From assembly GCA_017431005.1 (NCBI GenBank), contig JAFRLY010000012.1:53483-117482 (forward strand): DNA of 64,000 bases, read 5' to 3'. The notes beneath the pieces are model-generated. The model ran no database searches. It saw only the letters and a list, made by a program, of their open reading frames with translations, and was not told the DNA's origin. Each line of letters begins with the position of its first letter. Position 1 is the first letter of the stretch. Position numbers and translations under genes: made by a program. The DNA comes from Clostridia bacterium. GTDB taxonomy: Bacteria > Bacillota > Clostridia > Christensenellales > Aristaeellaceae. Positions 1-64,000 of this stretch are shown here, piece after piece.

Positions 1-49
1 GCTGCCCGTCCGGAACCGATCAATCACATAAAGACGGAGGATTTATCAT

Positions 50-1354
50 ATGGCGCTTCATGTTATGGAGGAGGCTAACCGCTGCCTGGGCTGTAAGAAA
101 CCCCGCTGCCAGGAGGGCTGTCCGATTCACACCAACATTCCGGAGGTGATCCGGCTGCTGAAGGCCGGCCGGCTCAATGACGCGGGATGGATGCTTTTTG
201 AGAACAATCCGCTGACAACTGTATGCGCGCTGGTTTGCAATCATGAAAACCAGTGCGAAGGCCATTGTATCCGGGGAATCAAGGAATCGCCGGTTCATTT
301 TTCCGTTATAGAGAGTTATATCTCCTCCACCTATGCCAATCAGATGGTGAAGGGGCCCCACCCTTCCAACGGCCGTAAAGCAGCCATTATCGGAGCCGGT
401 CCTGCCGGGCTCACCATTGCCATCATTCTGGCGCGTTACGGCTATCAGGTAACGATTTTTGATAGCCGGGACAAAATCGGCGGCGTGCTGCGCTATGGCA
501 TTCCGGATTTCCGTCTGCCTGATTCCGTGCTGGATGATTTCGCCTACCGTCATCTGGAGCTGAAGGGCATCCGCTTCCGCCCCAATACCTACATCGGCAG
601 TGCCATCACGATCGATGATCTTTTCCGGGACGGGTTCCAGAGTATTTTCGTCGGTGCCGGCCTCTGGAAACCCCGGAAGCTGAATATCCGCGGAGAAAGC
701 CTGGGCCATGTCACCTATGCCATTAACTACCTGGCGTCTCCGGGCGCTTTCCGTCTGGGTGAGCGCATCATTGTTATCGGCACCGGCAACAGCGCCATGG
801 ACTGTGCCCGTACAGCGATCCGGCACGGTGCCAGGTTTGTCAGCTGCGTCAATCTGACAGATACCCTGACCGCCAGCCAGTATGAAAGCAGCTATGCCCG
901 GCTGGAGGGCGTGGAATTCATCTATAACAAATGCACGCTGGAAATCCGGGAAGACGGCGTCATTCTCGCTGACAGCCGGATCAGTCCGGATGGGAAAATC
1001 ACGCCTGTTCCCGGAACAGAAAAGCTCTATCCCTGCACCGGCGTGATCATTGCTGTCAGCCAGGGAGCTGAGAGCAATCTGGTTACCACCACGCGGGATA
1101 TTGACACGCAGCGCAACGGTCTGCTGACCGTGGACGAGGACGGACACACCAGCCGGCCCGGCGTTTTCGCTGCCGGCGATGCCGCAAGCGGTGCCCGTAC
1201 TGTTGTTGAAGCTGTCGCAAACAGCAAGCGTGTTGCTGAGGCAATGCATGAATACATGCAGTCCCTCCCGTTGCCGGTAACCACTGATTATCCGGATGCC
1301 CCGACTGTGGAAATCATAGAAGCCGCAGCCCAGGCGGAGCAGATTGTCGGCTGA
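50..1354 (+). CDS. FAD/NAD(P)-dependent oxidoreductase, GltD/NfnB-like
   Basis: 434-residue flavoprotein of the glutamate synthase small-subunit family, which passes electrons between NAD(P)H, FAD and iron-sulfur clusters. Two N-terminal cysteine clusters are visible (Cys12, 15, 20, 24 and Cys59, 63, 69, 73), typical of the [4Fe-4S] domain. They are followed by an FAD-binding GAGPAG at about 115-120, an NAD(P)-binding GTGNSAMD near 244-251 and a C-terminal GVFAAGD flavin motif. GGAGG lies eight bases before the ATG. A partner subunit (NfnA or GltB-like) could lie upstream, outside the window, so GltD, NfnB and sulfide dehydrogenase subunit A cannot be told apart. A perfect terminator follows. 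Confidence 0.85.
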   Translation: MALHVMEEANRCLGCKKPRCQEGCPIHTNIPEVIRLLKAGRLNDAGWMLFENNPLTTVCALVCNHENQCEGHCIRGIKESPVHFSVIESYISSTYANQMVKGPHPSNGRKAAIIGAGPAGLTIAIILARYGYQVTIFDSRDKIGGVLRYGIPDFRLPDSVLDDFAYRHLELKGIRFRPNTYIGSAITIDDLFRDGFQSIFVGAGLWKPRKLNIRGESLGHVTYAINYLASPGAFRLGERIIVIGTGNSAMDCARTAIRHGARFVSCVNLTDTLTASQYESSYARLEGVEFIYNKCTLEIREDGVILADSRISPDGKITPVPGTEKLYPCTGVIIAVSQGAESNLVTTTRDIDTQRNGLLTVDEDGHTSRPGVFAAGDAASGARTVVEAVANSKRVAEAMHEYMQSLPLPVTTDYPDAPTVEIIEAAAQAEQIVG

Positions 1355-1368
1355 TGGGCTTCTGATTC

Positions 1369-1410
1369 ATACTGAAAAAGCAGACGCTTATGCGTCTGCT
1401 TTTTCAGTAT
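1369..1410. terminator. Intrinsic terminator after the GltD-like gene
   Basis: Perfect 19-bp inverted repeat (1369-1387 with 1392-1410) around a TTAT loop. The GC core GCAGACGC/GCGTCTGC is flanked by an A-tract and a T-tract, so it can act in both directions. It ends the plus-strand gene. Confidence 0.85.
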
Positions 1411-1598
1411 TTTACTCTGCTATCCGTTTTGTCCTTCCCTCTGAATACCAGGCCCATCATCATGGTCAGGTTACCAAACTGTTCAGCGTTATTCACAGAG
1501 GCATCCACGGCCCGGCGGAATTTCTCAGTATTTTCTCTGGTGCGGCCTCGGTTTCCGTGCTCAGCGCGGCGGGCTTCTCTCGCCGGACACGTCAGGTG
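1404..1598 (-). pseudogene. Possible gene remnant downstream of tRNA-Leu
   Basis: An open minus-strand frame of about 65 codons ending at 1404-1406 has no ATG and no ribosome site. Its end reads like real protein: a charged stretch (ENTEKFRRAVDASVNNAEQF) followed by GNLTMMMGLVFRGKD and DSRVKY. The stop lies inside the terminator arm of the neighbouring gene. It sits just beyond the tRNA terminator, so it may be the tail of a gene left by recombination or an integrated element. I do not recognise the family. It could also be chance. Confidence 0.3.
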
Positions 1599-1606
1599 GC
1601 AGCCGC

Positions 1607-1637
1607 AAAAAAGCCTGCAACCGTTCAGATTGCAGGC
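1607..1637 (-). terminator. Terminator of tRNA-Leu
   Basis: Read on the minus strand, stem GCCTGCAA/TTGCAGGC is followed by six T residues, twelve bases beyond the tRNA 3' end. Confidence 0.8.
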
Positions 1638-1648
1638 TTCCTTTACAG

Positions 1649-1731
<83 letters not shown>

Positions 1732-1740
1732 AACAGCGGG

Positions 1741-1769
1741 ATTATAGCATACTCCGCTGCCCTTTGCAA
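1741..1769 (-). promoter_or_regulatory. Promoter of tRNA-Leu
   Basis: Minus-strand TTGCAA (1764-1769), 17-bp spacer, TATAAT (1741-1746). The predicted start is a few bases before the tRNA. Confidence 0.8.
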
Positions 1770-1795
1770 GTCCGGCGCCTTCCCGGCAAAGGGAA

Positions 1796-1821
1796 AGCTC
1801 CCGGTCTGAAGACCGGGAGCT
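1796..1821 (-). terminator. Hairpin after hpf
   Basis: An 11-bp perfect stem (AGCTCCCGGTC with its complement) with a 4-base loop sits 25 bases past the hpf stop. The following T-run is short and interrupted, so termination may be partial. Confidence 0.6.
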
Positions 1822-1845
1822 GTTACGGGAATACTGCATGCCGGC

Positions 1846-2385
1846 TTATGCCTCCGGCTCCAGCAGACCCAGGTTTCCATCCTTTCTCAGATACAGAACA
1901 TTGGTCCTGTCTGTGTCAATATTCACAAAGGCAAAGAAACTGTGCCCCAGAAGCTCCATCTCGATAATGGCGTCCTCCACGCTCATGGGGCGGACCGGGA
2001 AGGTCTTGTGCTTAACAACCTGGCGTTCCGTTTCTTCAGCCTGATCTTCTTCAATAAATTCGGGAACTTCAGGGAAGGCTTCCTCACGCAGGCGCTTGCC
2101 CAGCTTCGTCCTGTGTTTCCGGATCTGACGCTCCATCTTGGCCAGTGCCTGATCGATAGCCAGGAACAGGTTGTCCTCCGCGCTGGATTCACTGCGCAGA
2201 ATCACGTTGTTCCCCATCGGAACCGTGATTTCGACCACGCGGCGGTCATTCTTTTCCTTTCTCATACGGATCTGCATTTCCGTCTCGGAACGCAGATACT
2301 TTCCCATCGTTTCCGTTTTCTTTTCAATGCGCTTGGTGATACCGGGGGTAACCACCATATTTCTTGCCTGAATGCTGAGTTTCAT
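1846..2385 (-). CDS. hpf: Ribosome hibernation promoting factor, long form
   Basis: 179-residue protein of the RaiA/HPF family, which binds the 30S decoding site and drives 70S dimerisation into 100S particles in slow growth. Residues 1-95 are the conserved double-stranded-RNA-binding-like fold (start MKLSIQARNM). A charged linker leads to the C-terminal dimerisation domain, about 120-175, with FPVRPMSVEDAIIEMELLGHSFFAF and NVLYLRKDGNLGLLEP. This two-domain length is the long form usual in Firmicutes, where it acts without RMF. AGGAG lies 12 bases before the ATG. A possible sigma-H-type promoter lies upstream. Confidence 0.93.
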   Translation of the reverse strand: MKLSIQARNMVVTPGITKRIEKKTETMGKYLRSETEMQIRMRKEKNDRRVVEITVPMGNNVILRSESSAEDNLFLAIDQALAKMERQIRKHRTKLGKRLREEAFPEVPEFIEEDQAEETERQVVKHKTFPVRPMSVEDAIIEMELLGHSFFAFVNIDTDRTNVLYLRKDGNLGLLEPEA

Positions 2386-2517
2386 TGTTTTGTCGGGCTC
2401 CTTTCAATTCTTTTGGGTACCACAAAAGCCGCGGAAGATCTCCCTTACGGGAAAACCTTTCGCGAAATGATGCATGCCATGGGCACCACACCCTTCCCTT
2501 GTCTTTCTGGTAGATAA

Positions 2518-2545
2518 TTTCTACATTTACCGCAAAAAATCCTGC
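2518..2545 (-). promoter_or_regulatory. Possible sigma-H-like promoter of hpf
   Basis: Minus-strand GCAGGATTT (2537-2545), 12 bp, then GTAGAAA (2518-2524). This fits the Bacillus sigma-H pattern (RnAGGAwww, 11-12 bp, RnnGAAT) except for the last base. No convincing sigma-A box was found in the 170-bp upstream region. Confidence 0.35.
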
Positions 2546-2560
2546 CTGTCTCACTGAAAA

Positions 2561-2592
2561 AAACCGGACCTGTTTTCATTCAGGTCCGGTTT
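2561..2592 (-). terminator. Terminator of the cellobiose phosphorylase gene
   Basis: 12-bp perfect stem (AAACCGGACCTG and its complement) around an 8-base loop, followed on the minus strand by a T-tract. It begins 13 bases past the stop. Confidence 0.85.
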
Positions 2593-2605
2593 GGCACTTT
2601 GGGCC

Positions 2606-5050
2606 TTATCCGAGTTCAACTTCAATACTGTGGCATTTCCCGTCGGCATATACCGGCAGAACGCTGCCCTCCAGTTCCTTTCCGTCCGCGATGATCCTGC
2701 TGACGCCCCGGCATACGTGCTTCGGATTCCGGATCGTAATGCTGTAAACGGCGTTCCGGAATCTGCGGCTGACCTGGTAGCTGTCCCAGGTATGCGGAAT
2801 GCAGGGATCCACTTTCAGGCCGTCCCAGTCGGGCTTGATTCCAAGAATGTAATTGCTGATCACATAGAAATTCCAGGCAGCAGTACCTGTAAGCCAGCTG
2901 TTTTTGGCCTGCCCGAAATTCGCTGCGTCCCGGCCTGCAATCATCTGGCTGTATACATAGGGTTCCATCTTATGCAGCTCGGAAATCTCTTCCCGCCATG
3001 CGGGAGCGATCCGGCTGTAAAGGTCAAATGCTCTGTCGCCATGTCCGACGACGGTTTCTGCGGCGATAATCCACGGATTGTTATGACAGAAAATACCGGC
3101 GTTTTCTTTGTAGCCGCCCGGATAGGAGCTGACTTCGCCAAGCTCCAGATGATATTCCTTATAGGCCGGCTGCAGCAGAACGATACCATGCTCCGTCTCA
3201 AGATGCTGATGCACGCTCTCCAGCGCTTTTTCAGCCATCCCATTTTCAAGGCCGATACCGGCCATGACGCAGTAGCCCTGGGATTCAATAAAGATCTTTC
3301 CGTCCTCGCATTCCCTGCTGCCGACCTTGTGTCCCATGGCGTCATAGGCGCGGATAAACCATTCGCCGTCCCAGCCGTCCTTTTCAATTGTCCGGACCAT
3401 GGCGTCAATCTCCTGCTGATACGCCTGCGCCTTTTCCCCGCAACCCTTCCGGCGCTCAATGGCAACCAGCTCCGGCCCGATGGAAACAAACATGCCTGCG
3501 ATCAGTACGCTTTCCGCCACTCTTTCATCCGGTGCGTTCGGATTTGAAAAGGTCTGGAAGCTTTCATCCGGTGTATCGGAATAGCAGTTCAGATTCAGGC
3601 AGTCATTCCAGTCCGCCCGGCCGATCAGCGGCAGGCCGTGAGGACCCCTGTTGTTGACCACGTGCATGAAGCTGACCTCCAGATGCTCCAGCAGCGTGCC
3701 GGAATCATCCGGATTGCAGTCGTAGGCGACCTGCTCGTCCAGAATGCCGAAGTCTCCTGTTTCCTTGATATAGGCAGCGGTTCCGGCAATCAGCCAGAGC
3801 GGGTCATCGTTGAATCCGCCTCCTATATCGTTGTTGCCTTTCTTGGTCAGCGGCTGATACTGGTGATAGCAGCCGCCGTCCCGGAACTGTGTAGCCGCGA
3901 TATCCAGAATCCGCTCCCGCGCCCGTTCCGGAATCTGATGCACGAATCCCAGCAGATCCTGGCTGGAATCCCGGAAACCCATGCCCCGTCCGATTCCGCT
4001 TTCAAACATGGATGTGCTGCGGCTCATATTAAATGTAACCATGCACTGATAGGGATTCCAGATGTTGACCATGCGGCTGAGTTTATCGTCGTCAGACGTC
4101 AGGATATAGGCGCTCAGGAGATGATCCCAGTGGGCCTTCAGCGCCTGGAATGCCTTTTCGATCTGATCGTCGTCATGCAGCTTCTTCAGCAGTGCCTTTG
4201 CCGGCTTCTTATTGATCACGCCGGGTTTTTCCCATTTTTCTTCCTGCGGAAGTTCTGCATATCCGAGCACGAAGTTGAACTTCTTTTCCTCGCCGGCTTC
4301 CAGATGCACCCGGATCTGATGCGCGGCCATCGGCTGCCAGCCCGACGCAATGGAGTTCCCCATCTTTCCGGTCAGCACAGCCTGCGGATTTTCAAATCCG
4401 TTATACAGTCCCAGGAAGGTTTCCATGTCGGTGTCAAAGCCGTTGATCGGTGTGTTGACGCCATAGAACGCATAGTGGTTGCGGCGTTCCCGGTATTCTG
4501 TTTTATGATAGATGACGCCGTCCTCCACCTCAACCTCGCCGGTGGAGAAATTACGCTGGAAATTCAGCATATCGTCCTGGGCGTTCCAGAGGCAGAATTC
4601 AACAAAGCTGGTCAGAATCACGTCCTTCGGTGCGCCGCTCTCGTTCACGAGCGTTACCTGGTGAACTTCCGCGTCGTACCCCATGGGAACAAAGCTCAGC
4701 TGGGAAGCCCGCAGCCCGTTCTTTTTGCCTGTAATGACCGTATAACCCATGCCATGTCGGCAGCTGTATTCGTCCAGCTCTGTTTTCACAGGCTTCCATC
4801 CGGGATTCCAGACGGTTCCCTGGTCATTGATGTAGAAGTACCGTCCTCCGTTGTCCACCGGCATGTTGTTGTAACGGTACCGGGTAATCCGCCGCAGCCG
4901 GGCATCCCTGTAGAAACAGTAGCCGCCTGCTGTGTTGCTGATGATTCCGAAAAATTTCTCGCATCCCAGATAATTGATCCAGGGATATGGTGTACGGGGT
5001 GTCTCGATGACATACTCCCGCGCCTTGTCGTCAAAATGCCCGAATCTCAT
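2606..5050 (-). CDS. cbp: Cellobiose phosphorylase, GH94
   Basis: Predicted cytosolic enzyme that splits cellobiose with phosphate into glucose 1-phosphate and glucose, saving ATP during cellulose use. The 814 residues follow clostridial cellobiose phosphorylases closely from end to end: N-terminal beta-sandwich ([30 protein letters not shown]), then the (alpha/alpha)6 barrel with [20 protein letters not shown]. The conserved Asp-Trp-Asn-Asp at 480-483 holds the catalytic-acid region. The ATG at 5050 is chosen because GGAGG lies nine bases before it; a codon 18 bp upstream would overlap that site. Substrate choice among GH94 members rests on overall resemblance only. Confidence 0.93.
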
Positions 5051-5084
5051 GGCCGATTTCCTCCGCATTTGTTTTTTTGTATGT

Positions 5085-5114
5085 AAAAAGCCGGTGCAAG
5101 TATATCACACCGGC
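5085..5114 (-). terminator. Terminator of the 5132-6718 ABC-F gene
   Basis: Stem GCCGGTG/CACCGGC (5108-5114 with 5090-5096) followed on the minus strand by TTTTTA. The loop holds the -10 box of the next gene's promoter. Confidence 0.75.
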
Positions 5115-5127
5115 GATTGCACTTCAA
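5099..5127 (-). promoter_or_regulatory. Promoter of cellobiose phosphorylase, nested in a terminator
   Basis: Minus-strand TTGAAG (5122-5127), 17 bp, TATACT (5099-5104). The -10 box forms the loop of the terminator hairpin of the upstream gene, so one 40-bp stretch both stops one transcript and starts the next. Confidence 0.6.
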
Positions 5128-5131
5128 TCGA

Positions 5132-6718
5132 TTATTTTGTCTTCTCCAGGTACTCTTCATAATTGCAAAGATAATCGGCAATCGTCCCGTCCGGACGGAT
5201 CTCGATGATACGGTCCGCCACAGTGGAGATAAACTGATGGTCCTGGCTGGTGAAAATCACGTTCCCCGGGAAATTGATCAGCCCATTGTTCACGGCTGTG
5301 ATGGATTCCAGGTCCAGGTGGTTGGTCGGCTGATCCAGCATCAGGAAATTGGCCCCGGAAAGCATCATCCGGCTCAGCATGCAGCGGACCTTTTCTCCGC
5401 CGGAAAGCACACTTACCGGCTTGTAGACGTCATCCCCCGAAAACAGCATTCTCCCGAGAAAGCCGCGCATATAGGTTTCAAGCTGCTCAGGTGAGTACTG
5501 GGCAAACCACTGCATCATGGTCAGGTCGCATCCGTCGAAATAGGGGCTGTTGTCCTTTGGAAAATAACTGGTGGAAATGGTGACGCCCCATTTCACCGTG
5601 CCGCTGTCAGGCTGTATTTCCTCTGCCAGAATACGGAACAGAGCGGTTTCCGCCTGTTCATTCCCCACCAGTGCAATTTTCTGGCCTTTCGTCACCAGGA
5701 AGGAAACGTCCTTCAGCAGCTGCACGCCGTCCTGTGTGTAGTTCAGGTTGGTAACCTGCAGGATATCCTTGCCGGCTTCCCTGTCCGGCGTAAAGCATAC
5801 ATACGGATACCGGCGGCTGGACGCGGGCATTTCCTCAATCGTCAGCTGGTCCAGCAGCTTGCGCCGGCTGGTAGCCTGCTTGGCCTTGCTCTTGTTGCTT
5901 GAAAAGCGCTGGATGAATGCCTGCAGCTCCCGGATTTTGTCCTCCCGGCGTTTCTTCTGATCATTCATCAGTGCCTGCATCATCTTGCTGGATTCGTACC
6001 AGAAATCGTAGTTGCCTACATAGAGCTTGACCTGGTTGAAATCGATATCCACGATATGGGTACAGATGTTGTTCAGGAACCACCGGTCATGGCTGACGAC
6101 GATCAGCGTGCCCGGAAAATCCATCAGGAAATCCTCAAGCCAGGCTACAGAGCGGTTGTCCAGATTGTTGGTAGGCTCATCCAGCAGCAGAATGTCAGGA
6201 TTGCCGAACAGCGCCTGGGCCAGCAGAACCTTGAACTTATCGCCGGCCTGCAGGTCCGCCATCATCATGGTGTGTTCTTCTGTGGGAATGCCGAGTCCCG
6301 TCAGCAGGGTTGCCGCGTCGCTCTCCGCGTTCCACCCGTCCATTTCGGCGAATTCACCCTCCAGCTCAGCCGCCCGTTCCCCGTCAGCTTCGCTGAAATC
6401 TGGCTTGGCATACAGAGCGTCCTTTTCCTGCATGATATCATACAGGCGCTGGTTGCCCATGATCACGGTATCCATGACCGGATATGCGTCGTACATGAAC
6501 TGGTCCTGTTTCAGGGTGCTCATACGTTCATTTGAGGGGACAAACACTGAACCCGTGGTGGGTTCCAGTTCTCCGCTGAGTATTCTCAGGAAAGTGGATT
6601 TCCCGGCACCGTTCGCGCCGATGATACCGTAGCAGTTGCCGGGCAGGAATTTCAGGTCCGCTCCGGAAAAAAGCTTCTGTCCGCCGAAAGTCAGGGATAC
6701 ATTGCTTACTGTAATCAT
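5132..6718 (-). CDS. ABC-F family ATPase (YbiT/YkpA-like) with a degenerate second site
   Basis: 528-residue tandem-ATPase protein without membrane segments. ABC-F proteins act on the ribosome as translation factors or antibiotic-protection proteins. The first domain has an intact Walker A (GANGAGKST near 36-44) and LLLDEPTNNLD, but its signature is LQAGD, as in YbiT-type members. In the second domain the Walker A is replaced by GNEQAETA (352-359, no Lys), the Walker B catalytic Glu is Gln463 (LDQPTNHLD), and the switch His is Gln492 (TSQDHQ), although LSGGE remains. GGAG lies ten bases before the ATG. The second site probably binds or turns over ATP poorly. Exact role unknown. Confidence 0.88.
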   Translation of the reverse strand: MITVSNVSLTFGGQKLFSGADLKFLPGNCYGIIGANGAGKSTFLRILSGELEPTTGSVFVPSNERMSTLKQDQFMYDAYPVMDTVIMGNQRLYDIMQEKDALYAKPDFSEADGERAAELEGEFAEMDGWNAESDAATLLTGLGIPTEEHTMMMADLQAGDKFKVLLAQALFGNPDILLLDEPTNNLDNRSVAWLEDFLMDFPGTLIVVSHDRWFLNNICTHIVDIDFNQVKLYVGNYDFWYESSKMMQALMNDQKKRREDKIRELQAFIQRFSSNKSKAKQATSRRKLLDQLTIEEMPASSRRYPYVCFTPDREAGKDILQVTNLNYTQDGVQLLKDVSFLVTKGQKIALVGNEQAETALFRILAEEIQPDSGTVKWGVTISTSYFPKDNSPYFDGCDLTMMQWFAQYSPEQLETYMRGFLGRMLFSGDDVYKPVSVLSGGEKVRCMLSRMMLSGANFLMLDQPTNHLDLESITAVNNGLINFPGNVIFTSQDHQFISTVADRIIEIRPDGTIADYLCNYEEYLEKTK

Positions 6719-6775
6719 TCCGCTATTTCTCCATCCTCAGTTTGGTCCGGTCACCCGGCAGTTCTTCTCCGGATC

Positions 6776-8137
6776 TCAGCATGCCAGGCGGATCAGCGCG
6801 TTGGCATAAATCCGGATAGCCAGCATGAGCCGGTCGATGGCTGCGTATTCATCAGCCTGATGCGCCAGATCCTCTTCATCCGGGAACAGCGCGCCGAAGG
6901 CAACGCCCTGCTTCAGTACCTTGGCGTAAGTTCCGCCGCCGGTAGACATTGGCTCGCCCTTCCAGCCGGTTTCCTCCTCATAGGCCGCCAGCAGGCTGCG
7001 GACCAGCTCGCTTTCCGCAGGCACATGGTGCGGCGCCTTGAGCTCCAGGTTTTCGATTGACAGCCCCGGCAGATGCGCAGCGATGCTGTCCTTCAGCTGC
7101 TCCAGGTCAGCCGTGATCGGGCAGCGCAGATCCAGCGTACCGATCCATTCACCCTGTTCCAGCCGCAGAATGCCCATATTGCAGGTCAGAGGCCCGGAAA
7201 CGTCATCCCGGCAGGCGCAGCCCAGACCGGCGCCGTCGCTTTCCATACCGACAGTATCAGCCAGCAAGGCAGGCGTCCCCTCCGCTCCGAGTGCTTTCAG
7301 CAGCTTCAGCATCATGCCGATGGCATTCCGCCGTCCTTCCGGATAGGCGCTGTGGCCGGGAATGCCTTCCGCCGTTACCCATACGCCTTCCGCAGCACTC
7401 TCTGCCCTGTAAGGCAATCCTGTTTTCCCGCTGTAAGCCCGGACCTGCTCAGCGAGAACTTCTCCGCCTTCCAGAAGTGCTTTGCTTTTGCCCGGGATCA
7501 CGTTCATCCTGTTCCCGGTGCACATCTGCAGAATCTTCAGGCCGCTCCCGGAAGCAGGGCCCCGGAAGGTCAGGTGGATCATGCCCTTTTCCGTATTAAT
7601 CAGCGGAAAGCTTGCGTCCGGGCTGAATCCGATTTCCGGCATTCCGGCATGCGCAGTGTAGTATGCCATATCCTCCCAGCCGCTTTCCTCATCGCATCCC
7701 AGAATCAGCTTGATGCTCTTTTTCAGCGGCAGGCCGGCATCCCGGATTGCCCGCATGGCATAAAGGGCTGCCAGGGACGGGCCTTTATCATCGTTGGTTC
7801 CGCGTCCGTACATCCGTCCGTTCTCAATTACTCCTTCAAACGGCGGGCGGGTCCATCCGTCCCCGACCGGTACCACGTCCAGATGGCCGAGCACGCCGAT
7901 CTCTTCTTCCGCATCTCCCAGCTTCACGTCGCATGCATACCCGGCATAATCCACTGGTTCAAAGCCCAGATCCCGGGCTGTTTTCATGGCCTGATCCAGC
8001 ATATTCCGCACATCGCGGCCGAAAGGCGCATTCTCCCCGGCTTCTCCCTTAATGGAAGGGACATTGATCCAGGACCGAAGCGTCCTGACGAAATCCTCAC
8101 GATAGCTTTCAATGATATCCGCAATCTTCTTATCCAT
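6776..8137 (-). CDS. pepV: Metal-dependent dipeptidase, PepV/Sapep type (M20 family)
   Basis: 453-residue cytosolic peptidase that cleaves dipeptides imported or left by other peptidases. The M20 metal-site motifs are in order: GHLDVVP (His85), GTNDDKG (Asp near 117), CDEESG (Glu150-151) and a late LAHQADEY. A lid domain is expected between the catalytic halves, and the length matches PepV. GGGAGG lies 11 bases before the ATG. The gene lies 16 bp after a small conserved gene and 57 bp before the ABC-F gene, so it may share a transcript with both. Confidence 0.9.
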   Translation of the reverse strand: MDKKIADIIESYREDFVRTLRSWINVPSIKGEAGENAPFGRDVRNMLDQAMKTARDLGFEPVDYAGYACDVKLGDAEEEIGVLGHLDVVPVGDGWTRPPFEGVIENGRMYGRGTNDDKGPSLAALYAMRAIRDAGLPLKKSIKLILGCDEESGWEDMAYYTAHAGMPEIGFSPDASFPLINTEKGMIHLTFRGPASGSGLKILQMCTGNRMNVIPGKSKALLEGGEVLAEQVRAYSGKTGLPYRAESAAEGVWVTAEGIPGHSAYPEGRRNAIGMMLKLLKALGAEGTPALLADTVGMESDGAGLGCACRDDVSGPLTCNMGILRLEQGEWIGTLDLRCPITADLEQLKDSIAAHLPGLSIENLELKAPHHVPAESELVRSLLAAYEEETGWKGEPMSTGGGTYAKVLKQGVAFGALFPDEEDLAHQADEYAAIDRLMLAIRIYANALIRLAC

Positions 8138-8153
8138 ATGAATGCAAGCCTCC

Positions 8154-8447
8154 CTAAAAAGCGTTCCGAGGATCCGGACTCTTCCGCTTAGGCGCGTCCG
8201 GATCGATGTATTCTATCTCCATGCGCTGGAAATTCACATTTTCGAAAAAAGCATCCGGCAGAAACCTTGTCTGGCCGAATTCTTCCCACTCCCGCTCATT
8301 TTTCTCCAGCCAGAGCGGTTCTGGCAGATCCAGCTGCCGGCATGCTTCCAGAAGCGCATCCCGCGGGTTTTCCCGTCCGCAGGGGATGGTGGCCTGACGG
8401 TCGGTACGATGGTTCCGGATCGTTCTGACCCAAAGTGCTTCCGCCAT
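8154..8447 (-). CDS. Small conserved protein of unknown function
   Basis: 97 residues, soluble, rich in Arg and Glu, ending in a Pro-rich charged tail (YIDPDAPKRKSPDPRN). No domain recognised. The start at 8447 is preferred because a GGAGG site lies ten bases upstream; the earlier ATG at 8456 directly abuts that site. It lies between uvrC and pepV with its own likely promoter, and its codon use matches its neighbours, so it is probably a real gene. Confidence 0.65.
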   Translation of the reverse strand: MAEALWVRTIRNHRTDRQATIPCGRENPRDALLEACRQLDLPEPLWLEKNEREWEEFGQTRFLPDAFFENVNFQRMEIEYIDPDAPKRKSPDPRNAF

Positions 8448-8486
8448 ATGTTCCATCCCTCCCTGCCTGTTTCCCTGCGTTTTTCC

Positions 8487-8515
8487 ATTATGGCATGAAC
8501 CTGCTTCTCATGCAA
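8487..8515 (-). promoter_or_regulatory. Possible promoter of the 97-residue gene
   Basis: Minus-strand TTGCAT (8510-8515), 17 bp, CATAAT (8487-8492), just past the uvrC stop. The spacer also carries a short inverted repeat (GCATGA/TTCATGC). Confidence 0.5.
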
Positions 8516-8518
8516 GCA

Positions 8519-10378
8519 TTATCTTTTTGTCTGTTCCTGCCACGCCAGCACGGCTTCCACTGCCGGCCTGTTCATGCCCGGGGTTTTCTCCAGTGCTTCC
8601 CTGTCTGCCTCCCGGACGGCCTTCAGGCTGCCGAAAGCCTTCAGCAGCGCTTTTCTTCTCGCGGGACCGATTCCCGGAATATCCTCCAGCTGGGAATGAA
8701 TGAACGCTTTGCCGCGCAGCACTCTGTGATGAATGATGCCGAACCGGTGCGCTTCATCCCGGATCCGCTGCACAAGCTGCAGCACCGGTGTATGGTGATC
8801 CAGCAGAATCGGTTCTTCCGCGTCAGGCAGCCATATTTCCTCCAGTCTCTCTGCCAGACCGAACATCTTCGGCGGCGTAATTCCCAGATCCAGGATCGCC
8901 TGCCTGGCAAATTTCAGCTGCTGAGGACCCCCGTCAATCAGGATCAGATCCGGAAAATCCGTAAATTTCCTTTCCTCCGATCCTTCCTCCAGTTCACGCT
9001 GCCCGTGGGCGTAGCGGCGGTACAGGGTTTCATAATGCGACGCAAAATCATTGGCGCCTTCCACCGTTTTGATTCTGAACCTGCGGTATTCCTTCTTGGC
9101 TGGTTCACCGTTGATGAACACCACCATGGAGGAAACGCTCTGCGCTCCCTGCGTGTTGGAAATATCGTAGCCCTCAATACGTCTTGGGGTATGATCCATA
9201 CCCAGAATTCTCCCGAGGCTTTCGCATGCGCCGATCGTTCTCTCCTCATGAACGGTGCGGCGGGCATTCCGCTTTTTCAGGGCGTCATCTGCGTTTTTCA
9301 CTGCCAGCATTACAAGCTCGTGCTTTTCTCCCCGTTTGGGTGTCGAAAGGGAAACGGCACTCCCCTTACGCTGACGCAGCCAGGTTTCCATCTGCTCCCG
9401 GCTTCCTTCCGGCAGTGTCTGGCACAGCACGTTTCTGGGAATCAGTCCGGCGTTGTCATAATACTGGGACATAAACCCGGCAATCACTTCACCCGGATCC
9501 TCTGCCCCTTCCCGTGGAAGAATGAAGTGGTCTCCGCCAACCATCCGTCCGCCCCGCACATACAGCACCTGAACCATAGCATCCAGCCCGTCCTGCGCCA
9601 AAGCAATCAGGTCCTGCTCACTGCGGTCGGTACGCAGAGCAATCTGACGCTCCATCAGGCCCTGTACATCCCGGATCTGGTCACGGATTTTTGCGGCTCT
9701 CTCATACCGCATGGCTGCGGCAGCCTCCCTCATCTCCCTGTTCAGCTTGTCCAGCACTCTCTGATAATCCCCGCCCAGGAAGCTAAGCACGCCATCCATC
9801 ATCTCACTGTACACCTCTTCGGTGCACAGTCCGGCGCAAGGCGCCATGCATTTTCCGATGTCGTGATTGACACAGGGACGTTTCGGATTCCTGGGCGGAA
9901 GCTCCTGTCTGCAGGTCCGGATCGGAAAAACGCCGCGGACAGCTTCAATCACCTGTCTCACCGCGTTCGCACCGATATAGGGTCCGAAATATTTAGCTCC
10001 GTCCTTTTCCATTTTCCGGGTCACCGTCAGTCTGGGAAAATGCTCCCGGAGATCAACCTTCAGATAGGGATAATGCTTGTCGTCCTTCAGAAGAATGTTG
10101 TAATACGGACGATGCAGCTTGATCAGGTTGCATTCCAGGATCAGGGCTTCCAGGTTGGTTTCGCACAGCAGGATCTCAAAATCGTCGATATGGCTGATCA
10201 TGGCAGCCACCTTGGGCGTGTGGGCAGTATCCCGGAAATAGCTGCGCACCCGGTTTTTCAGGTTGACAGCTTTCCCGACGTAGATAATGGTTCCGCTGCG
10301 GTCCTTCATCAGATAGCAGCCCGGAGAGTCAGGCAGCATGGCAATCTTTTCCTCCAGTTTTTCGCCCCATCGGATCAT
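8519..10378 (-). CDS. uvrC: Excinuclease ABC subunit C
   Basis: 619-residue nuclease of nucleotide excision repair that makes both incisions around a lesion marked by UvrAB. Domains in order: GIY-YIG nuclease (GCYLMKDRSGTIIYVGKAVN, about 20-40), Cys cluster (CVNHDIGKCMAPC), UVR motif for UvrB contact (about 200-235), RNase H-like nuclease with LILIDGGPQQL, and a C-terminal helix-hairpin-helix (DIPGIGPARRKALLKAFGS). The start at 10378 follows GGAGGG at seven bases; an ATG 15 bp upstream overlaps that site. A terminator lies right before its ribosome site, so its promoter was not located. Confidence 0.96.
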   Translation of the reverse strand: MIRWGEKLEEKIAMLPDSPGCYLMKDRSGTIIYVGKAVNLKNRVRSYFRDTAHTPKVAAMISHIDDFEILLCETNLEALILECNLIKLHRPYYNILLKDDKHYPYLKVDLREHFPRLTVTRKMEKDGAKYFGPYIGANAVRQVIEAVRGVFPIRTCRQELPPRNPKRPCVNHDIGKCMAPCAGLCTEEVYSEMMDGVLSFLGGDYQRVLDKLNREMREAAAAMRYERAAKIRDQIRDVQGLMERQIALRTDRSEQDLIALAQDGLDAMVQVLYVRGGRMVGGDHFILPREGAEDPGEVIAGFMSQYYDNAGLIPRNVLCQTLPEGSREQMETWLRQRKGSAVSLSTPKRGEKHELVMLAVKNADDALKKRNARRTVHEERTIGACESLGRILGMDHTPRRIEGYDISNTQGAQSVSSMVVFINGEPAKKEYRRFRIKTVEGANDFASHYETLYRRYAHGQRELEEGSEERKFTDFPDLILIDGGPQQLKFARQAILDLGITPPKMFGLAERLEEIWLPDAEEPILLDHHTPVLQLVQRIRDEAHRFGIIHHRVLRGKAFIHSQLEDIPGIGPARRKALLKAFGSLKAVREADREALEKTPGMNRPAVEAVLAWQEQTKR

Positions 10379-10395
10379 GCTCTGTCCCTCCATGA

Positions 10396-10418
10396 AAAAG
10401 GCGGGGCGGCTGCCCCGC
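10396..10418 (-). terminator. Terminator between the 159-residue gene and uvrC
   Basis: GCGGGGC/GCCCCGC stem followed on the minus strand by CTTTTT, 20 bases past the stop of the 159-residue gene and immediately before the uvrC ribosome site. Confidence 0.75.
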
Positions 10419-10437
10419 GCTATGTTCAGCGTTTGCT

Positions 10438-10917
10438 TCAGTTCAGGTTCTGTACGGCATCCTGCAGCTCCCCCAGGGCATTCTGCAGGCTTGTCTGGTA
10501 TTCCCCTGTATCCATTCCGGTTGTAATATAAGTCAGATAGCGGTCCACCAGATTCTGAATGGTCATCACGCTTTCTTCCGAAACCAGAGAACCGAACCCG
10601 GAAGAATTTCCCAGCGCGTTCAGTGTCCGGATCGCGTAAACATTGCTTCTGATCCTGGCCAGGATGGAAGCGGAATCTGCTCCGGCATTGCGGCTCAGTG
10701 AAGATGTCTGCCGCACGGCTTCACCGCATTCCGTCTGAATGCGCTGAATCAGGGATGCCTTGTTGGACTCTCTGTCCCTCAGTGCGGGAATTGCCCACAC
10801 GCTGAGCGCGATCAGCGCCAGCAGGAGAATGATTATCAGGAGATTTTTAAGCCGGTTTCTGAATCGCCGTGAACTGCTGACAGCCCCCTCACCGGTCTGG
10901 GAATACCTTCTGTACAT
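10438..10917 (-). CDS. Membrane-anchored protein of unknown function
   Basis: 159 residues with a basic cytoplasmic start (residues 1-24), one membrane helix (about 25-43, LLIIILLLALIALSVWAI) and an outer region predicted to be largely helical (about 50-159). No catalytic motif seen. It has its own promoter and lies between two terminators, just after the ribosomal operon, so it looks like a single-gene unit. Function unknown. Confidence 0.7.
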   Translation of the reverse strand: MYRRYSQTGEGAVSSSRRFRNRLKNLLIIILLLALIALSVWAIPALRDRESNKASLIQRIQTECGEAVRQTSSLSRNAGADSASILARIRSNVYAIRTLNALGNSSGFGSLVSEESVMTIQNLVDRYLTYITTGMDTGEYQTSLQNALGELQDAVQNLN

Positions 10918-10941
10918 TCATCTACCGCCTTTCCTGAAGCT

Positions 10942-10970
10942 ATTTTATCATGATTCCGTCGTTTCGTAAA
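10942..10970 (-). promoter_or_regulatory. Promoter of the 159-residue membrane protein
   Basis: Minus-strand TTTACG (10965-10970), 17 bp, TAAAAT (10942-10947), between the ribosomal-operon terminator and the start codon. Confidence 0.6.
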
Positions 10971-10976
10971 GCGCAC

Positions 10977-11009
10977 AAAAATAAGCCGGGAGAATGATTC
11001 TCCCGGCTT
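10977..11009 (-). terminator. Terminator of the S10-spc ribosomal operon
   Basis: Stem AGCCGGGAGA/TTCTCCCGGCT with an ATCA loop, then TATTTTTG on the minus strand, 6 bases after rpmJ. It closes the operon at rpmJ. Confidence 0.85.
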
Positions 11010-11015
11010 CATCAA

Positions 11016-11373
<358 letters not shown>

Positions 11374-11377
11374 AAGA

Positions 11378-11680
11378 TCAGCCCTCCTTGCACAGCGAGC
11401 GGTCCTGCGTGAAACCATGCTTCTCAAGCGCTTTTCTCAAATCGCTGTCCTGAAGCTTCCCGCCTTCCGGTCTGATCGTATTCAGATCCAGAAGCACCGG
11501 TTTCGCGCATAAGTGTTTCGTCTTCTTACGTTTCGGATGACTCAGCTTATGCCGTTCGCCGTCGGCGATGGCCACAAACCCGTCCTCCAGCTGATCCAGG
11601 ATAATGAAGTACGCTTTGGCGTCTCTTCCCTGGATGCTTTGCACTATCCGACCCTTCTCAAAGGAAAAAGGTTCTTTCAT
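11378..11680 (-). CDS. KOW/L14e-like RNA-binding protein
   Basis: 100-residue small basic protein of the type found between map and infA in many clostridia. An N-terminal KOW-like segment ([23 protein letters not shown]) is followed by a Lys/Arg-rich stretch (HPKRKKTKH) and a helical tail. Probable ribosome or RNA association; precise role not established. Its ATG overlaps the map stop by 4 nt. Confidence 0.8.
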
Positions 11681-12459
11681 GCTTCCGCCTCCCAGCGATA
11701 ACCGGGCAGCGTCAGCAGTTCCGGATAGCCCTGCTCATTGATTGCCACTGTGTGCTCATAGTGAGCGCACAGCCCGTGATCCCGGGTTCTGGCACACCAA
11801 CCGTCATCATCAATGGTGACCTGCCAGCCCTTCTGAGCAATCATCGGCTCCACAGCCAGGGTCATTCCCGGGCGAAGCCTGGGTCCCATGCCGTTCCGAG
11901 CATCCCAGTAATTGAATACCGCGGGATCTTCATGCATTTCCCGTCCGATTCCATGCCCTGTAAAATCCCGTATCGGACTGAATCCGTTCTGCACAGCATG
12001 CTTTTCAACAGCTTTGCCGATATCACTGACACGGTTTCCCGTCACGCACTGACGGGCGCCGATAAAAAAGCATTCTTCCGTAACCCGGATCAGCTTCGCC
12101 GCTTCTTCGCTGATGCTTCCGACCCCGACCGTAAAGGCGGAATCTGCCTGCCATCCGTCCAGAAGCAGCGTACAGTCAATGGAAATGATATCGCCTTCCT
12201 GCAGAACCCGCGTGTCGCTGGGAATTCCGTGCACAACCTCATCATTGACGCTGGCACAGATACTGCAGGGATATCCTTCGTAATGCAGTGAAGATGGAAT
12301 CGCGTGATTCTTTCGGATCAGCTGTTCCGCCATCACATCCAGATCCGCTGTGGTGATACCGGGCTGCACAGCCTCCCGAAGCTTCATTTCCACCTCGTAC
12401 AGAAGCTTTCCGGCATCCCGCATCTTGCCGATCTGGGTTGGATTCTTAACCGTGATCAT
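11677..12459 (-). CDS. map: Methionine aminopeptidase, type I
   Basis: 260-residue enzyme that removes the initiator Met from nascent proteins. The pita-bread fold metal ligands are in place: Asp in SIDCTLLLDG and DSAFTVGVG, His in GHGIGREMHEDP, Glu in AVEPMI and in the late EHTVAI. ATGA overlaps link it to adk upstream and to the KOW gene downstream, so the three are translationally coupled. Confidence 0.96.
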   Translation of the reverse strand: MITVKNPTQIGKMRDAGKLLYEVEMKLREAVQPGITTADLDVMAEQLIRKNHAIPSSLHYEGYPCSICASVNDEVVHGIPSDTRVLQEGDIISIDCTLLLDGWQADSAFTVGVGSISEEAAKLIRVTEECFFIGARQCVTGNRVSDIGKAVEKHAVQNGFSPIRDFTGHGIGREMHEDPAVFNYWDARNGMGPRLRPGMTLAVEPMIAQKGWQVTIDDDGWCARTRDHGLCAHYEHTVAINEQGYPELLTLPGYRWEAEA

Positions 12460-13085
12460 GCCTGCGCTCCCAAAGTTTTCATAATGGCGGCAAAGGTGTT
12501 TTCGAGTCCCTGCGCGCCGTCAACCTTCTTCAGCAGGCCCTTGTTTTCATAATAACCGATCAGCGGAGCTGTCTGATCATGATAAACCTTCAGCCGGTTC
12601 AGCACCGTCTCCGCTTTATCGTCATTCCGCTGAATCAGTTCTTCTCCGCAGACATCACAGGTGGTTTTGCCGTTCAGCATGCTCAGATGATAGGTTGCGC
12701 CGCATTTGACGCAGACCCGGCGGCCGCTGAGGCGTTCCACCAGCACTTCATCCTTTACGTCCAGTTCGATAACACAGTCAATCGCAGCAAAGGTATCCAG
12801 CGCTTCTGCCTGGGGAACGGTACGGGGGAACCCATCCAGAATATATCCCTGCCTGCAGTCATCCATGGCAAGCCTTTCCTTCACGATGTCAATGATGACT
12901 TCGTCCGGTACCAGCTGCCCGGCGTCAATAAAGCTCTTGGCTTTCAGGCCGGTTTCCGTTCCTTCCTTCATCGCCCGGCGAAGGATGTCGCCGGTGGAAA
13001 TCTGAGGAATGTTCAGAGCGCTGCAGATTTTCTGCGCCTGCGTTCCCTTTCCCGCTCCGGGAGGTCCGAGGAAAATGATATTCAT
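12456..13085 (-). CDS. adk: Adenylate kinase
   Basis: 209-residue enzyme that interconverts AMP, ADP and ATP. It begins with the P-loop GPPGAGKGTQA and holds a zinc-type LID with CVKCGATYH and CDVCGEEL (four Cys), common in Gram-positive bacteria. An ATG at 13085 is chosen: AGGAG lies seven bases before it. The preceding ATG (13088) would add one Met. A 90-bp gap with a strong hairpin separates it from secY. Confidence 0.95.
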   Translation of the reverse strand: MNIIFLGPPGAGKGTQAQKICSALNIPQISTGDILRRAMKEGTETGLKAKSFIDAGQLVPDEVIIDIVKERLAMDDCRQGYILDGFPRTVPQAEALDTFAAIDCVIELDVKDEVLVERLSGRRVCVKCGATYHLSMLNGKTTCDVCGEELIQRNDDKAETVLNRLKVYHDQTAPLIGYYENKGLLKKVDGAQGLENTFAAIMKTLGAQA

Positions 13086-13128
13086 CATGGGACTCCTTTC
13101 TTTTTTCTGTTTGCCGGAAACACGCACC

Positions 13129-13156
13129 GGCACGCTGAGCGGCTGCTCATCGTGCC
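13129..13156 (-). other. Intercistronic hairpin between secY and adk
   Basis: GGCACG/CGTGCC plus TGAGC/GCTCA stems with a single mismatch and a 4-base loop. No T-run follows, so RNA processing or partial pausing is more likely than termination. Confidence 0.45.
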
Positions 13157-13175
13157 GGGCATATCCGTCACGTGA

Positions 13176-14456
13176 TTACATGAATCCGACGTTTTCCATG
13201 TCCATGTCAATGCCGCGGACGCTCATCTCGCCCTGAATCGTGCGGATCGTCTCCAGAGAAACGCTCACGGCGATCAGGATGGAGCTGGCAGCAAAGGGAA
13301 CCTGGACGCCCGCCAGACGGAGCAGCAGCGTGGGAACCGCGGCCAGAACTGCCAGGAACAGAGCAGCGAACAGATTCAGTCTGTTCATGATGTTCTGCAG
13401 ATACTGCCGAATATTCTTGCCGCGCTGTCCGGGGATCACCGCGCCCTGCTGCTGCAGCTGTTCAGCCTGCTGTTTGGGATCGAAGCTGATGCTGGAGTAG
13501 AAGAAGGTGAATGCGATGATCAGCAGAGCGGAAATGATCATGTACCAGACGCTGCCGGTATACATGTTCATCGTCCACCACCGGGTGAACCAGCCGTTCA
13601 TCTGAGGATCGATCAGCTGGGCGATGGTGCCGGGGAAAGCCAGGAAGGAGTAAGCAAAGATCAGGGGCAGCACGCCGACAGAAACCACTTTCAGGCTCAT
13701 GTGTGTGCTCTGTCCGCCGTAAACCCGGCGGCCCTTCACCTGCTTGGCAATCTGAAGCGGAATCCGCCTCTCGCCCAGTTCCACGAAGGTCACGACAACC
13801 GTCATCAGGATAGAGGTGACCACGATCACCAGCAGATTGATCCAGCCGCTGGTGGTTCCGGTGGTGCTGGCAGTGGTGAATCCGGCGACGATACCGTTGA
13901 ACAGGTTGGAAATGATACCAACGAAGATCAGCAGGCTGACACCGTTGCCAATGCCCTTTTCCGTGATTCTTTCACCGATCCACATGGCCAGGGCGGTACC
14001 GCCTGCCATGCTGACGCCGACCAGTACGTAGTTCAGCCAGCCGGACTTGATGTAGCCCAGGCCGCGAACCAGACCGATGGCCTGCAGTGCTGCCAGACCG
14101 ACAGTGACATACCGGGTGATCCGGTTAATCTTCTGACGGCCGTCCTCTTCCTTGGAGAGACGCTCCAGGGCGGGAATCGCGATGGTCAGCAGCTGCATAA
14201 TAATGCTCGCGTTGATGTAGGGTGTAATACCCATCGCCATGATGGTCATCTGGCTGAAGTTGTTACCGGTCATCATATTGACCAGCTCCAGCAGCGGCAG
14301 CTGGCTCGCGTTCTGGGAGTTCATCGCCCGGACCGCGTCCACGCCGGGCGCCGGAATGACGCCGACCAGACGGAAGAGCACCAGCATCAGAAACGTGTAA
14401 ATGATTTTCTTGCGGAGCTCTGTGATTTTCCACATCTTGCGGATGTTTTCAATCAT
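13176..14456 (-). CDS. secY: Protein translocase subunit SecY
   Basis: 426-residue channel subunit of the Sec translocon with about ten membrane helices. Recognisable parts are the N-terminal MWKITELRKKIIYTFLMLVLFRL, the helix-2 region (GITPYINASIIMQLL) and the cytoplasmic GERITEKGIGNGVSL loop. Its ATG is one base after the rplO stop. This position in the spc operon is standard. The C-terminus ends with a short MDMENVGFM. Confidence 0.96.
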   Translation of the reverse strand: MIENIRKMWKITELRKKIIYTFLMLVLFRLVGVIPAPGVDAVRAMNSQNASQLPLLELVNMMTGNNFSQMTIMAMGITPYINASIIMQLLTIAIPALERLSKEEDGRQKINRITRYVTVGLAALQAIGLVRGLGYIKSGWLNYVLVGVSMAGGTALAMWIGERITEKGIGNGVSLLIFVGIISNLFNGIVAGFTTASTTGTTSGWINLLVIVVTSILMTVVVTFVELGERRIPLQIAKQVKGRRVYGGQSTHMSLKVVSVGVLPLIFAYSFLAFPGTIAQLIDPQMNGWFTRWWTMNMYTGSVWYMIISALLIIAFTFFYSSISFDPKQQAEQLQQQGAVIPGQRGKNIRQYLQNIMNRLNLFAALFLAVLAAVPTLLLRLAGVQVPFAASSILIAVSVSLETIRTIQGEMSVRGIDMDMENVGFM

Positions 14457-14457
14457 T

Positions 14458-14898
14458 TCAGATCACCTCGGCCTTCCCGCCGACAGCTTCGATCTTTTCC
14501 TTCGCGCCAGCAGTAAACTTCTGTGCCTGAACGGTCAGCTTCTTCGTCAGATCGCCGTTGCCGAGAATCTTTACGCCGTCAAGAGTCTTCTTGATAATAC
14601 CCGCTTCCAGAAGCATCGGAACCGTCACGGTGTCGCCGTCATTGAAAATCTCCAGGCGTTCCACGTTGACTTCAGCATATTCCGTGCCGAAAACATTCGT
14701 GAAACCGCGCTTGGGAACACGGCGGTACAGAGGCATCTGGCCACCTTCAAATCCGGGCCGCTTGCCGCCGCCGCTGCGGGCTTTGGCACCCTTGTGGCCC
14801 TTGCCGGAGGTCTTACCCAGACCCGAACCGGTTCCGCGTCCCAGCCGCTTCTGAGCGGTGGTGGATCCTTCTGCGGGATGCAGCTCATGCAGTTTCAT
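14458..14898 (-). CDS. rplO: 50S ribosomal protein L15
   Basis: 146-residue large-subunit protein with [22 protein letters not shown] at the start and the Gly/Lys-rich rRNA-binding region ([21 protein letters not shown]) before a globular C-terminal domain. Ribosome site and length are normal. It sits between rpmD and secY in the spc gene order. Confidence 0.97.
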
Positions 14899-14912
14899 GG
14901 GAAATTCCTCCT

Positions 14913-15095
14913 TTATTCGTCAACTTCCTCAACCTTTACCATGTGCTTCACGGCAAAGATCTGGCCGCGGATGGCGGGATTGTCAGGCTGGGTCACGGAA
15001 TGACCGACCTTGCGCAGTCCCAGCGCAGCCACAGTCGCCTTGTGTTTGGGAAGGCTGGCGATCGGAGACTTCACCAGAGTAATCTTCAGTTTCAT
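14913..15095 (-). CDS. rpmD: 50S ribosomal protein L30
   Basis: 60-residue protein ([24 protein letters not shown] core) of normal bacterial length, ending in an acidic KVEEVDE tail. It lies 13 bp after rpsE and 14 bp before rplO. Confidence 0.97.
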
Positions 15096-15108
15096 CTCTT
15101 CGTCCTCC

Positions 15109-15606
15109 TTATCCCAGAATTTCTTCCACGGTCTTGCCGCGCATCTTGGCGACCTGTTCGGCGCTGCGCACCTGCTTCAGGGCTTCCAGGGTGGCCTTGA
15201 CCATGTTGATGGGATTGTTGGTCCCAAAGCTCTTGGTACGAATATCCTTCACGCCGGCCAGTTCCAGCACGGCACGGGCAGCACCGCCCGCGATCACGCC
15301 GGTACCTTCGGGAGCGGGCATAAGCACGCTCTTGGCGGTGGAATAATATCCGGTCATTTCATGAGGAATCGTGGTGCCGTCCAGCGGCACGTTAATCAGG
15401 TGTTTCTTGGCGTCTTCATTCGCCTTGCGGATGGCTTCCGGAATTTCGGCAGCTTTGCCCATGCCGGCGCCAACACGGCCGTTCTCGTCGCCAACCACAA
15501 CCAGCGCGCTGAACCGCATGTTGCGGCCGCCCTTAACGGTCTTGGAAACGCGGTTCACGGCAACCAGACGCTCTTTGAATTCGCTGACCTGTTCAAACCG
15601 TTGCAT
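15109..15606 (-). CDS. rpsE: 30S ribosomal protein S5
   Basis: 165-residue small-subunit protein involved in decoding accuracy. It shows the N-terminal double-stranded-RNA-binding fold ([21 protein letters not shown]) and the C-terminal domain with [18 protein letters not shown]. Sites where spectinomycin resistance arises lie in the VSKTVKGG loop, which looks wild type here. Confidence 0.97.
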
Positions 15607-15624
15607 TTGCGTTGTCCTCCTTCA

Positions 15625-15993
15625 TCAGAATTCAAGTCCGGCTTCGCGGGCACCGTCGGCTACGCTGGCAACACGGCCGGTATACTTATACCCGCCGCGG
15701 TCAAACACAACGGTCTTGATGCCGGCCTGGACAGCGCGCTCTGCGATGAGCTTGCCAACCAGCTTGGCAGCACCCTTCTTGTCGACTTCTTCCAGCTGAC
15801 CCTTCAGCGCGGGATCCATGGTGCTGGCGCTTACCAGGGTAACACCCTTGGTATCGTCGATAATCTGGGCCTGAATATGCTTATTGCTGCGGTACACAGA
15901 CAGACGCGGCGCTTCAGGGGTGCCGCTGATCTTTTTACGTACCCGCTCGTGACGAATCACGCGAATTTCATTCCGGTCACGTTTTTTGAACAT
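15625..15993 (-). CDS. rplR: 50S ribosomal protein L18
   Basis: 122-residue protein that binds 5S rRNA with L5. It has the basic start ([19 protein letters not shown]), the [18 protein letters not shown] core and the [24 protein letters not shown] end. Spacing to rplF and rpsE is 18 bp each. Confidence 0.97.
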
Positions 15994-16011
15994 CTGCAGT
16001 CACTCCCTCTC

Positions 16012-16551
16012 TTACTTACCGGTCTTGCCTTCCTTACGGCGGATGTGCTCATCCTTGTACTTGATGCCCTTACCCAGATAGGGTTCAGGCTTCCGGATGG
16101 CGCGGATGTCCGCTGCAAGGTTGCCAACCTGCTGTTTGTTGCTGCCCTTTACCAGAATGGTGGTCTGGTTGGGGGTTTCATAGGTGATGCCTTCCGGCGC
16201 TTCCAGAACCACAGGATGGCTGAAGCCGATGTTGATTGTCAGCTTGTTGCCCTCAACGCTGGCACGATAGCCCGTACCAACCATTTCCAGGGTCTTGGTG
16301 AAGCCTTCCGTCACGCCTACCACCATGTTGTGGACCAGCGCGCGGTACAGGCCGTGCATAGCCTTATGCGGCTTGGAATCCGTGGGACGCTCGAGGGTCA
16401 GTACGTTGCCCTCCTGCTTCAGGGTAATCGCGGGATTGACTTTCTGGGACAGGGTGCCCTTGGGGCCCTTTACAGTTACCAGATTGTCCGCGTCTACCGT
16501 CACCGTCACGCCCGCGGGAACTGTGATCGGAAGTTTTCCGATTCGAGACAT
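16012..16551 (-). CDS. rplF: 50S ribosomal protein L6
   Basis: 179-residue protein near the factor-binding site, built from two related domains. The start is MSRIGKLPITVPAGV and the C-terminal KPEPYLGKGIKYKDEHIRRK stretch is typical. GGAGG lies just upstream of the ATG. Confidence 0.97.
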   Translation of the reverse strand: MSRIGKLPITVPAGVTVTVDADNLVTVKGPKGTLSQKVNPAITLKQEGNVLTLERPTDSKPHKAMHGLYRALVHNMVVGVTEGFTKTLEMVGTGYRASVEGNKLTINIGFSHPVVLEAPEGITYETPNQTTILVKGSNKQQVGNLAADIRAIRKPEPYLGKGIKYKDEHIRRKEGKTGK

Positions 16552-16581
16552 TTTGTCATACCTCCTTCAGCGTGTCGGTTA

Positions 16582-16983
16582 TTACCAGATATAAGCAAGC
16601 ACTTCGCCGCCGATGGCGTTCTTCCGCGCTTCCTTGTCGGTCATCAGACCCTTGCTGGTGCTGATAATCGCGATGCCCAGGCCGCCCAGAACCTTGGGCA
16701 GCTCTTCGCTGCGGGCATATACCCGCAGACCGGGCTTGCTGATGCGCTTCAGACCCGCGATAACGGGAGTCTGTTTGCCGTTCATATATTTGAGGGTGAT
16801 TTTGATCTCTCCCTGCAGACCGTCATCAATGAAATCAACCGCCTTGATGTATCCTTCATTCAGAAGGATCTTGGCGATCGCCTTCTTGGTGTTGCTGGCG
16901 GGCATGGTCACGGCGTCATGCCGGGCGACCTGACCGTTCCGGATGCGGGTGAGCATATCGGCGATGGGATCGTTCACAACCAT
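16582..16983 (-). CDS. rpsH: 30S ribosomal protein S8
   Basis: 133-residue primary 16S rRNA-binding protein ([14 protein letters not shown] start, [21 protein letters not shown] end). In E. coli S8 also represses the spc operon; no matching binding mimic was identified here. GGAGG lies ten bases before the ATG; a GTG two codons later is a less likely start. Confidence 0.96.
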
Positions 16984-17015
16984 GTGATTATAACCTCCTT
17001 CCGTTTATTCCCCGC

Positions 17016-17201
17016 TTACCAGCTGGCCTTGCGGACACCGGGGATTTGGCCCTTATAGGCCAGCTCTCTGAAGCAGATACGGCATACGCCGTACTTGCGC
17101 AGCACACTGTGGGGACGGCCGCAGATACGGCAGCGTGTGTAAGCGCGAGTGGAGAACTTCGGTTCTCTGGACTGCTTGAGTTTCATGCTCAGCTTTGCCA
17201 C
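17016..17201 (-). CDS. rpsN: 30S ribosomal protein S14, zinc type
   Basis: 61-residue short form of S14 with two CxxC knuckles (CRIC at 24-27 and CRIC at 40-43) that bind zinc. The start is [10 protein letters not shown]. This is the usual form in many Firmicutes, in the standard place between rplE and rpsH. Confidence 0.97.
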
Positions 17202-17220
17202 GTTCTTTTCCTCCTTACAA

Positions 17221-17766
17221 TTACGCCTGCGCGAAGGGCATGCCCAACAGCTTCAGCAATTCCATGCATTCCTCATCGGTCTTGGCAGTGGTAACGAAGA
17301 TCATTTCCATGCCGCGGATCTTCTCAACCTTGTCATACTCGATTTCGGGGAACAGCAGCTGCTCGCGGATACCCAGGGCATAATTGCCGCGGCCGTCGAA
17401 GGCCTTGGTGCTTACACCGCGGAAGTCACGTACGCGGGGCAGCGCGACGGACACCAGTTTATCCATGAACTCTTCCATCCGGTCTCCCCGCAGGGTAACC
17501 TTGGCGCCCACGTTCATGCCCTCACGGACTTTGAAGTTGGCGATGGATTTCTTGGCCTTGGTGACCATGGGCTTCTGACCGGCGATAGTGGTCAGCTCGT
17601 TGATCGCCATTTCCATGGCTTTGGCATTATCCTTGCAGTCGCCAAGACCCATGTTGATCACGATCTTGGTGAGCTTCGGGACTTCCATAACATTCTTATA
17701 GCCGAACTTCTGCTTCAAAGCAGGAATCGCCTCGGCCAGATACTTTTCCTTGATCCGGGTTGCCAT
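17221..17766 (-). CDS. rplE: 50S ribosomal protein L5
   Basis: 181-residue protein contacting 5S rRNA and the P-site t[39 protein letters not shown] and the C-terminal [14 protein letters not shown] stretch are conserved. Followed 19 bp later by rpsN. Confidence 0.97.
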
Positions 17767-17784
17767 ATGGCTTTTCCTCCTTTA

Positions 17785-18120
17785 TCAGTCGATTTCGGCG
17801 TTGCACTTTTTGCAAACGCGGATCATCTTGCGAACCGTCTTGCCGTTTTCATCCGTCACTCTGTCAACCTTGTGGGCAACGCGTGTCGCTTTTCCGCACT
17901 TGGGGCAGACAAGCATAACGTTGCTGACATCAATGGGCATTTCCTTGTGGATGATGCCGCCGGGCTGCATGGCATTACGGGCTTTCTGATGCTTGGTCAC
18001 AACGTTCACGCCTTCAACGGTAACCCGGTTGAGCTTCGGGAACGCGGCGGACACTTTACCCTTCTTGCCCTTGTCCTTACCGGTGATGACGATGACGGTA
18101 TCTTTGGATTTTACATGCAT
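17785..18120 (-). CDS. rplX: 50S ribosomal protein L24
   Basis: 111-residue assembly-initiator protein with a KOW motif ([20 protein letters not shown]) and a zinc-finger-like [10 protein letters not shown], with a further CKKC near the C-terminus. Standard place after rplN. Confidence 0.97.
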
Positions 18121-18135
18121 AACCGTTCCGCCTCC

Positions 18136-18504
18136 TTACAGTACTTCGGGAGCCAGGGAGACGATCTTCATGAAGTCCTTCTCACGCAGCTCGCGAGCCA
18201 CAGGCCCAAAGATACGGGTCCCGCGGGGCATTTTCTGATCATTGATAATGACAGCGGCGTTATCATCGAACTTGATATAGCTGCCGTCAGGGCGACGCTT
18301 GTTTTTGCGCATCCGGACGATAACAGCCTTTACGACTTCGCCCTTCTTCACAGTGCCGCCGGGGGTCGCGCTCTTGACGCTGGCAACAATGATGTCACCG
18401 ATGCTTCCGTCGCGCCGGAAAGAACCGCCCAGGACACGGATGCACATGATTTCCTTGGCGCCGGAGTTATCGGCGACCTTAAGCCGGGTTTGCGGCTGAA
18501 TCAT
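18136..18504 (-). CDS. rplN: 50S ribosomal protein L14
   Basis: 122-residue protein of the subunit interface and docking site for silencing factor RsfS. The start [19 protein letters not shown] and the [13 protein letters not shown] end are typical. No anomaly. Confidence 0.97.
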
Positions 18505-18518
18505 TGTGAATTCCTCCC

Positions 18519-18776
18519 TTACTTAGCCTTCTCGATAATCTCGACGAGACGCCAACGCTTGTCCTTGCTCAGCGGGCGGGTTTCCATCACGCGGATGGTA
18601 TCGCCGACGCCGCATTCGTTATTCTCGTCATGAACCTTCAGCTTGCTGGTGCGGTTCATAATTTTTCCATACAGGGGATGACGTACACGGGTCTTGATCT
18701 GAATCACACAGGTTTTGTCCATCTTGTCGCTGACCACAACGCCAATCCTGGTTTTACGCAGTCCTCTTTCTTCCAT
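18519..18776 (-). CDS. rpsQ: 30S ribosomal protein S17
   Basis: 85-residue OB-fold primary binding protein of 16S rRNA ([19 protein letters not shown] core, [14 protein letters not shown] end). Normal length; 14 bp before rplN. Confidence 0.97.
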
Positions 18777-18802
18777 GTTTCCAGCTGCCTCCTTTCACAA
18801 TC

Positions 18803-18994
18803 TCAGGCCTGTTCCTTCTGACGAAGGATGGTCTTGCACCGTGCGATATCGCGCTTGACTTCGCTGATCTGCATGGTGTTCTGCAGCTGGCCTGTAGCAA
18901 GCTGGAAGCGAAGGCCAAACAGCTCGGTCTTCAGTTCCTTGACCTTTTCCTGGAGCTGCTCAACGGTCATAGCGGTTAATTCATTTGCCTTCAT
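18803..18994 (-). CDS. rpmC: 50S ribosomal protein L29
   Basis: 63-residue two-helix protein near the nascent-chain exit ([20 protein letters not shown] start). Its ATG overlaps the rplP stop by 4 nt, so the two are coupled. Confidence 0.97.
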
Positions 18995-19437
18995 GCTTCT
19001 TCACCACCCGCTTCAGTCTTCTTCTCCTCATTCTGACGAATGATGAGCTTGGTCTTCAGAGGCAGCTTGTGGCTTGCCAGACGGAGCGCTTCGCGGGCGA
19101 TCTCTTCGGTAACGCCGGCGATTTCAAACAGGACCCGTCCGGGCTTCACAACCGCTACCCAGTATTCGGGAGCACCTTTACCGGAACCCATGCGCGTCTC
19201 AGCGGGCTTCGCTGTGACAGGCTTGTCAGGGAAAATCTTAATCCAAACCTGACCGCCACGCTTGGTGTAACGGGTCAGGGCAATACGGGCAGCTTCGATC
19301 TGCTGGCTTGTTACCCAGCAGGGCTCGGTAGCCTGCAGGCCGTAATCTCCGTAAGCGAGGAAATTACCGCGCTGGGCTTTGCCCTTCATGCGACCGCGGA
19401 ACTGTTTGCGGTGCTTTACTCTCTTGGGCATCAGCAT
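18991..19437 (-). CDS. rplP: 50S ribosomal protein L16
   Basis: 148-residue protein next to the A-site t[40 protein letters not shown] and [15 protein letters not shown] are diagnostic. The tail ([12 protein letters not shown]) is slightly longer than usual and acidic. GGAGG lies about 11 bases before the ATG, 3 bp after the rpsC stop. Confidence 0.97.
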
Positions 19438-19440
19438 AGA

Positions 19441-20109
19441 TTACTTTCCCTCCTTCCCGGCAGGGGCTTTCTTCGCCCGGGGCAGGATCTGTCCCTTATA
19501 GATCCAGACCTTGATTCCCAGACGGCCATAGGTAGTCTTCGCTTCGGCGAAACCGTAGTCGATATTCGCGCGAAGGGTCTGCAGCGGAATGCTGCCTTCA
19601 TGATAATGTTCGCTGCGGGCAATATCCGCGCCGCCCAGACGGCCGCTGACGGAAGTCTTGATTCCCTTGACACCGGGAATCTTCATGCTCCGCTGCTGTG
19701 CCTGCTTCATAGCCCGGCGGAAGCTGATGCGCTTCTCAAGCTGCTGCGCAATGTTCTCGGCAACCAGCTGCGCATCGGCGTCAGGCTGTTTGATCTCCAT
19801 GACATTGATGTGGCAGGGACGGCCAAGGAACTCGGTAATGTTCTTCTTCAGTTCCTCGATGCCGGCGCCGCCGCGGCCGATGATCATGCCGGGTTTCGCA
19901 GTGAAAATGTTCACCGTCATGGTCTGAGCGGTCCGCTCGATGTCAATATGAGAAATACCGGTGGAATAGTACTTTTCCTTCAGCATCTTACGAAGCTTGA
20001 AATCCTCCACCAGGTTGTTCGCAAAATCCTTCTTCCCGGCGTACCAGCGGGTGCTCCAGTCGTAGATGACACCGACCCGCGCTCCGTGGGGATTAACTTT
20101 CTGACCCAT
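19441..20109 (-). CDS. rpsC: 30S ribosomal protein S3
   Basis: 222-residue protein of the mRNA entry channel. N-terminal [20 protein letters not shown], the KH domain with [14 protein letters not shown] and the C-terminal [20 protein letters not shown] are present. 18 bp after rplV. Confidence 0.97.
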
Positions 20110-20127
20110 GTTTGCTCCTCCTTCGCC

Positions 20128-20511
20128 TTACTTCTGGTCAAGCACCACGCTGATGTGGCTGGTGCGCTTGAGCATCGGGGACGCGCTGCCGCGGCTGCGG
20201 GCAACGTAGCGCTTCAGCGTGGGGCCGGGGTTGGCGTACACTTCGGCGACGTAGAGGTTCTGCCGGTTAAGCTCCTGATTGTTCACCGCGTTGGCGATCG
20301 CGCTGTTCAGCACTTTCGTGACCACGGGGCAGGCAGCTTTGGGTGTATATTGCAGAATGGCCAGAGCTTCGTCCACGTTCTTTCCGCGAATCAGGTCGAT
20401 CACGATCTTGACCTTGCGAGGAGAGATGCGAACATACTTGGCATGGGCCTGGGGACGCTTGTCGGCATTTGCCTTACGAGCGGCCGCCTTTTCCTTTGAA
20501 CGGGTAGCCAT
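20128..20511 (-). CDS. rplV: 50S ribosomal protein L22
   Basis: 127-residue protein whose beta-hairpin lines the exit tunnel and macrolide site ([20 protein letters not shown]). The N-terminus carries an added Lys/Ala-rich stretch ([17 protein letters not shown]) before the usual [15 protein letters not shown]. Otherwise normal. Confidence 0.96.
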
Positions 20512-20532
20512 TTCGTTTCAACTCCTCTCGCT

Positions 20533-20811
20533 TTACTTACGGGCGCTGTTCTTGTCGCCGGCATGACCCCGGAAGGTCCGTGTCGGGGCAAACTCGCCCA
20601 GCTTGTGTCCTACCATGTCCTCCGTGATGTAAACCGGCACATGCTTGCGGCCGTCGTGAACCGCAACGGTGTGACCCACAAACTCAGGGAAGATGGTGCT
20701 GCTCCGGCTCCAGGTCTTCACAACCGCTTTCTTGCCGGTGCTGTTCATATCCGCAATGCGCTTCATCAGCGCAGCTTCCACATAAGGGCCCTTTTTAATG
20801 GAACGACTCAT
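20533..20811 (-). CDS. rpsS: 30S ribosomal protein S19
   Basis: 92-residue protein of the 30S head ([19 protein letters not shown] start, [20 protein letters not shown] end). Standard S10-operon position after rplB. Confidence 0.97.
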
Positions 20812-20843
20812 TCTTCAGAGTGCCTCCTTCCTCTAGGATGCGC

Positions 20844-21677
20844 TTACTTGTTGCCAGCGCGCTTGACGATCATCTTGTTGGAGTACTTCTTGTGCTTCCT
20901 GGTCTTCAGACCCAGGGCGGGCTTGCCCCAGGGGGTCACAGGAGCAGGCATACCGACGGGGCTCTTGCCCTCGCCGCCGCCATGCGGATGGTCGCAGGGA
21001 TTCATAACCACACCGCGGACGGTGGGACGGATACCCATGTGACGTACACGGCCGGCCTTGCCCAGGCGAACGTTCTCATGATCGGTGTTGCCGACTGTTC
21101 CGATGGTCGCTTTCACGTTCAGGGGCAGCTTGCGCATTTCTCCGCTGGGGAGACGCACCTGAGCGAATCCGTTTTCCTTGGCCATCAGCTGTGCGCTCAT
21201 GCCGGCGCTGCGAACCAGCTGTCCGCCGCGGCCGGGTTTGATCTCCAGATTGTGGATCAGCGTACCGACGGGGATGTTGCTGATGGGCAGTGTGTTGCCG
21301 GGTTTGATATCCGCATTCTCACTGGAGATGACGGTGTCTCCCACCTTCAGTCCCAGAGGAGCCAGGATATAGCGCTTCTCGCCATCCGCGTAATACAGCA
21401 GAGCGATGAAAGCGCTGCGGTTCGGATCATACTCGATGGCGTTGACTTTCGCGGGAATATCAACCTTATCCCGCTTGAAGTCGATGATACGATACTTGAC
21501 TTTGTTGCCGCCGCCCTGATGACGGACGGTGATCTTGCCCTGATTGTTCCGGCCGGAGTTCTTCTTCAGGACTTCCACCAGACTCTTCTCAGGAGTCTTC
21601 TTGGTGATTTCCTCATAGGTCAGAACCGACATGAACCGCCGGGCGGGCGAAGTCGGCTTATAGACTCGAATAGCCAT
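20844..21677 (-). CDS. rplB: 50S ribosomal protein L2
   Basis: 277-residue protein needed for subunit joining and peptidyl-transferase centre assembly. [19 protein letters not shown], the conserved Gly-rich [13 protein letters not shown] loop with its essential His, and a C-terminal [17 protein letters not shown] are present. Confidence 0.97.
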
Positions 21678-21698
21678 GTTTTCGTCTCCTCCCTGCTG

Positions 21699-22004
21699 TT
21701 ACTGAGCCATGCCTTCGAAGAACTTGATGGGCTTGGAGTCCTTCTTCAGGGTAACATAGGCTTTTTTGGTTTCGGGCGTCCTGCCCTGGGTGCGTCCCTG
21801 CCGCTTCATCTTGCCGATGGTCCGCAGGGTGTTAACCTTGGCAACCTTTACACCGTCTTCCGCGAAAACCGCTTCCACGGCGCTCTTGATCTCAGCCTTG
21901 TTGGCCTTGATATCCACTTCGAATACGTAGCGCTTTTCTTCGATTCCCTCATACGCCTTTTCGGTGAGGATGGGGCGCTTGATGATGTCATGAGGATCCT
22001 TCAT
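21699..22004 (-). CDS. rplW: 50S ribosomal protein L23
   Basis: 101-residue protein at the tunnel exit that docks trigger factor and SRP. The start at 22004 (MKDPHDIIKRPILTEK) is chosen because GGAGG lies ten bases before it and its A is shared with the rplD TAA stop, giving a TAATG junction; an upstream codon would run into rplD. Confidence 0.96.
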   Translation of the reverse strand: MKDPHDIIKRPILTEKAYEGIEEKRYVFEVDIKANKAEIKSAVEAVFAEDGVKVAKVNTLRTIGKMKRQGRTQGRTPETKKAYVTLKKDSKPIKFFEGMAQ

Positions 22005-22627
22005 TATGCGTACACCTCCTCGACGCATTCCTTGGCAGCCTTGGTCAGAACGACCTTGCCGGCGTTCAGAATGTCATAGACGTTCAGGGTGTTGACGTAG
22101 GTCAGCTTGGCCTGGGCCAGGTTGGCCGTGGCGCGGGCTACGTTCTCGTCCCGCTCGGGAAGAACAACCAGCGCCTTCTTTTCGGCATTCAGCTTCTTCA
22201 GAGCTTCAGCCATCAGCCTGGTCTTGCCTTCCTTCAGGTTCAGGGCATCCACAACGATAATCTCACCGGCGTTCAGCTTGGAGGTCATGGCGCTCTTGAA
22301 AGCAACGCGGCGAACCTTCTTGTTCACAGCCAGGAAATAATCCCGGGGCTTGGGAGCGAACACCACGCCGCCGTGTTTGAACTGAGGCGCGCGGTTGCCA
22401 TGGTGCCGGGCATTACCGGTGCCCTTCTGGCGGTAGATCTTCCGGCCGCCCCCGCGAACCTCTCCGCGGGTCAGGGCGCTCTGCGTACCCTGGCGCTGGG
22501 CTGCCAGATAGGAGCGAACCATCAGGTGCATTGCGGCTTCGTTGATGGGAGCGGCGAAAATCGCTTCGCTCAGTTCCACCTCGCCGATGGCCGTTCCTTC
22601 CATATTATATAGAGCAGTCTTAGGCAT
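22004..22627 (-). CDS. rplD: 50S ribosomal protein L4
   Basis: 207-residue protein with a globular domain and a long loop lining the tunnel (RGGGRKIYRQKGTGNARHHG). In E. coli L4 represses the S10 operon through its leader; whether the leader at 23622-23784 does this here is untested. Confidence 0.97.
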   Translation of the reverse strand: MPKTALYNMEGTAIGEVELSEAIFAAPINEAAMHLMVRSYLAAQRQGTQSALTRGEVRGGGRKIYRQKGTGNARHHGNRAPQFKHGGVVFAPKPRDYFLAVNKKVRRVAFKSAMTSKLNAGEIIVVDALNLKEGKTRLMAEALKKLNAEKKALVVLPERDENVARATANLAQAKLTYVNTLNVYDILNAGKVVLTKAAKECVEEVYA

Positions 22628-22651
22628 TGTCTTCTTCCTCCTTGCTCAGCA

Positions 22652-23293
22652 TCAGGCCTTGCAGGTGTCACGGATGATCAGCAGACCTTCGTTGGGGCCG
22701 GGCACAGCGCCCTTCACCAGCAGCAGGTTGCGTTCCGCGTCCACCTGGACGACTTCAAGGTTCTGCACCGTGACCCGTTCCACACCGTACTGGCCGGCCA
22801 TGTGCTTGTTCTTGAACACGCGGCTGGGATCAGAGTTTGCACTCATGGAGCCGACGCCGCGATGATACTTGGAGCCGTGCGCCATCGGACCGGTATGCTG
22901 GTTCCAGCGCTGAATGGGTCCGGTATAACCATGGCCCTTGCTGGTGCCGGTAATATCGATCTTGTCGCCTTGTGCGAACTGATCGCACTTGAGCACGTCG
23001 CCTACCTTGTAGGAAGTGCAGTCATCGAACCGGAACTCCCGCAGGGTGCGCTTGGCATCCACGCCTGCCTTCTTGAAATGTCCCAGTTCAGGTTTGGTCA
23101 GCAGCTTCTTGGCCCGGTTCTCGGTCAGATCGCCGAAGCCGACCTGAATCGCTTCATAGCCGTCGCTTTCCTTAGTCTTGGTTTGCACTACGGTGCAGGG
23201 GCCCGCTTCAATCACGGTAACCGGAACGAGGCGGCCGTCTTCAGTGAAGACCTGCGTCATGCCGATCTTTTTGCCCACGATCGCTTTCTTCAT
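22652..23293 (-). CDS. rplC: 50S ribosomal protein L3
   Basis: 213-residue protein that starts 50S assembly. [20 protein letters not shown] and the tunnel-side loop with [21 protein letters not shown] are present. The residue order around the peptidyl-transferase-facing loop looks ordinary. Confidence 0.97.
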
Positions 23294-23312
23294 GTTAATC
23301 GCTCCTCCTGCC

Positions 23313-23621
23313 TCACAGCTTCATTTCGATTTCGACACCAGCAGGAAGATCGAGCTTCATCATGGCGTCCACCGTTTTGGGGTTGGGATTGTTGATGTCG
23401 ATCAACCGCTTGTGGGTGCGGCGTTCGAACTGTTCGCGGCTGTCCTTGTACTTATGCACAGCGCGAAGAATGGTTACGATTTCCCTCTCAGTGGGAAGCG
23501 GGATAGGGCCGGAAACACGGGCACCTGTACGCTTGGCGGTTTCCACGATCCGCTCTGCGCTCTGATCGATCAGTTTGTGCTCGTAGCTCTTCAGCTTGAT
23601 CCGGATTTTCTGGTTGGCCAT
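23313..23621 (-). CDS. rpsJ: 30S ribosomal protein S10
   Basis: 102-residue protein of the 30S head and, as NusE, a partner of NusB in antitermination. The core [20 protein letters not shown] and [21 protein letters not shown] are typical. GGAGG lies ten bases before the ATG. First gene of the operon; no tuf or fusA lies directly upstream. Confidence 0.97.
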
Positions 23622-23784
23622 ACCTGATATACCTCCTCAATTCGTTCTCGTTCGCGTTCCCGGGATCCACTGCAGGTGCAGATCCTCTGACGCATCGAGT
23701 CCGTCGCCCGATTTGCGGGCTGGTCCGCGATAATTACCCGTCTGGCCGGACGGCAACTTACCGTTTCATCCCTGAACAGACAAC
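23622..23784 (-). other. Structured 5' leader of the ribosomal operon
   Basis: About 160 nt between the predicted start and rpsJ. On the minus strand it can form CCGTC(CGGCCA)GACGG at 23739-23754, GCCCG(CAAAT)CGGGC at 23706-23720, and a GGATC/GATCC stem around CTGCA/TGCAG near 23663-23685. Autoregulatory leaders of r-protein operons are known in other bacteria; I do not recognise a specific family here. Confidence 0.5.
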
Positions 23785-23790
23785 ATTGCT

Positions 23791-23819
23791 ATTATATCCA
23801 TCCCGCATATGTATTGCAA
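23791..23819 (-). promoter_or_regulatory. Promoter of the S10-spc operon
   Basis: Minus-strand TTGCAA (23814-23819), 17 bp, TATAAT (23791-23796). Phased A-tracts lie directly upstream. Confidence 0.8.
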
Positions 23820-23833
23820 GAGGGTTTCCGGCA

Positions 23834-24041
23834 TTTTTTCAAATTTTTTTTGAAATTTTCGAGTTTTTTTATCTCTCGGAAGGCAGTATTTTACACCCTT
23901 CCCGTAATTCACTTTGCACACTGCTGCGGGTGTGTCTATCATTCTGACGAATTTGCCCGTTTTCCCTGTTGGGCGGATTTAAAAAAAATAATTTTCGTAT
24001 AATAATGCTTGATTAAACCGGGTTTTCCGGCAAATGAAAAG
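23834..24041 (-). promoter_or_regulatory. Phased A-tracts and AT-rich region upstream of the S10 promoter
   Basis: Four T-runs on the plus strand (23834-23839, 23844-23851, 23856-23859, 23864-23870) have centres about 10-11 bp apart, in phase with the helix, which predicts bent DNA or an extended UP-like element. The rest, to 24041, is AT-rich with a short ACACCC/GGGTGT inverted repeat. I see no gene or tRNA in it. Confidence 0.5.
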
Positions 24042-24060
24042 AACACGCTTTCAAGCGTGT
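24036..24060 (-). terminator. Terminator of the 24067-25977 ABC-F gene
   Basis: ACACGCTT/AAGCGTGT hairpin followed on the minus strand by TCTTTTC, six bases past the stop. Confidence 0.7.
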
Positions 24061-24066
24061 CCTATA

Positions 24067-25977
24067 TCACAGCTCCGGATTGTCAAGCTCCTCCCATTGC
24101 TCATAAAGCGCTTCCAGGCGGTTCTGTGCCTCCCTGTACAGCCTGGAAAGCTCAGCTGCCGTGTCCGCGTCCTGATAGGTTGCCGGATCGGCCATTTTCA
24201 TCTCCATCCGGCCGATTTCCTGCTCCTTCTCAGCGATTTCCTTCTCCACGGACCGTATCTTCTCCTTTTTTTCAAGGAGCCGGCGCTGTTCTTCCCTGCT
24301 TCTTTTCTTTTCCTTGTCAAGCGCCGTTTTTGTCATCCGGGATGCGTCGCCGCCGTCCGGTTCCTGATCCCGGTTTATCTTCTCAAAATAGCTGTCATAA
24401 TTCCCCAGGTATTCCCTGATACCGTCCTGATCCAGGCACCATATCTTTTCGGCGAAACGGTTAATGAAATACCGGTCGTGGCTGATAGCGAGAATGGTGC
24501 CCGGGAAATCCCGCAGTGCGTCCTCCAGCACTTCTCTGCTGTCCATATCCAGATGGTTGGTCGGCTCGTCCAGCAGCAGTACGTTATCCTTATGCAGCAT
24601 CAGCTCCGTCAGTGCCACCCGTCCTTTTTCCCCGCCGCTGAGGGTATGAACAGGCTCAAACACCTCGTCTCCCGTAAACAGAAAAAGTCCCAGTGCCCCG
24701 CGGATATCCGACTGATCCATCCGCGGGAATCTGTCCCACACTTCATCCAGCACTGACTTATCCTCATGCAGGCCGGACTGGTGCTGATCGTAGTAACCAA
24801 GATCCACGCCCGCGCCCCAGCGGATAGTGCCGGCGTCGGGCCGTTCCTCTCCGGTCAGACATCTCAGCAGGGTGGTTTTTCCGGTCCCGTTATCCCCGAT
24901 CAGCGCAATCCGGTCGCCGGCACGGATATGCAGGTTCAGATCATGAAAAAGGGTTCTATCCCCATATCCCTTGCTCAGCCGGTCCGTCAGCAGCACATCG
25001 TCGCCGGTCCGGCGCCGGGTTTCAAACCGGAAGCGTACCGTTCCCTCTTCCTGAGGTTTTTCAAGGCGTTCAATTTTATCCAGACGTTTTTCCCGGCTTT
25101 CGGCCAGGCGGATGCTCTTTTCACGGTTAAACCGCCTGTACATGGCAATGATAGCCTCCTGCCGGGCGATTTCCTTCTGCTGTGCCTCCCAGGCTTTCAT
25201 ACGGGTCTCATAGACCTGGGTCCTTTTTTCCAGATACTCTGTATAATTTCCGTCATAAGTCTCCAGCGTGCCCAGCAGCAGCTCCGCCATACGGCTGCAC
25301 ACGCGGTCAAGAAAATAGCGGTCATGGCTCACGACCAGAACGGCTCCGCGATAGCTCCGGAGATATTCCTCCAGCCAGGCGATGCTTTTCAGATCCAGAT
25401 GATTTGTTGGCTCATCCAGAAGCAGCAGATCCGGCTCCGTCAGCAGCATGCGGCCAAGGCAGAGCCGCGTTCTCTCTCCGCCTGACAGAAGTCCTGTTTT
25501 CTGATCTGCGTACTCACGCAGCTGCAAGCCTGCCAGAACTCCCTGCACAGAGGACCGCCACCCGTATCCGTTCCGGTGTTCGAATTCCCTTGTCAGCGCA
25601 TCATACCGGTTCCCGAGTCTCTTCAGTTCTTCCGGTTTTTCCCCGCACTGCGACATCTGTTCCTCCAGGCTGCGGAGCTCGCGCTCCATCTGCCGCTGAG
25701 GTTCAAATACGCTTTCCAGCGTTTCCAGTACGGTTTCCTCACCCGTCAGTTCCCCCTGCTGTGCAAGATAGCCAAGGCGCAGTCCCTTCTGAATGCTGAC
25801 AGTGCCCCTGTCGCAGGTTTCCTGTCCTGCGATAATCTTCATCAGCGTACTCTTTCCGCTGCCGTTTACGCCGACCAGGCCCATACGTTCTCCCTGCTGG
25901 AGGGTAAAAGTAACCTCCTTCAGCACCTCATGAGCGCCGAAGCTTTTTTGAATCCCCTGCAGGGCCAGAATAATCAT
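24067..25977 (-). CDS. ABC-F family ATPase (Uup/YdiF-like)
   Basis: 636-residue soluble tandem ATPase that probably acts on the ribosome or 50S assembly. Both sites look complete: GVNGSGKST, LLSGGERTR and LLLLDEPTNHLD in the first; GDNGTGKTT, LSGGEKGR and LLLLDEPTNHLD in the second; SHDRYF switch in both. The linker between them is rich in Arg and Glu, and the last 90 residues are a charged coiled coil as in Uup. The ATG at 25977 is selected by AAGGAG six bases upstream; an in-frame TTG overlaps that site. It contrasts with the divergent ABC-F at 5132-6718. Confidence 0.92.
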   Translation of the reverse strand: MIILALQGIQKSFGAHEVLKEVTFTLQQGERMGLVGVNGSGKSTLMKIIAGQETCDRGTVSIQKGLRLGYLAQQGELTGEETVLETLESVFEPQRQMERELRSLEEQMSQCGEKPEELKRLGNRYDALTREFEHRNGYGWRSSVQGVLAGLQLREYADQKTGLLSGGERTRLCLGRMLLTEPDLLLLDEPTNHLDLKSIAWLEEYLRSYRGAVLVVSHDRYFLDRVCSRMAELLLGTLETYDGNYTEYLEKRTQVYETRMKAWEAQQKEIARQEAIIAMYRRFNREKSIRLAESREKRLDKIERLEKPQEEGTVRFRFETRRRTGDDVLLTDRLSKGYGDRTLFHDLNLHIRAGDRIALIGDNGTGKTTLLRCLTGEERPDAGTIRWGAGVDLGYYDQHQSGLHEDKSVLDEVWDRFPRMDQSDIRGALGLFLFTGDEVFEPVHTLSGGEKGRVALTELMLHKDNVLLLDEPTNHLDMDSREVLEDALRDFPGTILAISHDRYFINRFAEKIWCLDQDGIREYLGNYDSYFEKINRDQEPDGGDASRMTKTALDKEKKRSREEQRRLLEKKEKIRSVEKEIAEKEQEIGRMEMKMADPATYQDADTAAELSRLYREAQNRLEALYEQWEELDNPEL

Positions 25978-26033
25978 CGGAGTCTCCTTCAAGTAACGGT
26001 TAATTCAGATTCAGGAAGCTGAAACCGGAAATA

Positions 26034-26849
26034 TCATGTTTCCTTTTCCCGCAGCGTATATACTGCGCCAATCCGGTCCCGGAGCGCAACCTGAATGTTC
26101 ACATCCCGGCCGGGGCGGATTCCTTCCCGTTCCATCGCACGGGTTGAGACGCTTTCCGCCAGCTCAGGCGTATTGTTCTCTCCGCTCAGATGTCCGAGAA
26201 TGACGCTGCCGGTCCCGGCAGCAATCAGACTGATCAGTGCCTGTGAGCAGGATTCGTTGCTCAGGTGTCCCCGGTCTCCGAGAATGCGCTGCTTCAGAGC
26301 GGCGTTATAGCGGGGATTGGCACGGAGCATATCCGGATCATGGTTGCTTTCCAGCAGCACCAGGTCGCTTCCCCTGATCCTGTCATATACCTGCCGGGAA
26401 AAATGTCCCAGGTCCGTCGCGGAGGACACGCTCAGCTTTCCGCCGTAAAGTCTGTATCCGACAGGATCCGCAGCATCATGCGGAATCGGGAAAGGATCCA
26501 CCCCGATATCCCCCAGCCAGAACGGTTTGTTTGCCTGGATTTCATGCCTGAGTTCCTCCGGAATGCGGCCGAGCTTGCCGCTCATCGCCTGCCACGTTCC
26601 GGATGTCGCATACAGCGGCAGACCGTATTTTCTTGCTGCCACACCGGCGCCGGATATATGGTCGCTGTGCTCATGCGTTATCAGCACACCGTTGACGGAA
26701 CGTATGTCCACACCGATGGAACGGAGTGCCTCCTCGATGCAGCTGCCGCTTTTCCCTGCGTCGATCAGCAGCCGCGTTCCGCCCCACTGGACGAAGAGAA
26801 CGTTCCCGCTGGAACCGGAATACAGCGGGCAGAAATACATTTCACTCAT
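26034..26849 (-). CDS. MBL-fold metallohydrolase, YycJ/WalJ-like
   Basis: 271-residue metallo-beta-lactamase-fold hydrolase. Metal motif HEHSDH is at 59-64, with later ligands in LLESNHDPDML and ILGHLSGENN. The start MSEMYFCPLYSGSSGN is the usual YycJ N-terminus; such proteins are suspected nucleases linked to replication-cell wall coordination. It is separated here from the WalRK genes that usually accompany it. The ribosome site is weak; the start lies two bases past the licD stop, suggesting coupling. Confidence 0.85.
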   Translation of the reverse strand: MSEMYFCPLYSGSSGNVLFVQWGGTRLLIDAGKSGSCIEEALRSIGVDIRSVNGVLITHEHSDHISGAGVAARKYGLPLYATSGTWQAMSGKLGRIPEELRHEIQANKPFWLGDIGVDPFPIPHDAADPVGYRLYGGKLSVSSATDLGHFSRQVYDRIRGSDLVLLESNHDPDMLRANPRYNAALKQRILGDRGHLSNESCSQALISLIAAGTGSVILGHLSGENNTPELAESVSTRAMEREGIRPGRDVNIQVALRDRIGAVYTLREKET

Positions 26850-26851
26850 CT

Positions 26852-27595
26852 TCAGACATCCAAATGTTTCGCGACGCGCTCCTCCGGCGGAGGGGGCGTC
26901 ATATAGTCAGGGCCGAACAGGACGGTCAGCACCTCGTCATATTTCTCAGGAATCAGGCAGCTCATCCCTTCAAAGGGACCTTCTATCTTCTTCTCAAACT
27001 GCTCCGGATGCCAGACGTGCGTCATCAGCTCAAACGCCCCGTTGCTCATGTGAAGGTCACGTCCCTCCCGGACCCGTGTTGAAACGGCTTCATACCTTCT
27101 GGCCTTCCATGCGTAGGAAAACGGCATCCCCATCAAGTGAGTCACCCTGAGCAGAATCCTGTTCTTCAGGGAGAAGCGGCTGTAGTCCACGTTTTTCTTC
27201 ATCATTCCCTGAAGAAGATGAAGATGCAGCAGATGCATCTTCCGCCGGATTCCTTCCGGCGGCAGCGGATCCAGAATGAACAGGTCTGTGAAAGCCGCGG
27301 CTTTTTCCGGATCCCGGTTCATAACCCGGGGCGTCCAGGTATCCAGATACGTCAGTTCAAAGCGGCGGTCGCATTCCTGCGGGTATATCTGCCGGAACCG
27401 TGTGAATGCGTCCCGTGTCATCAGCAGATCAACATCATCGTCCCACGGAATAAAACCCTGATGACGCACACTGCCCAGCAGCGTCCCGCACATCAGGTTA
27501 TAGGGAATCTGGTGTCTTCGGCAAACCGCGTCGATATCCCTCAGCTGTTCGGTCAGTTCCTCGTGTATTTCATCCAGTGTCAGTTCCTTACTCAT
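26852..27595 (-). CDS. LicD-family phosphotransferase
   Basis: 247-residue member of the LicD nucleotidyltransferase-like family, which moves phosphocholine or similar phospho-groups onto surface glycans. The family core MCGTLLGSVRHQGFIPWDDD is at about 35-54, with the metal-binding DDDVD inside it. The C-terminal half is Arg-rich and less conserved; no membrane helix. The ATG at 27595 has GGAGG nine bases upstream and overlaps the transketolase stop by 8 bp. With the sugar transferase nearby, an envelope-polymer role is likely; the donor is unknown. Confidence 0.85.
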   Translation of the reverse strand: MSKELTLDEIHEELTEQLRDIDAVCRRHQIPYNLMCGTLLGSVRHQGFIPWDDDVDLLMTRDAFTRFRQIYPQECDRRFELTYLDTWTPRVMNRDPEKAAAFTDLFILDPLPPEGIRRKMHLLHLHLLQGMMKKNVDYSRFSLKNRILLRVTHLMGMPFSYAWKARRYEAVSTRVREGRDLHMSNGAFELMTHVWHPEQFEKKIEGPFEGMSCLIPEKYDEVLTVLFGPDYMTPPPPEERVAKHLDV

Positions 27596-28511
27596 GCAGC
27601 CAGGCCTCCGCTGTTTCCGCAATGGCATCCGCGTCCATTCCGTATATTTTTCTCAGATACTGCTGATCTCCCACAACTGAGGTAAAGCAGTCCTGCAAAC
27701 CGATCCGTTTCACCCGGCACCCGGCTCCCAGTTCGGCGATGATCTCGCACACTGCGCTGCCGAAGCCTCCGATAACATTGTGCTCTTCCACGGTCACCAG
27801 CCTGTTGAATCTTCCGGCCAGCTCCCGGATTTTTCCGCTGTCCATGGGCTTCAGGCAGGGAAAGCTGACCACCTCTGCCTGTATTCCCCGTTCCTGCAGC
27901 TGTTCAGCCGCCCGGACCGTCTGCGTCAGTATACCGCCTGCGCTCAGCAGAGCAATGTCTTTGCCGCTTCGCAGCGTGACAGCCTCCGGGACACGCCATC
28001 CCTCCACCGGGCCCGCATGAACCCGGGGCTCATTTCCCCGGCCCAGCCTGAGATATCCGGTTCCCGGCATATTCAGCATCACGCTGGTAACCGCTTCGGT
28101 TTCCGCCGGATCGCCCGGAGTGAAACAGGCCATCCCCGGAATCGCACGCATAACAGCCATGTCCTCTGTGGCATGGTGGCTCATACCCAGGCTTCCGTAT
28201 ACGAATCCTCCGCCGACGCAGACAATCTTCACTGCTGCTCCGGGATACGCGCAGTCGTTCCGGATCTGTTCCAGCGGCCGCAGCGTCGGAAAATTACCAA
28301 TGGAATAAACCACAGCCGTTCTGCCGCCGGCTGCCAGCCCGGCGGCCAGGCTGACCATACCCTGTTCGGCTATTCCCGCGTTGATAATTCTTTCCGGAAA
28401 CTGATCCCATACCGGCTTCAGCACGCCGAATCCGAGATCCCCTGTCAGCAGAACAATCCGGTCATTGTGCTTCATTTCACTTACCAGACTTCTGACAAAC
28501 GCGTCTCTCAC
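27588..28511 (-). CDS. Transketolase, C-terminal subunit
   Basis: 307-residue half of a split transketolase carrying the pyrimidine-binding and C-terminal domains (INAGIAEQGMVSLAAGLAAGG with the catalytic Glu, VTVEEHNVIGGFGSAV near the end). It needs the N-terminal subunit encoded just upstream for thiamine diphosphate binding. Start is GTG at 28511, overlapping the partner stop as GTGA, with GGAGG ten bases before. Placed among surface-glycan genes, it may serve a biosynthetic ketol transfer rather than the pentose phosphate pathway; that is inference. Confidence 0.88.
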   Translation of the reverse strand: MRDAFVRSLVSEMKHNDRIVLLTGDLGFGVLKPVWDQFPERIINAGIAEQGMVSLAAGLAAGGRTAVVYSIGNFPTLRPLEQIRNDCAYPGAAVKIVCVGGGFVYGSLGMSHHATEDMAVMRAIPGMACFTPGDPAETEAVTSVMLNMPGTGYLRLGRGNEPRVHAGPVEGWRVPEAVTLRSGKDIALLSAGGILTQTVRAAEQLQERGIQAEVVSFPCLKPMDSGKIRELAGRFNRLVTVEEHNVIGGFGSAVCEIIAELGAGCRVKRIGLQDCFTSVVGDQQYLRKIYGMDADAIAETAEAWLHE

Positions 28512-29389
28512 GGCCTCTGTTCCTCCAGTTCCTTCAGCGCTGCCTCATATTCCTCTCCCTGCGGTGTGCGGTAATGCCACAGGATATCGTTCTCCATGAA
28601 GGAAACGCCTTTGCCCTTGACTGTATTTGCAAGAATAACGGACGGTCTGCCGGATCCTGCCTGAGCTTTTGCCCATTCGAAGGCTTCCTGCAGCGCGGGA
28701 ATGCAGTGCCCGTCCACGGAAACGGCGTTCCATCCAAAGTCTTTCCATTTTTGTTCAAAAGGCTCAAGCTTCAGTGTCTCATTCACAGCGCCCAGGCTCT
28801 GCATATGGTTGTAATCAACCACGGCAATCAGTCTGTCCAGCCGGAACTGCGCCGATTGCAGCGCAGCTTCCCAGACGGATCCTTCATCGCATTCCCCGTC
28901 ACCCAGCACCACATAGGTGCGCCAGTCCAGCCCGTCCATCTTAGCTCCGAGGGCCATGCCGGCGCCGATTCCGAGCCCGTGGCCCAGGGATCCGGTGGAT
29001 ACCTCCACACCGGGAACCCCTTTGTGACTCACATGGCCGGAAAGAACTGAACCGTTCGCGTAATGCGTCTTCAGTTTTTCAACCGGAAAGAACCCGCTTT
29101 CCGCCAGGGCAGCATAGACCGCGCTTCCCGCATGCCCCTTGCTGAGGATCAGCCTGTCCCTCTCAGGCCAGTCCGGCCTGGAAGGATCCTTCCGCAGCAC
29201 AGAAGTATACAGCACGGCGATAATCTCCGCCACGCTGAATACACTGCCTATGTGGCTGCCCCGGCTCAGATGGCTCATTTCCAGCCCGTTCCGGCGGATC
29301 AGCCATGCCAGCACTCCGGGATCGTGCGTGTCGGGGCCCTCAGGTCCGAATCCCCTGTGTACCAGTGCTTCATAACTGTCCATGCTCAT
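28508..29389 (-). CDS. Transketolase, N-terminal subunit
   Basis: 293-residue half with the thiamine-diphosphate motif GDGECDEGSVWEAALQSAQF ending in VVDYN, and upstream LSKGHAGSAVYAAL and TGSLGHGLGIGAGMA. Together with the next gene it forms a full transketolase or DXS-like enzyme. ATGA overlap with the sugar-transferase gene. The first 25 residues are variable; a second ATG two codons on is possible. Confidence 0.88.
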   Translation of the reverse strand: MSMDSYEALVHRGFGPEGPDTHDPGVLAWLIRRNGLEMSHLSRGSHIGSVFSVAEIIAVLYTSVLRKDPSRPDWPERDRLILSKGHAGSAVYAALAESGFFPVEKLKTHYANGSVLSGHVSHKGVPGVEVSTGSLGHGLGIGAGMALGAKMDGLDWRTYVVLGDGECDEGSVWEAALQSAQFRLDRLIAVVDYNHMQSLGAVNETLKLEPFEQKWKDFGWNAVSVDGHCIPALQEAFEWAKAQAGSGRPSVILANTVKGKGVSFMENDILWHYRTPQGEEYEAALKELEEQRP

Positions 29390-30096
29390 TGATTTTTCTC
29401 TTTTCCGCTCTTTGCTTTTTCTCTCGCCATACCTTCTGCTTTTCCAAACACCCCGCGGATCGTTTCAGCCAGCAGCCGGCAGTCCAGCCCGAAGCTCTGG
29501 CTTTTTGCGTATTCAACCCGCAGCCTGTTCTTGTTCGGCAGAACAAGCCGTTCAAAATTTGCCACCGGGTCGTCCTCCCCCACGATTTCATCCTGGGAGA
29601 TATAGACAATGCTGCTCCGGTCTGTGATTCCGGGCCGCACCCACATGATGCACTGCTGGTCCGGCGTGTACTGTCTTGTGTAAAGCAGAAGCTCGGGCCG
29701 GGGACCCACAAAGCTCATGTCGCCCCTGATAATATTGAACAGCTGCGGCAGCTCATCCAGCTTCAGTCTGCGCATCACCCGGCCTGCACGCGTGACCCGG
29801 TCGTCATCCTTCGCTGTGCATCCGCCTGACTTGTCTGCGTCCACAACCATGCTGCGGAATTTGAAAATCACAAACGGCTGATTATGATATCCGCCCCGCA
29901 CTGCCCGGTAGAACACCGGCCCCTCGGAATCCAGCCTGACCCAGAGAGCCAGCGGAAGCATGATGATCAGCCCCGGAATCAGCAGAATCAGCGCCAGCAG
30001 CAGATCCAGCGCTCTTTTCACAACCTTGCTGTAAAAAGGATGGGACAGCGGTCCGTCCCAGTATGGTTCCTTAGGCAGCTCCAGCCTGTTTTTCAT
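29386..30096 (-). CDS. Polyprenyl-phosphate sugar-1-phosphate transferase
   Basis: 236-residue initiating phosphoglycosyl transferase that loads a sugar phosphate onto undecaprenyl phosphate at the cytoplasmic face. One hydrophobic helix (about 30-53, RALDLLLALILLIPGLI) is followed by GPVFYRAVRGG, FKFRSM and the catalytic region KLDELPQLFNIIRGDMSFVG. The ATG at 30096 follows GGGAGG at 11 bases; an upstream TTG abuts its own weak site. Likely the first step of an exopolysaccharide or wall glycan whose other glycosyltransferases are elsewhere. Confidence 0.9.
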   Translation of the reverse strand: MKNRLELPKEPYWDGPLSHPFYSKVVKRALDLLLALILLIPGLIIMLPLALWVRLDSEGPVFYRAVRGGYHNQPFVIFKFRSMVVDADKSGGCTAKDDDRVTRAGRVMRRLKLDELPQLFNIIRGDMSFVGPRPELLLYTRQYTPDQQCIMWVRPGITDRSSIVYISQDEIVGEDDPVANFERLVLPNKNRLRVEYAKSQSFGLDCRLLAETIRGVFGKAEGMAREKAKSGKEKNQ

Positions 30097-30124
30097 CCGC
30101 GATGTGTCCTCCCGCAACCTCTCT

Positions 30125-30994
30125 TTACTCCTGATGCTCCATCTGATCCAGCCAGTCGTTCAGACGTTCAAGCGCCTCCCGGCTGCTGTACTGCAGCACG
30201 ATTTTCCCCCGGGTCTCTGAACCGGTCAGCCTGCTCTTCATGCCGGTGCACCGGCAAAGCTTATCCTGCAGTTCATCAAGCTCCGGCGAAAGCGGTTTCC
30301 GCTTTCGTGTGTTATGTCCGGTCTTCACCGTCCTGGCTGAAGCAACCAGCTGCTCCATCTGGCGCACACTCAGGCCTTCATCGGCAGCCCTTCTGGCCAG
30401 CTGAATCTGAAGCTCCGGCCGTTCCCGCAGTCCGGCCAGCACCCGGGCATGACCGCCGCTGAGCAGTCCGTCCTTCACCATTTCCGTCACTTCATCCGGC
30501 AGGCTCAGCAGACGCAGCAGGTTGGCGACAACGGGCCTGCTTTTTCCAAGGCGCGCGCTGACCTTCTCCTGGGTATATCCGCATTGCCGCATCAGCGTAT
30601 CAATTCCCTTCGCCGCCTCGATGGCGTTCAGGTCTTCCCGCTGCAGATTCTCGATCAGAGCGATCTCCATCTGATGAATGATATCAATATCTTTTACAAT
30701 GCAGGGCAGTGTTTCAAGCCCGGCTTCACGCCCTGCCCGGAAGCGCCGTTCACCGGCAACAATCCGGTACCGTCCGTTGGCGGACGGCACCACCAGCAGC
30801 GGCTGCAGCACACCCTGCTCCCGGATGCTGTCTGCGAGCTGCGCGATGCTCTCACCGGAGAAGCTTTTTCTGGGCTGATCAGGATTCGGATCCAGATTTC
30901 CAACCGGAATCTCCTGAATGCTGGTCCCCCAGCTTTCAGCATCCTCGAACAGGGAATCCAGTCCCCTGCCAAGTCCGTGCACTTTCTTTGCCAT
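30125..30994 (-). CDS. parB: Chromosome partitioning protein ParB (Spo0J)
   Basis: 289-residue CTP-dependent DNA clamp that loads at parS. The start AKKVHGLGRGLDSLF, box I (PNPDQPRKSF), the GERRFRA box II, the helix-turn-helix KVSARLGKSRPVVANLLRLL (about 150-170) and a C-terminal dimer domain are present. 26 bp after parA. No copy of the parS palindrome was noticed in this window. Confidence 0.95.
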   Translation of the reverse strand: MAKKVHGLGRGLDSLFEDAESWGTSIQEIPVGNLDPNPDQPRKSFSGESIAQLADSIREQGVLQPLLVVPSANGRYRIVAGERRFRAGREAGLETLPCIVKDIDIIHQMEIALIENLQREDLNAIEAAKGIDTLMRQCGYTQEKVSARLGKSRPVVANLLRLLSLPDEVTEMVKDGLLSGGHARVLAGLRERPELQIQLARRAADEGLSVRQMEQLVASARTVKTGHNTRKRKPLSPELDELQDKLCRCTGMKSRLTGSETRGKIVLQYSSREALERLNDWLDQMEHQE

Positions 30995-31020
30995 ACAGAC
31001 GGTCTCCTGTCAATTCTGTC

Positions 31021-31791
31021 TTATTTCTTCCCCTTGTTTCTGGCCAGCACTTCCCTGGCCAGAGACTGGTAGGCCGCGGCGCCTGTGCTCTTCGGGTCAT
31101 AAATATTGATCGGTTCCCCGTGACTGGGGGCTTCCCCGAGGCGGACGTTCCGCGGAATCGTGGTGGCGAAAACCGTTTTCCTGAAATGCTTTTTCACCTG
31201 ATCCACCACCTGCAGGCCAAGGTTGGTCCGCCCGTCCAGCATCGTCAGCAGCACTCCCTCGATTTCCAGTCCGGGATTGATGCTGTGTTTGACTCTGTTG
31301 ATTGTTGACATCAGACTGGTTACACCCTCCAGCGCGTAATATTCGCACTGGATGGGAATCAGAACTGAATCTGCAGCCGCCAGTGCGTTCAGCGTCAGAA
31401 GGCTGAGGCTGGGAGGGCAGTCGATAAAGATATATTCATAATCATCCCGGATGCTGTTCAGCAGCCGTTTCAGGTAGAATTCCCTGCCCTCAACGCTGAC
31501 CAGTTCCACCTCCGCCCCCGCCAGCCGGATATCGGATCCGATCAGCCTGAGCTTTTTAACACCGGTCTTCTGAATGCAGTCCTCCGCCTTTGCCCGTCCC
31601 ATCAGCGCGTCATAGACGGAATTCCGTTCTCCAACGGAGCATCCAAGCCCGCTGGTGGTATTCCCCTGGGGATCCAGATCCGTCATCAGGACTTTTTTCC
31701 CCGCCTCCGCGATCGCCGCGGACAGATTAACGGCGGTTGTGGTTTTGCCCACCCCGCCTTTCTGATTGGCAATTGCTATGATTTTTCCCAT
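31021..31791 (-). CDS. parA: Chromosome partitioning ATPase ParA (Soj)
   Basis: 256-residue deviant-Walker ATPase: KGGVGKTTTAVNL at 10-22, IDCPPSLSLLTLNAL and TTIPRNVRLGEAPSHG near the end, as in Soj. It works with ParB in origin segregation and can affect DnaA. It follows rpiB by 29 bp, without a terminator between, so parAB probably share the rpiB promoter. Confidence 0.96.
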   Translation of the reverse strand: MGKIIAIANQKGGVGKTTTAVNLSAAIAEAGKKVLMTDLDPQGNTTSGLGCSVGERNSVYDALMGRAKAEDCIQKTGVKKLRLIGSDIRLAGAEVELVSVEGREFYLKRLLNSIRDDYEYIFIDCPPSLSLLTLNALAAADSVLIPIQCEYYALEGVTSLMSTINRVKHSINPGLEIEGVLLTMLDGRTNLGLQVVDQVKKHFRKTVFATTIPRNVRLGEAPSHGEPINIYDPKSTGAAAYQSLAREVLARNKGKK

Positions 31792-31820
31792 GGTAAGCTC
31801 CCTGACGAAGTGTAAAAATG

Positions 31821-32282
31821 TTACAGGATATCTTCCGGAGTTCCGCCGTTTTCAATGGCGGTGATCATATCGATCCGGCGCTGATGCCGTCCGCCTTCAA
31901 ACTCGGCGGTCAGCCAGTGCTTCGCGATCATCTTGGCCAGCTCACTGCCTACAACTCTTGCGCCCATGGTCAGAATATTGCTGTTGTTGTGGCGCTTGCT
32001 CATTTCCGCGCTGTATACATCGCTGCAGGTGCATACCCGGATTCCTCTGACCTTTCCGGCGGCGATACCGATTCCGATACCCGTGCCGCAGATCAGAATC
32101 CCCCGGTCGCATTCTCCGCGGGCCACCGCTTCAGCCGCTTTGTATCCGTATACAGGGTAATCGTCGCCCCGGTCCGGATTGTTGTTACCGAAATCCTTCC
32201 ACTCAAGTCCCATCTCGTCCAGCATGGCACTGATTTCATGCTTCAGTGCGATTCCCGTATGGTCACAGGCCAGCGCAATCAT
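31821..32282 (-). CDS. rpiB: Ribose-5-phosphate isomerase B
   Basis: 153-residue isomerase between ribose 5-phosphate and ribulose 5-phosphate. MIALACDHTGIALKH, CGTGIGIGIAA with the catalytic Cys, and the C-terminal GGRHQRRIDMI are diagnostic; allose and galactose isomerase relatives cannot be fully excluded. The ATG at 32282 has GGAG nine bases upstream and gives the standard length; upstream codons lie in the promoter region. First gene of the rpiB-parAB-glycan unit. Confidence 0.93.
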   Translation of the reverse strand: MIALACDHTGIALKHEISAMLDEMGLEWKDFGNNNPDRGDDYPVYGYKAAEAVARGECDRGILICGTGIGIGIAAGKVRGIRVCTCSDVYSAEMSKRHNNSNILTMGARVVGSELAKMIAKHWLTAEFEGGRHQRRIDMITAIENGGTPEDIL

Positions 32283-32310
32283 GACGCTCAACTCCGTTTC
32301 ATCAAAATAT

Positions 32311-32338
32311 TTGAAAAAGGCTTCAGTCCGTGTATAAT
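32311..32338 (+). promoter_or_regulatory. Promoter of the metal ABC transporter genes
   Basis: TTGAAA (32311-32316), 16 bp, TATAAT (32333-32338). It lies inside the predicted transcribed leader of rpiB. Confidence 0.7.
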
Positions 32339-32352
32339 GAAACCCGCTGGTA

Positions 32353-32381
32353 ATAATACAGCATCCTTTATGATTTTTCAA
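32353..32381 (-). promoter_or_regulatory. Promoter of rpiB-parA-parB
   Basis: Minus-strand TTGAAA (32376-32381), 17 bp, TATTAT (32353-32358). The -35 box touches the ribosome site of the opposite gene; the two predicted start points are about 1 bp apart. Confidence 0.6.
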
Positions 32382-32393
32382 GGAGGCGGACGC

Positions 32394-33155
32394 ATGGCAG
32401 GTCATCTTCGTCATTCATGCGATCTATGCCATATCGATGTGGAACAGGTTTCTGTCCGCCGGGGCGGACAGACGCTGCTGCAGGATGTATCCATGCACAT
32501 TCATTGCAGCCAGCTGACTGTCCTGATCGGGCAGAACGGAGCCGGAAAAACGACGCTGATCCGCGCCCTTCTGGGTGAAATCCCAAGCTCCGGTGTCATT
32601 CGTCATAAGGATACCGGGGGACGGAATATTCCGCATCTGCGTACCGGCTATGTGCCGCAGCATCTGTCATTCGATCCTGAAATGCCTCTGACGGTGGAGG
32701 ATTTTCTCGCTGCCGCCTTTTCCCGGAGGCCGGTCTGGACGGGTACATCTCCGAAAATAAAGCGGAAAATCCGTGAAGCTCTGACCGCTGTGGATGCGGC
32801 GGGTCTGGAAAAGACACCGCTTGGCAGATGCTCCGGAGGCGAGCTGCAGCGCGTTCTGCTGGCTCTGGCCCTGAATCCCGCGCCAGATCTTCTGGTTCTG
32901 GATGAACCCGTCAGCGGGATCGACCGGAACGGGCTCAGAATGTTCCTGGATACACTGGTCCGTCTGAAATCCTCCTATCATATGGCCATTCTTCTGGTCA
33001 GTCATGATCTCCGTCTTGTCCGGGAATACGCGGATCATGTTGTCCTCCTGGATAAATCCGTACTTGCGCAGGGCACGCCGGATGAGGTATTTGCTTCGCC
33101 GGAATTCGACACGGTTTTCGGATCCGGAGCCGAAAAGAAGGAGGCAGAGGAATAA
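32394..33155 (+). CDS. Metal ABC transporter ATPase, ZnuC/MntB-like
   Basis: 253-residue ATPase of the cluster that imports Zn or Mn. Walker A GQNGAGKTT (about 44-52), Q-loop GYVPQHL, signature CSGGELQRV, Walker B LLVLDEPVSG and a SHD switch are intact. GGAGG lies seven bases before the ATG at 32394; an open frame extends upstream but has no better start. The permease follows after one base. Metal identity is unknown. Confidence 0.9.
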   Translation: MAGHLRHSCDLCHIDVEQVSVRRGGQTLLQDVSMHIHCSQLTVLIGQNGAGKTTLIRALLGEIPSSGVIRHKDTGGRNIPHLRTGYVPQHLSFDPEMPLTVEDFLAAAFSRRPVWTGTSPKIKRKIREALTAVDAAGLEKTPLGRCSGGELQRVLLALALNPAPDLLVLDEPVSGIDRNGLRMFLDTLVRLKSSYHMAILLVSHDLRLVREYADHVVLLDKSVLAQGTPDEVFASPEFDTVFGSGAEKKEAEE

Positions 33156-33156
33156 A

Positions 33157-33996
33157 ATGGAAGCAATCTATGCACTGATGGATTCTGTCCTGCCTCCGGA
33201 AGCCTATCAGTTCACCTTTATGAAAAATGCCTTTCTCGCCATCCTGTTGCTCACGCCGCTGCTGGGCCTGCTGGGCACCATGGCGGTCAATCATCAGATG
33301 GCTTTCTTTTCCGATGCGCTTGGCCATTCTGCTCTCACAGGAATCGGGCTCGGCATTATTCTCGGACTTCGGAACGATCTGGCAGCCATGCTTGTTTTCG
33401 GTATCATCTGGGCTGTTCTGATCTGCCTGATCAGGCAGTCCGGCTCAGCATCCGCGGATACAGTCATTTCCGTTTTTTCTTCCACTTCCATTGCCGCCGG
33501 CCTGCTGATCCTTGCCAGAGGCGGGAAATTCGCCAGATATTCTTCCCTGCTGATCGGTGATGTTCTTGCGGTCACACCGTCTGATCTGCTTTATCTGCTG
33601 ATTGCTCTGATCATCACCGTGCTCCTCTGGATCTGGATATACAACGCGCTGCTGCTGACCAGCGTGGATATGTCTCTGGCCCGTTCGCGCGGTATCCGGA
33701 CACGCCTGGTTGAAACCGCCTTTGTCGTCATGGTGGCTGTTGCCGTTATGCTGTCCATCCGCTGGGTCGGTGTGATGCTGATCAACGCGCTGCTGATCCT
33801 GCCTGCCGCTGCCGGGCGTAATCTGGCCCGCTCAACCCGGCAGCACGCCTGCTGGACGGTCGGCATCGCGCTTTTCAGCGGAATTGCCGGGCTGACCCTG
33901 GCTTACTATCTGGATACCAGTGCCGGCGCGTCCATCGTCCTCGTAGCCGCCCTGTGCTATGCGCTCAGCCTGGCCGCCAGGAGATTCCGTAAATAG
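33157..33996 (+). CDS. Metal ABC transporter permease, ZnuB-like
   Basis: 279-residue membrane protein with about eight helices (start MEAIYALMDSVLPPEAYQF, then LAILLLTPLLGLLGTMAVNHQMAFFSDALGHSAL, the family's conserved second-helix segment). The ATG overlaps the preceding gene's ribosome spacing (GGAATAAAATGG). No binding-protein gene lies in this window; the pair may use one from elsewhere. A bidirectional terminator follows. Confidence 0.88.
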   Translation: MEAIYALMDSVLPPEAYQFTFMKNAFLAILLLTPLLGLLGTMAVNHQMAFFSDALGHSALTGIGLGIILGLRNDLAAMLVFGIIWAVLICLIRQSGSASADTVISVFSSTSIAAGLLILARGGKFARYSSLLIGDVLAVTPSDLLYLLIALIITVLLWIWIYNALLLTSVDMSLARSRGIRTRLVETAFVVMVAVAVMLSIRWVGVMLINALLILPAAAGRNLARSTRQHACWTVGIALFSGIAGLTLAYYLDTSAGASIVLVAALCYALSLAARRFRK

Positions 33997-34012
33997 TAAA
34001 TTCCGGCCATAT

Positions 34013-34050
34013 AAAACACCGCCTGCGGTTCACTGCGCAGGCGGTGTTTT
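34013..34050. terminator. Bidirectional terminator between the permease and prs genes
   Basis: 15-bp perfect stem (AAAACACCGCCTGCG and its complement), with A/T tracts on both flanks. It serves convergent genes on both strands. Confidence 0.9.
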
Positions 34051-34061
34051 ATGTCTGTCTT

Positions 34062-35279
34062 TTAAACCAGCCGGATGCCGGCTTCCTTCTGTTCGTTCTC
34101 GTAGCGTTTGATCAGGCCGTGGATCCGTTCATAGGGTGTCAGCAGCTTGCTGAGGCTGCGGTCATGATTCAGTGTGGCGATGATATAGGAAATATACTTA
34201 CTCATATCGGCCTCAATGAACCACTCGGTCTCCTTCAGTTCCGGAATCCGGTAGGTCAGGTTGGTGGATATCACCCGGTCGATGATCCCCTCCCGGTAGG
34301 CCTTTTCAAAATTATCCAGTCCGTTTGTGAAAAGAGCGAAGGTGCAGCCGGCAAAAATGCGGTTTGCCTTCCGCTTTTTCAGTTCCCGTGCCAGGTCGAT
34401 AATGCTTTCGCCGCTGGAAATCATATCGTCGGCAACGAAAACATCCTTTCCCTCCACTGTGCTTCCCAGGTATTCATGAGCGACGATAGGATTCCGCCCG
34501 TTCACAATGCGGGTATAATCGCGGCGCTTATAGAACAGGCCCATATCCAGCCCCAGTACGGAGGCATAGAAAATGTTCCGGTCAATGGCGCCTTCGTCAG
34601 GCGAAACGATCATCAGGTGATCCTTATCGATCCGCAGTGTCTTGTCCCGTTTCAGAAGCGCCTTGAAAATCTGATAGCTCGGCATGATACTCTCAAACCC
34701 GGTGGTGGGAATCGCGTTCTGGACCCGCGGGTCATGCGCGTCAAAGGTGACTATATTGCTGACGCCCATGGCAGCCAGATCCTGCAGAGCCATTGCGCAG
34801 TCCAGGCTTTCCCGGGAACTGCGCCTGTGCTGCCGGCCTTCGTACAGCATGGGCATAATCACGGTCACGCGCTTGGCTTTTCCGCCCATGGCTGCGATAA
34901 TCCGCTTCACGTTCATGAAGTGCTCATCCGGTCCCATCGGCACCTGCCGTCCGAACATATCGTATGTGATATTGTAGGCTCCGACGTCCGCCAGGATATA
35001 AATATCATACCCGCGGATGGTCTCCTTGATCATCCCCTTGGCTTCCCCGTTGCCGAAGCGCGGGCAGCTGACGTTGATCAGGAAATCCTGCCGTTCCTCA
35101 CCCGGAGTTGTACGCATATCACCCGGGGATGATTCCTCCGCGTGATCACGCCATTTCTTCAGCCAGTTATTGACTTTTTGGCCCATTTCCTCGGTTCCCG
35201 GCATCGCGATGAGTCCCAGAGGACCCACAGGATAAGTCAGAAAAGAATCATTGTTCCAGGCACTGACAAAATCAGTCAT
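34062..35279 (-). CDS. prs: Ribose-phosphate pyrophosphokinase, long form
   Basis: 405-residue PRPP synthetase, about 90 longer than the usual 315. Present: flexible-loop KRRDYTR and NGRNPIVAHEYLGS, and the PRPP-loop region FVADDMISSGESI, which differs from the common DDMIDTAGT. The N-terminal 70 residues (MTDFVSAWNNDSFLTYPVG, LINVSCPRFGNGE) are extra, and GYDIYILADVGAYNITYDMFG precedes a PMGPDEHFMNVKRII match to the ATP-binding part. The start at 35279 follows GGGAGG; an upstream GTG overlaps that site. Phosphoribosyl transfer chemistry is likely but regulation may differ. Confidence 0.85.
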   Translation of the reverse strand: MTDFVSAWNNDSFLTYPVGPLGLIAMPGTEEMGQKVNNWLKKWRDHAEESSPGDMRTTPGEERQDFLINVSCPRFGNGEAKGMIKETIRGYDIYILADVGAYNITYDMFGRQVPMGPDEHFMNVKRIIAAMGGKAKRVTVIMPMLYEGRQHRRSSRESLDCAMALQDLAAMGVSNIVTFDAHDPRVQNAIPTTGFESIMPSYQIFKALLKRDKTLRIDKDHLMIVSPDEGAIDRNIFYASVLGLDMGLFYKRRDYTRIVNGRNPIVAHEYLGSTVEGKDVFVADDMISSGESIIDLARELKKRKANRIFAGCTFALFTNGLDNFEKAYREGIIDRVISTNLTYRIPELKETEWFIEADMSKYISYIIATLNHDRSLSKLLTPYERIHGLIKRYENEQKEAGIRLV

Positions 35280-35323
35280 GGCGACCTCCCTCACATCGCA
35301 TCGAATAACGGGATGACGCTTTT

Positions 35324-35352
35324 ATTATACACTTTCCCCGGGTTCTTGTTAA
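35324..35352 (-). promoter_or_regulatory. Promoter of prs
   Basis: Minus-strand TTAACA (35347-35352), 17 bp, TATAAT (35324-35329), with a leader of about 40 nt. Confidence 0.75.
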
Positions 35353-35404
35353 GAGTGAATTCTGGTTAAAAGCAGTTCATTTTATTCCATTCTTGCTCTT
35401 TTCC

Positions 35405-35433
35405 TTGATTCCGCAGTCAAAAAAAGATAAAAT
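35405..35433 (+). promoter_or_regulatory. Promoter of the polysaccharide deacetylase gene
   Basis: TTGATT (35405-35410), 17 bp, TAAAAT (35428-35433). A small hairpin (TGACCG/CGGTCA, near 35449-35471) lies in the leader. Confidence 0.65.
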
Positions 35434-35493
35434 GTACTGTCTGGTATCTGACCGTTTTTTCATAGCGGTCAATCTGTAACGGAGGAAGCGTTC

Positions 35494-36879
35494 ATGAACC
35501 TCAGATCTTTGCGTGTCCGGCCGTTTTCCCCGCCCGTACGGCTTTTTTCTGTGTTTTGCCCTGTCATATGTCTTCTGCTGTGTTCTTTTGTTTTTTCATC
35601 TGCCGGAGCGGAGGCGCTGCAGGAATGCCATAAGGTTATCAGCTCGTGGGAGGATACGAAGCAGGCCAACGCGTCCGTTGTTCGCCTGTGGCATGTGGAA
35701 ACAGCACAGCCGGCCGTTTCTGACGAAATCAACGGCATTGCCGGCTCCTGGGCGGAGGAACTGAAAGCGGATCTGCCCAAAGCTGCAAATGCGGGAAAAA
35801 AGAACAGCCGTCTGGATGTGGAAATCCGCTACAGTCGTACCGGGCTTCACTGGATGAGTTTTCTTGTGCAGGCCCGGACAACCTATCACCAGAAGCTGAC
35901 AGGGCAGCGGATGACTGCCCGTACATACAATATGACCACAGGTGAACGGATCCTGATGACAGATCTTTTTGATGATGATCCGGACACCTGGGATTTCCTG
36001 TCCGGCCGTGTCCGGGAATTGCTGACCGCTTACTGGCCGGATACTGAACCGGATCCGGAAGCACTGGACCGGCTTTGCTCCCGTTCCGCCCTGGAATCCG
36101 CCGACTTCACCCTTCACGGCATGTCTCTGGTGCTCCATTATCCTGCGGAACTTCTCTATCCGGAAAAGCATACGCTGATGGAGGCAACCCTGTTCTATCC
36201 GGAAATCCGTGATCTGATGACAGAGACCGCATATTATGAAACTGATAATCTGAACTATTATAAAACCTGTGCCCTGACCTTCGACGACGGTCCCAGCACC
36301 GCCAACACGCCGAAAGTGCTCAACGCGCTGATGGAAACCGGCGTCCGTGCAACCTTTTTCGTAATCGGCAACCGGGTGGATGATAACCGATTCCTTGTGC
36401 AGCGGGAGCATGATAACGGTCATGCCGTCGCTTCTCACAACTGGCATCACGGCAATGCAGCCAAATCCTCTCCCGCTTCCCTGCGCCGCATGCCGGCCAG
36501 GGTCAATCAGGCCATGATCAAGGCAATCGGGATTCCTGTCAGGTATGACCGTGTACCCGGCGGACGGTATCCGCCGATGATCTCCGCGGGCGTGAAGTGG
36601 GCCTACATCCAGTGGAGCCTTGACACCTATGACTGGCGCGGATACAGCACGGCCAGGGTGCTGAAAAAGGTCCGTACTGCCATCCAGGACGGAGACATCA
36701 TTCTCTGCCATGATATCAAGGATAACGCTCCTGAGTCCACCCGTCAGGTGGTTGCCTGGCTGGAGGAAAACGGATATATGCTTCTGACCGTTGACGAGCT
36801 GTTCGTCAAGGACGGGGTGACGCTGGAACCGCTTAAGGTTTACTACCGCTGCCAGAACGGCGATACGTCAAAGCGCTGA
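35494..36879 (+). CDS. Exported polysaccharide deacetylase (NodB domain)
   Basis: 461 residues: a long signal peptide (about 1-39, SVFCPVICLLLCSFVFSSAGAEA), an N-terminal PdaC-like domain (about 55-240, with TYNMTTGERILMTDLFDD), and a C-terminal NodB domain. NodB motifs: TFDDGPS (Asp264-265), HNWH metal site, RVPGGRY, SLDTYDWRG and ILCHDI. It probably removes acetyl groups from peptidoglycan or a related glycan, aiding lysozyme resistance or maturation. GGAGG precedes the start. Alone between its promoter and terminator. Confidence 0.9.
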   Translation: MNLRSLRVRPFSPPVRLFSVFCPVICLLLCSFVFSSAGAEALQECHKVISSWEDTKQANASVVRLWHVETAQPAVSDEINGIAGSWAEELKADLPKAANAGKKNSRLDVEIRYSRTGLHWMSFLVQARTTYHQKLTGQRMTARTYNMTTGERILMTDLFDDDPDTWDFLSGRVRELLTAYWPDTEPDPEALDRLCSRSALESADFTLHGMSLVLHYPAELLYPEKHTLMEATLFYPEIRDLMTETAYYETDNLNYYKTCALTFDDGPSTANTPKVLNALMETGVRATFFVIGNRVDDNRFLVQREHDNGHAVASHNWHHGNAAKSSPASLRRMPARVNQAMIKAIGIPVRYDRVPGGRYPPMISAGVKWAYIQWSLDTYDWRGYSTARVLKKVRTAIQDGDIILCHDIKDNAPESTRQVVAWLEENGYMLLTVDELFVKDGVTLEPLKVYYRCQNGDTSKR

Positions 36880-36910
36880 AGCCGTCTTCCTTCCCCGCTC
36901 AGACTGAAGC

Positions 36911-36942
36911 AGGCAGGTTCGTGCGAACCTGCCTGGTTTTTT
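36911..36942 (+). terminator. Terminator of the polysaccharide deacetylase gene
   Basis: Stem AGGCAGGTTCG/CGAACCTGCCT with a 2-base centre, followed by GGTTTTTT. Its end overlaps the stop of the convergent ABC gene. Confidence 0.85.
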
Positions 36943-38836
36943 ATGCCAGCTGCAGCTGATACAGTTTTTTATAAATACCGTCCTGGTTCAGCAGCTCCTG
37001 ATGTGTTCCGCTTTCCCTGATCCTTCCGTGATGCATGACAATGATCCGGTCGCAGTGCTGGATGGTGGACAGTCTGTGGGCAACCATGATGCTGGTTCGC
37101 CCTTTCATCAGGTGCGCAACCGCCTCCTGAATCCATTGCTCCGTCTCCGTATCAATATTTGCGGTGGCTTCGTCGAGAATCAGAATCGTCGGATGATAGG
37201 CCAGGGTTCTGGCAAAAGAAAGCAGCTGCCGCTGTCCTGCTGAAAAAGTGGAGCCGCGTTCGGTAACCCTGGAAGCGTACCGGTAAGGCAGCCGTTCAAT
37301 AAAGCGCGCTGCATTGACCTCCTCAGCCGCTTTCCGGATGTCTCCGTCCGTAATGGATTCATCCCGCAGCCGTATGTTGGACGCGATATCGCCGGTAAAG
37401 AGGAAAACGTCCTGCTGAACCTGACCCACTGCCCGTCGGATCTGTTCCCGGCTCATGTCCCGGATATCCACGTCGTCGATCTTAATGGAGCCCTTCTGGA
37501 TATCGTAGTATCTGCCGATCAGATTCAGGATTGAACTTTTCCCGGCTCCTGTCGCCCCGACAAAGGCGACAGACTGTCCCGGCTCAATTGTAAAACTGAC
37601 ATCCTTCAGAACCCAGTCTTCCTCATCTCCGCTGTAGGAAAACCAGACATGATCAAAAGTAATCTTCCCTTTGATTTCCGGCAGCAGCACCGGATGATCC
37701 TCCGCGGGGATCAGCGGTTCTGTATCCAGCAGAGTAAAGATCTTTTCCGCTGCGGATATGGCGCTTTGAAGCGTTGTGAACTGTTCCGCCAGCTCCTGAA
37801 TCGGTTCAAAGAAGGAATTGATATACTGCAGAAAAACATACAGGGTGCCCAGCGTAATTGTGCCGTGAAGTACGGATGTACCGCCGCTTACCATAATAAT
37901 CATCAGAGCGCCAATGCTCAGCAGATAGATCAGGGGACGGAAAATCGCGAACACCATCATTTCCCTGAAGCTCGCGCGGTACAGGCTGCCGCTCCGCTCC
38001 TCAAATTCCAGGAACTTCTTTCGTTCCTGCCCGAACACCTGAATCACCTTCATGCCGGATATATGCTCACTCAGGAAGGTATTCAGGGCTGTCAGTCTGG
38101 TTCGTGTCAGCCGGTAAGCCTTCCGGCTGATCATCCGGAAAACCAGGGTCAGCACTGCCACAACGGGCAGCAGTATAAAGCTGAAAAGAGCCATCCGGGT
38201 GTTCAGGCTCAGCATAATGATGGCAAGCCCGAACATCTTGACCACATTTCTGAACAGTTTGATCAGAATATTGGAAAAAACTTCGTTTATGGCTTCCACA
38301 TCATTGGTCAGCCGCGTCACGATTTTTCCGACCGGTGTCGTGTCAAAAAAGCGCATGGTCAGACTTTCCACATGCCGGAAAAGCTGGTTTCGCATCTCAT
38401 AGACAATATCCTGACCCATCTTCTGAAGCAGCAGCGTCTGCGTCCGGTTGCAGAACATAAGCAGCACAAGGACCAGCAGATAAAAACCGCCTGCTGTCAG
38501 CACGCCCTGAAAGCGCGCCTCGGCCTGTTCCCCCGGTTCCCACAGTTCCCGTCCCGCCTTCAGAAGACCAGGGTCTGTTTCACCGGTAATGAACCGGTCG
38601 ATAGCATTCCCGATGATCATGGGCCGGATCAGCTCCAGGGCTGTCAGAGCCAGAACAAGCGCCAGGCAGATGATAAAGGTCCTGCGGTGCGGCTTCAGAT
38701 ACGTCAGTAGACGTTTCATCGGTTTGCCGTGATATTGAATATCCTCCCGTTCCTCATCCTGCAGCCGGAAAAGATCAAGGAACTTTTCCCGCAATGTCCG
38801 CTTCCCGGTTGCGGCGGATCTGTTCTCAGACTTCAT
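36941..38836 (-). CDS. ABC exporter half-transporter (canonical ATPase site)
   Basis: 631-residue fused membrane-ATPase exporter. Six helices (about 52-350) precede the ATPase: Walker A GATGAGKSS, Q-loop VQQDVFLF, signature FSAGQRQLL and Walker B ILILDEATANID with the catalytic Glu. It overlaps its partner's stop by 4 nt and pairs with it as a heterodimer. Such LmrCD/BmrCD-type pumps move lipids, peptides or drugs; substrate unknown. The signature Ser-Ala-Gly-Gln is a common variant. Confidence 0.9.
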   Translation of the reverse strand: MKSENRSAATGKRTLREKFLDLFRLQDEEREDIQYHGKPMKRLLTYLKPHRRTFIICLALVLALTALELIRPMIIGNAIDRFITGETDPGLLKAGRELWEPGEQAEARFQGVLTAGGFYLLVLVLLMFCNRTQTLLLQKMGQDIVYEMRNQLFRHVESLTMRFFDTTPVGKIVTRLTNDVEAINEVFSNILIKLFRNVVKMFGLAIIMLSLNTRMALFSFILLPVVAVLTLVFRMISRKAYRLTRTRLTALNTFLSEHISGMKVIQVFGQERKKFLEFEERSGSLYRASFREMMVFAIFRPLIYLLSIGALMIIMVSGGTSVLHGTITLGTLYVFLQYINSFFEPIQELAEQFTTLQSAISAAEKIFTLLDTEPLIPAEDHPVLLPEIKGKITFDHVWFSYSGDEEDWVLKDVSFTIEPGQSVAFVGATGAGKSSILNLIGRYYDIQKGSIKIDDVDIRDMSREQIRRAVGQVQQDVFLFTGDIASNIRLRDESITDGDIRKAAEEVNAARFIERLPYRYASRVTERGSTFSAGQRQLLSFARTLAYHPTILILDEATANIDTETEQWIQEAVAHLMKGRTSIMVAHRLSTIQHCDRIIVMHHGRIRESGTHQELLNQDGIYKKLYQLQLA

Positions 38837-40617
38837 ACGGATTCACCTCCCTGCTGATCCTCCGGATGCTCAGCCTGCAGCTGCTTTTCAAGCTGCTGCT
38901 TGTCGAAGATTGTACGGTATATGCCGCCAAGTTCGAGCAGCTCCTGATGTGTGCCGTATTCCGCCTGGGTTCCGTCGTCCAGCACCAGAATATGGTCTGC
39001 ATGCTGAATTGTTGAAATCCTGTGCGCGATGATTATGGTTGTTTTTCCTTTTCTGGCCGCTTTCAGGTTTGTCAGGATTCTTTCCTCGGTGTCCGTATCC
39101 ACAGCGGACAGCGCGTCGTCGAGGATCAGCACAGGAGCGTCCCGCATCAGCGCTCTCGCGATCGCAATCCGCTGCTTCTGACCCCCGGAAACGGTCACGC
39201 CGCGTTCTCCCAGCATCGTCCGGTACTGATCCGGAAACGCCATGATATTATCATCCACATCAGCGTTTCTGGCCGCCGCACGAATTTCCTCCGCGGTTGC
39301 CTTTTCCGCGCCGAAGGCGATGTTATTTTCAATTGTATCGCTGAACAGGAATGAATCCTGCGGCACATAGGCCAGATCCCGGTGCAGCACGCTCAGTGGG
39401 ATATCCCGCAGGGGATGCCCGTCAACGCGGATCATCCCGGGCTGTTCCGTATCCCATAATCTTTCCAGCAGATTCATCAGTGTGGTTTTTCCGCAGCCGG
39501 TCCGGCCAACCACCGCCAGACTTTCCCCTGCCCGGACGCGCACGCTGATATGGCTCAGTGCCAGTGTCTCGGTCTCAGGATATCTGAAGGAAAGGTCGTC
39601 AAAAAGGATATCCCCCTTCAGGCTCGTCACAGCGGGATCACCCCGGTCAATAATATCCGGTTTTTCGTCAAGAATCGTCCGGATACGCCGCAGGGAAGCC
39701 ATCCCCTGGCTGAAGTTGGACACGCTCTCCCCAACGGCAATCATAGGCCATACCAGCATGGTAACATAGCTGTTGAAGGTAACAAACTGTCCGACTGTGA
39801 TCTCGCCGTATATGGCCATCCTTCCGCCGAACACCAGCGTCATCAGCAGCGACAGTCCGACGACCAGATCCAGCATCGGCAGTACGAGCGCAATCAGCCG
39901 CACGACGTTCAGGTTTTTCTCCCGGCTGCTATTGTTGGCTTTTGCAAAAGCTGCCAGTTCCTTTCTTTCCTGTACAAAGCCCTTGATCACCCGGATGCCG
40001 CTTACAGCCTCCTGTGTCTGATCCGTCAGCCCGGAAAAAGCCTCCTGCCTGGCCAGAAACCGTCTGTGCATATTTTTGCCGAACCATACATCCCCGAAAA
40101 TGATAATAATCATCGGGATCACCGCAATCATCGTCAGCCGGAAGCTGACAAACCGGATCATATTGGTCAGCACAAGCACAAGCATGACAGAGGCGTCAAA
40201 GGTAGTAATCACCGTTCCGCCCATCAGCCCCCGGACCGCACCCAGGTCATTGGTGAAATGAGCCATCAGATCTCCGGTTTTGTGCTGATTGAAATAAGAC
40301 ATGGACAGGGTTTCCAGGTGCTCGAAAAGATCGCTTCGCAGGTCCCGTTCCACCAGGCGTGCCGCGCCGAAAAGAAAAACACGCCAGCCGAATCTGCCAA
40401 GCATGATCAGCGTGCCCATTCCCAGCAGTCTCCAGGCAATTTCCCAGATACCTCCTGCGTTCAGGATTCCCTGGGCCAGACCGTCCGTCAGCTGACCGGA
40501 AAGCTTGGGAACCTCGGCATTAACCTGATCCACCAGAAAAAGGGCGGCAATGCCCAGCACATACCGCCACCAGTATCTTATCACATAATGAAGCGCAAGC
40601 TTCAGTTCCCTCTTCAT
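38833..40617 (-). CDS. ABC exporter half-transporter (degenerate ATPase site)
   Basis: 594-residue partner of the 36941-38836 gene, with six helices (about 15-310) and an ATPase with GRTGCGKTT, YVPQDSFLF, VSGGQKQRI and VLILDDALSAVD. The catalytic Glu after Walker B is Asp, the usual mark of the non-hydrolysing site in heterodimeric exporters. Promoter just upstream; transcribed with its partner. Not part of the aro operon, whose last gene ends 93 bp before it. Confidence 0.9.
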   Translation of the reverse strand: MKRELKLALHYVIRYWWRYVLGIAALFLVDQVNAEVPKLSGQLTDGLAQGILNAGGIWEIAWRLLGMGTLIMLGRFGWRVFLFGAARLVERDLRSDLFEHLETLSMSYFNQHKTGDLMAHFTNDLGAVRGLMGGTVITTFDASVMLVLVLTNMIRFVSFRLTMIAVIPMIIIIFGDVWFGKNMHRRFLARQEAFSGLTDQTQEAVSGIRVIKGFVQERKELAAFAKANNSSREKNLNVVRLIALVLPMLDLVVGLSLLMTLVFGGRMAIYGEITVGQFVTFNSYVTMLVWPMIAVGESVSNFSQGMASLRRIRTILDEKPDIIDRGDPAVTSLKGDILFDDLSFRYPETETLALSHISVRVRAGESLAVVGRTGCGKTTLMNLLERLWDTEQPGMIRVDGHPLRDIPLSVLHRDLAYVPQDSFLFSDTIENNIAFGAEKATAEEIRAAARNADVDDNIMAFPDQYRTMLGERGVTVSGGQKQRIAIARALMRDAPVLILDDALSAVDTDTEERILTNLKAARKGKTTIIIAHRISTIQHADHILVLDDGTQAEYGTHQELLELGGIYRTIFDKQQLEKQLQAEHPEDQQGGESV

Positions 40618-40644
40618 GCCTTCTTCCTCCGCGCGTCCGGAGAA

Positions 40645-40673
40645 AGTCTAAAGCCGGAGCATCAAAAAGTCAA
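40645..40673 (-). promoter_or_regulatory. Promoter of the ABC exporter pair
   Basis: Minus-strand TTGACT (40668-40673), 17 bp, TAGACT (40645-40650). A short GC-rich repeat (GGCCG/CGGCC) just upstream may end the aro transcript. Confidence 0.6.
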
Positions 40674-40709
40674 GGCCGATGCGGCCGGCCAGGCTTTCCG
40701 CGCTGCGTG

Positions 40710-41147
40710 TCAGCGGGAAGAAATGTCCTTCACCAGATCCTCCATCGCCTTCAGGTATCCGTCAAATCCCATGCCGATATAGTGTCTCCCGCAGGCCATT
40801 CCCGCGTAGGATATGCTGCGGAAGCTTTCTCTTTTCGTCACGTCGCTGATATGAACCTCCGCCGCGGGCAGGGCCGCCGCCTTCAGGGCATCCAGGATTG
40901 CGATACTGGTATGGGTATAGGCAGCCGGATTGATGACAATGGCGTCCTCCTGCCCCAGTGCCTGCTGTATTCTGGTGACAATATCCCCCTCGCTGTTGGA
41001 CTGAAAGATGGATACTTCAACCTGCAGCTCCTCAGCTTTCCTGCGGATCATCCTGCACAGATCGTCATAGCTGCTGTTCCCGTAGATGCCCGGTTCCCGT
41101 ATTCCCAGCATATTCAGGTTCGGCCCGTTAATCACCAGGATTTTCAT
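40710..41147 (-). CDS. aroQ: 3-dehydroquinate dehydratase, type II
   Basis: 145-residue enzyme of the shikimate pathway converting 3-dehydroquinate to 3-dehydroshikimate. MKILVINGPNLNMLGIREPG, FQSNSEGDIV, INPAAYTHTSIAILDAL and EVHISDVTKRE with the catalytic His are typical. GGGAGG lies seven bases before the ATG at 41147; upstream in-frame codons are in the aroEK tail region. Last gene of the aro operon. Confidence 0.96.
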   Translation of the reverse strand: MKILVINGPNLNMLGIREPGIYGNSSYDDLCRMIRRKAEELQVEVSIFQSNSEGDIVTRIQQALGQEDAIVINPAAYTHTSIAILDALKAAALPAAEVHISDVTKRESFRSISYAGMACGRHYIGMGFDGYLKAMEDLVKDISSR

Positions 41148-41185
41148 AAGCACACCTCCCGATTCACGGTATTCTTCCGCGCCTT

Positions 41186-42442
41186 TCACAGGCCTGCCGT
41201 CCCGGGAGCTCTTCTCTCCCATTCTGTCAGAATCTGCGCTGCGGCTTCTTCCGGCTGCCGGTTCCCGATCAGAGCATCCCGCCACGCTTCATAAAGAGGC
41301 CTCCTCGTTCCGTACAGCTGCTCCCATTTTTCCCGGCTGTCGCTGAGCGGCCGTCCCGGCCCGAGTGTGCTGTCATCCATCCCGCGGTCCAGATGGAACA
41401 GCAGACCGTTTTGTCTCAGCAAATCGCGGTTTTCAGGCCGGGTGACCGCTCCTCCGCCGGTAGCCAGAATGACACCGGTCAGTTTCCCGGCTGCCCGCAG
41501 CGCATCCGTTTCCAGGGAACGGAAAGCGTCTTCGCCGCGCTGCCGGATGATGTCCCCGCAGGAAGCACCTTCTTTTTCTTCAATCATTTTATCCGTGTCC
41601 AGCAGCTGTCTTCCGGTTCTCTGCGCCAGAATTCTGCCGACAGTAGTCTTCCCGCACCCCGGCATCCCGATCAGCACGATGTTGACCGTTTTCCGCGTCA
41701 GGATCCCTGTGACCCTTTCCGTCTCTGCTTCAGGAATTCTTTTCTCCAGGAACAGCCCGCAGGCTTCCCGCGCCTGTTCAGTCAGCATATACAGTCCGTT
41801 GATGGCCGGGATACCCCTTCTCTCAGCCTCCAGGAGAAGAGCCGTCCTTGCCGGATTGTAAATCAGATCGGCAACTCCTTCCAGTGCGGGCAGCACGGCA
41901 AGCTCCAGCGGAGCTGCTCCGTTGTTCGGATACATTCCCACCGGTGTCGCGTTGATCAGCAGTCTGGCATCCCTGTGCCGGCTCAGATTCTGATAGTTGT
42001 CCTCTCCGCTCCTTGAAATGACCCTGACTTCAGCCGCTCCCAGGTCCTTCAGACAGGTCACTGCGGTTTTTGAGGCGCCGCCGCTTCCCAGCACCAGGCA
42101 TTTCTTGCCGGAAGGATTCATTCCCGCCCGCCGGAGCATTCCCAGAAATCCGGCATAATCCGTATTGTAGCCCCGAAGCTTCCGGTCTTCCCCCCGCACT
42201 ATTGTATTGACGCTTCCGATTCTCCGGGCGGTTTCGGATATTTCATCCAGGAAGGGCATCACTGTCTGCTTATAGGGGATCGTCACGTTGATGCCCCTGA
42301 AGGATCCTTCCCGCAGAAAACGCGGCACCTCCTCCGGTGTAAGCTCTGCCAGCCGATAATCATAGCCGCCGATTTCCCGGTGTATTTCAGCGGAGAAGCT
42401 GTGGCTGAGTTTCGCTCCGATCAGTCCGTATTCCATACTCAT
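41186..42442 (-). CDS. aroEK: Fused shikimate dehydrogenase and shikimate kinase
   Basis: 418-residue two-domain enzyme. Residues 1-250 are AroE: GAKLSHSFSAEIH for shikimate, the catalytic Lys in NVTIPYKQ, GYNTDYAGF, the nucleotide-binding GSGGASKTAV and NATPVGMYP. Residues about 252-418 are AroK: P-loop GMPGCGKTT, DTDKMIEEKEG, FRSLETDAL and ATGGGAVTRPENR. Both domains look complete, so one polypeptide makes shikimate and then its 3-phosphate. ATGA overlap with pheA. No frameshift at the joint. Confidence 0.95.
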   Translation of the reverse strand: MSMEYGLIGAKLSHSFSAEIHREIGGYDYRLAELTPEEVPRFLREGSFRGINVTIPYKQTVMPFLDEISETARRIGSVNTIVRGEDRKLRGYNTDYAGFLGMLRRAGMNPSGKKCLVLGSGGASKTAVTCLKDLGAAEVRVISRSGEDNYQNLSRHRDARLLINATPVGMYPNNGAAPLELAVLPALEGVADLIYNPARTALLLEAERRGIPAINGLYMLTEQAREACGLFLEKRIPEAETERVTGILTRKTVNIVLIGMPGCGKTTVGRILAQRTGRQLLDTDKMIEEKEGASCGDIIRQRGEDAFRSLETDALRAAGKLTGVILATGGGAVTRPENRDLLRQNGLLFHLDRGMDDSTLGPGRPLSDSREKWEQLYGTRRPLYEAWRDALIGNRQPEEAAAQILTEWERRAPGTAGL

Positions 42443-43581
42443 ATGATCTCCGAATAGCTGCCGAGATAGGAAAAATGATCCAGTGTCACTTCCAGTTCAT
42501 TTATCAGCCGGATAAATGACGGGGAATAAACGGAAGCGTCTATGTCAAAATAGAACATGAACTCGAAGTCCCGTCCGGGCATCGGACGGCTTTCAAGCTT
42601 GCTCAGGTTGATTCCCTGTGCGTTGAACTGTCCCAGAATCTGATACAGGGAGCCCGGGCGGTCAGGCAGAACCAGCATCAGGCTGGTATGATCCGCTCCC
42701 GGATAAATCTCAGGCTTCTTGGATATGCAGATAAACCGTGTATGGTTGTTGCTGTTGCTCTGTATTTCCTCTTCCAGACATTCCAGGCCGTACAGGGCCG
42801 CGCAGTTTCCGCTGGATATGGCTGCCACGTCATTTCTGCCGCTTTCAGCGACCATTTTCGCTGCGGCTGCTGTATTGCTGCATATATTCACATGCCATTC
42901 CTTGTGTTTGGCCAGGAATCCCGAGCATTGCTGAATTGCCTGCTCATGGGAATAGACCTCCCGGATCTCCTCCGTTCTGACGCCGGGTTTCACCAGCAGA
43001 GTATGATCAATCTTGATCCGGGCCGACCGGACAATATAGAAGTGATGGCTGATCATCTGATCGTAAACGCTGTTTACAGACCCGGCAAGAGAGTTTTCAA
43101 TCGGCAGAATGCCATACCGGCACAGACCGCTCTCAATTGCACTGAATACACTTTCAAAATTCTTGCAGTACATAATGGAAGGCGCCTGAAAAATCTTCTC
43201 GCAGGCAATCTGGGAATACGCGCCTTCCACCCCCTGGCAGGCCACCATCGCCCTGGAAGGAAACAGCTGATTTGTCGTTTCCATAGTCTTCCGGATTTCC
43301 TGTTCCAGCTTTCCCTCCGGACGGCCGGCCATCAGTTGCCGGCTTCTGCTCTGTGCCATCAGCATGCTGAATAGAGCCCGAACCCCATTCTCATTCTCAG
43401 GCCCGGCCTGATCCCCGACCTTGTTCAGGAGTTCCCTCTCCCTTTCTGTATCAAGTACCGGCAATCCCTTTTCCTTCTTGTATGCGCCGATCTGAGCGGC
43501 TGTATCCATCCGCTGACCGTAAAGTGCGACGATCTGGCTGTCAATGGCGTCAATACGGCTCCGCAATTCAGTAATGTCCAT
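42439..43581 (-). CDS. pheA: Bifunctional chorismate mutase and prephenate dehydratase
   Basis: 380-residue enzyme of phenylalanine synthesis. Residues 1-85 are an AroQ-type chorismate mutase (MDITELRSRIDAIDSQIVALYGQR), about 105-285 the dehydratase (QGVEGAYSQIACEKIF, ILPIENSLAGSVNSVYD), and the last 90 an ACT domain with RPGSLYQIL and LSKLESRPM, where Phe feedback normally binds. Ribosome site GGAGG is seven bases before the ATG. Lies 70 bp after aroC without a terminator. Confidence 0.96.
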   Translation of the reverse strand: MDITELRSRIDAIDSQIVALYGQRMDTAAQIGAYKKEKGLPVLDTERERELLNKVGDQAGPENENGVRALFSMLMAQSRSRQLMAGRPEGKLEQEIRKTMETTNQLFPSRAMVACQGVEGAYSQIACEKIFQAPSIMYCKNFESVFSAIESGLCRYGILPIENSLAGSVNSVYDQMISHHFYIVRSARIKIDHTLLVKPGVRTEEIREVYSHEQAIQQCSGFLAKHKEWHVNICSNTAAAAKMVAESGRNDVAAISSGNCAALYGLECLEEEIQSNSNNHTRFICISKKPEIYPGADHTSLMLVLPDRPGSLYQILGQFNAQGINLSKLESRPMPGRDFEFMFYFDIDASVYSPSFIRLINELEVTLDHFSYLGSYSEII

Positions 43582-43651
43582 GCTGTACCTCCCTCAGTTC
43601 CGCTTTCCCGCAGTGTATTGATTGAATCTTTTTACAGATCACAACTCCCGG

Positions 43652-44728
43652 TCATTCTGTCAGCTGATCCAGCAGAACCAGCGCGGTCACCGCTTCCACA
43701 ACGGGAACGGCTCTGGGAACAATGCAGGGATCGTGTCTTCCCTGAATCGTCAACTCCTCCGGTTCCATCGTTCGCAGATTTACGCTCTGCTGTTTTTTTC
43801 CGATGGAAGGTGTCGGCTTGAAGGCCGTCCTCAGAATCAGCGGCATACCTGTGGTTATTCCGCCTGCAATACCGCCGGCATGGTTGGTCAGCGTACATAT
43901 TTTCCCGTCTTTCACTGTATATCCGTCGTTGTGTGCTGAGCCGCGCATTCTTCCGGCGCCGAAGCCGTCTCCGAATTCCACGCCTTTAATGGCGGGAATC
44001 GCAAACAGTGCTGCAGCCAGAGCACTCTCCAGCCCCTCAAAAAAAGGGCCCCCGATGCCGGCCGGAAGTCCGGTGGCAATGCATTCAACAATCCCGCCGA
44101 CGGAATCCTGCTCATTTCGCGCGCCTGCGATCTCAGCCAGCAAAGCGTCCTTATCCTCCGGGTTCAGAACAGGAAAACCATTTTGCAGCAGTCTGGCGAT
44201 ATCACCAGGGGATATTTCTGCCGGATCCGGTATGCCGGAGGCTTCGATTTCACCGATGCGCCGGATATACGCGCCGACAAGTATGCCGCGCGTTTCGAGC
44301 ATTTGCAGTGCGATACCGCCGGCAATGCACAGCGGCGCAGTCAGCCTGCCTGAAAAAGGGCCGCCTCCCCGTATGTCATATGCCTCACCGTATTTCACCA
44401 TGGCAGGCCAGTCCGCATGAGAGGGGCGCGGTACATCCCGGAACGGAGCGTAATCACTGCTGCGTGTATCCCGGTTGCGGATCACTGCGCAGACCGGTGC
44501 GCCGCATGTCACGTCCTCTGTCAGCCCGCTCAGGAATTCCGGGATATCCGGTTCCTTCCGCGCCGTGGTGTAGGCTCCCTGTCCCGGAGCGCGTCTTTTC
44601 AGGAAATCGTGAAGCTTGGGCATATCCACCCGGAAGCCTGCCGGAAGCCCGTCTATGACTGCTCCGATCGCGGGTGCATGAGACTGGCCGAAAACTGTAA
44701 CCTGGATATGCTTTCCGTGAAAAATCAA
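43652..44728 (-). CDS. aroC: Chorismate synthase
   Basis: 358-residue FMN-dependent enzyme that turns EPSP into chorismate. FGQSHAPAIGAVIDGLPAG at the N-terminus, RRAPGQGAYTTARKEPD, ARNEQDSVGGIVECIATG and SVNLRTMEPEEL are present. The start is TTG at 44728, overlapping the aroA stop (TTGA) with GGAGG eight bases upstream; no ATG is available for another 35 residues. Confidence 0.95.
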   Translation of the reverse strand: MIFHGKHIQVTVFGQSHAPAIGAVIDGLPAGFRVDMPKLHDFLKRRAPGQGAYTTARKEPDIPEFLSGLTEDVTCGAPVCAVIRNRDTRSSDYAPFRDVPRPSHADWPAMVKYGEAYDIRGGGPFSGRLTAPLCIAGGIALQMLETRGILVGAYIRRIGEIEASGIPDPAEISPGDIARLLQNGFPVLNPEDKDALLAEIAGARNEQDSVGGIVECIATGLPAGIGGPFFEGLESALAAALFAIPAIKGVEFGDGFGAGRMRGSAHNDGYTVKDGKICTLTNHAGGIAGGITTGMPLILRTAFKPTPSIGKKQQSVNLRTMEPEELTIQGRHDPCIVPRAVPVVEAVTALVLLDQLTE

Positions 44729-45987
44729 CGCAGCACCCTCCCCTCCAGTGCTTCAAACTGCTCAAAAAAGCCGGGATAAGACTTGCTGACGCATTCCGCC
44801 CCGATAATGTTCACCGGTTCCCCGGCTGCAGTTGCCGCCACAGCGGCTGCCATTGCAATCCGGTGATCCCGGAATGAATCTGCCGTTCCGCCCTGCAGCC
44901 CGCCTGATCCGTGAATAATCATTTCATCCTCTGCCGAATCCCCGGCTCCGCCCAGAGAGCGAATCAGCGCCAGTACGGATTCCACACGGTCGGATTCCTT
45001 CAGCCGCAGACGGCGGATATGTCTGAACCGCGTATCCCCCTCAGCGCAGGCTGCGGTTACAGCCAGCACCGGCACAAGATCAGGAATATCGGAAGCGTCT
45101 ATATCTATGCCATGCAGGCGGCTCCGCCTGACTGTAACATTCTCCCCTTCTGCGGCAGTCTCTGCCCCGAATTGCTGAAGCAGCGTCAGAATGGCGCGGT
45201 CTCCCTGAGCTGATTCTGTATTCAGCCCCCGGCAGGTCACGCCGGTGTCGCTCAGAGCGCCGGCCGCCAGCCAGAAAGCGGCGCCGGACCAGTCAGCCTC
45301 CACGGAGATGTTGCCGGGGCTTCTGAATGTCTGTCCGCCCTTGATGAAAAATGTATTCTCCGTTCTCTCTGTCTGAATGCCGAAAAGCCGGAGCGTGTTC
45401 AGTGTCATATCCACATAGGGTTCGGATTCCAGTCTGCCCTCAGCCTCGAGCCGGCTGTTTTCCGGCAGCAGGGGCAGCGCCATCAGCAGGCCGCTGAAAA
45501 ACTGAGAGGACACGCCGCCAGTCAGCCTGTACATGCCTCCGCTCAGTTTTCCGGATACATGCAGAGGGAAGTTCCCCTGAGGTGACAGGACTGCTCCGTG
45601 GGCCTGAAGCTCCTCATACAGCGGGGAAAGCGGCCTGGAAGCCAGTTTCCCCCGTCCGGTAAAGGATACGGACATTCCTCTTGCAGCCGTAGCGGGAAGC
45701 AGGAATCGCAGGGTGGAACCGCTCTCTCCGCAGTCCAGAAGGCATTCCTTCCGGGGTGTTTCGCCTTTTTTCAGAAGGCAGGCCCTGTCAGCCCTCCGGA
45801 TTTCAGTCCCCATCGCCTCCAGGCACCGCAGCGTTGCTTCGGTATCCTCTGACGGCGGCAGATTGCTGATCCATGTTTCGTCCGTCGTCTGAGCGGCGCA
45901 GATCAGCAGCCTGTGAGCCTGGGATTTGGAAGTCATCATATGCTCTACAGTCCCGCGCAGGGCTCCCGGCTGAATCATAAGATTCAC
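44725..45987 (-). CDS. aroA: EPSP synthase (3-phosphoshikimate 1-carboxyvinyltransferase)
   Basis: 420-residue enzyme joining PEP and shikimate 3-phosphate; target of glyphosate. SKSQAHRLLICAA, LDCGESGSTLRFLLP and SFRDHRIAMAAAVAA are conserved. The start is GTG at 45987: it overlaps the aroB stop as GTGA and has GGAGG ten bases upstream. The first substrate loop is SKSQAHR rather than the common SKSxSNR, and the Gly around residue 95 (DCGESGST) is intact. Confidence 0.95.
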   Translation of the reverse strand: MNLMIQPGALRGTVEHMMTSKSQAHRLLICAAQTTDETWISNLPPSEDTEATLRCLEAMGTEIRRADRACLLKKGETPRKECLLDCGESGSTLRFLLPATAARGMSVSFTGRGKLASRPLSPLYEELQAHGAVLSPQGNFPLHVSGKLSGGMYRLTGGVSSQFFSGLLMALPLLPENSRLEAEGRLESEPYVDMTLNTLRLFGIQTERTENTFFIKGGQTFRSPGNISVEADWSGAAFWLAAGALSDTGVTCRGLNTESAQGDRAILTLLQQFGAETAAEGENVTVRRSRLHGIDIDASDIPDLVPVLAVTAACAEGDTRFRHIRRLRLKESDRVESVLALIRSLGGAGDSAEDEMIIHGSGGLQGGTADSFRDHRIAMAAAVAATAAGEPVNIIGAECVSKSYPGFFEQFEALEGRVLR

Positions 45988-47045
45988 AGGCCCGTCACCT
46001 CCCCGTCGCAGCACTGGATAATCTCTGCAAGTCGATTTGCCGGCACCTGCAGAAGTCTGCACCTGCCGCGGGCTTCCGGAAGCACGAGTGTGATGCTGTC
46101 CCCTCTGCGTTTTTTGTCGTTCATTGCAGCCTGCGCGATCTGTGCAGCCGTAAATCCGGTGGTGACGGGAAGTCCCCGGACCGTCAGCAGCTTCTTCAGT
46201 TCCTGAAAGATGCCCGGAGGACAGAGCTTTCTGCTTTCTGCGGCTTTGGAAGCAATCAGCATCCCGATCGCAACGCCCTCTCCGTGATAGATCGCGTAAT
46301 GATTCAGCTTTTCCAGGGCATGTCCGAAGGTGTGGCCGAAATTCAGCAGCTGCCTGAGTCCCTTTTCGTATTCATCCTGCCGGACGATGTCCGCCTTGAA
46401 CCGGATGTTGTCTGCAATCAGATTCTTGGGATCCTCCCCAGCCAAAATACGGTCCAGCAGCACGCCTCCGCTCAGAGCTCCGTGCTTGATCACCTCCGCC
46501 ATACCCTCCGCGTAAACCGGTCCGGGCAGCGTGTCAAGCGTGTCCGTATCGCACAGCACGAGTCTGGGCTGGTGAAAAGCGCCGCACAGGTTTTTCCCGT
46601 TCCGGAGATTTACAGCTGTTTTTCCGCCGACGGAAGCGTCCACCATGGACAGCAGGGTGGTTGGCAGCTGAACGAAATCAGTCCCACGCTGATAAAGCGC
46701 AGCTGCAAGCCCCGTCAGATCGCCTGTCACGCCGCCTCCCAGCGCCGCGAAAACATCGCTGCGTGTCATTTCCGCCCGGTCCGCAGAATCGAGCAGCTTC
46801 TCCACAGTCGAAAGAGTTTTGGAGTCCTCACCGGCAGAAAATACAAAGCAGCTGACCTGAAAGCCGGCATGTCTGTAGCTTTCGGATACTTTTTCCAGGT
46901 ACAGCGGCGCCACATGGTCATCCGAGGCGATCAGCACCCGCCTCCCTTTCAGCAAAGCCGCAGTCCTGGTGCCGGCTTCAGTCAGCAGACCACCACCGAC
47001 AACTGCCTCATAGCTGGGAGATGTCTGTACGATTATGCTCTCCAT
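45984..47045 (-). CDS. aroB: 3-dehydroquinate synthase
   Basis: 353-residue NAD- and metal-dependent enzyme that closes DAHP to 3-dehydroquinate. ALGGGVTGDLTGLAAALYQRG, PTTLLSMVDASVGGKTAVN, AEVIKHGAL and NFGHTFGHALE show the NAD- and zinc-binding residues. Overlaps tyrA by 13 bp at the 5' end and aroA by 4 nt at the 3' end. Confidence 0.96.
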   Translation of the reverse strand: MESIIVQTSPSYEAVVGGGLLTEAGTRTAALLKGRRVLIASDDHVAPLYLEKVSESYRHAGFQVSCFVFSAGEDSKTLSTVEKLLDSADRAEMTRSDVFAALGGGVTGDLTGLAAALYQRGTDFVQLPTTLLSMVDASVGGKTAVNLRNGKNLCGAFHQPRLVLCDTDTLDTLPGPVYAEGMAEVIKHGALSGGVLLDRILAGEDPKNLIADNIRFKADIVRQDEYEKGLRQLLNFGHTFGHALEKLNHYAIYHGEGVAIGMLIASKAAESRKLCPPGIFQELKKLLTVRGLPVTTGFTAAQIAQAAMNDKKRRGDSITLVLPEARGRCRLLQVPANRLAEIIQCCDGEVTGL

Positions 47046-47884
47046 TCCACATCAATCTCCTCTTTCCGTTCCCTTCCTTCTTTCAGCAGCTGTTTCAGTT
47101 CCGCTGCGTTTCCATCCCTGATCGCGTCCCGGTATTCGCAAAGGGACTGTATGATGGTATCAAGCTCAGCTCCCAGAAAGTCTGCGTTGGCCAGAAACAG
47201 CTCCGTCCACATGGTCTCATTCAGCCTGGCCACCCGTGTCAGGTCTCTGTAGCTGCCTGCGGAAAAGCTCCGATGTTCCCTGGCGGTCGGAGATTTGATA
47301 TAGGCATTGGAAACCGCATGAGCCAGCTGGGATGTAAAGGCGATCATCCGGTCATGCTTTTCCGCCGTAGTTATGGACACGGTCTGAAACCCCACCCTGT
47401 GCAGCAGCTCACTGAGCCGGCTGATCCGGAAAAGATCCTCTCCTTCCCGGGGCACCAGCAGCATGGTGGCGTCCATATACAGGTCTCCCGCGGCATATTT
47501 GATGCCCGAAAACTGCTTGCCTGCCATGGGATGGCCGCCGATAAATGTGAATCCGTACTGCTCCGCCAGCTGAAAGCACGGGACGCAGACTGCCCGTTTC
47601 ACGCCGCACAGATCGCATACGATGGTATCCCGCCGGATCATGGATGCCCTTTTTTTCAGTTCCAGAACAGCACCCTGCGGATAGGTCGCCAGAAACAGGA
47701 AATCACATTCCGGCAGGTTGTCGTCCGTCAGAGGTTCTGCAATCGTTTTTGTCAGCTGCGCATATTCCTGCACCTTTGCGTCCGCGTCCACACCCAGAAC
47801 CCGGCATCCCGTTCTTTCCAGCGCCTTGCACAGGGATCCGCCCATCAGCCCAAGTCCAATCACGCCCGCTGTAATCTGTTCCAT
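47033..47884 (-). CDS. tyrA: Prephenate dehydrogenase
   Basis: 283-residue NAD-dependent enzyme leading prephenate to 4-hydroxyphenylpyruvate, the tyrosine branch. GVIGLGLMGGSLCKAL is the nucleotide-binding start; GHPMAGKQFSGIKYA holds the catalytic His; the helical dimer domain follows. No ACT domain is fused. GGAG lies eight bases before the ATG; 33 bp after aroF. Confidence 0.94.
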   Translation of the reverse strand: MEQITAGVIGLGLMGGSLCKALERTGCRVLGVDADAKVQEYAQLTKTIAEPLTDDNLPECDFLFLATYPQGAVLELKKRASMIRRDTIVCDLCGVKRAVCVPCFQLAEQYGFTFIGGHPMAGKQFSGIKYAAGDLYMDATMLLVPREGEDLFRISRLSELLHRVGFQTVSITTAEKHDRMIAFTSQLAHAVSNAYIKSPTAREHRSFSAGSYRDLTRVARLNETMWTELFLANADFLGAELDTIIQSLCEYRDAIRDGNAAELKQLLKEGRERKEEIDVEWRA

Positions 47885-47917
47885 CGCCGCGTCTCCTTTC
47901 AGCCTGCATTCTCTGTT

Positions 47918-48922
47918 TTACTGAATGACTTCCCTTACGCGGCGCACAGCGGCCGCAACCTCGGCAAACTGCTCCGGCGTCAGGGACTGGGGCCCGTCGC
48001 ACAGTGCGTGCTGGGGATCATTGTGCACCTCAATCATGATACCGTCTGCCCCGCAGGCCGCTGCGGCCAGGGACATCGGCCGCACATATCTAGCTGCCCC
48101 GGTCGCATGGCTCGGATCCACAACCACAGGCAGGTGGCTCAGTTCATGCAGCACGGCCACAGCGGACAGATCCAGTGTGTTCCGCGTATATGTCTCATAT
48201 GTTCTGATCCCCCGTTCACACAGAATGACCTGCTCGTTTCCTCCCGCCATGATATACTCAGCGCTCATCAGCAGTTCCTTGATCGTGTTTGCCAGGCCGC
48301 GCTTCAGCAGAACCGGCTTGTGCAGCCTGCCCAGTTCCTTCAGCAGTTCAAAGTTCTGCATGTTCCGGGCGCCGACCTGGATGATATCCACCTCTTCAAA
48401 CAGCGGCAGATGACCGATATCCATGATTTCGGTGATAATAGGCATTCCGGTGCGCTGTTTGGCCTCCAGCAGGATCCTGATACCTTCCTCGTGGAGACCC
48501 TGAAAATCGTAGGGAGAGGTTCTTGGCTTGAAAGCTCCGCCCCGCAGAACGCCCGCCCCGCTCTGCTGAACAGCACGAGCTATCACACTGACCTGCTCTT
48601 CCGATTCCACGGAACAGGGCCCGGCAATCAGCTGAAAGTTTCCGCCCCCGAAAGCAACCTGATCCGTAACCCGTACCACGGTATCATCCGGATGAAATTT
48701 ACGGTTTGCCTTTTTGAAGGGTTCAGAAATCCGGGTGACACTCTCCACAATGTCCAGCCCGCTGATCAGGTCCGTGTCAATTCTGGTTGTGTCGCCGATC
48801 AGGCCGATAATCGTCTGAAACTCACCTTCAGAAATATGCGTACGCACACCGTAGCTTTCCAGCCAGTGAATCAGATGCTCCTGTTCTTCCTTCCGGACCT
48901 GGTTTTTCAGCGCGATAATCAT
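47918..48922 (-). CDS. aroF: DAHP synthase, first enzyme of the shikimate pathway
   Basis: 334-residue type I-beta synthase joining PEP and erythrose 4-phosphate. An N-terminal ferredoxin-like regulatory domain (about 1-75) precedes the barrel: IAGPCSVES, RGGAFKPRTSPYDFQG, GARNMQNFELLKE, KRGLANTIKE, DPSHATG. The ATG at 48922 follows GGGAGG at seven bases; the TTG six bases earlier abuts it. As the first gene after the attenuator, it and all genes downstream are predicted to respond to charged Phe and Tyr tRNA levels. Confidence 0.96.
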   Translation of the reverse strand: MIIALKNQVRKEEQEHLIHWLESYGVRTHISEGEFQTIIGLIGDTTRIDTDLISGLDIVESVTRISEPFKKANRKFHPDDTVVRVTDQVAFGGGNFQLIAGPCSVESEEQVSVIARAVQQSGAGVLRGGAFKPRTSPYDFQGLHEEGIRILLEAKQRTGMPIITEIMDIGHLPLFEEVDIIQVGARNMQNFELLKELGRLHKPVLLKRGLANTIKELLMSAEYIMAGGNEQVILCERGIRTYETYTRNTLDLSAVAVLHELSHLPVVVDPSHATGAARYVRPMSLAAAACGADGIMIEVHNDPQHALCDGPQSLTPEQFAEVAAAVRRVREVIQ

Positions 48923-48968
48923 ATGCAATCCTCCCTGTTTACTGTCGGATCCTTTCGGTCGGATCCGC

Positions 48969-49002
48969 GGTACAAAAAACGGCCCGCGGTAATCCGCGGG
49001 CC
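48969..49002 (-). terminator. Attenuator terminator of the aro operon
   Basis: 9-bp perfect stem GGCCCGCGG/CCGCGGGCC around ATTA, then CGTTTTTTG on the minus strand. It stands between the leader peptide stop and aroF (about 45 bp before the gene). Part of its 5' arm and loop (48988-48998) is the alternate pairing region. Confidence 0.92.
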
Positions 49003-49079
49003 CTCAGTCTCTTTTCGTCAATTCCTGAAAAGAAGCCATGCGCAAATTACCTTACCCCGTTACTTCTTCATAAAGGTAA
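48988..49079 (-). promoter_or_regulatory. Mutually exclusive leader helices of the aro attenuator
   Basis: On the minus strand, segment 1 (TTACCTT, 49073-49079, inside the Phe-Thr-Phe codons) can pair with AAGGTAA (49047-49053). The overlapping segment 2 (GGTAATTTGCG, 49041-49051) can instead pair with CGCGGATTACC (48988-48998): 11 bp including two G-T wobbles. The second pairing uses one arm and the loop of the terminator, so it is an antiterminator. A ribosome held on the Tyr/Phe codons would mask segment 1 and favour it; one at the stop codon would mask segment 2 and favour termination. Confidence 0.8.
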
Positions 49080-49116
49080 AGTAATAATAATACGCGAAAC
49101 CGTTGAACTGTGCCAT
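49060..49116 (-). CDS. Phe/Tyr leader peptide of the aro operon
   Basis: 18-residue peptide MAQFNGFAYYYYFTFMKK: four Tyr in a row and four Phe, so eight aromatic residues in 18. Start ATG at 49116 with AGAGG eight bases upstream; stop TAA at 49060-49062. It begins about 41 nt after the predicted transcription start. Analogous in design to the E. coli pheA leader peptide, but the Tyr codons point to combined Phe and Tyr sensing. Not expected to have a function as a protein. Confidence 0.9.
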   Translation of the reverse strand: MAQFNGFAYYYYFTFMKK

Positions 49117-49163
49117 GCTTCTTTCCTCTCTGCAGTACGGGCTTTCACCCTTTTGACTGGCAC

Positions 49164-49192
49164 ATTGTACCACTGCCGGGTCCCCGCCGCAA
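49164..49192 (-). promoter_or_regulatory. Promoter of the aro operon
   Basis: Minus-strand TTGCGG (49187-49192), 17 bp, TACAAT (49164-49169). The predicted start is near 49157. Confidence 0.7.
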
Positions 49193-49249
49193 GAGGCCGC
49201 CGGGAAAGGTACAGTGAAAAAACACACGGCATGTTTTTATATTTTTCCC

Positions 49250-49278
49250 TTGTATCCCCTGCCCCGGTTTGATATAAT
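49250..49278 (+). promoter_or_regulatory. Promoter of the PrsA-like foldase gene
   Basis: TTGTAT (49250-49255), 17 bp, TATAAT (49273-49278). Diverges from the aro promoter. Confidence 0.75.
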
Positions 49279-49369
49279 ACCAGAAGTTTTTCATGTGGAA
49301 ACAGTCTCCGCCGCGATGTATTCCGGCTGAGCTTTTTCCCGGCACTATTAAATGAACGGAGAGATTTTT

Positions 49370-50749
49370 ATGCAAAAGAAAGCTTTGCTGGCGCTGATGC
49401 TCGCCGCAACCCTGCTGCTGAGCAGCTGTGCTCTGGTCGTGAAGGACGCCGCGGTTGACGCGCAGACAGTTATCATCCGCAAAGGCGATACAACCGTCAC
49501 CAAGGGTGAAGTTCAGAAAGCGGTTCTGGATCAGCTGAATTATACCGCCTACATGTATTCCATGTATGGCATGTCCTATGATCCCACGGACGCCGCCAAT
49601 ATTGCCACTGCACAGAGCAGTGCCATTTCCGCGCTTGAGGAAGACATCGTCACAAAAGAGCACATCGCTTCCGATCTGGAGGCGCTTACGGAAGAGCAGC
49701 TTGCTGAAGTTCAGGAAACCGCTCAGTCCAATTTTGATGCCGACATTGAGGCTGTAAAATCCTATCAGTTCGCAGATTCCGAGCTCGAAGGCGATGCGCT
49801 GACAGAAGCGGCGAAAGCCTGGATGGACGAACAGGGCATGACCCTTGATGCCTATGTGCAGAATGCAACCGAATCCAAGCAGCGTGAGCTGCTTCGGGAA
49901 CTGGTCATAAAGGATGTTGAGGTAACCGAGGAGGATTTCCTTGCGGAATACAATTCCCGTGTTGAGTCTGCCAAAACATCCTATGATGGGAACCCGGCTT
50001 CCTACGCCACTGCCGTTAACAACGGATCCACCGTCTACTACGCGCCGGAAGGAGTCCGCCGTGTCAAGCAGATTCTGACCAAATTCCACGATGATGACCA
50101 GACGGCCATTAATGACGCCAACGCGAAAGTTACTTCCGCCAACAGCGCTGTGACCGCTGCCAATGCCAAGATCACCTCCGCCCAGGAAATCCTGGATACG
50201 GAAAACGCTTCTGAAGAGGATAAGGCCCAGGCCCAGACGGATCTGGATGCCGCCAACGCCGAGCTGGAAACCGCCAATGCCGATCTGGCTGCAGCGCAGT
50301 CCGAACTGGAAGCCGCCCGTGAAACCGCTTTTGCCAATATAGAAGAAGAAACAGACGCAATCCTGGCCGAACTGGCTGACGGCGCCGACTGGGATACGCT
50401 GATGGCTGAAAAGAATCAGGATCCCGGCATGAAGAGCGGCACGGCTGCTGAAAAAGGCTATGCCGTTGCCGCCGATATGACCTCCTTCGATTCCGCTTTC
50501 GTTGAGGCAGCCATGGGACTTGAAAACATCGGAGATATTTCCGGTAAGATCCGCGGAGATGCTTACGGCTATTACATTATCAAGTACATCGGCGACGAAC
50601 CTGTCGGAGAAATCGGTCCGGAGGCTGTGCGGGAAACGCTTACCAGCTCACTCCTGAGCACGAAGCAGTCCACCTTCTACAACGATACGCTCGCTCAGTG
50701 GGTGGAGGATGCCAAGTTCCAGGTAGACCTGAACGCGCTGAAAGACTGA
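49370..50749 (+). CDS. PrsA-like peptidyl-prolyl isomerase lipoprotein with coiled-coil insert
   Basis: 459-residue exported foldase. Signal peptide with lipobox LSSC (Cys20). An N-terminal SurA/PrsA-like helical part (about 30-225) leads into a parvulin (PpiC) domain that is split: VRRVKQILTKFHDDD near 229-243, then an 80-residue Ala/Glu/Asn-rich coiled coil (about 245-325), then ADGADWDTLMAEKNQDPGMKSGTAAEKGY and the rest to about 425. The ATG at 49370 has GGAG eight bases upstream. Probably helps fold secreted proteins outside the membrane. Whether the split domain is active is open. Confidence 0.85.
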   Translation: MQKKALLALMLAATLLLSSCALVVKDAAVDAQTVIIRKGDTTVTKGEVQKAVLDQLNYTAYMYSMYGMSYDPTDAANIATAQSSAISALEEDIVTKEHIASDLEALTEEQLAEVQETAQSNFDADIEAVKSYQFADSELEGDALTEAAKAWMDEQGMTLDAYVQNATESKQRELLRELVIKDVEVTEEDFLAEYNSRVESAKTSYDGNPASYATAVNNGSTVYYAPEGVRRVKQILTKFHDDDQTAINDANAKVTSANSAVTAANAKITSAQEILDTENASEEDKAQAQTDLDAANAELETANADLAAAQSELEAARETAFANIEEETDAILAELADGADWDTLMAEKNQDPGMKSGTAAEKGYAVAADMTSFDSAFVEAAMGLENIGDISGKIRGDAYGYYIIKYIGDEPVGEIGPEAVRETLTSSLLSTKQSTFYNDTLAQWVEDAKFQVDLNALKD

Positions 50750-50774
50750 TCTCCTGATCGGGAAATCATAAAAT

Positions 50775-50806
50775 GAAGGGCTCATGGATGATTCCATGGG
50801 CCCTTC
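50775..50806. terminator. Bidirectional terminator
   Basis: 13-bp stem GAAGGGCTCATGG paired with CCATGGGCCCTTC (one wobble or mismatch), 6-base loop, between convergent genes. The plus-strand T-run is GTTTGTATTG, the minus-strand one ATTTTATG. Confidence 0.75.
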
Positions 50807-50834
50807 GTTTGTATTGTATCTTCCGTTCTCAGGA

Positions 50835-52166
50835 TCAGTCCGGCTCCTGAAGATATTCGTAGTAATCCTGCCGAAGGCTTGTCAGCAGCTCGTCATGGTC
50901 TTTTCCGGGGGCATATTTGTCATTGATTTCCTGAATCTCTTTGGCCCGCAATTCCGGGCAGCAGTAGGGGCAGTATGCCAGCTTGGCGAACTTTCCTTCT
51001 TCCAGCTGGGAGTACGGGAAAGGAGTAAATGTCAGATTCTGCGCCATGTAGCACGTCTCCGCCCGATGATAATAATCGCCGCCGTTGGGATTGTAGTACA
51101 GGACCATGTCGTCCGCGGGAACCGGTATCTGTCTTCCCTGCCAGTCCTCCCAGATGACTATCTTGATGTGCCCGTGCTTTTTTGTGTATTCCCACAGCCA
51201 GGCCATGTTGATACCTTCCGGGGTTTTTCTCCGCTGAACCCGTATGCAGCCGTGGCTGCATTTGGTCCCCAGTTTATTCTCCGCACGTTTGTAGTTCCGC
51301 GAGCCGTCCGTGTTCATCGTGTGGGGCACTTCGTGAATCATGTCCCCGTCATTGTAGCGCAGTGCCATGCTGCACAGCAGATTATCGCTCTTCAGCGTGC
51401 CCACCCGGCTCATCAGGATATATTCTCCGGAACGAGTTTCATTATAGGGCTGATATTTCTGTCCGTTCCAGACCGCCAGACCTGTGGAGCAGATCAGTGT
51501 GCTCAGCAGCTTCCCTTTCTGAAATATGTACAGCCGCTGCGTCAGCTTGTCCACCACAATGCCAAGCGTCTGATCCGGCTCCACCGTCTTCAGATATTTT
51601 GTCGGAACATATCCGTTGACCAGCAGGTTCCACGCCTTCACCTTGGTGTCATGGAAGGAGCTGGAATAGCACTCGATCAGCGACCACCCGTTATCCAGGT
51701 TTTCGATAACCCGTACGCTCTGGGATTCACAGGTTACGACGCCGATCTTCTTGCTGCTTTCGTCCGGCTCTCTGTAGATGCTTGTCTGAAGCTTCTCATT
51801 GCTTCTTTTCCCGATATCGATCACCGTAATGGGTTCTATCAGCATCTTCCAGATGGCATCCGTATCCGTGATGTCCATCGGTGTGGTCCAGAAGCTGCTT
51901 CCTCCGGCCTGTTCCGTAAACGGACTGCCGTAGGAAGGGGTGAAACTTCTCTGGTCGATGGGCTCCGGCGCGGTTTCCGGTGCTTCTTCCTCAGCCTGAG
52001 CTTCCTCCGGCACTTCATCGTCCAGCAGAATTTCCTCAACGATTTCTTCGGAAAAATCGTCCGGAGTATCCTCTGCCAGCCCGGCCGGTCCGCTCCAGGC
52101 TGTCACAGCCAGAACAGCCGCGAGTATCCCCGCTGTTTTCTGCCTGACCAATCTATTTTCAATCAT
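50835..52166 (-). CDS. Exported L,D-transpeptidase (YkuD domain)
   Basis: 443 residues: signal peptide (about 1-31), acidic Glu/Pro-rich stretch (35-70), an SH3-like part (about 120-195, KLQTSIYREPDESSKKIGVV), a YkuD domain (about 205-340) with the catalytic SHGCIRV, and a C-terminal Tyr/Cys-rich domain (YYNPNGGDYYHRAETCYMA, YCPYCC). Expected to form 3-3 cross-links in peptidoglycan or anchor proteins. The ribosome site is weak. Convergent with the foldase gene and divergent from the membrane-protein gene. Confidence 0.9.
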   Translation of the reverse strand: MIENRLVRQKTAGILAAVLAVTAWSGPAGLAEDTPDDFSEEIVEEILLDDEVPEEAQAEEEAPETAPEPIDQRSFTPSYGSPFTEQAGGSSFWTTPMDITDTDAIWKMLIEPITVIDIGKRSNEKLQTSIYREPDESSKKIGVVTCESQSVRVIENLDNGWSLIECYSSSFHDTKVKAWNLLVNGYVPTKYLKTVEPDQTLGIVVDKLTQRLYIFQKGKLLSTLICSTGLAVWNGQKYQPYNETRSGEYILMSRVGTLKSDNLLCSMALRYNDGDMIHEVPHTMNTDGSRNYKRAENKLGTKCSHGCIRVQRRKTPEGINMAWLWEYTKKHGHIKIVIWEDWQGRQIPVPADDMVLYYNPNGGDYYHRAETCYMAQNLTFTPFPYSQLEEGKFAKLAYCPYCCPELRAKEIQEINDKYAPGKDHDELLTSLRQDYYEYLQEPD

Positions 52167-52244
52167 TCCGATTCTGTCACGCTCCCCCGATTCCTTTCCG
52201 GAATCTGTCTGTTACCTGTCATATACATAGGTATACATTGGGTA

Positions 52245-52273
52245 ATTATATCTTATCTGTTTTTTCTTTGCAA
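52245..52273 (-). promoter_or_regulatory. Promoter of the L,D-transpeptidase gene
   Basis: Minus-strand TTGCAA (52268-52273), 17 bp, TATAAT (52245-52250). Confidence 0.75.
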
Positions 52274-52316
52274 CCGTTTCCTGCTGTTGAAACCGGGCAT
52301 GCCCTGCCGTACCGTC

Positions 52317-52346
52317 CTTTTCATTTTTCCGGATCCGGGGTATAAT
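52317..52346 (+). promoter_or_regulatory. Promoter of the 362-residue membrane protein gene
   Basis: TTTTCA (52317-52322), 18 bp, TATAAT (52341-52346). The -35 box is poor; the -10 box is a perfect match. Confidence 0.5.
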
Positions 52347-52414
52347 ATTTTATATGATGTAATATCCTTTGCCGGAGTTTTTCTCCTGCTGCCATACTGG
52401 AGGCTTCTGATTCC

Positions 52415-53503
52415 ATGATATCTCTGTACACGCTTGAACAGGCAGCTTTCTGGCACCGCCGTTCAGTTCGTTCCCGTTTTGCAGCCTGTGTCTTATTTTG
52501 CGCTGCCCTGCTGGGCGCCGTGATCCTGTGCTGCTTTGTCACTACCCGGAATGCTCTGACGCTGCAGTGGATCGCAGTCGCGGAATTTACTCTGCTCGGA
52601 TGGACCGGAATAATTCTGACTGTGCTGGTCTGTCTGCCTGCCCGGGCGGAAGCTCAGCATACGGACAGCATGCTGTCAGGCGCAGCCGAAACACGCACAG
52701 GCACGCTTACCCTGAGTGACCAGACCTTCAGGATTCCGAAAAGCATTATTGTCCGCAGGGCTGCGCTGCAGACGCGGGAGGAAAGCCTCACCGTGAATGT
52801 GGATAACGCGCGTGCCGGCCTTCTCCCCGCCGGCCCCTTTGAGGCGGAGGTGCAGACCGTCAGGAAATATGTTACCGCTTTCCGTCCCTTAATCGCAGCT
52901 GATGGAGCTGTAGCTCCGGCCCGCAGCCATTCTTCGCTCCTCAGCCGTTTTTTCGCTCTTGTTCCGGTTCTCATTCTCTGGGGGATGTTCAGCCTGCTTC
53001 TCTGGTGCTGGGTCTTTTCACTGATTACGGATACGGCTCCGGAAAAGAAAGTATCATTATATATAGACGGAACGGTATCCCGGTCCGTGGAGCTAGCCTC
53101 TGTGCTGGAAGAGAATCTTCCCGAAGGTATCCGCATGGTCAGGGTTCATCCGTTCTCCTATGCCATGATGGACAGTGAGTCCATTCGCCGGGCTGATCTC
53201 TTCATTCTGCCGGAACAGGATATCGACGTCTACCGGGAGTGGCTTGCTCCCCTGCCGGATGTATTCGGTTCTGACCGGCACAGTCTGCTGGTGCGTGATT
53301 CGGTTCCGCTGGGAATCCGGGTATATGATTCTGAAGCAGGCCTTTGTACTGCCGGTTCCTGTATTTCCTATTCCGAATCAGGTTTTCCGGATCAGGCCTG
53401 GTACCTGTGCTTCGGGAACCAGTCTCTCCACACACCCGGTGTTCCCGGCGCTCTGGACAGCGCAGCTGTGCCGGTAGCGGAAGCTCTGGTTCGTCTGCGT
53501 TAG
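52415..53503 (+). CDS. Membrane protein of unknown function
   Basis: 362 residues, not recognised. Helices at about 22-42, 51-73 and 181-205; the loop 75-180 is soluble, and the last 155 residues are outside or inside depending on topology. That tail (VSLYIDGTVSRSVELASVLEENLPEGIRMVRVH ... ILPEQDI) reads like a periplasmic-binding-protein-style alpha/beta segment without a clear ligand site. Has its own promoter and a strong terminator. Lies between a wall cross-linker and a sugar importer, so neither context settles its role. Confidence 0.75.
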   Translation: MISLYTLEQAAFWHRRSVRSRFAACVLFCAALLGAVILCCFVTTRNALTLQWIAVAEFTLLGWTGIILTVLVCLPARAEAQHTDSMLSGAAETRTGTLTLSDQTFRIPKSIIVRRAALQTREESLTVNVDNARAGLLPAGPFEAEVQTVRKYVTAFRPLIAADGAVAPARSHSSLLSRFFALVPVLILWGMFSLLLWCWVFSLITDTAPEKKVSLYIDGTVSRSVELASVLEENLPEGIRMVRVHPFSYAMMDSESIRRADLFILPEQDIDVYREWLAPLPDVFGSDRHSLLVRDSVPLGIRVYDSEAGLCTAGSCISYSESGFPDQAWYLCFGNQSLHTPGVPGALDSAAVPVAEALVRLR

Positions 53504-53523
53504 TTTTTCCCCGCCTGTGTTTT

Positions 53524-53561
53524 CCGGCCGGTTTCTGAGCTGAACCGGCCGGTTTTTTTTT
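53524..53561 (+). terminator. Terminator of the 362-residue membrane protein gene
   Basis: Stem CCGGCCGGTT/AACCGGCCGG with a 9-base loop, then nine T residues. Confidence 0.9.
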
Positions 53562-53581
53562 CGTTTTTTTGCGTAAATTGG

Positions 53582-53610
53582 TGGACATTTGCGAAGAAAC
53601 ATGCTAAAAT
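53582..53610 (+). promoter_or_regulatory. Promoter of the sugar importer operon
   Basis: TGGACA (53582-53587), 17 bp, TAAAAT (53605-53610). TTTGCG repeats at 53568 and 53588, 20 bp apart, flank the -35 box and could be operator half-sites. The leader to the start codon is about 160 nt, with small hairpins (CCGGAAGTTCCGG, GGCCTTATGGCC). Confidence 0.65.
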
Positions 53611-53774
53611 AGCAGCAAATATTAGTGGATATAAAGATTGGCCTCTGTTATTTTTGTGCAGGTTTTTTCTTTTCCATGCCTCTCCGGAAGTTCCGGCGGC
53701 AGGCCGGCTGTTCACCTGTTTTGATTCTTTGGCCTTATGGCCTGAGGATAGATTTTTGAAAGGATGGATGTACC

Positions 53775-55262
53775 ATGAAAAAAGTTCTTGCTCTTATTCT
53801 GACCCTGGCTCTGGTCGTCAGCAGCTGCGTAGTTGCCTCTGCTGAGAGCCTGGCCGGCACCTATGACATCACGCTCTGGGTTGCTGAGAAGGCCGTTGAT
53901 CTGACCAAGCAGCAGATCGCAGATTTCAATGCCAGCAACGAACTGGGTATTGTTTTCAACGCCACAGTGGAACCCGTTTCCGAAGCGGATGCCGCCACGC
54001 AGATGATTACTGACGTGGAAGCCGGCGGTGATATCTTCTGCTTTGCGCAGGACCAGTTTGCCCGTCTGGTGCAGGCCGGTGCCCTGGCTCCCCTGGGTGA
54101 AGGCGCTGCCGCTTTCGTGAAGGAAAACAACGATGCCGGTACGGTTGCTGCTGCCATCTCCGGTGACACGGTCTATGCGTACCCGCTGACCGCTGACAAC
54201 GGCTATTTCATGTATTATGACAAGTCCGTCATTCCGGAAGAGGATGTGGATTCCCTGGAAAAGCTGATCGCAGACTGCGAAGCTGCCCAGAAATACTTTG
54301 CTTTCGAGATGCAGTCCTCTGCCTGGTATCTGGCGTCCTTCTTCTTTGCCACCGGTTGTGTGTCCGAGTGGGAAACGGATGATGACGGTAATTTCATTTC
54401 CGTGCACGACACCTTCAACAGCCCTGAAGGCCTGATCGCTGTCAAGGGTATGGAGAAGCTGGTCAAATCCGACTTCCATCTGAGCTCCTCCTCCGGTTCC
54501 GAGTTCTCCTCCAACGCAGCCATCGTTGTGACCGGTACCTGGGACTATGAAACTGTCAAGGGTATCCTGGGCGACAACATGGGAGTAACCGATCTGCCTT
54601 CCTTCGAAGTGGACGGCAAGGAATATCATCTGGGCTCCTTCAACGGCTGCAAGCTGCTGGGCGTGAAGCCGCAGGTGGATGCCTACAAACTGGCTGCCCT
54701 GCATCAGCTGGCTCGTTATCTGACCGGTGAAAAGTGTCAGCAGGAACGGTTCGAAGCTCTGTCCTGGGGTCCCTCCAACCTGACGGTTCAGGCCTCTGAC
54801 GCGGTTCAGGCCAACCCCGGTCTGGCTGCCCTGATCGCGCAGTCTCCCTATTCTGTGCCGCAGTGCCAGATCCACGGTTCCTGGTGGGACATCGCCAAGG
54901 TTATCGGCGATGATGTGAAGAACGCGGAAGACGAAGCCGGCCTGCAGCAGGCTCTGGACAACTATTATGACAAGATCGCCAGCCTGTTCACCCTCAGCGA
55001 TGATGTGAAGTTCGGCTGGACCGTTATCGGCGCCGTGAACGGCACCATGTGGGATAATGACTTTGCCATGACCAAGGGCGATGACGGTGTCTGGAAGTCC
55101 AATGACGCTTTCGAAATGGAAGCCGGCACTGAATTCAAGGTCCGTCAGGGTCTGAGCTGGGACAACAACTTCCCGGCTGAAAACTTCAAGGTAGAAGAAG
55201 CCGGCACTTACTATGTGCTCTTCAACGAAGCCACCGGTGAAGTTTCCCTGTCCGCTGAATAA
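53775..55262 (+). CDS. Sugar ABC transporter binding lipoprotein with C-terminal beta module
   Basis: 495-residue MalE-like solute-binding protein. Signal peptide with lipobox-like VSSC (Cys18), so probably membrane-anchored. Residues 30-410 are the two-lobe binding fold (YDITLWVAEKAVDLT, YAYPLTADNGYFMYYDKS, AAIVVTGTWDYE). The last 80 residues (about 415-495, starting WTVIGAVNGTMWDND) look like a SusE/SusF- or CBM-type beta domain, not part of usual binding proteins. Likely ligand: maltose or maltodextrin, inferred from partners. The ribosome site is AAGGATGG. Confidence 0.88.
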   Translation: MKKVLALILTLALVVSSCVVASAESLAGTYDITLWVAEKAVDLTKQQIADFNASNELGIVFNATVEPVSEADAATQMITDVEAGGDIFCFAQDQFARLVQAGALAPLGEGAAAFVKENNDAGTVAAAISGDTVYAYPLTADNGYFMYYDKSVIPEEDVDSLEKLIADCEAAQKYFAFEMQSSAWYLASFFFATGCVSEWETDDDGNFISVHDTFNSPEGLIAVKGMEKLVKSDFHLSSSSGSEFSSNAAIVVTGTWDYETVKGILGDNMGVTDLPSFEVDGKEYHLGSFNGCKLLGVKPQVDAYKLAALHQLARYLTGEKCQQERFEALSWGPSNLTVQASDAVQANPGLAALIAQSPYSVPQCQIHGSWWDIAKVIGDDVKNAEDEAGLQQALDNYYDKIASLFTLSDDVKFGWTVIGAVNGTMWDNDFAMTKGDDGVWKSNDAFEMEAGTEFKVRQGLSWDNNFPAENFKVEEAGTYYVLFNEATGEVSLSAE

Positions 55263-55300
55263 ATCCCGACTGTCCGGTTCGGGCAATACAGGCAATGTCA

Positions 55301-55338
55301 GGCCGGAGTCAATGATCTTTCTTGGCTCCGGCCCTTTT
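55301..55338 (+). terminator. Partial terminator between binding-protein and permease genes
   Basis: GGCCGGAG/CTCCGGCC hairpin with a 17-base loop, then CTTTTG. A short T-run suggests partial termination, which would give more binding protein than permease, a common design in such operons. Confidence 0.5.
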
Positions 55339-55361
55339 GATGAGAGGAGTGGATCACGACC

Positions 55362-56903
55362 ATGGCTCAAATCAGTGATCTTGAATTCCTGCGCCTGTCG
55401 AAGGCGCAAAAAACCGGGTACAAAATCCGCCGGTTTTTCACCGGTATCCCCAAGGCAATCGCCAGTTTCTTCCTGGCTGTCTGGCACGCCATTCAGAAGG
55501 CCGGGAAGGCCGTCGGCCGGGAAATATCCGAAATCGGGACCACATTCAAAGAAGGCGACTGGAAAACGAAGCTTTCTTTCCTGGTCATGGGTTTCGGAAG
55601 CCTCGCCCGGGGACAGATCCTGCGCGGCATTCTGTTCCTGCTTTTTGAAATCATCTTCATCGGCTACATGATTCTTTCCGGCGGTTACTGGCTCAGTATG
55701 CTGCCTTCCCTCGGTACCCAGGGGCCGACCAAGGAGTACAACGCGCTTCTGGATGTTACCGTCACCCAGTATCATGATAATTCCTTCCAGATTCTGCTTT
55801 ACGGCGTGCTGACGATCTTCTTTATCGTTGCGTTCATCTATACCTGGCGGGTCAACATCCGTCAGAACCGGATGGCGGAAAAAATTCTTGCCACCGGCAA
55901 ACCGCTGAAGAGCGGGAAGGAAGATCTGCACAGCCTGGTGGATGATCAGTTCCATAAGACCCTGATGGCGCTTCCCCTGACCGGAATCCTGATCTTTACC
56001 GTCCTGCCGATCTTTTTCATGATTCTGGTTGCATTCACCAATTATGACGGCACCCATAACGGTTATACCAACAATCTGTTTACCTGGGTGGGCCTTGACA
56101 ACTTTAACACCCTGCTCTCCTGGGACGTTACGGGGGGTGCCGGCACCCAGTCCTATGCGGCCACCTTCGGCGAGGTGCTGCTGTGGACGCTGATCTGGGC
56201 CTTCTTTGCCACCTTTACGAACTATTTCCTGGGCATGTTCGTGGCAATGGCTATCAATAAGAAAGGTATCAGGTTCAAGAAGGGGTGGCGGACCATCCTG
56301 GTGCTGACCATCGCCATTCCCCAGTTCATTTCCCTGCTGTATGTGTCCAAGATGTTCGCCAAGAACGGTATCATTAACGGTTTCCTGATGGACATGGGCT
56401 GGATTAAGACAGCGCTTCCCTTCTGGGAGAAGCCGAACTGGGCCCGGATTACCGTGATTCTGATCAATATCTGGATCGGTATACCCTATCTGATGCTGAT
56501 CACGACCGGTATCCTGATGAACATCCCTGCCGATCTGTACGAATCCGCCCGGATTGACGGTGCCAACGCCTGGCAGCAGTACCGGAAAATCACACTCCCA
56601 TACATGCTGTTTGTTACCGGGCCATATCTGCTGACCAGCTTCACCGGGAACATGAACAACTTCAACGTCATCTTCCTGTTGACGGGAGGCGCGCCTACAA
56701 ACCCTGCCGCGTCGTCAGCCGCCGGTGCTGTGGGATATACAGACCTGCTGATCACCTGGCTGTTCAAGATCACAACCGGTGCTGAATCCCAGTATTATCT
56801 GGCTTCCGTCATCGGTATTCTGGTCTTTGTCGTGGTCGCGCTGATTTCCCTGATCGTGTACAATGTGATGCCGAGTATTAAGAATGAGGAGGATTTCCGG
56901 TGA
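55362..56903 (+). CDS. Sugar ABC transporter permease, MalF-like
   Basis: 513-residue permease. After a long basic N-terminus (1-70), about eight helices are seen: two at 82-115, one near 146, then the transport core with the EAA loop (ESARIDGANAWQQYRKITLP) near 385 that couples to the ATPase. Length matches MalF, including a large loop after the third helix. GAGGAG precedes the ATG. Overlaps the MalG gene start by 1-4 bases. Confidence 0.92.
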   Translation: MAQISDLEFLRLSKAQKTGYKIRRFFTGIPKAIASFFLAVWHAIQKAGKAVGREISEIGTTFKEGDWKTKLSFLVMGFGSLARGQILRGILFLLFEIIFIGYMILSGGYWLSMLPSLGTQGPTKEYNALLDVTVTQYHDNSFQILLYGVLTIFFIVAFIYTWRVNIRQNRMAEKILATGKPLKSGKEDLHSLVDDQFHKTLMALPLTGILIFTVLPIFFMILVAFTNYDGTHNGYTNNLFTWVGLDNFNTLLSWDVTGGAGTQSYAATFGEVLLWTLIWAFFATFTNYFLGMFVAMAINKKGIRFKKGWRTILVLTIAIPQFISLLYVSKMFAKNGIINGFLMDMGWIKTALPFWEKPNWARITVILINIWIGIPYLMLITTGILMNIPADLYESARIDGANAWQQYRKITLPYMLFVTGPYLLTSFTGNMNNFNVIFLLTGGAPTNPAASSAAGAVGYTDLLITWLFKITTGAESQYYLASVIGILVFVVVALISLIVYNVMPSIKNEEDFR

Positions 56904-57766
56904 TGAGTGAAGCAAAACGTCACATGGGTCTGAAAGCCTCCCGGGCGCTCTCCAACACGGCTATCCATGCTCTGCTGATCATTATGAGCGTCATCTGGCT
57001 GATCCCCTTCATCTGCATTGTGTTGCAATCCTTCCGGGTTGAAAGCACCGGTCCTGTGGGTTATGTGGTACCGCATCAGTGGGGTGTTGATAACTATACG
57101 AAGCTGTTCCAGACCGATTTCCCCAAATGGTATATGAACACCTTTATCGCCGCACTGATAACCGCTGTGCTGCAGACCGTCATCGTGCTGTGCATGTCCT
57201 ACACGCTTTCCCGGTTCCGTTTCAAAATGCGCCAGCCTCTGATGCGGTTCATGCTGATTCTTGGCATGTTCCCCGGCATGCTTTCCATGATTATTCTGTA
57301 CCGGATTCTGAAGGATCTGGGGCTGACCCAGGCCAATGCCGTACCAGGCCTGATTCTGGTATATATAGCCTCCTCCGGTATGGGATATTATGTATCCAAA
57401 GGCTTCTTTGATACCATTCCCATGTCGCTGGATGAAGCGGCCAGAGTGGACGGCGCGACGCGCGCACAGATACTCTATAAAATCATCCTGCCGTTGTCCA
57501 AGCCCATCGTGATCTACACAGTTCTGACCGCCTTCATGGGACCCTGGGGAGATTACGTATTCGCACGGTACATCTCTTTCGGCACTTCCTCAGGCATGAA
57601 CGTCGCCGTCGGATTGTACAACTGGCTGAACAAGGATCAGATCGCCAACAGCTATACCATGTTCTGCGCCGGCGGCGTCCTGGTTGCTGTTCCTGTCACT
57701 GTCCTGTTCATGTGTCTGCAGAAGTATTATGTCGAAGGCGTCACCGGCGGTGCTGTAAAAGGGTAA
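56903..57766 (+). CDS. Sugar ABC transporter permease, MalG-like
   Basis: 287-residue permease with about six helices and an EAA motif (LDEAARVDGATRAQILYKII). Partner of the MalF-like protein in forming the channel. The ATG at 56903 shares one base with the preceding stop; a GTG three bases earlier (56900), seven bases after GGAGG, is an equally good start. The stop codon lies inside the left arm of a 15-bp inverted repeat. Confidence 0.93.
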   Translation: MSEAKRHMGLKASRALSNTAIHALLIIMSVIWLIPFICIVLQSFRVESTGPVGYVVPHQWGVDNYTKLFQTDFPKWYMNTFIAALITAVLQTVIVLCMSYTLSRFRFKMRQPLMRFMLILGMFPGMLSMIILYRILKDLGLTQANAVPGLILVYIASSGMGYYVSKGFFDTIPMSLDEAARVDGATRAQILYKIILPLSKPIVIYTVLTAFMGPWGDYVFARYISFGTSSGMNVAVGLYNWLNKDQIANSYTMFCAGGVLVAVPVTVLFMCLQKYYVEGVTGGAVKG

Positions 57767-57810
57767 GAATTCGACGACCGCCAGTGGCGGAAATTTCGTC
57801 GAATTCTTAC
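57763..57810. repeat. Inverted repeat overlapping the malG stop
   Basis: Perfect 15-bp arms GTAAGAATTCGACGA (57763-57777) and its complement (57796-57810), enclosing a second stem CCGCC(AGT)GGCGG. No T-run. Looks like a small repeat element or mRNA-stabilising stem. Confidence 0.6.
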
Positions 57811-57825
57811 AGAGCCGGGAAGGAG

Positions 57826-57849
57826 CAAGCTGCCCGGTGGGCAGTTGCG
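57826..57849. repeat. Second hairpin in the malG-msmX gap
   Basis: GCAA(G)CTGCCC-GGT-GGGCAG-TTGC, nearly perfect stem. Placed between the 15-bp inverted repeat and the tandem repeats. Confidence 0.5.
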
Positions 57850-57852
57850 ACT

Positions 57853-57998
57853 ATGCCGGCGACCGGGATGAACTGAGCTGGCACAGAGTGAAGGCAGCAT
57901 AAAGCTGCGTTCACGACAATGCCGGCGACCGGGATGAACTGAGCTGGCACAGAGTGAAGGCAGCATAAAGCTGCGTTCACGACAATGCCGGCGACCGG
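57853..57998. repeat. Tandem 66-bp repeats, two copies plus a 14-bp third
   Basis: Units at 57853-57918 and 57919-57984 are identical; a third begins at 57985 (ATGCCGGCGACCGG) and then breaks off. Each unit can form GTGAA(G)GCAGC-ATAAA-GCTGC(G)TTCAC, a 10-bp stem with one mismatch. No protein-coding sense seen in plus-strand frames. It fills the gap between the MalG-like and ATPase genes of one operon, with the ATPase ribosome site 26 bp later. Confidence 0.85.
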
Positions 57999-58037
57999 AC
58001 AAAGTGCCTGGATCCATATATCTAAGGAGGCTTGTTT

Positions 58038-59165
58038 ATGGCAAGTGTAAAACTGACAGATGTCAAGAAAGTATATGATAATAACGTAACAGCTGTCCAC
58101 GATTTCAATCTGGACATCAAGGACAAGGAATTCATTGTTTTCGTCGGCCCCTCCGGGTGCGGAAAATCCACTACCCTGCGCATGGTGGCCGGCCTGGAGG
58201 ACATCTCCGGAGGCACCGTTGAGATTGATGGTGTTGTTGTCAGCGACCTGCAGCCCAAGGACCGGGCTATCTCCATGGTTTTCGAGAAGTATGCCCTGTA
58301 TCCTCACATGACCGTCTATGACAACATCGCGTTCTCCCTCCGGCTGAAAAAAGTCCCGGAAGATGAAGTTTTTGAGCGCGTCACAAACGCCGCCCAGGTG
58401 CTGGGAATCACAGATTACCTGACACGGAAGCCCAGAGCGCTCTCCGGCGGTCAGCGTCAGCGTGTGGCCATCGGCCGCGCCATGGTCCGGAACGCCAAGG
58501 TTTTCCTGATGGACGAACCTCTGTCCAATCTGGACGCCAAGCTCCGGAACCAGATGCGCGCTGAGATCATTCTGCTCCGTCAGAAGCTGGACACAACCTT
58601 CATCTATGTTACCCACGACCAGACAGAGGCCATGACCCTCGGCGACAGAATTGTTATCATGCGGGACGGCTTCATTGAGCAGGTCGGTACACCCCAGGAA
58701 GTTTTTGAAACCCCCGTCAATCTTTTCGTTGCAGGGTTCATCGGAAGCCCTCAGATGAACTTCCTGAAGGCGAAGCTTGTGAAGAGCGGAGACCAGTATC
58801 AGGTTTCCATCCTGGGAGTGAATATCCCGCTGAATCCGGATCAGAACGCCGCTCTCCTTGCGAAGGGCATTCAGGATCAGGATATCACGCTCGGCGTTCG
58901 TCCGGAGCATACGGCTGTTTGCTTCGACAGCCAGGCCAACGCAATTCCCTGCACCATTAACGTCAATGAAATGATGGGCAGCGAACTGCATCTGCACCTG
59001 AGCAGCGCGCATAATGATCGTATTATCGTCCGTCTTCCCACCATGGATCTGACCCATGATCAGCGCGCGCAGCTGTCTTATGGCAACACGCTGTATATTA
59101 CATTCCCTGCCAAAGCGATGCATCTGTTTGATCCCAAATCAGAGCGCAGCCTGATCTACGGCTGA
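58038..59165 (+). CDS. Sugar ABC transporter ATPase, MsmX/UgpC-like, with Q-loop variant
   Basis: 375-residue ATPase that powers sugar importers and is often shared between them. Walker A GPSGCGKST, signature LSGGQRQRV, Walker B VFLMDEPLSNLD, and the H-switch VTHDQTEAMTL are intact; a C-terminal OB-type regulatory domain (about 240-375) follows. The Q-loop reads VFEKYALYPHM: Glu83 replaces the near-invariant Gln. The ATG at 58038 has GGAGG seven bases upstream; an earlier ATG overlaps that site. Last gene before the terminator. Confidence 0.93.
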   Translation: MASVKLTDVKKVYDNNVTAVHDFNLDIKDKEFIVFVGPSGCGKSTTLRMVAGLEDISGGTVEIDGVVVSDLQPKDRAISMVFEKYALYPHMTVYDNIAFSLRLKKVPEDEVFERVTNAAQVLGITDYLTRKPRALSGGQRQRVAIGRAMVRNAKVFLMDEPLSNLDAKLRNQMRAEIILLRQKLDTTFIYVTHDQTEAMTLGDRIVIMRDGFIEQVGTPQEVFETPVNLFVAGFIGSPQMNFLKAKLVKSGDQYQVSILGVNIPLNPDQNAALLAKGIQDQDITLGVRPEHTAVCFDSQANAIPCTINVNEMMGSELHLHLSSAHNDRIIVRLPTMDLTHDQRAQLSYGNTLYITFPAKAMHLFDPKSERSLIYG

Positions 59166-59179
59166 TTCCATTAAAAAAA

Positions 59180-59229
59180 GAGGATGTCTCATCATGATCC
59201 GGAAGGTCATGGGAGACATCCTTTTTTAT
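59180..59229. terminator. Bidirectional terminator after the sugar importer operon
   Basis: AGGATGTCTC (59181-59190) pairs with GAGACATCCT (59213-59222) around a 22-base loop, with A/T runs on both sides. Serves the ATPase gene on the plus strand and cvpA on the minus strand. Confidence 0.8.
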
Positions 59230-59263
59230 TGCGCTTCTCAGCGGCAGCCGGAACCCCTCCTGA

Positions 59264-59971
59264 TTAAAGCCGGCCGTTCATAATGGACAGAATCAGGCTT
59301 CCGCTGTTAAAAAGCGGTGCAAGAGCGCTTTGCTCCACCATTTCGGTGATTCCTTCAATCGGAACCATTGTCTGCACCAGCGGCAGCAGCGCAAACGCAA
59401 CAAAGCACAGCAGTATACCCCGCAGAAGGCCGAACACACCGCCCGCGAGAGAGTTCAGCTGCTTGAGAACCGGGAATCTGAAAACAGCCTTCAGGAAATT
59501 CAGCACAAAATGGAAAACCAGCATAAGCACCAGAAAACACAGGATATAGCAGATCACATTCAGAATAGCCCCGACAATCGTCTGGGATACATAATCCCCC
59601 ACCTGCGTCAGTCCGGACGGGGCAAAGGCCTGTTTTTCCAGGTTTGTCTGCAGCAGCGTGCTGAGCGGTGCCGGCAGATTCACCCGCTCAATCACCTCAG
59701 CAATACCGCTGCCGGAAAGGCTGGATACCTGCGTGAGGGAGAGGTTCAGGTCTCCCAGCCGGGAAGTCGCGTCCGCGTAGCTCATCAGTGTTTTGATCCA
59801 TTCCGGATTTCCGCGGATCAGCTCCACCATTTTGGGGCTCAGCCAGAAGCTGGCCAGCAGGCTGAGCACGCTTCCTCCCACAGAAGCGACTGAGGAAATG
59901 AAGCCCCGGTACAGCCCGATCAGCACGCTGAGTCCCAGGATGCCCAGAATGATATAATCGACAACATTCAT
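59264..59971 (-). CDS. CvpA-family membrane protein
   Basis: 235 residues with about four helices (near 5-25, 28-50, 130-155, 170-195). The CvpA N-terminus (MNVVDYIILGILGLSVLIGLYRGF) and the LNSLAGGVFGLLRGILL segment are clear. The central part (60-120) is a longer outer loop than in E. coli CvpA. Role poorly known; linked to envelope integrity and colicin V export. 17 bp after the PBP gene, probably same transcript. Confidence 0.85.
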   Translation of the reverse strand: MNVVDYIILGILGLSVLIGLYRGFISSVASVGGSVLSLLASFWLSPKMVELIRGNPEWIKTLMSYADATSRLGDLNLSLTQVSSLSGSGIAEVIERVNLPAPLSTLLQTNLEKQAFAPSGLTQVGDYVSQTIVGAILNVICYILCFLVLMLVFHFVLNFLKAVFRFPVLKQLNSLAGGVFGLLRGILLCFVAFALLPLVQTMVPIEGITEMVEQSALAPLFNSGSLILSIMNGRL

Positions 59972-59988
59972 CCAGTCCTTCCCTCCTC

Positions 59989-62946
59989 TCAGAATATTCC
60001 CGCCATCGCCTGGGTCAGTCCGGCCATTGCCGCGGCGATGGAAGACTGACTGGGGTTATCGGCGTCGATCTGGCTTCTCAGTATCGTGATAGCTTCTGCC
60101 ATGGCCATATACTGGGCGCTGTCAGAGCTCATTCCGCTCATCTGCGTTTCAGCCTGACTGATCAGGTTTCTGGCGTCCGAAATCAGCAGAGCCGTTGTCG
60201 CGGAGATCCCGCTCCCCTGATTGTCCGCGTTATGGTATGTGCACATAAAGCCCGAGGTTGCGGCGGCAGTACCCAGATACTGTTCCACCACATCCTGATA
60301 CTTTGTCCCCAGCAGGCGGTACAGCGGGTGACCGGTCGGCAGGGTAATCACCCCGCGCTGCTCTGTTGCCGGGCAGTATGGCGAAGCCGGCATTCCTGTT
60401 TCAGCGCACACCGTCTGCGTAACGTGCATCTGACAGTACACCGTCGGCTGGGTTCCGTTTGCCCAGTAGTCTGTGACAACACCGTAACCCATGCTGTCAT
60501 GCTTGCAGGCGTCTGTCGCCAGCTGCCCGCTGACACAGCAGGTTGTTACCTTCACCAGTCCGTAATTGGACGGGTCTCCTTCCAGGATCTCGCGTTTCGG
60601 CAGCCCCTCGTGAATCTTGCTCATATATGCCTGCCACAGCGGCGCTGCGGCACCCGAACCGGTGGACTTGGAGGAGAGGGCCTTATAGTTGTCGTGTCCG
60701 ATCCAGAGTGCGGAGGCATAATAGCCGGTGATACCTGAGAAGAACACGCCCTTCTGGTCTGAGTTCGTTCCGGTTTTGCCTCCGACTGTCTGTCCCTTGA
60801 TTTTTGCACTTGTTCCGGTTCCGGAGGAAACGACGCTTTTCAGCATGTCAACAATCATGTAGGCTGTACTGTCCGAGAAGACACGCCTGCGATCCTGATG
60901 CTGATGACCGTCCCATACCACATTGCCGGCAGAGTCGGATATGCCCAGCACGGAAATCGGCTCCTGATACACTCCGCTGTTCGCCAGCACGCCGAACGCA
61001 ACAGTCATCTGCAGCGGTGTAATGCCGGAAGAGCCCAGTGACAGTCCGAAGGGTGTTGCGTCAATATGGCCGTCGTCCACGCCCATGCGATGCAGGAAAT
61101 CCACACTGCGGTCAACGCCCACCATGGACATCAGGGTATAAGCTGCCGCGGTATTATGAGATTTCGCCATGGCGGTACGCAGGGTCTCCGGTCCCACATA
61201 TCCGCCGCCGCCATAATTGGTCGGCCAGCTGTCGTTGCCCTTTGCGTCCTTCCATCCGGCAATCGGAATCGGCATATTGTAAACAACAGAAGCAGGGCTG
61301 GCGCCCAGCTCCAGCGCTGGTGCGTAAACCGCGATCGGTTTGATGGATGAACCTACCGGCATCTTCATGTCTGTTGCACGGTTCAGTGTTTTCCGGGCGG
61401 TTACCTCTGTTCTGGATCCGACAACGGCCTTCAGTTCACCGGTCCGGTAGTCCAGCACAGCGCAGGCTGCCTGAGGCTGCGGAATTTCCGTATAGGTCCC
61501 GTCTGAATTTTTGCTCCGGAACACCTTGTCTGACGGATCCCGCAGCGCCGGATATTTTGACCAGTTCTGCAGCGTGCTTTCCACTGTTTTCTGAATGGCG
61601 GGATTCAGCGCCAGTTTGACGTGATAGCCGCCGGTACGGAATCTGTTTTCCATGGCAGCGCGGTTGGTACTGTTATCCTCCAGTCCGTTCAGCTCAAGCA
61701 GGATCCCGACTACCTCCCTGACAGCATACTCCACATAATGCGCATAAGGATACATGCTGTCCCCGCTTCCGGCTGACTCGCGCAGCACCTGGGCCGTTGC
61801 CGGGTTCAGTGCCGCCTGATACTGTTCGTAGGTGATATACTGGTTTTCATACATGCAGCGCAGGACGTAATTGGTCCGGTTGTCCGTTATGGCTGCGTAG
61901 TCCTTATCTCCGTCCTTGCGGGTGTAATAGTTCCTGCGGGGATTGTAATAGTACGGATTATTGGTTGTCCCGGCCAGCATGGCGCATTCCCGCAGTGTCA
62001 GTTCTCCAAGATTTTTACCGAAATATCCCTCTGCTGCCACCTGAACGCCGTAATAGTTTTCACCCAGATAAATTGTATTCAGGTAGCTTTCCAGAATCTG
62101 ATCCTTGGTATATCGGGTTTCCAGCTGAATGCTCAGATATGCTTCCTGGATTTTCCGTTTATAGCTTTGTTCAGAAGAAAGCAGCGTATTCTTGATCAGC
62201 TGCTGCGTAATGGTGGATCCGCCCTGTGTACCGCTGGAGGTCAGATTGCTGACAAATGCACCGACAATGCGCTTCAGGTCCACACCGCTGTGGGAATAAA
62301 ACCGGGCGTCCTCCACGGCAATAAAGGCGTTCCGGAGCACCTTTGGCATGGCTCCCAGTGAAACCATGACCCGGTTCTCCGTTCCCTTGTATTCCGTCAG
62401 CAGTTCCCCGTTGCAGTCATAGATAAATGATGTCTGCGCCTGGCTGTCCAGGGCCGCAAGATCAAGCTCCGGAGCTGTATCGACATATCCCTTGGCTATG
62501 CCGATCAAAGCGCCGAGGCCGGCGAATCCCAGTGTCACGATCAGTATGATAATTACGCGGACCGTCTGGACCAGCACACTCAGAACAAAATTGGGTTTTC
62601 GGGTCTCAGGGCGGAAAATGCTGTGAGGCTCAGGCTTCTCCTCCTCTTCCTCCCAGTCTTCCCCGTTCCATTCCGTCCCCGGTTCGGAAGCTTCATATTC
62701 TTCCGCTTCAGCGCTGTCATCATAAGGCGCTTCAGAATCTGATGTTTCCCATTGTTCATCATGATTGTCCGCAGGAACCTGATCATGGAAGCGGCGCTCA
62801 TAGCCTTCCGCATCCCATTCTTCCTCCCCGTAGGATTCCTCTTCCCATTCCTCTGAGGAATCAACAGGCTGGTAGGACTGTGTATCATTCATATCCGGAT
62901 AAAAGGATGCTTTTTCCTCCTGTTTCCGGCGGTTTTTTCCAAACAT
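59989..62946 (-). CDS. Class A penicillin-binding protein (PBP1A-like)
   Basis: 985-residue bifunctional wall synthase. Residues 1-105 are an unusually acidic cytoplasmic tail (runs of Glu and Asp), 121-150 the membrane anchor. The glycosyltransferase follows: EDARFYSHSGVDLKR with the catalytic Glu, GGSTITQQLIKN. The transpeptidase has GSSIKP (active Ser), SHN and GGKTGT motifs. The C-terminal region (about 820-985) is a Ser/Thr-rich and helical tail with paired Cys. Promoter directly upstream; cvpA downstream. Confidence 0.94.
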   Translation of the reverse strand: MFGKNRRKQEEKASFYPDMNDTQSYQPVDSSEEWEEESYGEEEWDAEGYERRFHDQVPADNHDEQWETSDSEAPYDDSAEAEEYEASEPGTEWNGEDWEEEEEKPEPHSIFRPETRKPNFVLSVLVQTVRVIIILIVTLGFAGLGALIGIAKGYVDTAPELDLAALDSQAQTSFIYDCNGELLTEYKGTENRVMVSLGAMPKVLRNAFIAVEDARFYSHSGVDLKRIVGAFVSNLTSSGTQGGSTITQQLIKNTLLSSEQSYKRKIQEAYLSIQLETRYTKDQILESYLNTIYLGENYYGVQVAAEGYFGKNLGELTLRECAMLAGTTNNPYYYNPRRNYYTRKDGDKDYAAITDNRTNYVLRCMYENQYITYEQYQAALNPATAQVLRESAGSGDSMYPYAHYVEYAVREVVGILLELNGLEDNSTNRAAMENRFRTGGYHVKLALNPAIQKTVESTLQNWSKYPALRDPSDKVFRSKNSDGTYTEIPQPQAACAVLDYRTGELKAVVGSRTEVTARKTLNRATDMKMPVGSSIKPIAVYAPALELGASPASVVYNMPIPIAGWKDAKGNDSWPTNYGGGGYVGPETLRTAMAKSHNTAAAYTLMSMVGVDRSVDFLHRMGVDDGHIDATPFGLSLGSSGITPLQMTVAFGVLANSGVYQEPISVLGISDSAGNVVWDGHQHQDRRRVFSDSTAYMIVDMLKSVVSSGTGTSAKIKGQTVGGKTGTNSDQKGVFFSGITGYYASALWIGHDNYKALSSKSTGSGAAAPLWQAYMSKIHEGLPKREILEGDPSNYGLVKVTTCCVSGQLATDACKHDSMGYGVVTDYWANGTQPTVYCQMHVTQTVCAETGMPASPYCPATEQRGVITLPTGHPLYRLLGTKYQDVVEQYLGTAAATSGFMCTYHNADNQGSGISATTALLISDARNLISQAETQMSGMSSDSAQYMAMAEAITILRSQIDADNPSQSSIAAAMAGLTQAMAGIF

Positions 62947-63010
62947 GCTTCCTCCGATTCTCTGCCGGCCTGCGGCAAAGTTTTCTCCCCCTTTTCGGGG
63001 CGGATGCGGT

Positions 63011-63040
63011 ATTATACCACACCTCTTTCTCTCGTTACAA
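63011..63040 (-). promoter_or_regulatory. Promoter of the PBP-cvpA genes
   Basis: Minus-strand TTGTAA (63035-63040), 18 bp, TATAAT (63011-63016). Confidence 0.7.
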
Positions 63041-63113
63041 GTTTCCGGGAATCAGGCCTGTCCGCCTCTTGAATGAAACGCCGCAAGATGGTATCATCTT
63101 CCCGGAAACTTGT
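63037..63113. repeat. 15-bp inverted repeat spanning divergent promoters
   Basis: ACAAGTTTCCGGGAA (63037-63051) and its exact complement (63099-63113), 47 bp apart. One arm overlaps the -35 box of the PBP promoter, the other the start point of the opposite promoter. Confidence 0.7.
63069..63097 (+). promoter_or_regulatory. Promoter of the small conserved genes
   Basis: TTGAAT (63069-63074), 17 bp, TATCAT (63092-63097). Confidence 0.65.
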
Positions 63114-63149
63114 TTGATGATAAAGAACATTGCGCAGGGAGGCATTCCG

Positions 63150-63371
63150 ATGCTGTTCAGACAGAAGAAAAAGGCGGCTGTCAGTGCCTATAACCGGGAA
63201 GAACTGACGCCGGTCATCCGTTGCAGCATCTGCACCGGAGAGCAGGTCGCAGGATTTCAGCATAAATCAACCGGTCAGTTTGAGGAAGTCATGCTGATCC
63301 GGGATGCGCAGGACCTGGAATCCTTCCGCGCCCATTACGGTATTACAGAGGAAATCAAACATATTTACTGA
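63150..63371 (+). CDS. Small conserved protein with CxxC motif
   Basis: 73 residues: a basic start (FRQKKKAAVSAYNREE), then IRCSICTGEQVAGF with a CxxC pair at about 26-29, and a helical end (DLESFRAHYGITEEIKHIY). Similar short proteins occur in clostridia; function unknown. The CxxC may bind metal or be redox active. GGAGG lies seven bases before the ATG; an in-frame ATG 33 bp upstream is less likely. The next gene follows after 23 bp. Confidence 0.7.
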   Translation: MLFRQKKKAAVSAYNREELTPVIRCSICTGEQVAGFQHKSTGQFEEVMLIRDAQDLESFRAHYGITEEIKHIY

Positions 63372-63394
63372 CTTTTATTCTGAGGTGACGCATC

Positions 63395-63763
63395 GTGGCT
63401 AAATTGCTCCTGTTCAATATTACGGATTCCGGGAAACGTAATCAGCTTCAGGTTCTTTCCCTTCGGTTGAATTTCTCCATGATCGATGTTCCTGCCGACC
63501 GTCAGCACTGCCGTATCCGTGACTTGCTTTCCGGCTTGACTTCTCCGGTTTCTGATCCGGCAGCCCCGTTCGGGGATGAAATGCTGGTTATGAACGGTTT
63601 TGAAAGCGGGGATCTCAATTTCTTCCTCAACGAACTTCGCCGCACCGGTTATCCTGTACGCCTGAAGGCTGTTGTCACCGAAACGAACCAGTTCTGGTCA
63701 GCGCATCAGCTGCATGATACGCTGGTTGCGGAATCTCTGACCATGAACCAGCGCAGGCAGTAA
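63395..63763 (+). CDS. DUF3783-like protein
   Basis: 122 residues of unknown function. The pattern AKLLLFNITDSGKRNQLQVLSLRLNF, EMLVMNGFESGDLNFFLNELRRTG and PVRLKAVVTETNQFWS resembles DUF3783 proteins of Firmicutes. Start is GTG at 63395 with GAGG seven to nine bases upstream. No membrane helix. Probably co-transcribed with the 73-residue gene. Confidence 0.75.
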   Translation: MAKLLLFNITDSGKRNQLQVLSLRLNFSMIDVPADRQHCRIRDLLSGLTSPVSDPAAPFGDEMLVMNGFESGDLNFFLNELRRTGYPVRLKAVVTETNQFWSAHQLHDTLVAESLTMNQRRQ

Positions 63764-63789
63764 CAGGCCTTATCCCCATAATTTTCTTC

Positions 63790-63818
63790 TTGACGTCTCT
63801 GTCTGATTGTGGTATAGT
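63790..63818 (+). promoter_or_regulatory. Promoter of tRNA-Val
   Basis: TTGACG (63790-63795), 17 bp, TATAGT (63813-63818). Confidence 0.8.
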
Positions 63819-63839
63819 ACCATCTGTTCGAAAGAACAT

Positions 63840-63915
63840 GGTGGCATGGCTCAGTCGGTAGAGCACATCGTTCACATCGATGGGGTCGTTGGTTCGAGTC
63901 CAACTGTCACCACCA
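63840..63915 (+). tRNA. tRNA-Val (anticodon CAC)
   Basis: Acceptor stem GGTGGCA/TGTCACC, D-arm with GGTAGAGC, anticodon stem CATCG/CGATG around TTCACAT (anticodon CAC, codon GUG), T-arm GTTGG-TTCGAGT-CCAAC. Discriminator A at 63912 and encoded CCA to 63915. Confidence 0.93.
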
Positions 63916-63917
63916 AC

Positions 63918-63948
63918 AAAAAGGATCACCCTTGTGGTGGTCCTTTTT
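63918..63948 (+). terminator. Terminator of tRNA-Val
   Basis: GGATCACC/GGTGGTCC stem (one wobble) inside A and T tracts, ending TTTTT. The remaining bases to the window end show nothing further. Confidence 0.8.
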
Positions 63949-64000
63949 CGTTGGTAATGCCTGTTTGTCTTCGTATCATCGGCGCCGAAATGTAAACACA

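Follow-up and report, generated by a model that had tools for sequence, protein, structure and literature searches.

The stretch of DNA analysed here (the window, 64,000 nucleotides) carries on its minus strand an operon of eight genes that leads from DAHP synthase to chorismate, phenylalanine, and tyrosine. The genes were named by NCBIfam family models, which bear out the gene content given in the original prediction, with two of the eight falling under strict cut-offs.

47918..48922, minus strand: aroF, DAHP synthase, gene 1 of the operon; NF006421 and TIGR01361 above cut-off.
47033..47884, minus strand: tyrA, prephenate dehydrogenase-like; best E value 5.8e-41, below the equivalog cut-offs, the name resting on family likeness.
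45984..47045, minus strand: aroB, 3-dehydroquinate synthase; TIGR01357 above cut-off.
44725..46020, minus strand: aroA, EPSP synthase, with a provisional start codon; TIGR01356 above cut-off.
43652..44728, minus strand: aroC, chorismate synthase; TIGR00033 above cut-off.
42439..43581, minus strand: pheA, a chorismate mutase-prephenate dehydratase fusion; NF008865 above cut-off, matches to chorismate mutase domains below theirs.
41186..42442, minus strand: aroE-aroK fusion, shikimate dehydrogenase and shikimate kinase; both families matched below their cut-offs, the name resting on family likeness.
40710..41147, minus strand: aroQ, type II dehydroquinase, with which the shikimate run ends; TIGR01088 above cut-off.

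Downstream of aroQ, in the same orientation, come two ABC transporter genes (36941-40617, minus strand). They may be divided from aroQ by a weak terminator-like site at 40690-40674, but such sites are no commoner there than expected by chance. On the other side of the operon, the region upstream of aroF holds the following leader features.

49164..49192, minus strand: probable promoter, TTGCGG (49192-49187), a 17-nt spacer, and TACAAT (49169-49164).
49125..49128, minus strand: Shine-Dalgarno sequence GAGG of the leader ORF, 8 nt upstream of it.
49060..49116, minus strand: leader ORF MAQFNGFAYYYYFTFMKK, 18 codons, with ATG at 49116 and TAA at 49062-49060.
49075..49085, minus strand: segment 1, AUUACUUUACC, in the Tyr11 (part)-Tyr12-Phe13-Thr14 codons, with covariation to segment 2.
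49041..49056, minus strand: segment 2, GGUAAGGUAAUUUGCG, the strand common to helices 1:2 and 2:3.
49006..49037, minus strand: spacer hairpin UUCUUUUC...GAAAAGAG between segments 2 and 3, which shortens the antiterminator loop.
48988..48998, minus strand: segment 3 core, CGCGGAUUACC, the antiterminator partner of segment 2.
48974..49002, minus strand: intrinsic terminator, with a 9-bp all-GC stem (49002-48981), the loop AUUA, and six T residues (48979-48974).

The original prediction described an 18-codon peptide with four consecutive tyrosines and four phenylalanines followed by an intrinsic terminator before aroF, and both were recovered: the ORF at 49116-49060, preceded by GAGG, has tyrosine at codons 9-12 and phenylalanine at codons 4, 7, 13, and 15, and the terminator lies at 49002-48974, its hairpin 57 nt from the leader stop codon. 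In the interval 48900-49350 one terminator was found against 0.7 expected, a count that on its own is not above chance. The predicted promoter is present as TTGCGG-N17-TACAAT, but it is weak, agreeing with the consensus at 8 of 12 positions and falling under the threshold of a consensus scan, which missed it; inspection by eye finds a better block, TTGCCA-N17-TAGAAT, at a similar placement in congeners. The neighbour upstream of the leader is a divergent gene (49352-50749, plus strand), so that only transcription beginning at the leader should be subject to this terminator.

Searches with known families returned little. No Rfam family reached its gathering score on the window or on the leader, and no T-box (RF00230) match was found on 48930-49230 at E values up to 5. 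The Trp_leader model (RF00513) scored 16.5 bits on the leader against a gathering score of 41, the Leu_leader model (RF00512) likewise fell below gathering, and one long leader peptide gave no NCBIfam family matches.

Segment 2 has two alternative partners. In helix 1:2, it pairs over 11 bp with segment 1, and the region of Phe15-Met16 and the stop codon contributes an inner extension of 4 bp. This pairing had been predicted, but its site was put in the Phe-Thr-Phe codons, whereas we find it in Tyr11 (part) to Thr14 (49085-49075). In helix 2:3, which is also of 11 bp, GGUAAUUUGCG pairs with the segment 3 core at 48998-48988, in agreement with the proposal that segment 2 can capture an arm and the loop of the terminator; the core takes in five bases from the 5′ arm of the terminator, all of its loop, and two bases from its 3′ arm. 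The predicted energies are -13.3 kcal/mol for helix 1:2, -23.9 kcal/mol for helix 2:3 together with the spacer hairpin, and -22.6 kcal/mol for the terminator.

The order in which these structures would appear was modelled by stepwise folding of transcripts of seven lengths, with an assumed ribosome footprint of 14 nt. With no ribosome, or with a ribosome at Met1 to Gln3, the 11-bp helix 1:2 is predicted at all lengths, followed by the terminator. For stalls at Tyr9 to Lys18, the first two to four of the seven lengths, at which the terminator is still incomplete, have the 11-bp helix 2:3 as their best fold. With the ribosome at the stop codon, helix 2:3 is down to eight pairs at the first length and absent at the next, and the terminator wins. 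Folding in this way fits the classic attenuator logic codon by codon, although the codon boundaries in this model are soft, given that helix 2:3 is also the best fold at one length for a stall at Phe4 and at two lengths, the same number as for Tyr10 to Phe13, for stalls at Phe7 and Ala8. In these upstream stalls segment 1 would be wholly or largely exposed, and helix 1:2 could form before segment 3 is made. The complete terminator belongs to the best fold in every case modelled. Because the finished terminator is the most stable structure throughout, antitermination must be kinetic, and kinetic switching is textbook attenuator behaviour.

The leader thus combines the features by which an attenuator is recognised: a short ORF with a Shine-Dalgarno sequence and a run of codons for the products of the pathway; a terminator between this ORF and the first structural gene; and, as computed, an antiterminator that excludes the terminator and is itself excluded by a protector helix. 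In the folding, given the assumed 14-nt footprint, a stall at cognate codons frees segment 2 and a ribosome at the stop codon masks it.

Conservation of the leader was assessed in relatives in which aroF was detected. The genus contributed 25 such genomes out of 41 searched, the family 40 out of 60, and the class 214 out of 292. From 229 aroF upstream regions, 223 had at least 250 nt and 211 of these were nonredundant; named loci are the best 80 of 592 confirmed aroF candidates. A leader was called when the last 400 nt contained an ORF 10-45 codons long that had a Shine-Dalgarno-like site and five or more Tyr/Phe within ten residues. Such an ORF occurs in 138 of the 211 regions, compared with 4.3 in dinucleotide shuffles and four on the opposite strand, and the stricter demand for at least six Tyr/Phe in ten gives 122 against 0.9 and one, respectively. 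In 136 of the 138 leaders the aromatic codons are followed by a terminator-like hairpin, and a terminator score of at least 20 was reached by 127 of 135 leaders, where shuffles predict 1.05. These figures supersede an earlier count of 90/116, in which near-duplicates were included, the Shine-Dalgarno site was optional, and at least one chance ORF (L079, by eye) was present. Rfam found no known leader family at gathering score on 20 related loci.

If the two pairings matter, segment 2 should be fitted to both of its partners, and this was examined with an alignment-free test in which partners were swapped between leaders matched for GC content and length. For helix 2:3, the leader's own partner beats the median foreign partner in 118 of 128 cases (p 1.6e-21). 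For helix 1:2, a leader's own segment 2 fits its own codon arm above the foreign median in 107 of 129 (p 1.8e-17). The parts of segment 2 used by the two duplexes coincide in 120 of 135 leaders. An earlier run with 81 leaders, superseded by this larger one, gave z values of -14.5 and -16.3 relative to permutation; the own partner was the single best of the 81 in just 12 cases for helix 2:3 and 13 for helix 1:2, as expected if relatives share sequences. A MAFFT alignment of whole leaders from the genus put the codon arms out of register, and pairs were consequently not counted on it, partner swaps being used instead.

Covariation was further examined in seven distinct cores, drawn from 11 leaders of the genus and its nearest relative and registered by hand, a procedure that leans towards the structure. 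In the helix 2:3 cores, five pairs show two-sided changes and 100% of cells are paired, and none of 500 shuffles scored as high on any measure. The helix 1:2 cores show two pairs with two-sided changes and 97.4% of cells paired; 154 of 500 shuffles reached the counts of two-sided changes and pair types, so that the hand-registered covariation for this helix, taken alone, is modest, but the covariation score is unusual, with three of 500 shuffles reaching it. In L128 and L145, GGUAAGGGUAU replaces GGUAAGGUAAU in segment 2, and both the codon side and the terminator side are changed to match. All 11 genus and family leaders are predicted to form a hairpin in the interval from segment 2 to segment 3, with a sequence that varies from leader to leader. 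Both sequence-based checks attached to the original prediction, that relatives should carry aromatic short peptides upstream of aroF and should retain the alternate pairing, therefore came out in its favour, the latter through coevolution of both helices.

A covariance model run on the 41 genomes of the genus gave 11 strong matches (at least 58 bits), all adjoining aroF, an association with aroF that follows by construction; the telling point is that under strict filters no second strong copy turned up elsewhere in these genomes. Twelve further matches, scoring 24-29 bits, were discarded as implausible. Of the 25 genus members with aroF, 11 carry the leader and 14 lack it; in the latter, aroF stands behind another gene (in several cases an unrelated one) or behind a bare promoter-like stretch. 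In L039 and L141, a terminator-like hairpin about 120 nt upstream of aroF resembles that of the leader by eye, with no aromatic ORF found; it is possibly a decayed leader. Also by eye, a block near TGTATTTCTTCTGCA recurs upstream of the -10 box in L122, L123, L124, L126, L129, and L132 as well as in the leaderless L127, L130, L133, and L134, and might represent an operator or UP element.

For the class, 89 loci were sampled, namely the 29 best matches and 60 picked to cover families with their upstream DNA unseen, a non-random set in which some genomes occur twice. The leader is present in 57 of the 87 loci with enough DNA and in 31 of 41 families. Among the 30 misses, L162, L199, L211, L220, and L223 have an aromatic ORF that is longer or lacks a Shine-Dalgarno site. 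At E values up to 0.001, Rfam placed a T-box at two of the 30 leaderless loci (L203 and L214) and at none of the 20 scanned among the 57 leader loci; at gathering score, on 20 mixed loci overlapping those scans, the only Rfam match was the T-box of L214. The statement in the original prediction that aromatic operons in Firmicutes are usually under T-box or TRAP control thus fails for aroF in the sampled Clostridia, where leaders are common and T-boxes few. Named strains with the leader among the best 80 of 592 candidates include Sporobacter termitidis, Angelakisella massiliensis, Emergencia sp., and Yanshouia hominis. In the named nonredundant loci from the same best 80, tyrA is the first recognised downstream operon gene in 44 of 53 with the leader and 17 of 25 without it, and operon layout therefore does not separate the two. 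A contig labelled Treponemataceae (L041) has a Tyr/Phe-rich ORF before aroF with no recognised Shine-Dalgarno site, which could reflect either horizontal transfer or a misassigned bin.

The codons carried by these leaders bear on which amino acids are sensed. Both tyrosine and phenylalanine occur in 134 of 135 Clostridia peptides, with means of 4.94 Phe and 3.97 Tyr codons per peptide, and both kinds of codon lie inside the helix 1:2 arm in 117 of the 135. Tryptophan occurs in 18 peptides and is absent from the present leader. No chorismate-binding protein of the TrpE kind (PF00425) was found in the present genome, which is 85% complete, and this suggests that tryptophan is salvaged rather than synthesised; a search of the genome for a trp operon leader was dropped for this reason. 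Five T-box-like elements, all under the Rfam gathering score, occur in this genome: L117 (T-box 1501-1749, gene 38-1420), L120 (T-box 1501-1744, gene 1857-2402), L119, L118, and L121. They precede genes for a TrpB-like PLP enzyme (by eye; PF00291), a TrpP transporter, alaS, an HTH-cupin-AMP-binding protein, and a thrS-like protein (L121, by eye).

The relation between Trp codons and tryptophan synthesis was examined in 49 class genomes, counting Trp anywhere in the peptide and using a trpE cut of 470 bits that was our own choice; four of 53 rows had been dropped, two without a usable leader and two with a weak trpE. Genomes with Trp-codon leaders are trpE-positive in 11 of 15 cases as compared with 13 of 34 for the remainder (Fisher p 0.024, uncorrected for kinship), which is only a hint that Trp codons in the leader track trpE. 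The Trp-codon leaders in trpE-positive genomes are L183, L188, L189, L190, L191, L198, L207, L212, L213, L228, and L232, and four others come from genomes that are not trpE-positive.

These observations make it very probable that the leader is a ribosome-mediated transcription attenuator of the eight-gene operon. The ORF, the terminator, the alternative pairings, their coevolution, the operon content, and the folding order are computed, and from them we infer the start site, ribosome coupling, and amino-acid response. RNA polymerase would start near 49157, and a ribosome would translate the 18-codon leader. When charged tRNA-Tyr or tRNA-Phe is scarce, the ribosome would stall in Tyr9-Phe15 and cover segment 1; the freed segment 2 would pair with segment 3 once this is transcribed, the terminator would come too late, and the operon would be read. 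When both tRNAs are charged, the ribosome would reach the stop codon and cover the 5′ half of segment 2, the terminator would form, and transcription would end near 48974. Without translation of the leader, helix 1:2 would form, and the terminator with it.

Among the alternatives, the one closest to this mechanism is that the leader responds to a single amino acid, mainly tyrosine, with the other aromatic codons serving base pairing. The Tyr run does overlap segment 1 directly, and the upstream Phe4 and Phe7 codons leave this segment exposed. Folding nevertheless yields the antiterminator for stalls at Phe13 and Phe15 too, Phe codons are commoner than Tyr codons across Clostridia, with both present in nearly every peptide and in most pairing arms (134 and 117 of 135), and the operon makes both amino acids; we therefore consider a single-amino-acid response unlikely. 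Far less probable is a TnaC-like arrest peptide that senses free phenylalanine or tyrosine, or another ligand, in the ribosome tunnel rather than tRNA charging. Ligand-sensing arrest peptides exist, and beyond their existence nothing in our analysis favours one here: by eye, no fixed motif runs through the peptides, which vary in their length, their order, and their flanking residues; Tyr/Phe density and RNA pairing are the features preserved.

Two further possibilities would deprive the ORF of its regulatory role. A constitutive partial terminator next to an unrelated small protein could result if terminator and ORF arose separately, and some members of the genus seem by eye to keep the terminator without the peptide (L039 and L141), but segment 2 coevolves with both of its partners and the two pairings overlap, leaving this reading about as improbable as the arrest peptide. 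Least probable of all is a T-box, TRAP-type, or riboswitch leader in which the ORF is incidental. T-boxes are available to the organism, as indicated by the five T-box-like elements elsewhere in its genome; against this reading stand the lack of any Rfam family at gathering score on the leader or the 20 related loci, the absence of T-boxes at E 0.001 from all 20 class leader loci scanned, and the strong enrichment of the leader ORF (138/211 against 4.3).

Leader-peptide attenuation is classic in Proteobacteria, where it is represented by Phe, Trp, his, and ilv leaders. The present leader resembles these attenuators in its ORF of cognate codons, its protector, antiterminator, and terminator hairpins, and its codon-stall logic. 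It differs from them in having a Clostridia host, in mixing tyrosine with phenylalanine, in controlling the route from DAHP synthase to both of these amino acids, and in giving no significant match to the Rfam Trp_leader and Leu_leader models. T-boxes likewise respond to the charging of tRNA and act on amino-acid genes through termination. Unlike the leader described here, T-box riboswitches bind tRNA directly and without translation; none was found on the present leader, and T-box-like elements stand before other genes of this genome.

In Firmicutes, comparable leaders have been described for other amino acids. A His leader in bacilli was called the first outside Proteobacteria and Actinobacteria in 2010 (PMC2965389), C. 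difficile and the B. cereus group are named as having His leaders at hisZ (PMC4833913), His attenuators are listed for 17 genomes from three Firmicutes lineages (PMC9413887), and genetic evidence is presented for a Leu-rich ilv leader in S. aureus (PMC5794164). As these sources describe them, the His and ilv leaders share the principle of leader-peptide attenuation with the present one and differ in amino acid and operon. For aromatic genes, the Tyr operon of the B. cereus group is given as being under T-box control (PMC2494555), and predicted attenuators ahead of tyrA operons are tabulated with their kind unstated in the table (PMC1173090).

Closest to the present leader are upstream ORFs (uORFs) reported from comparative searches. 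Two uORF candidates beside shikimate genes encode phenylalanine and tyrosine, in a study of five genomes of which one is Clostridium novyi (PMC6429828); the passages concerning them name neither genome, mechanism, nor spread, in which respects they differ from the leader family described here, and they may be members of the same family. In the uORFC-13-1 motif, which occurs exclusively upstream of aroF, a uORF with one or more Phe codons lies immediately ahead of a terminator, and control by the speed of phenylalanine incorporation was proposed for this motif (PMC8632094). According to its description, it comprises 24 sequences from Acholeplasma and environmental sources only and goes without mention of Tyr codons, which sets it apart from the present leader. 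A follow-up study reports eight uORF candidates, of which those described sit at ilvB and fthC (PMC11109978). Attenuators of this kind are thus familiar, and uORFs with aromatic codons have already been published for shikimate genes; a Phe/Tyr leader spread across the class Clostridia at aroF, the dual-codon design, and tested alternative pairings did not turn up in the open-access literature searched.

The leader is unexpectedly widespread, and its interest lies in this breadth and in its testability rather than in a new mechanism. A more general proposal, which we regard as plausible though somewhat more likely to be wrong than right, is that leader attenuation by Tyr/Phe codons, with Trp added in lineages that make tryptophan, represents the common and perhaps ancestral control of entry into the shikimate pathway across Clostridia, in which the codons are tuned to the aromatic amino acids made and T-boxes serve those that are imported or salvaged. 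The more than 100 natural variants of this dual-codon sensor are on offer for comparative work. The attenuator reading implies close coupling of transcription and translation on the leader, a testable question outside Proteobacteria. If the general proposal is true, ribosome-coupled attenuation would be mainstream for aromatic amino acid synthesis in Clostridia, a group usually described through T-boxes.
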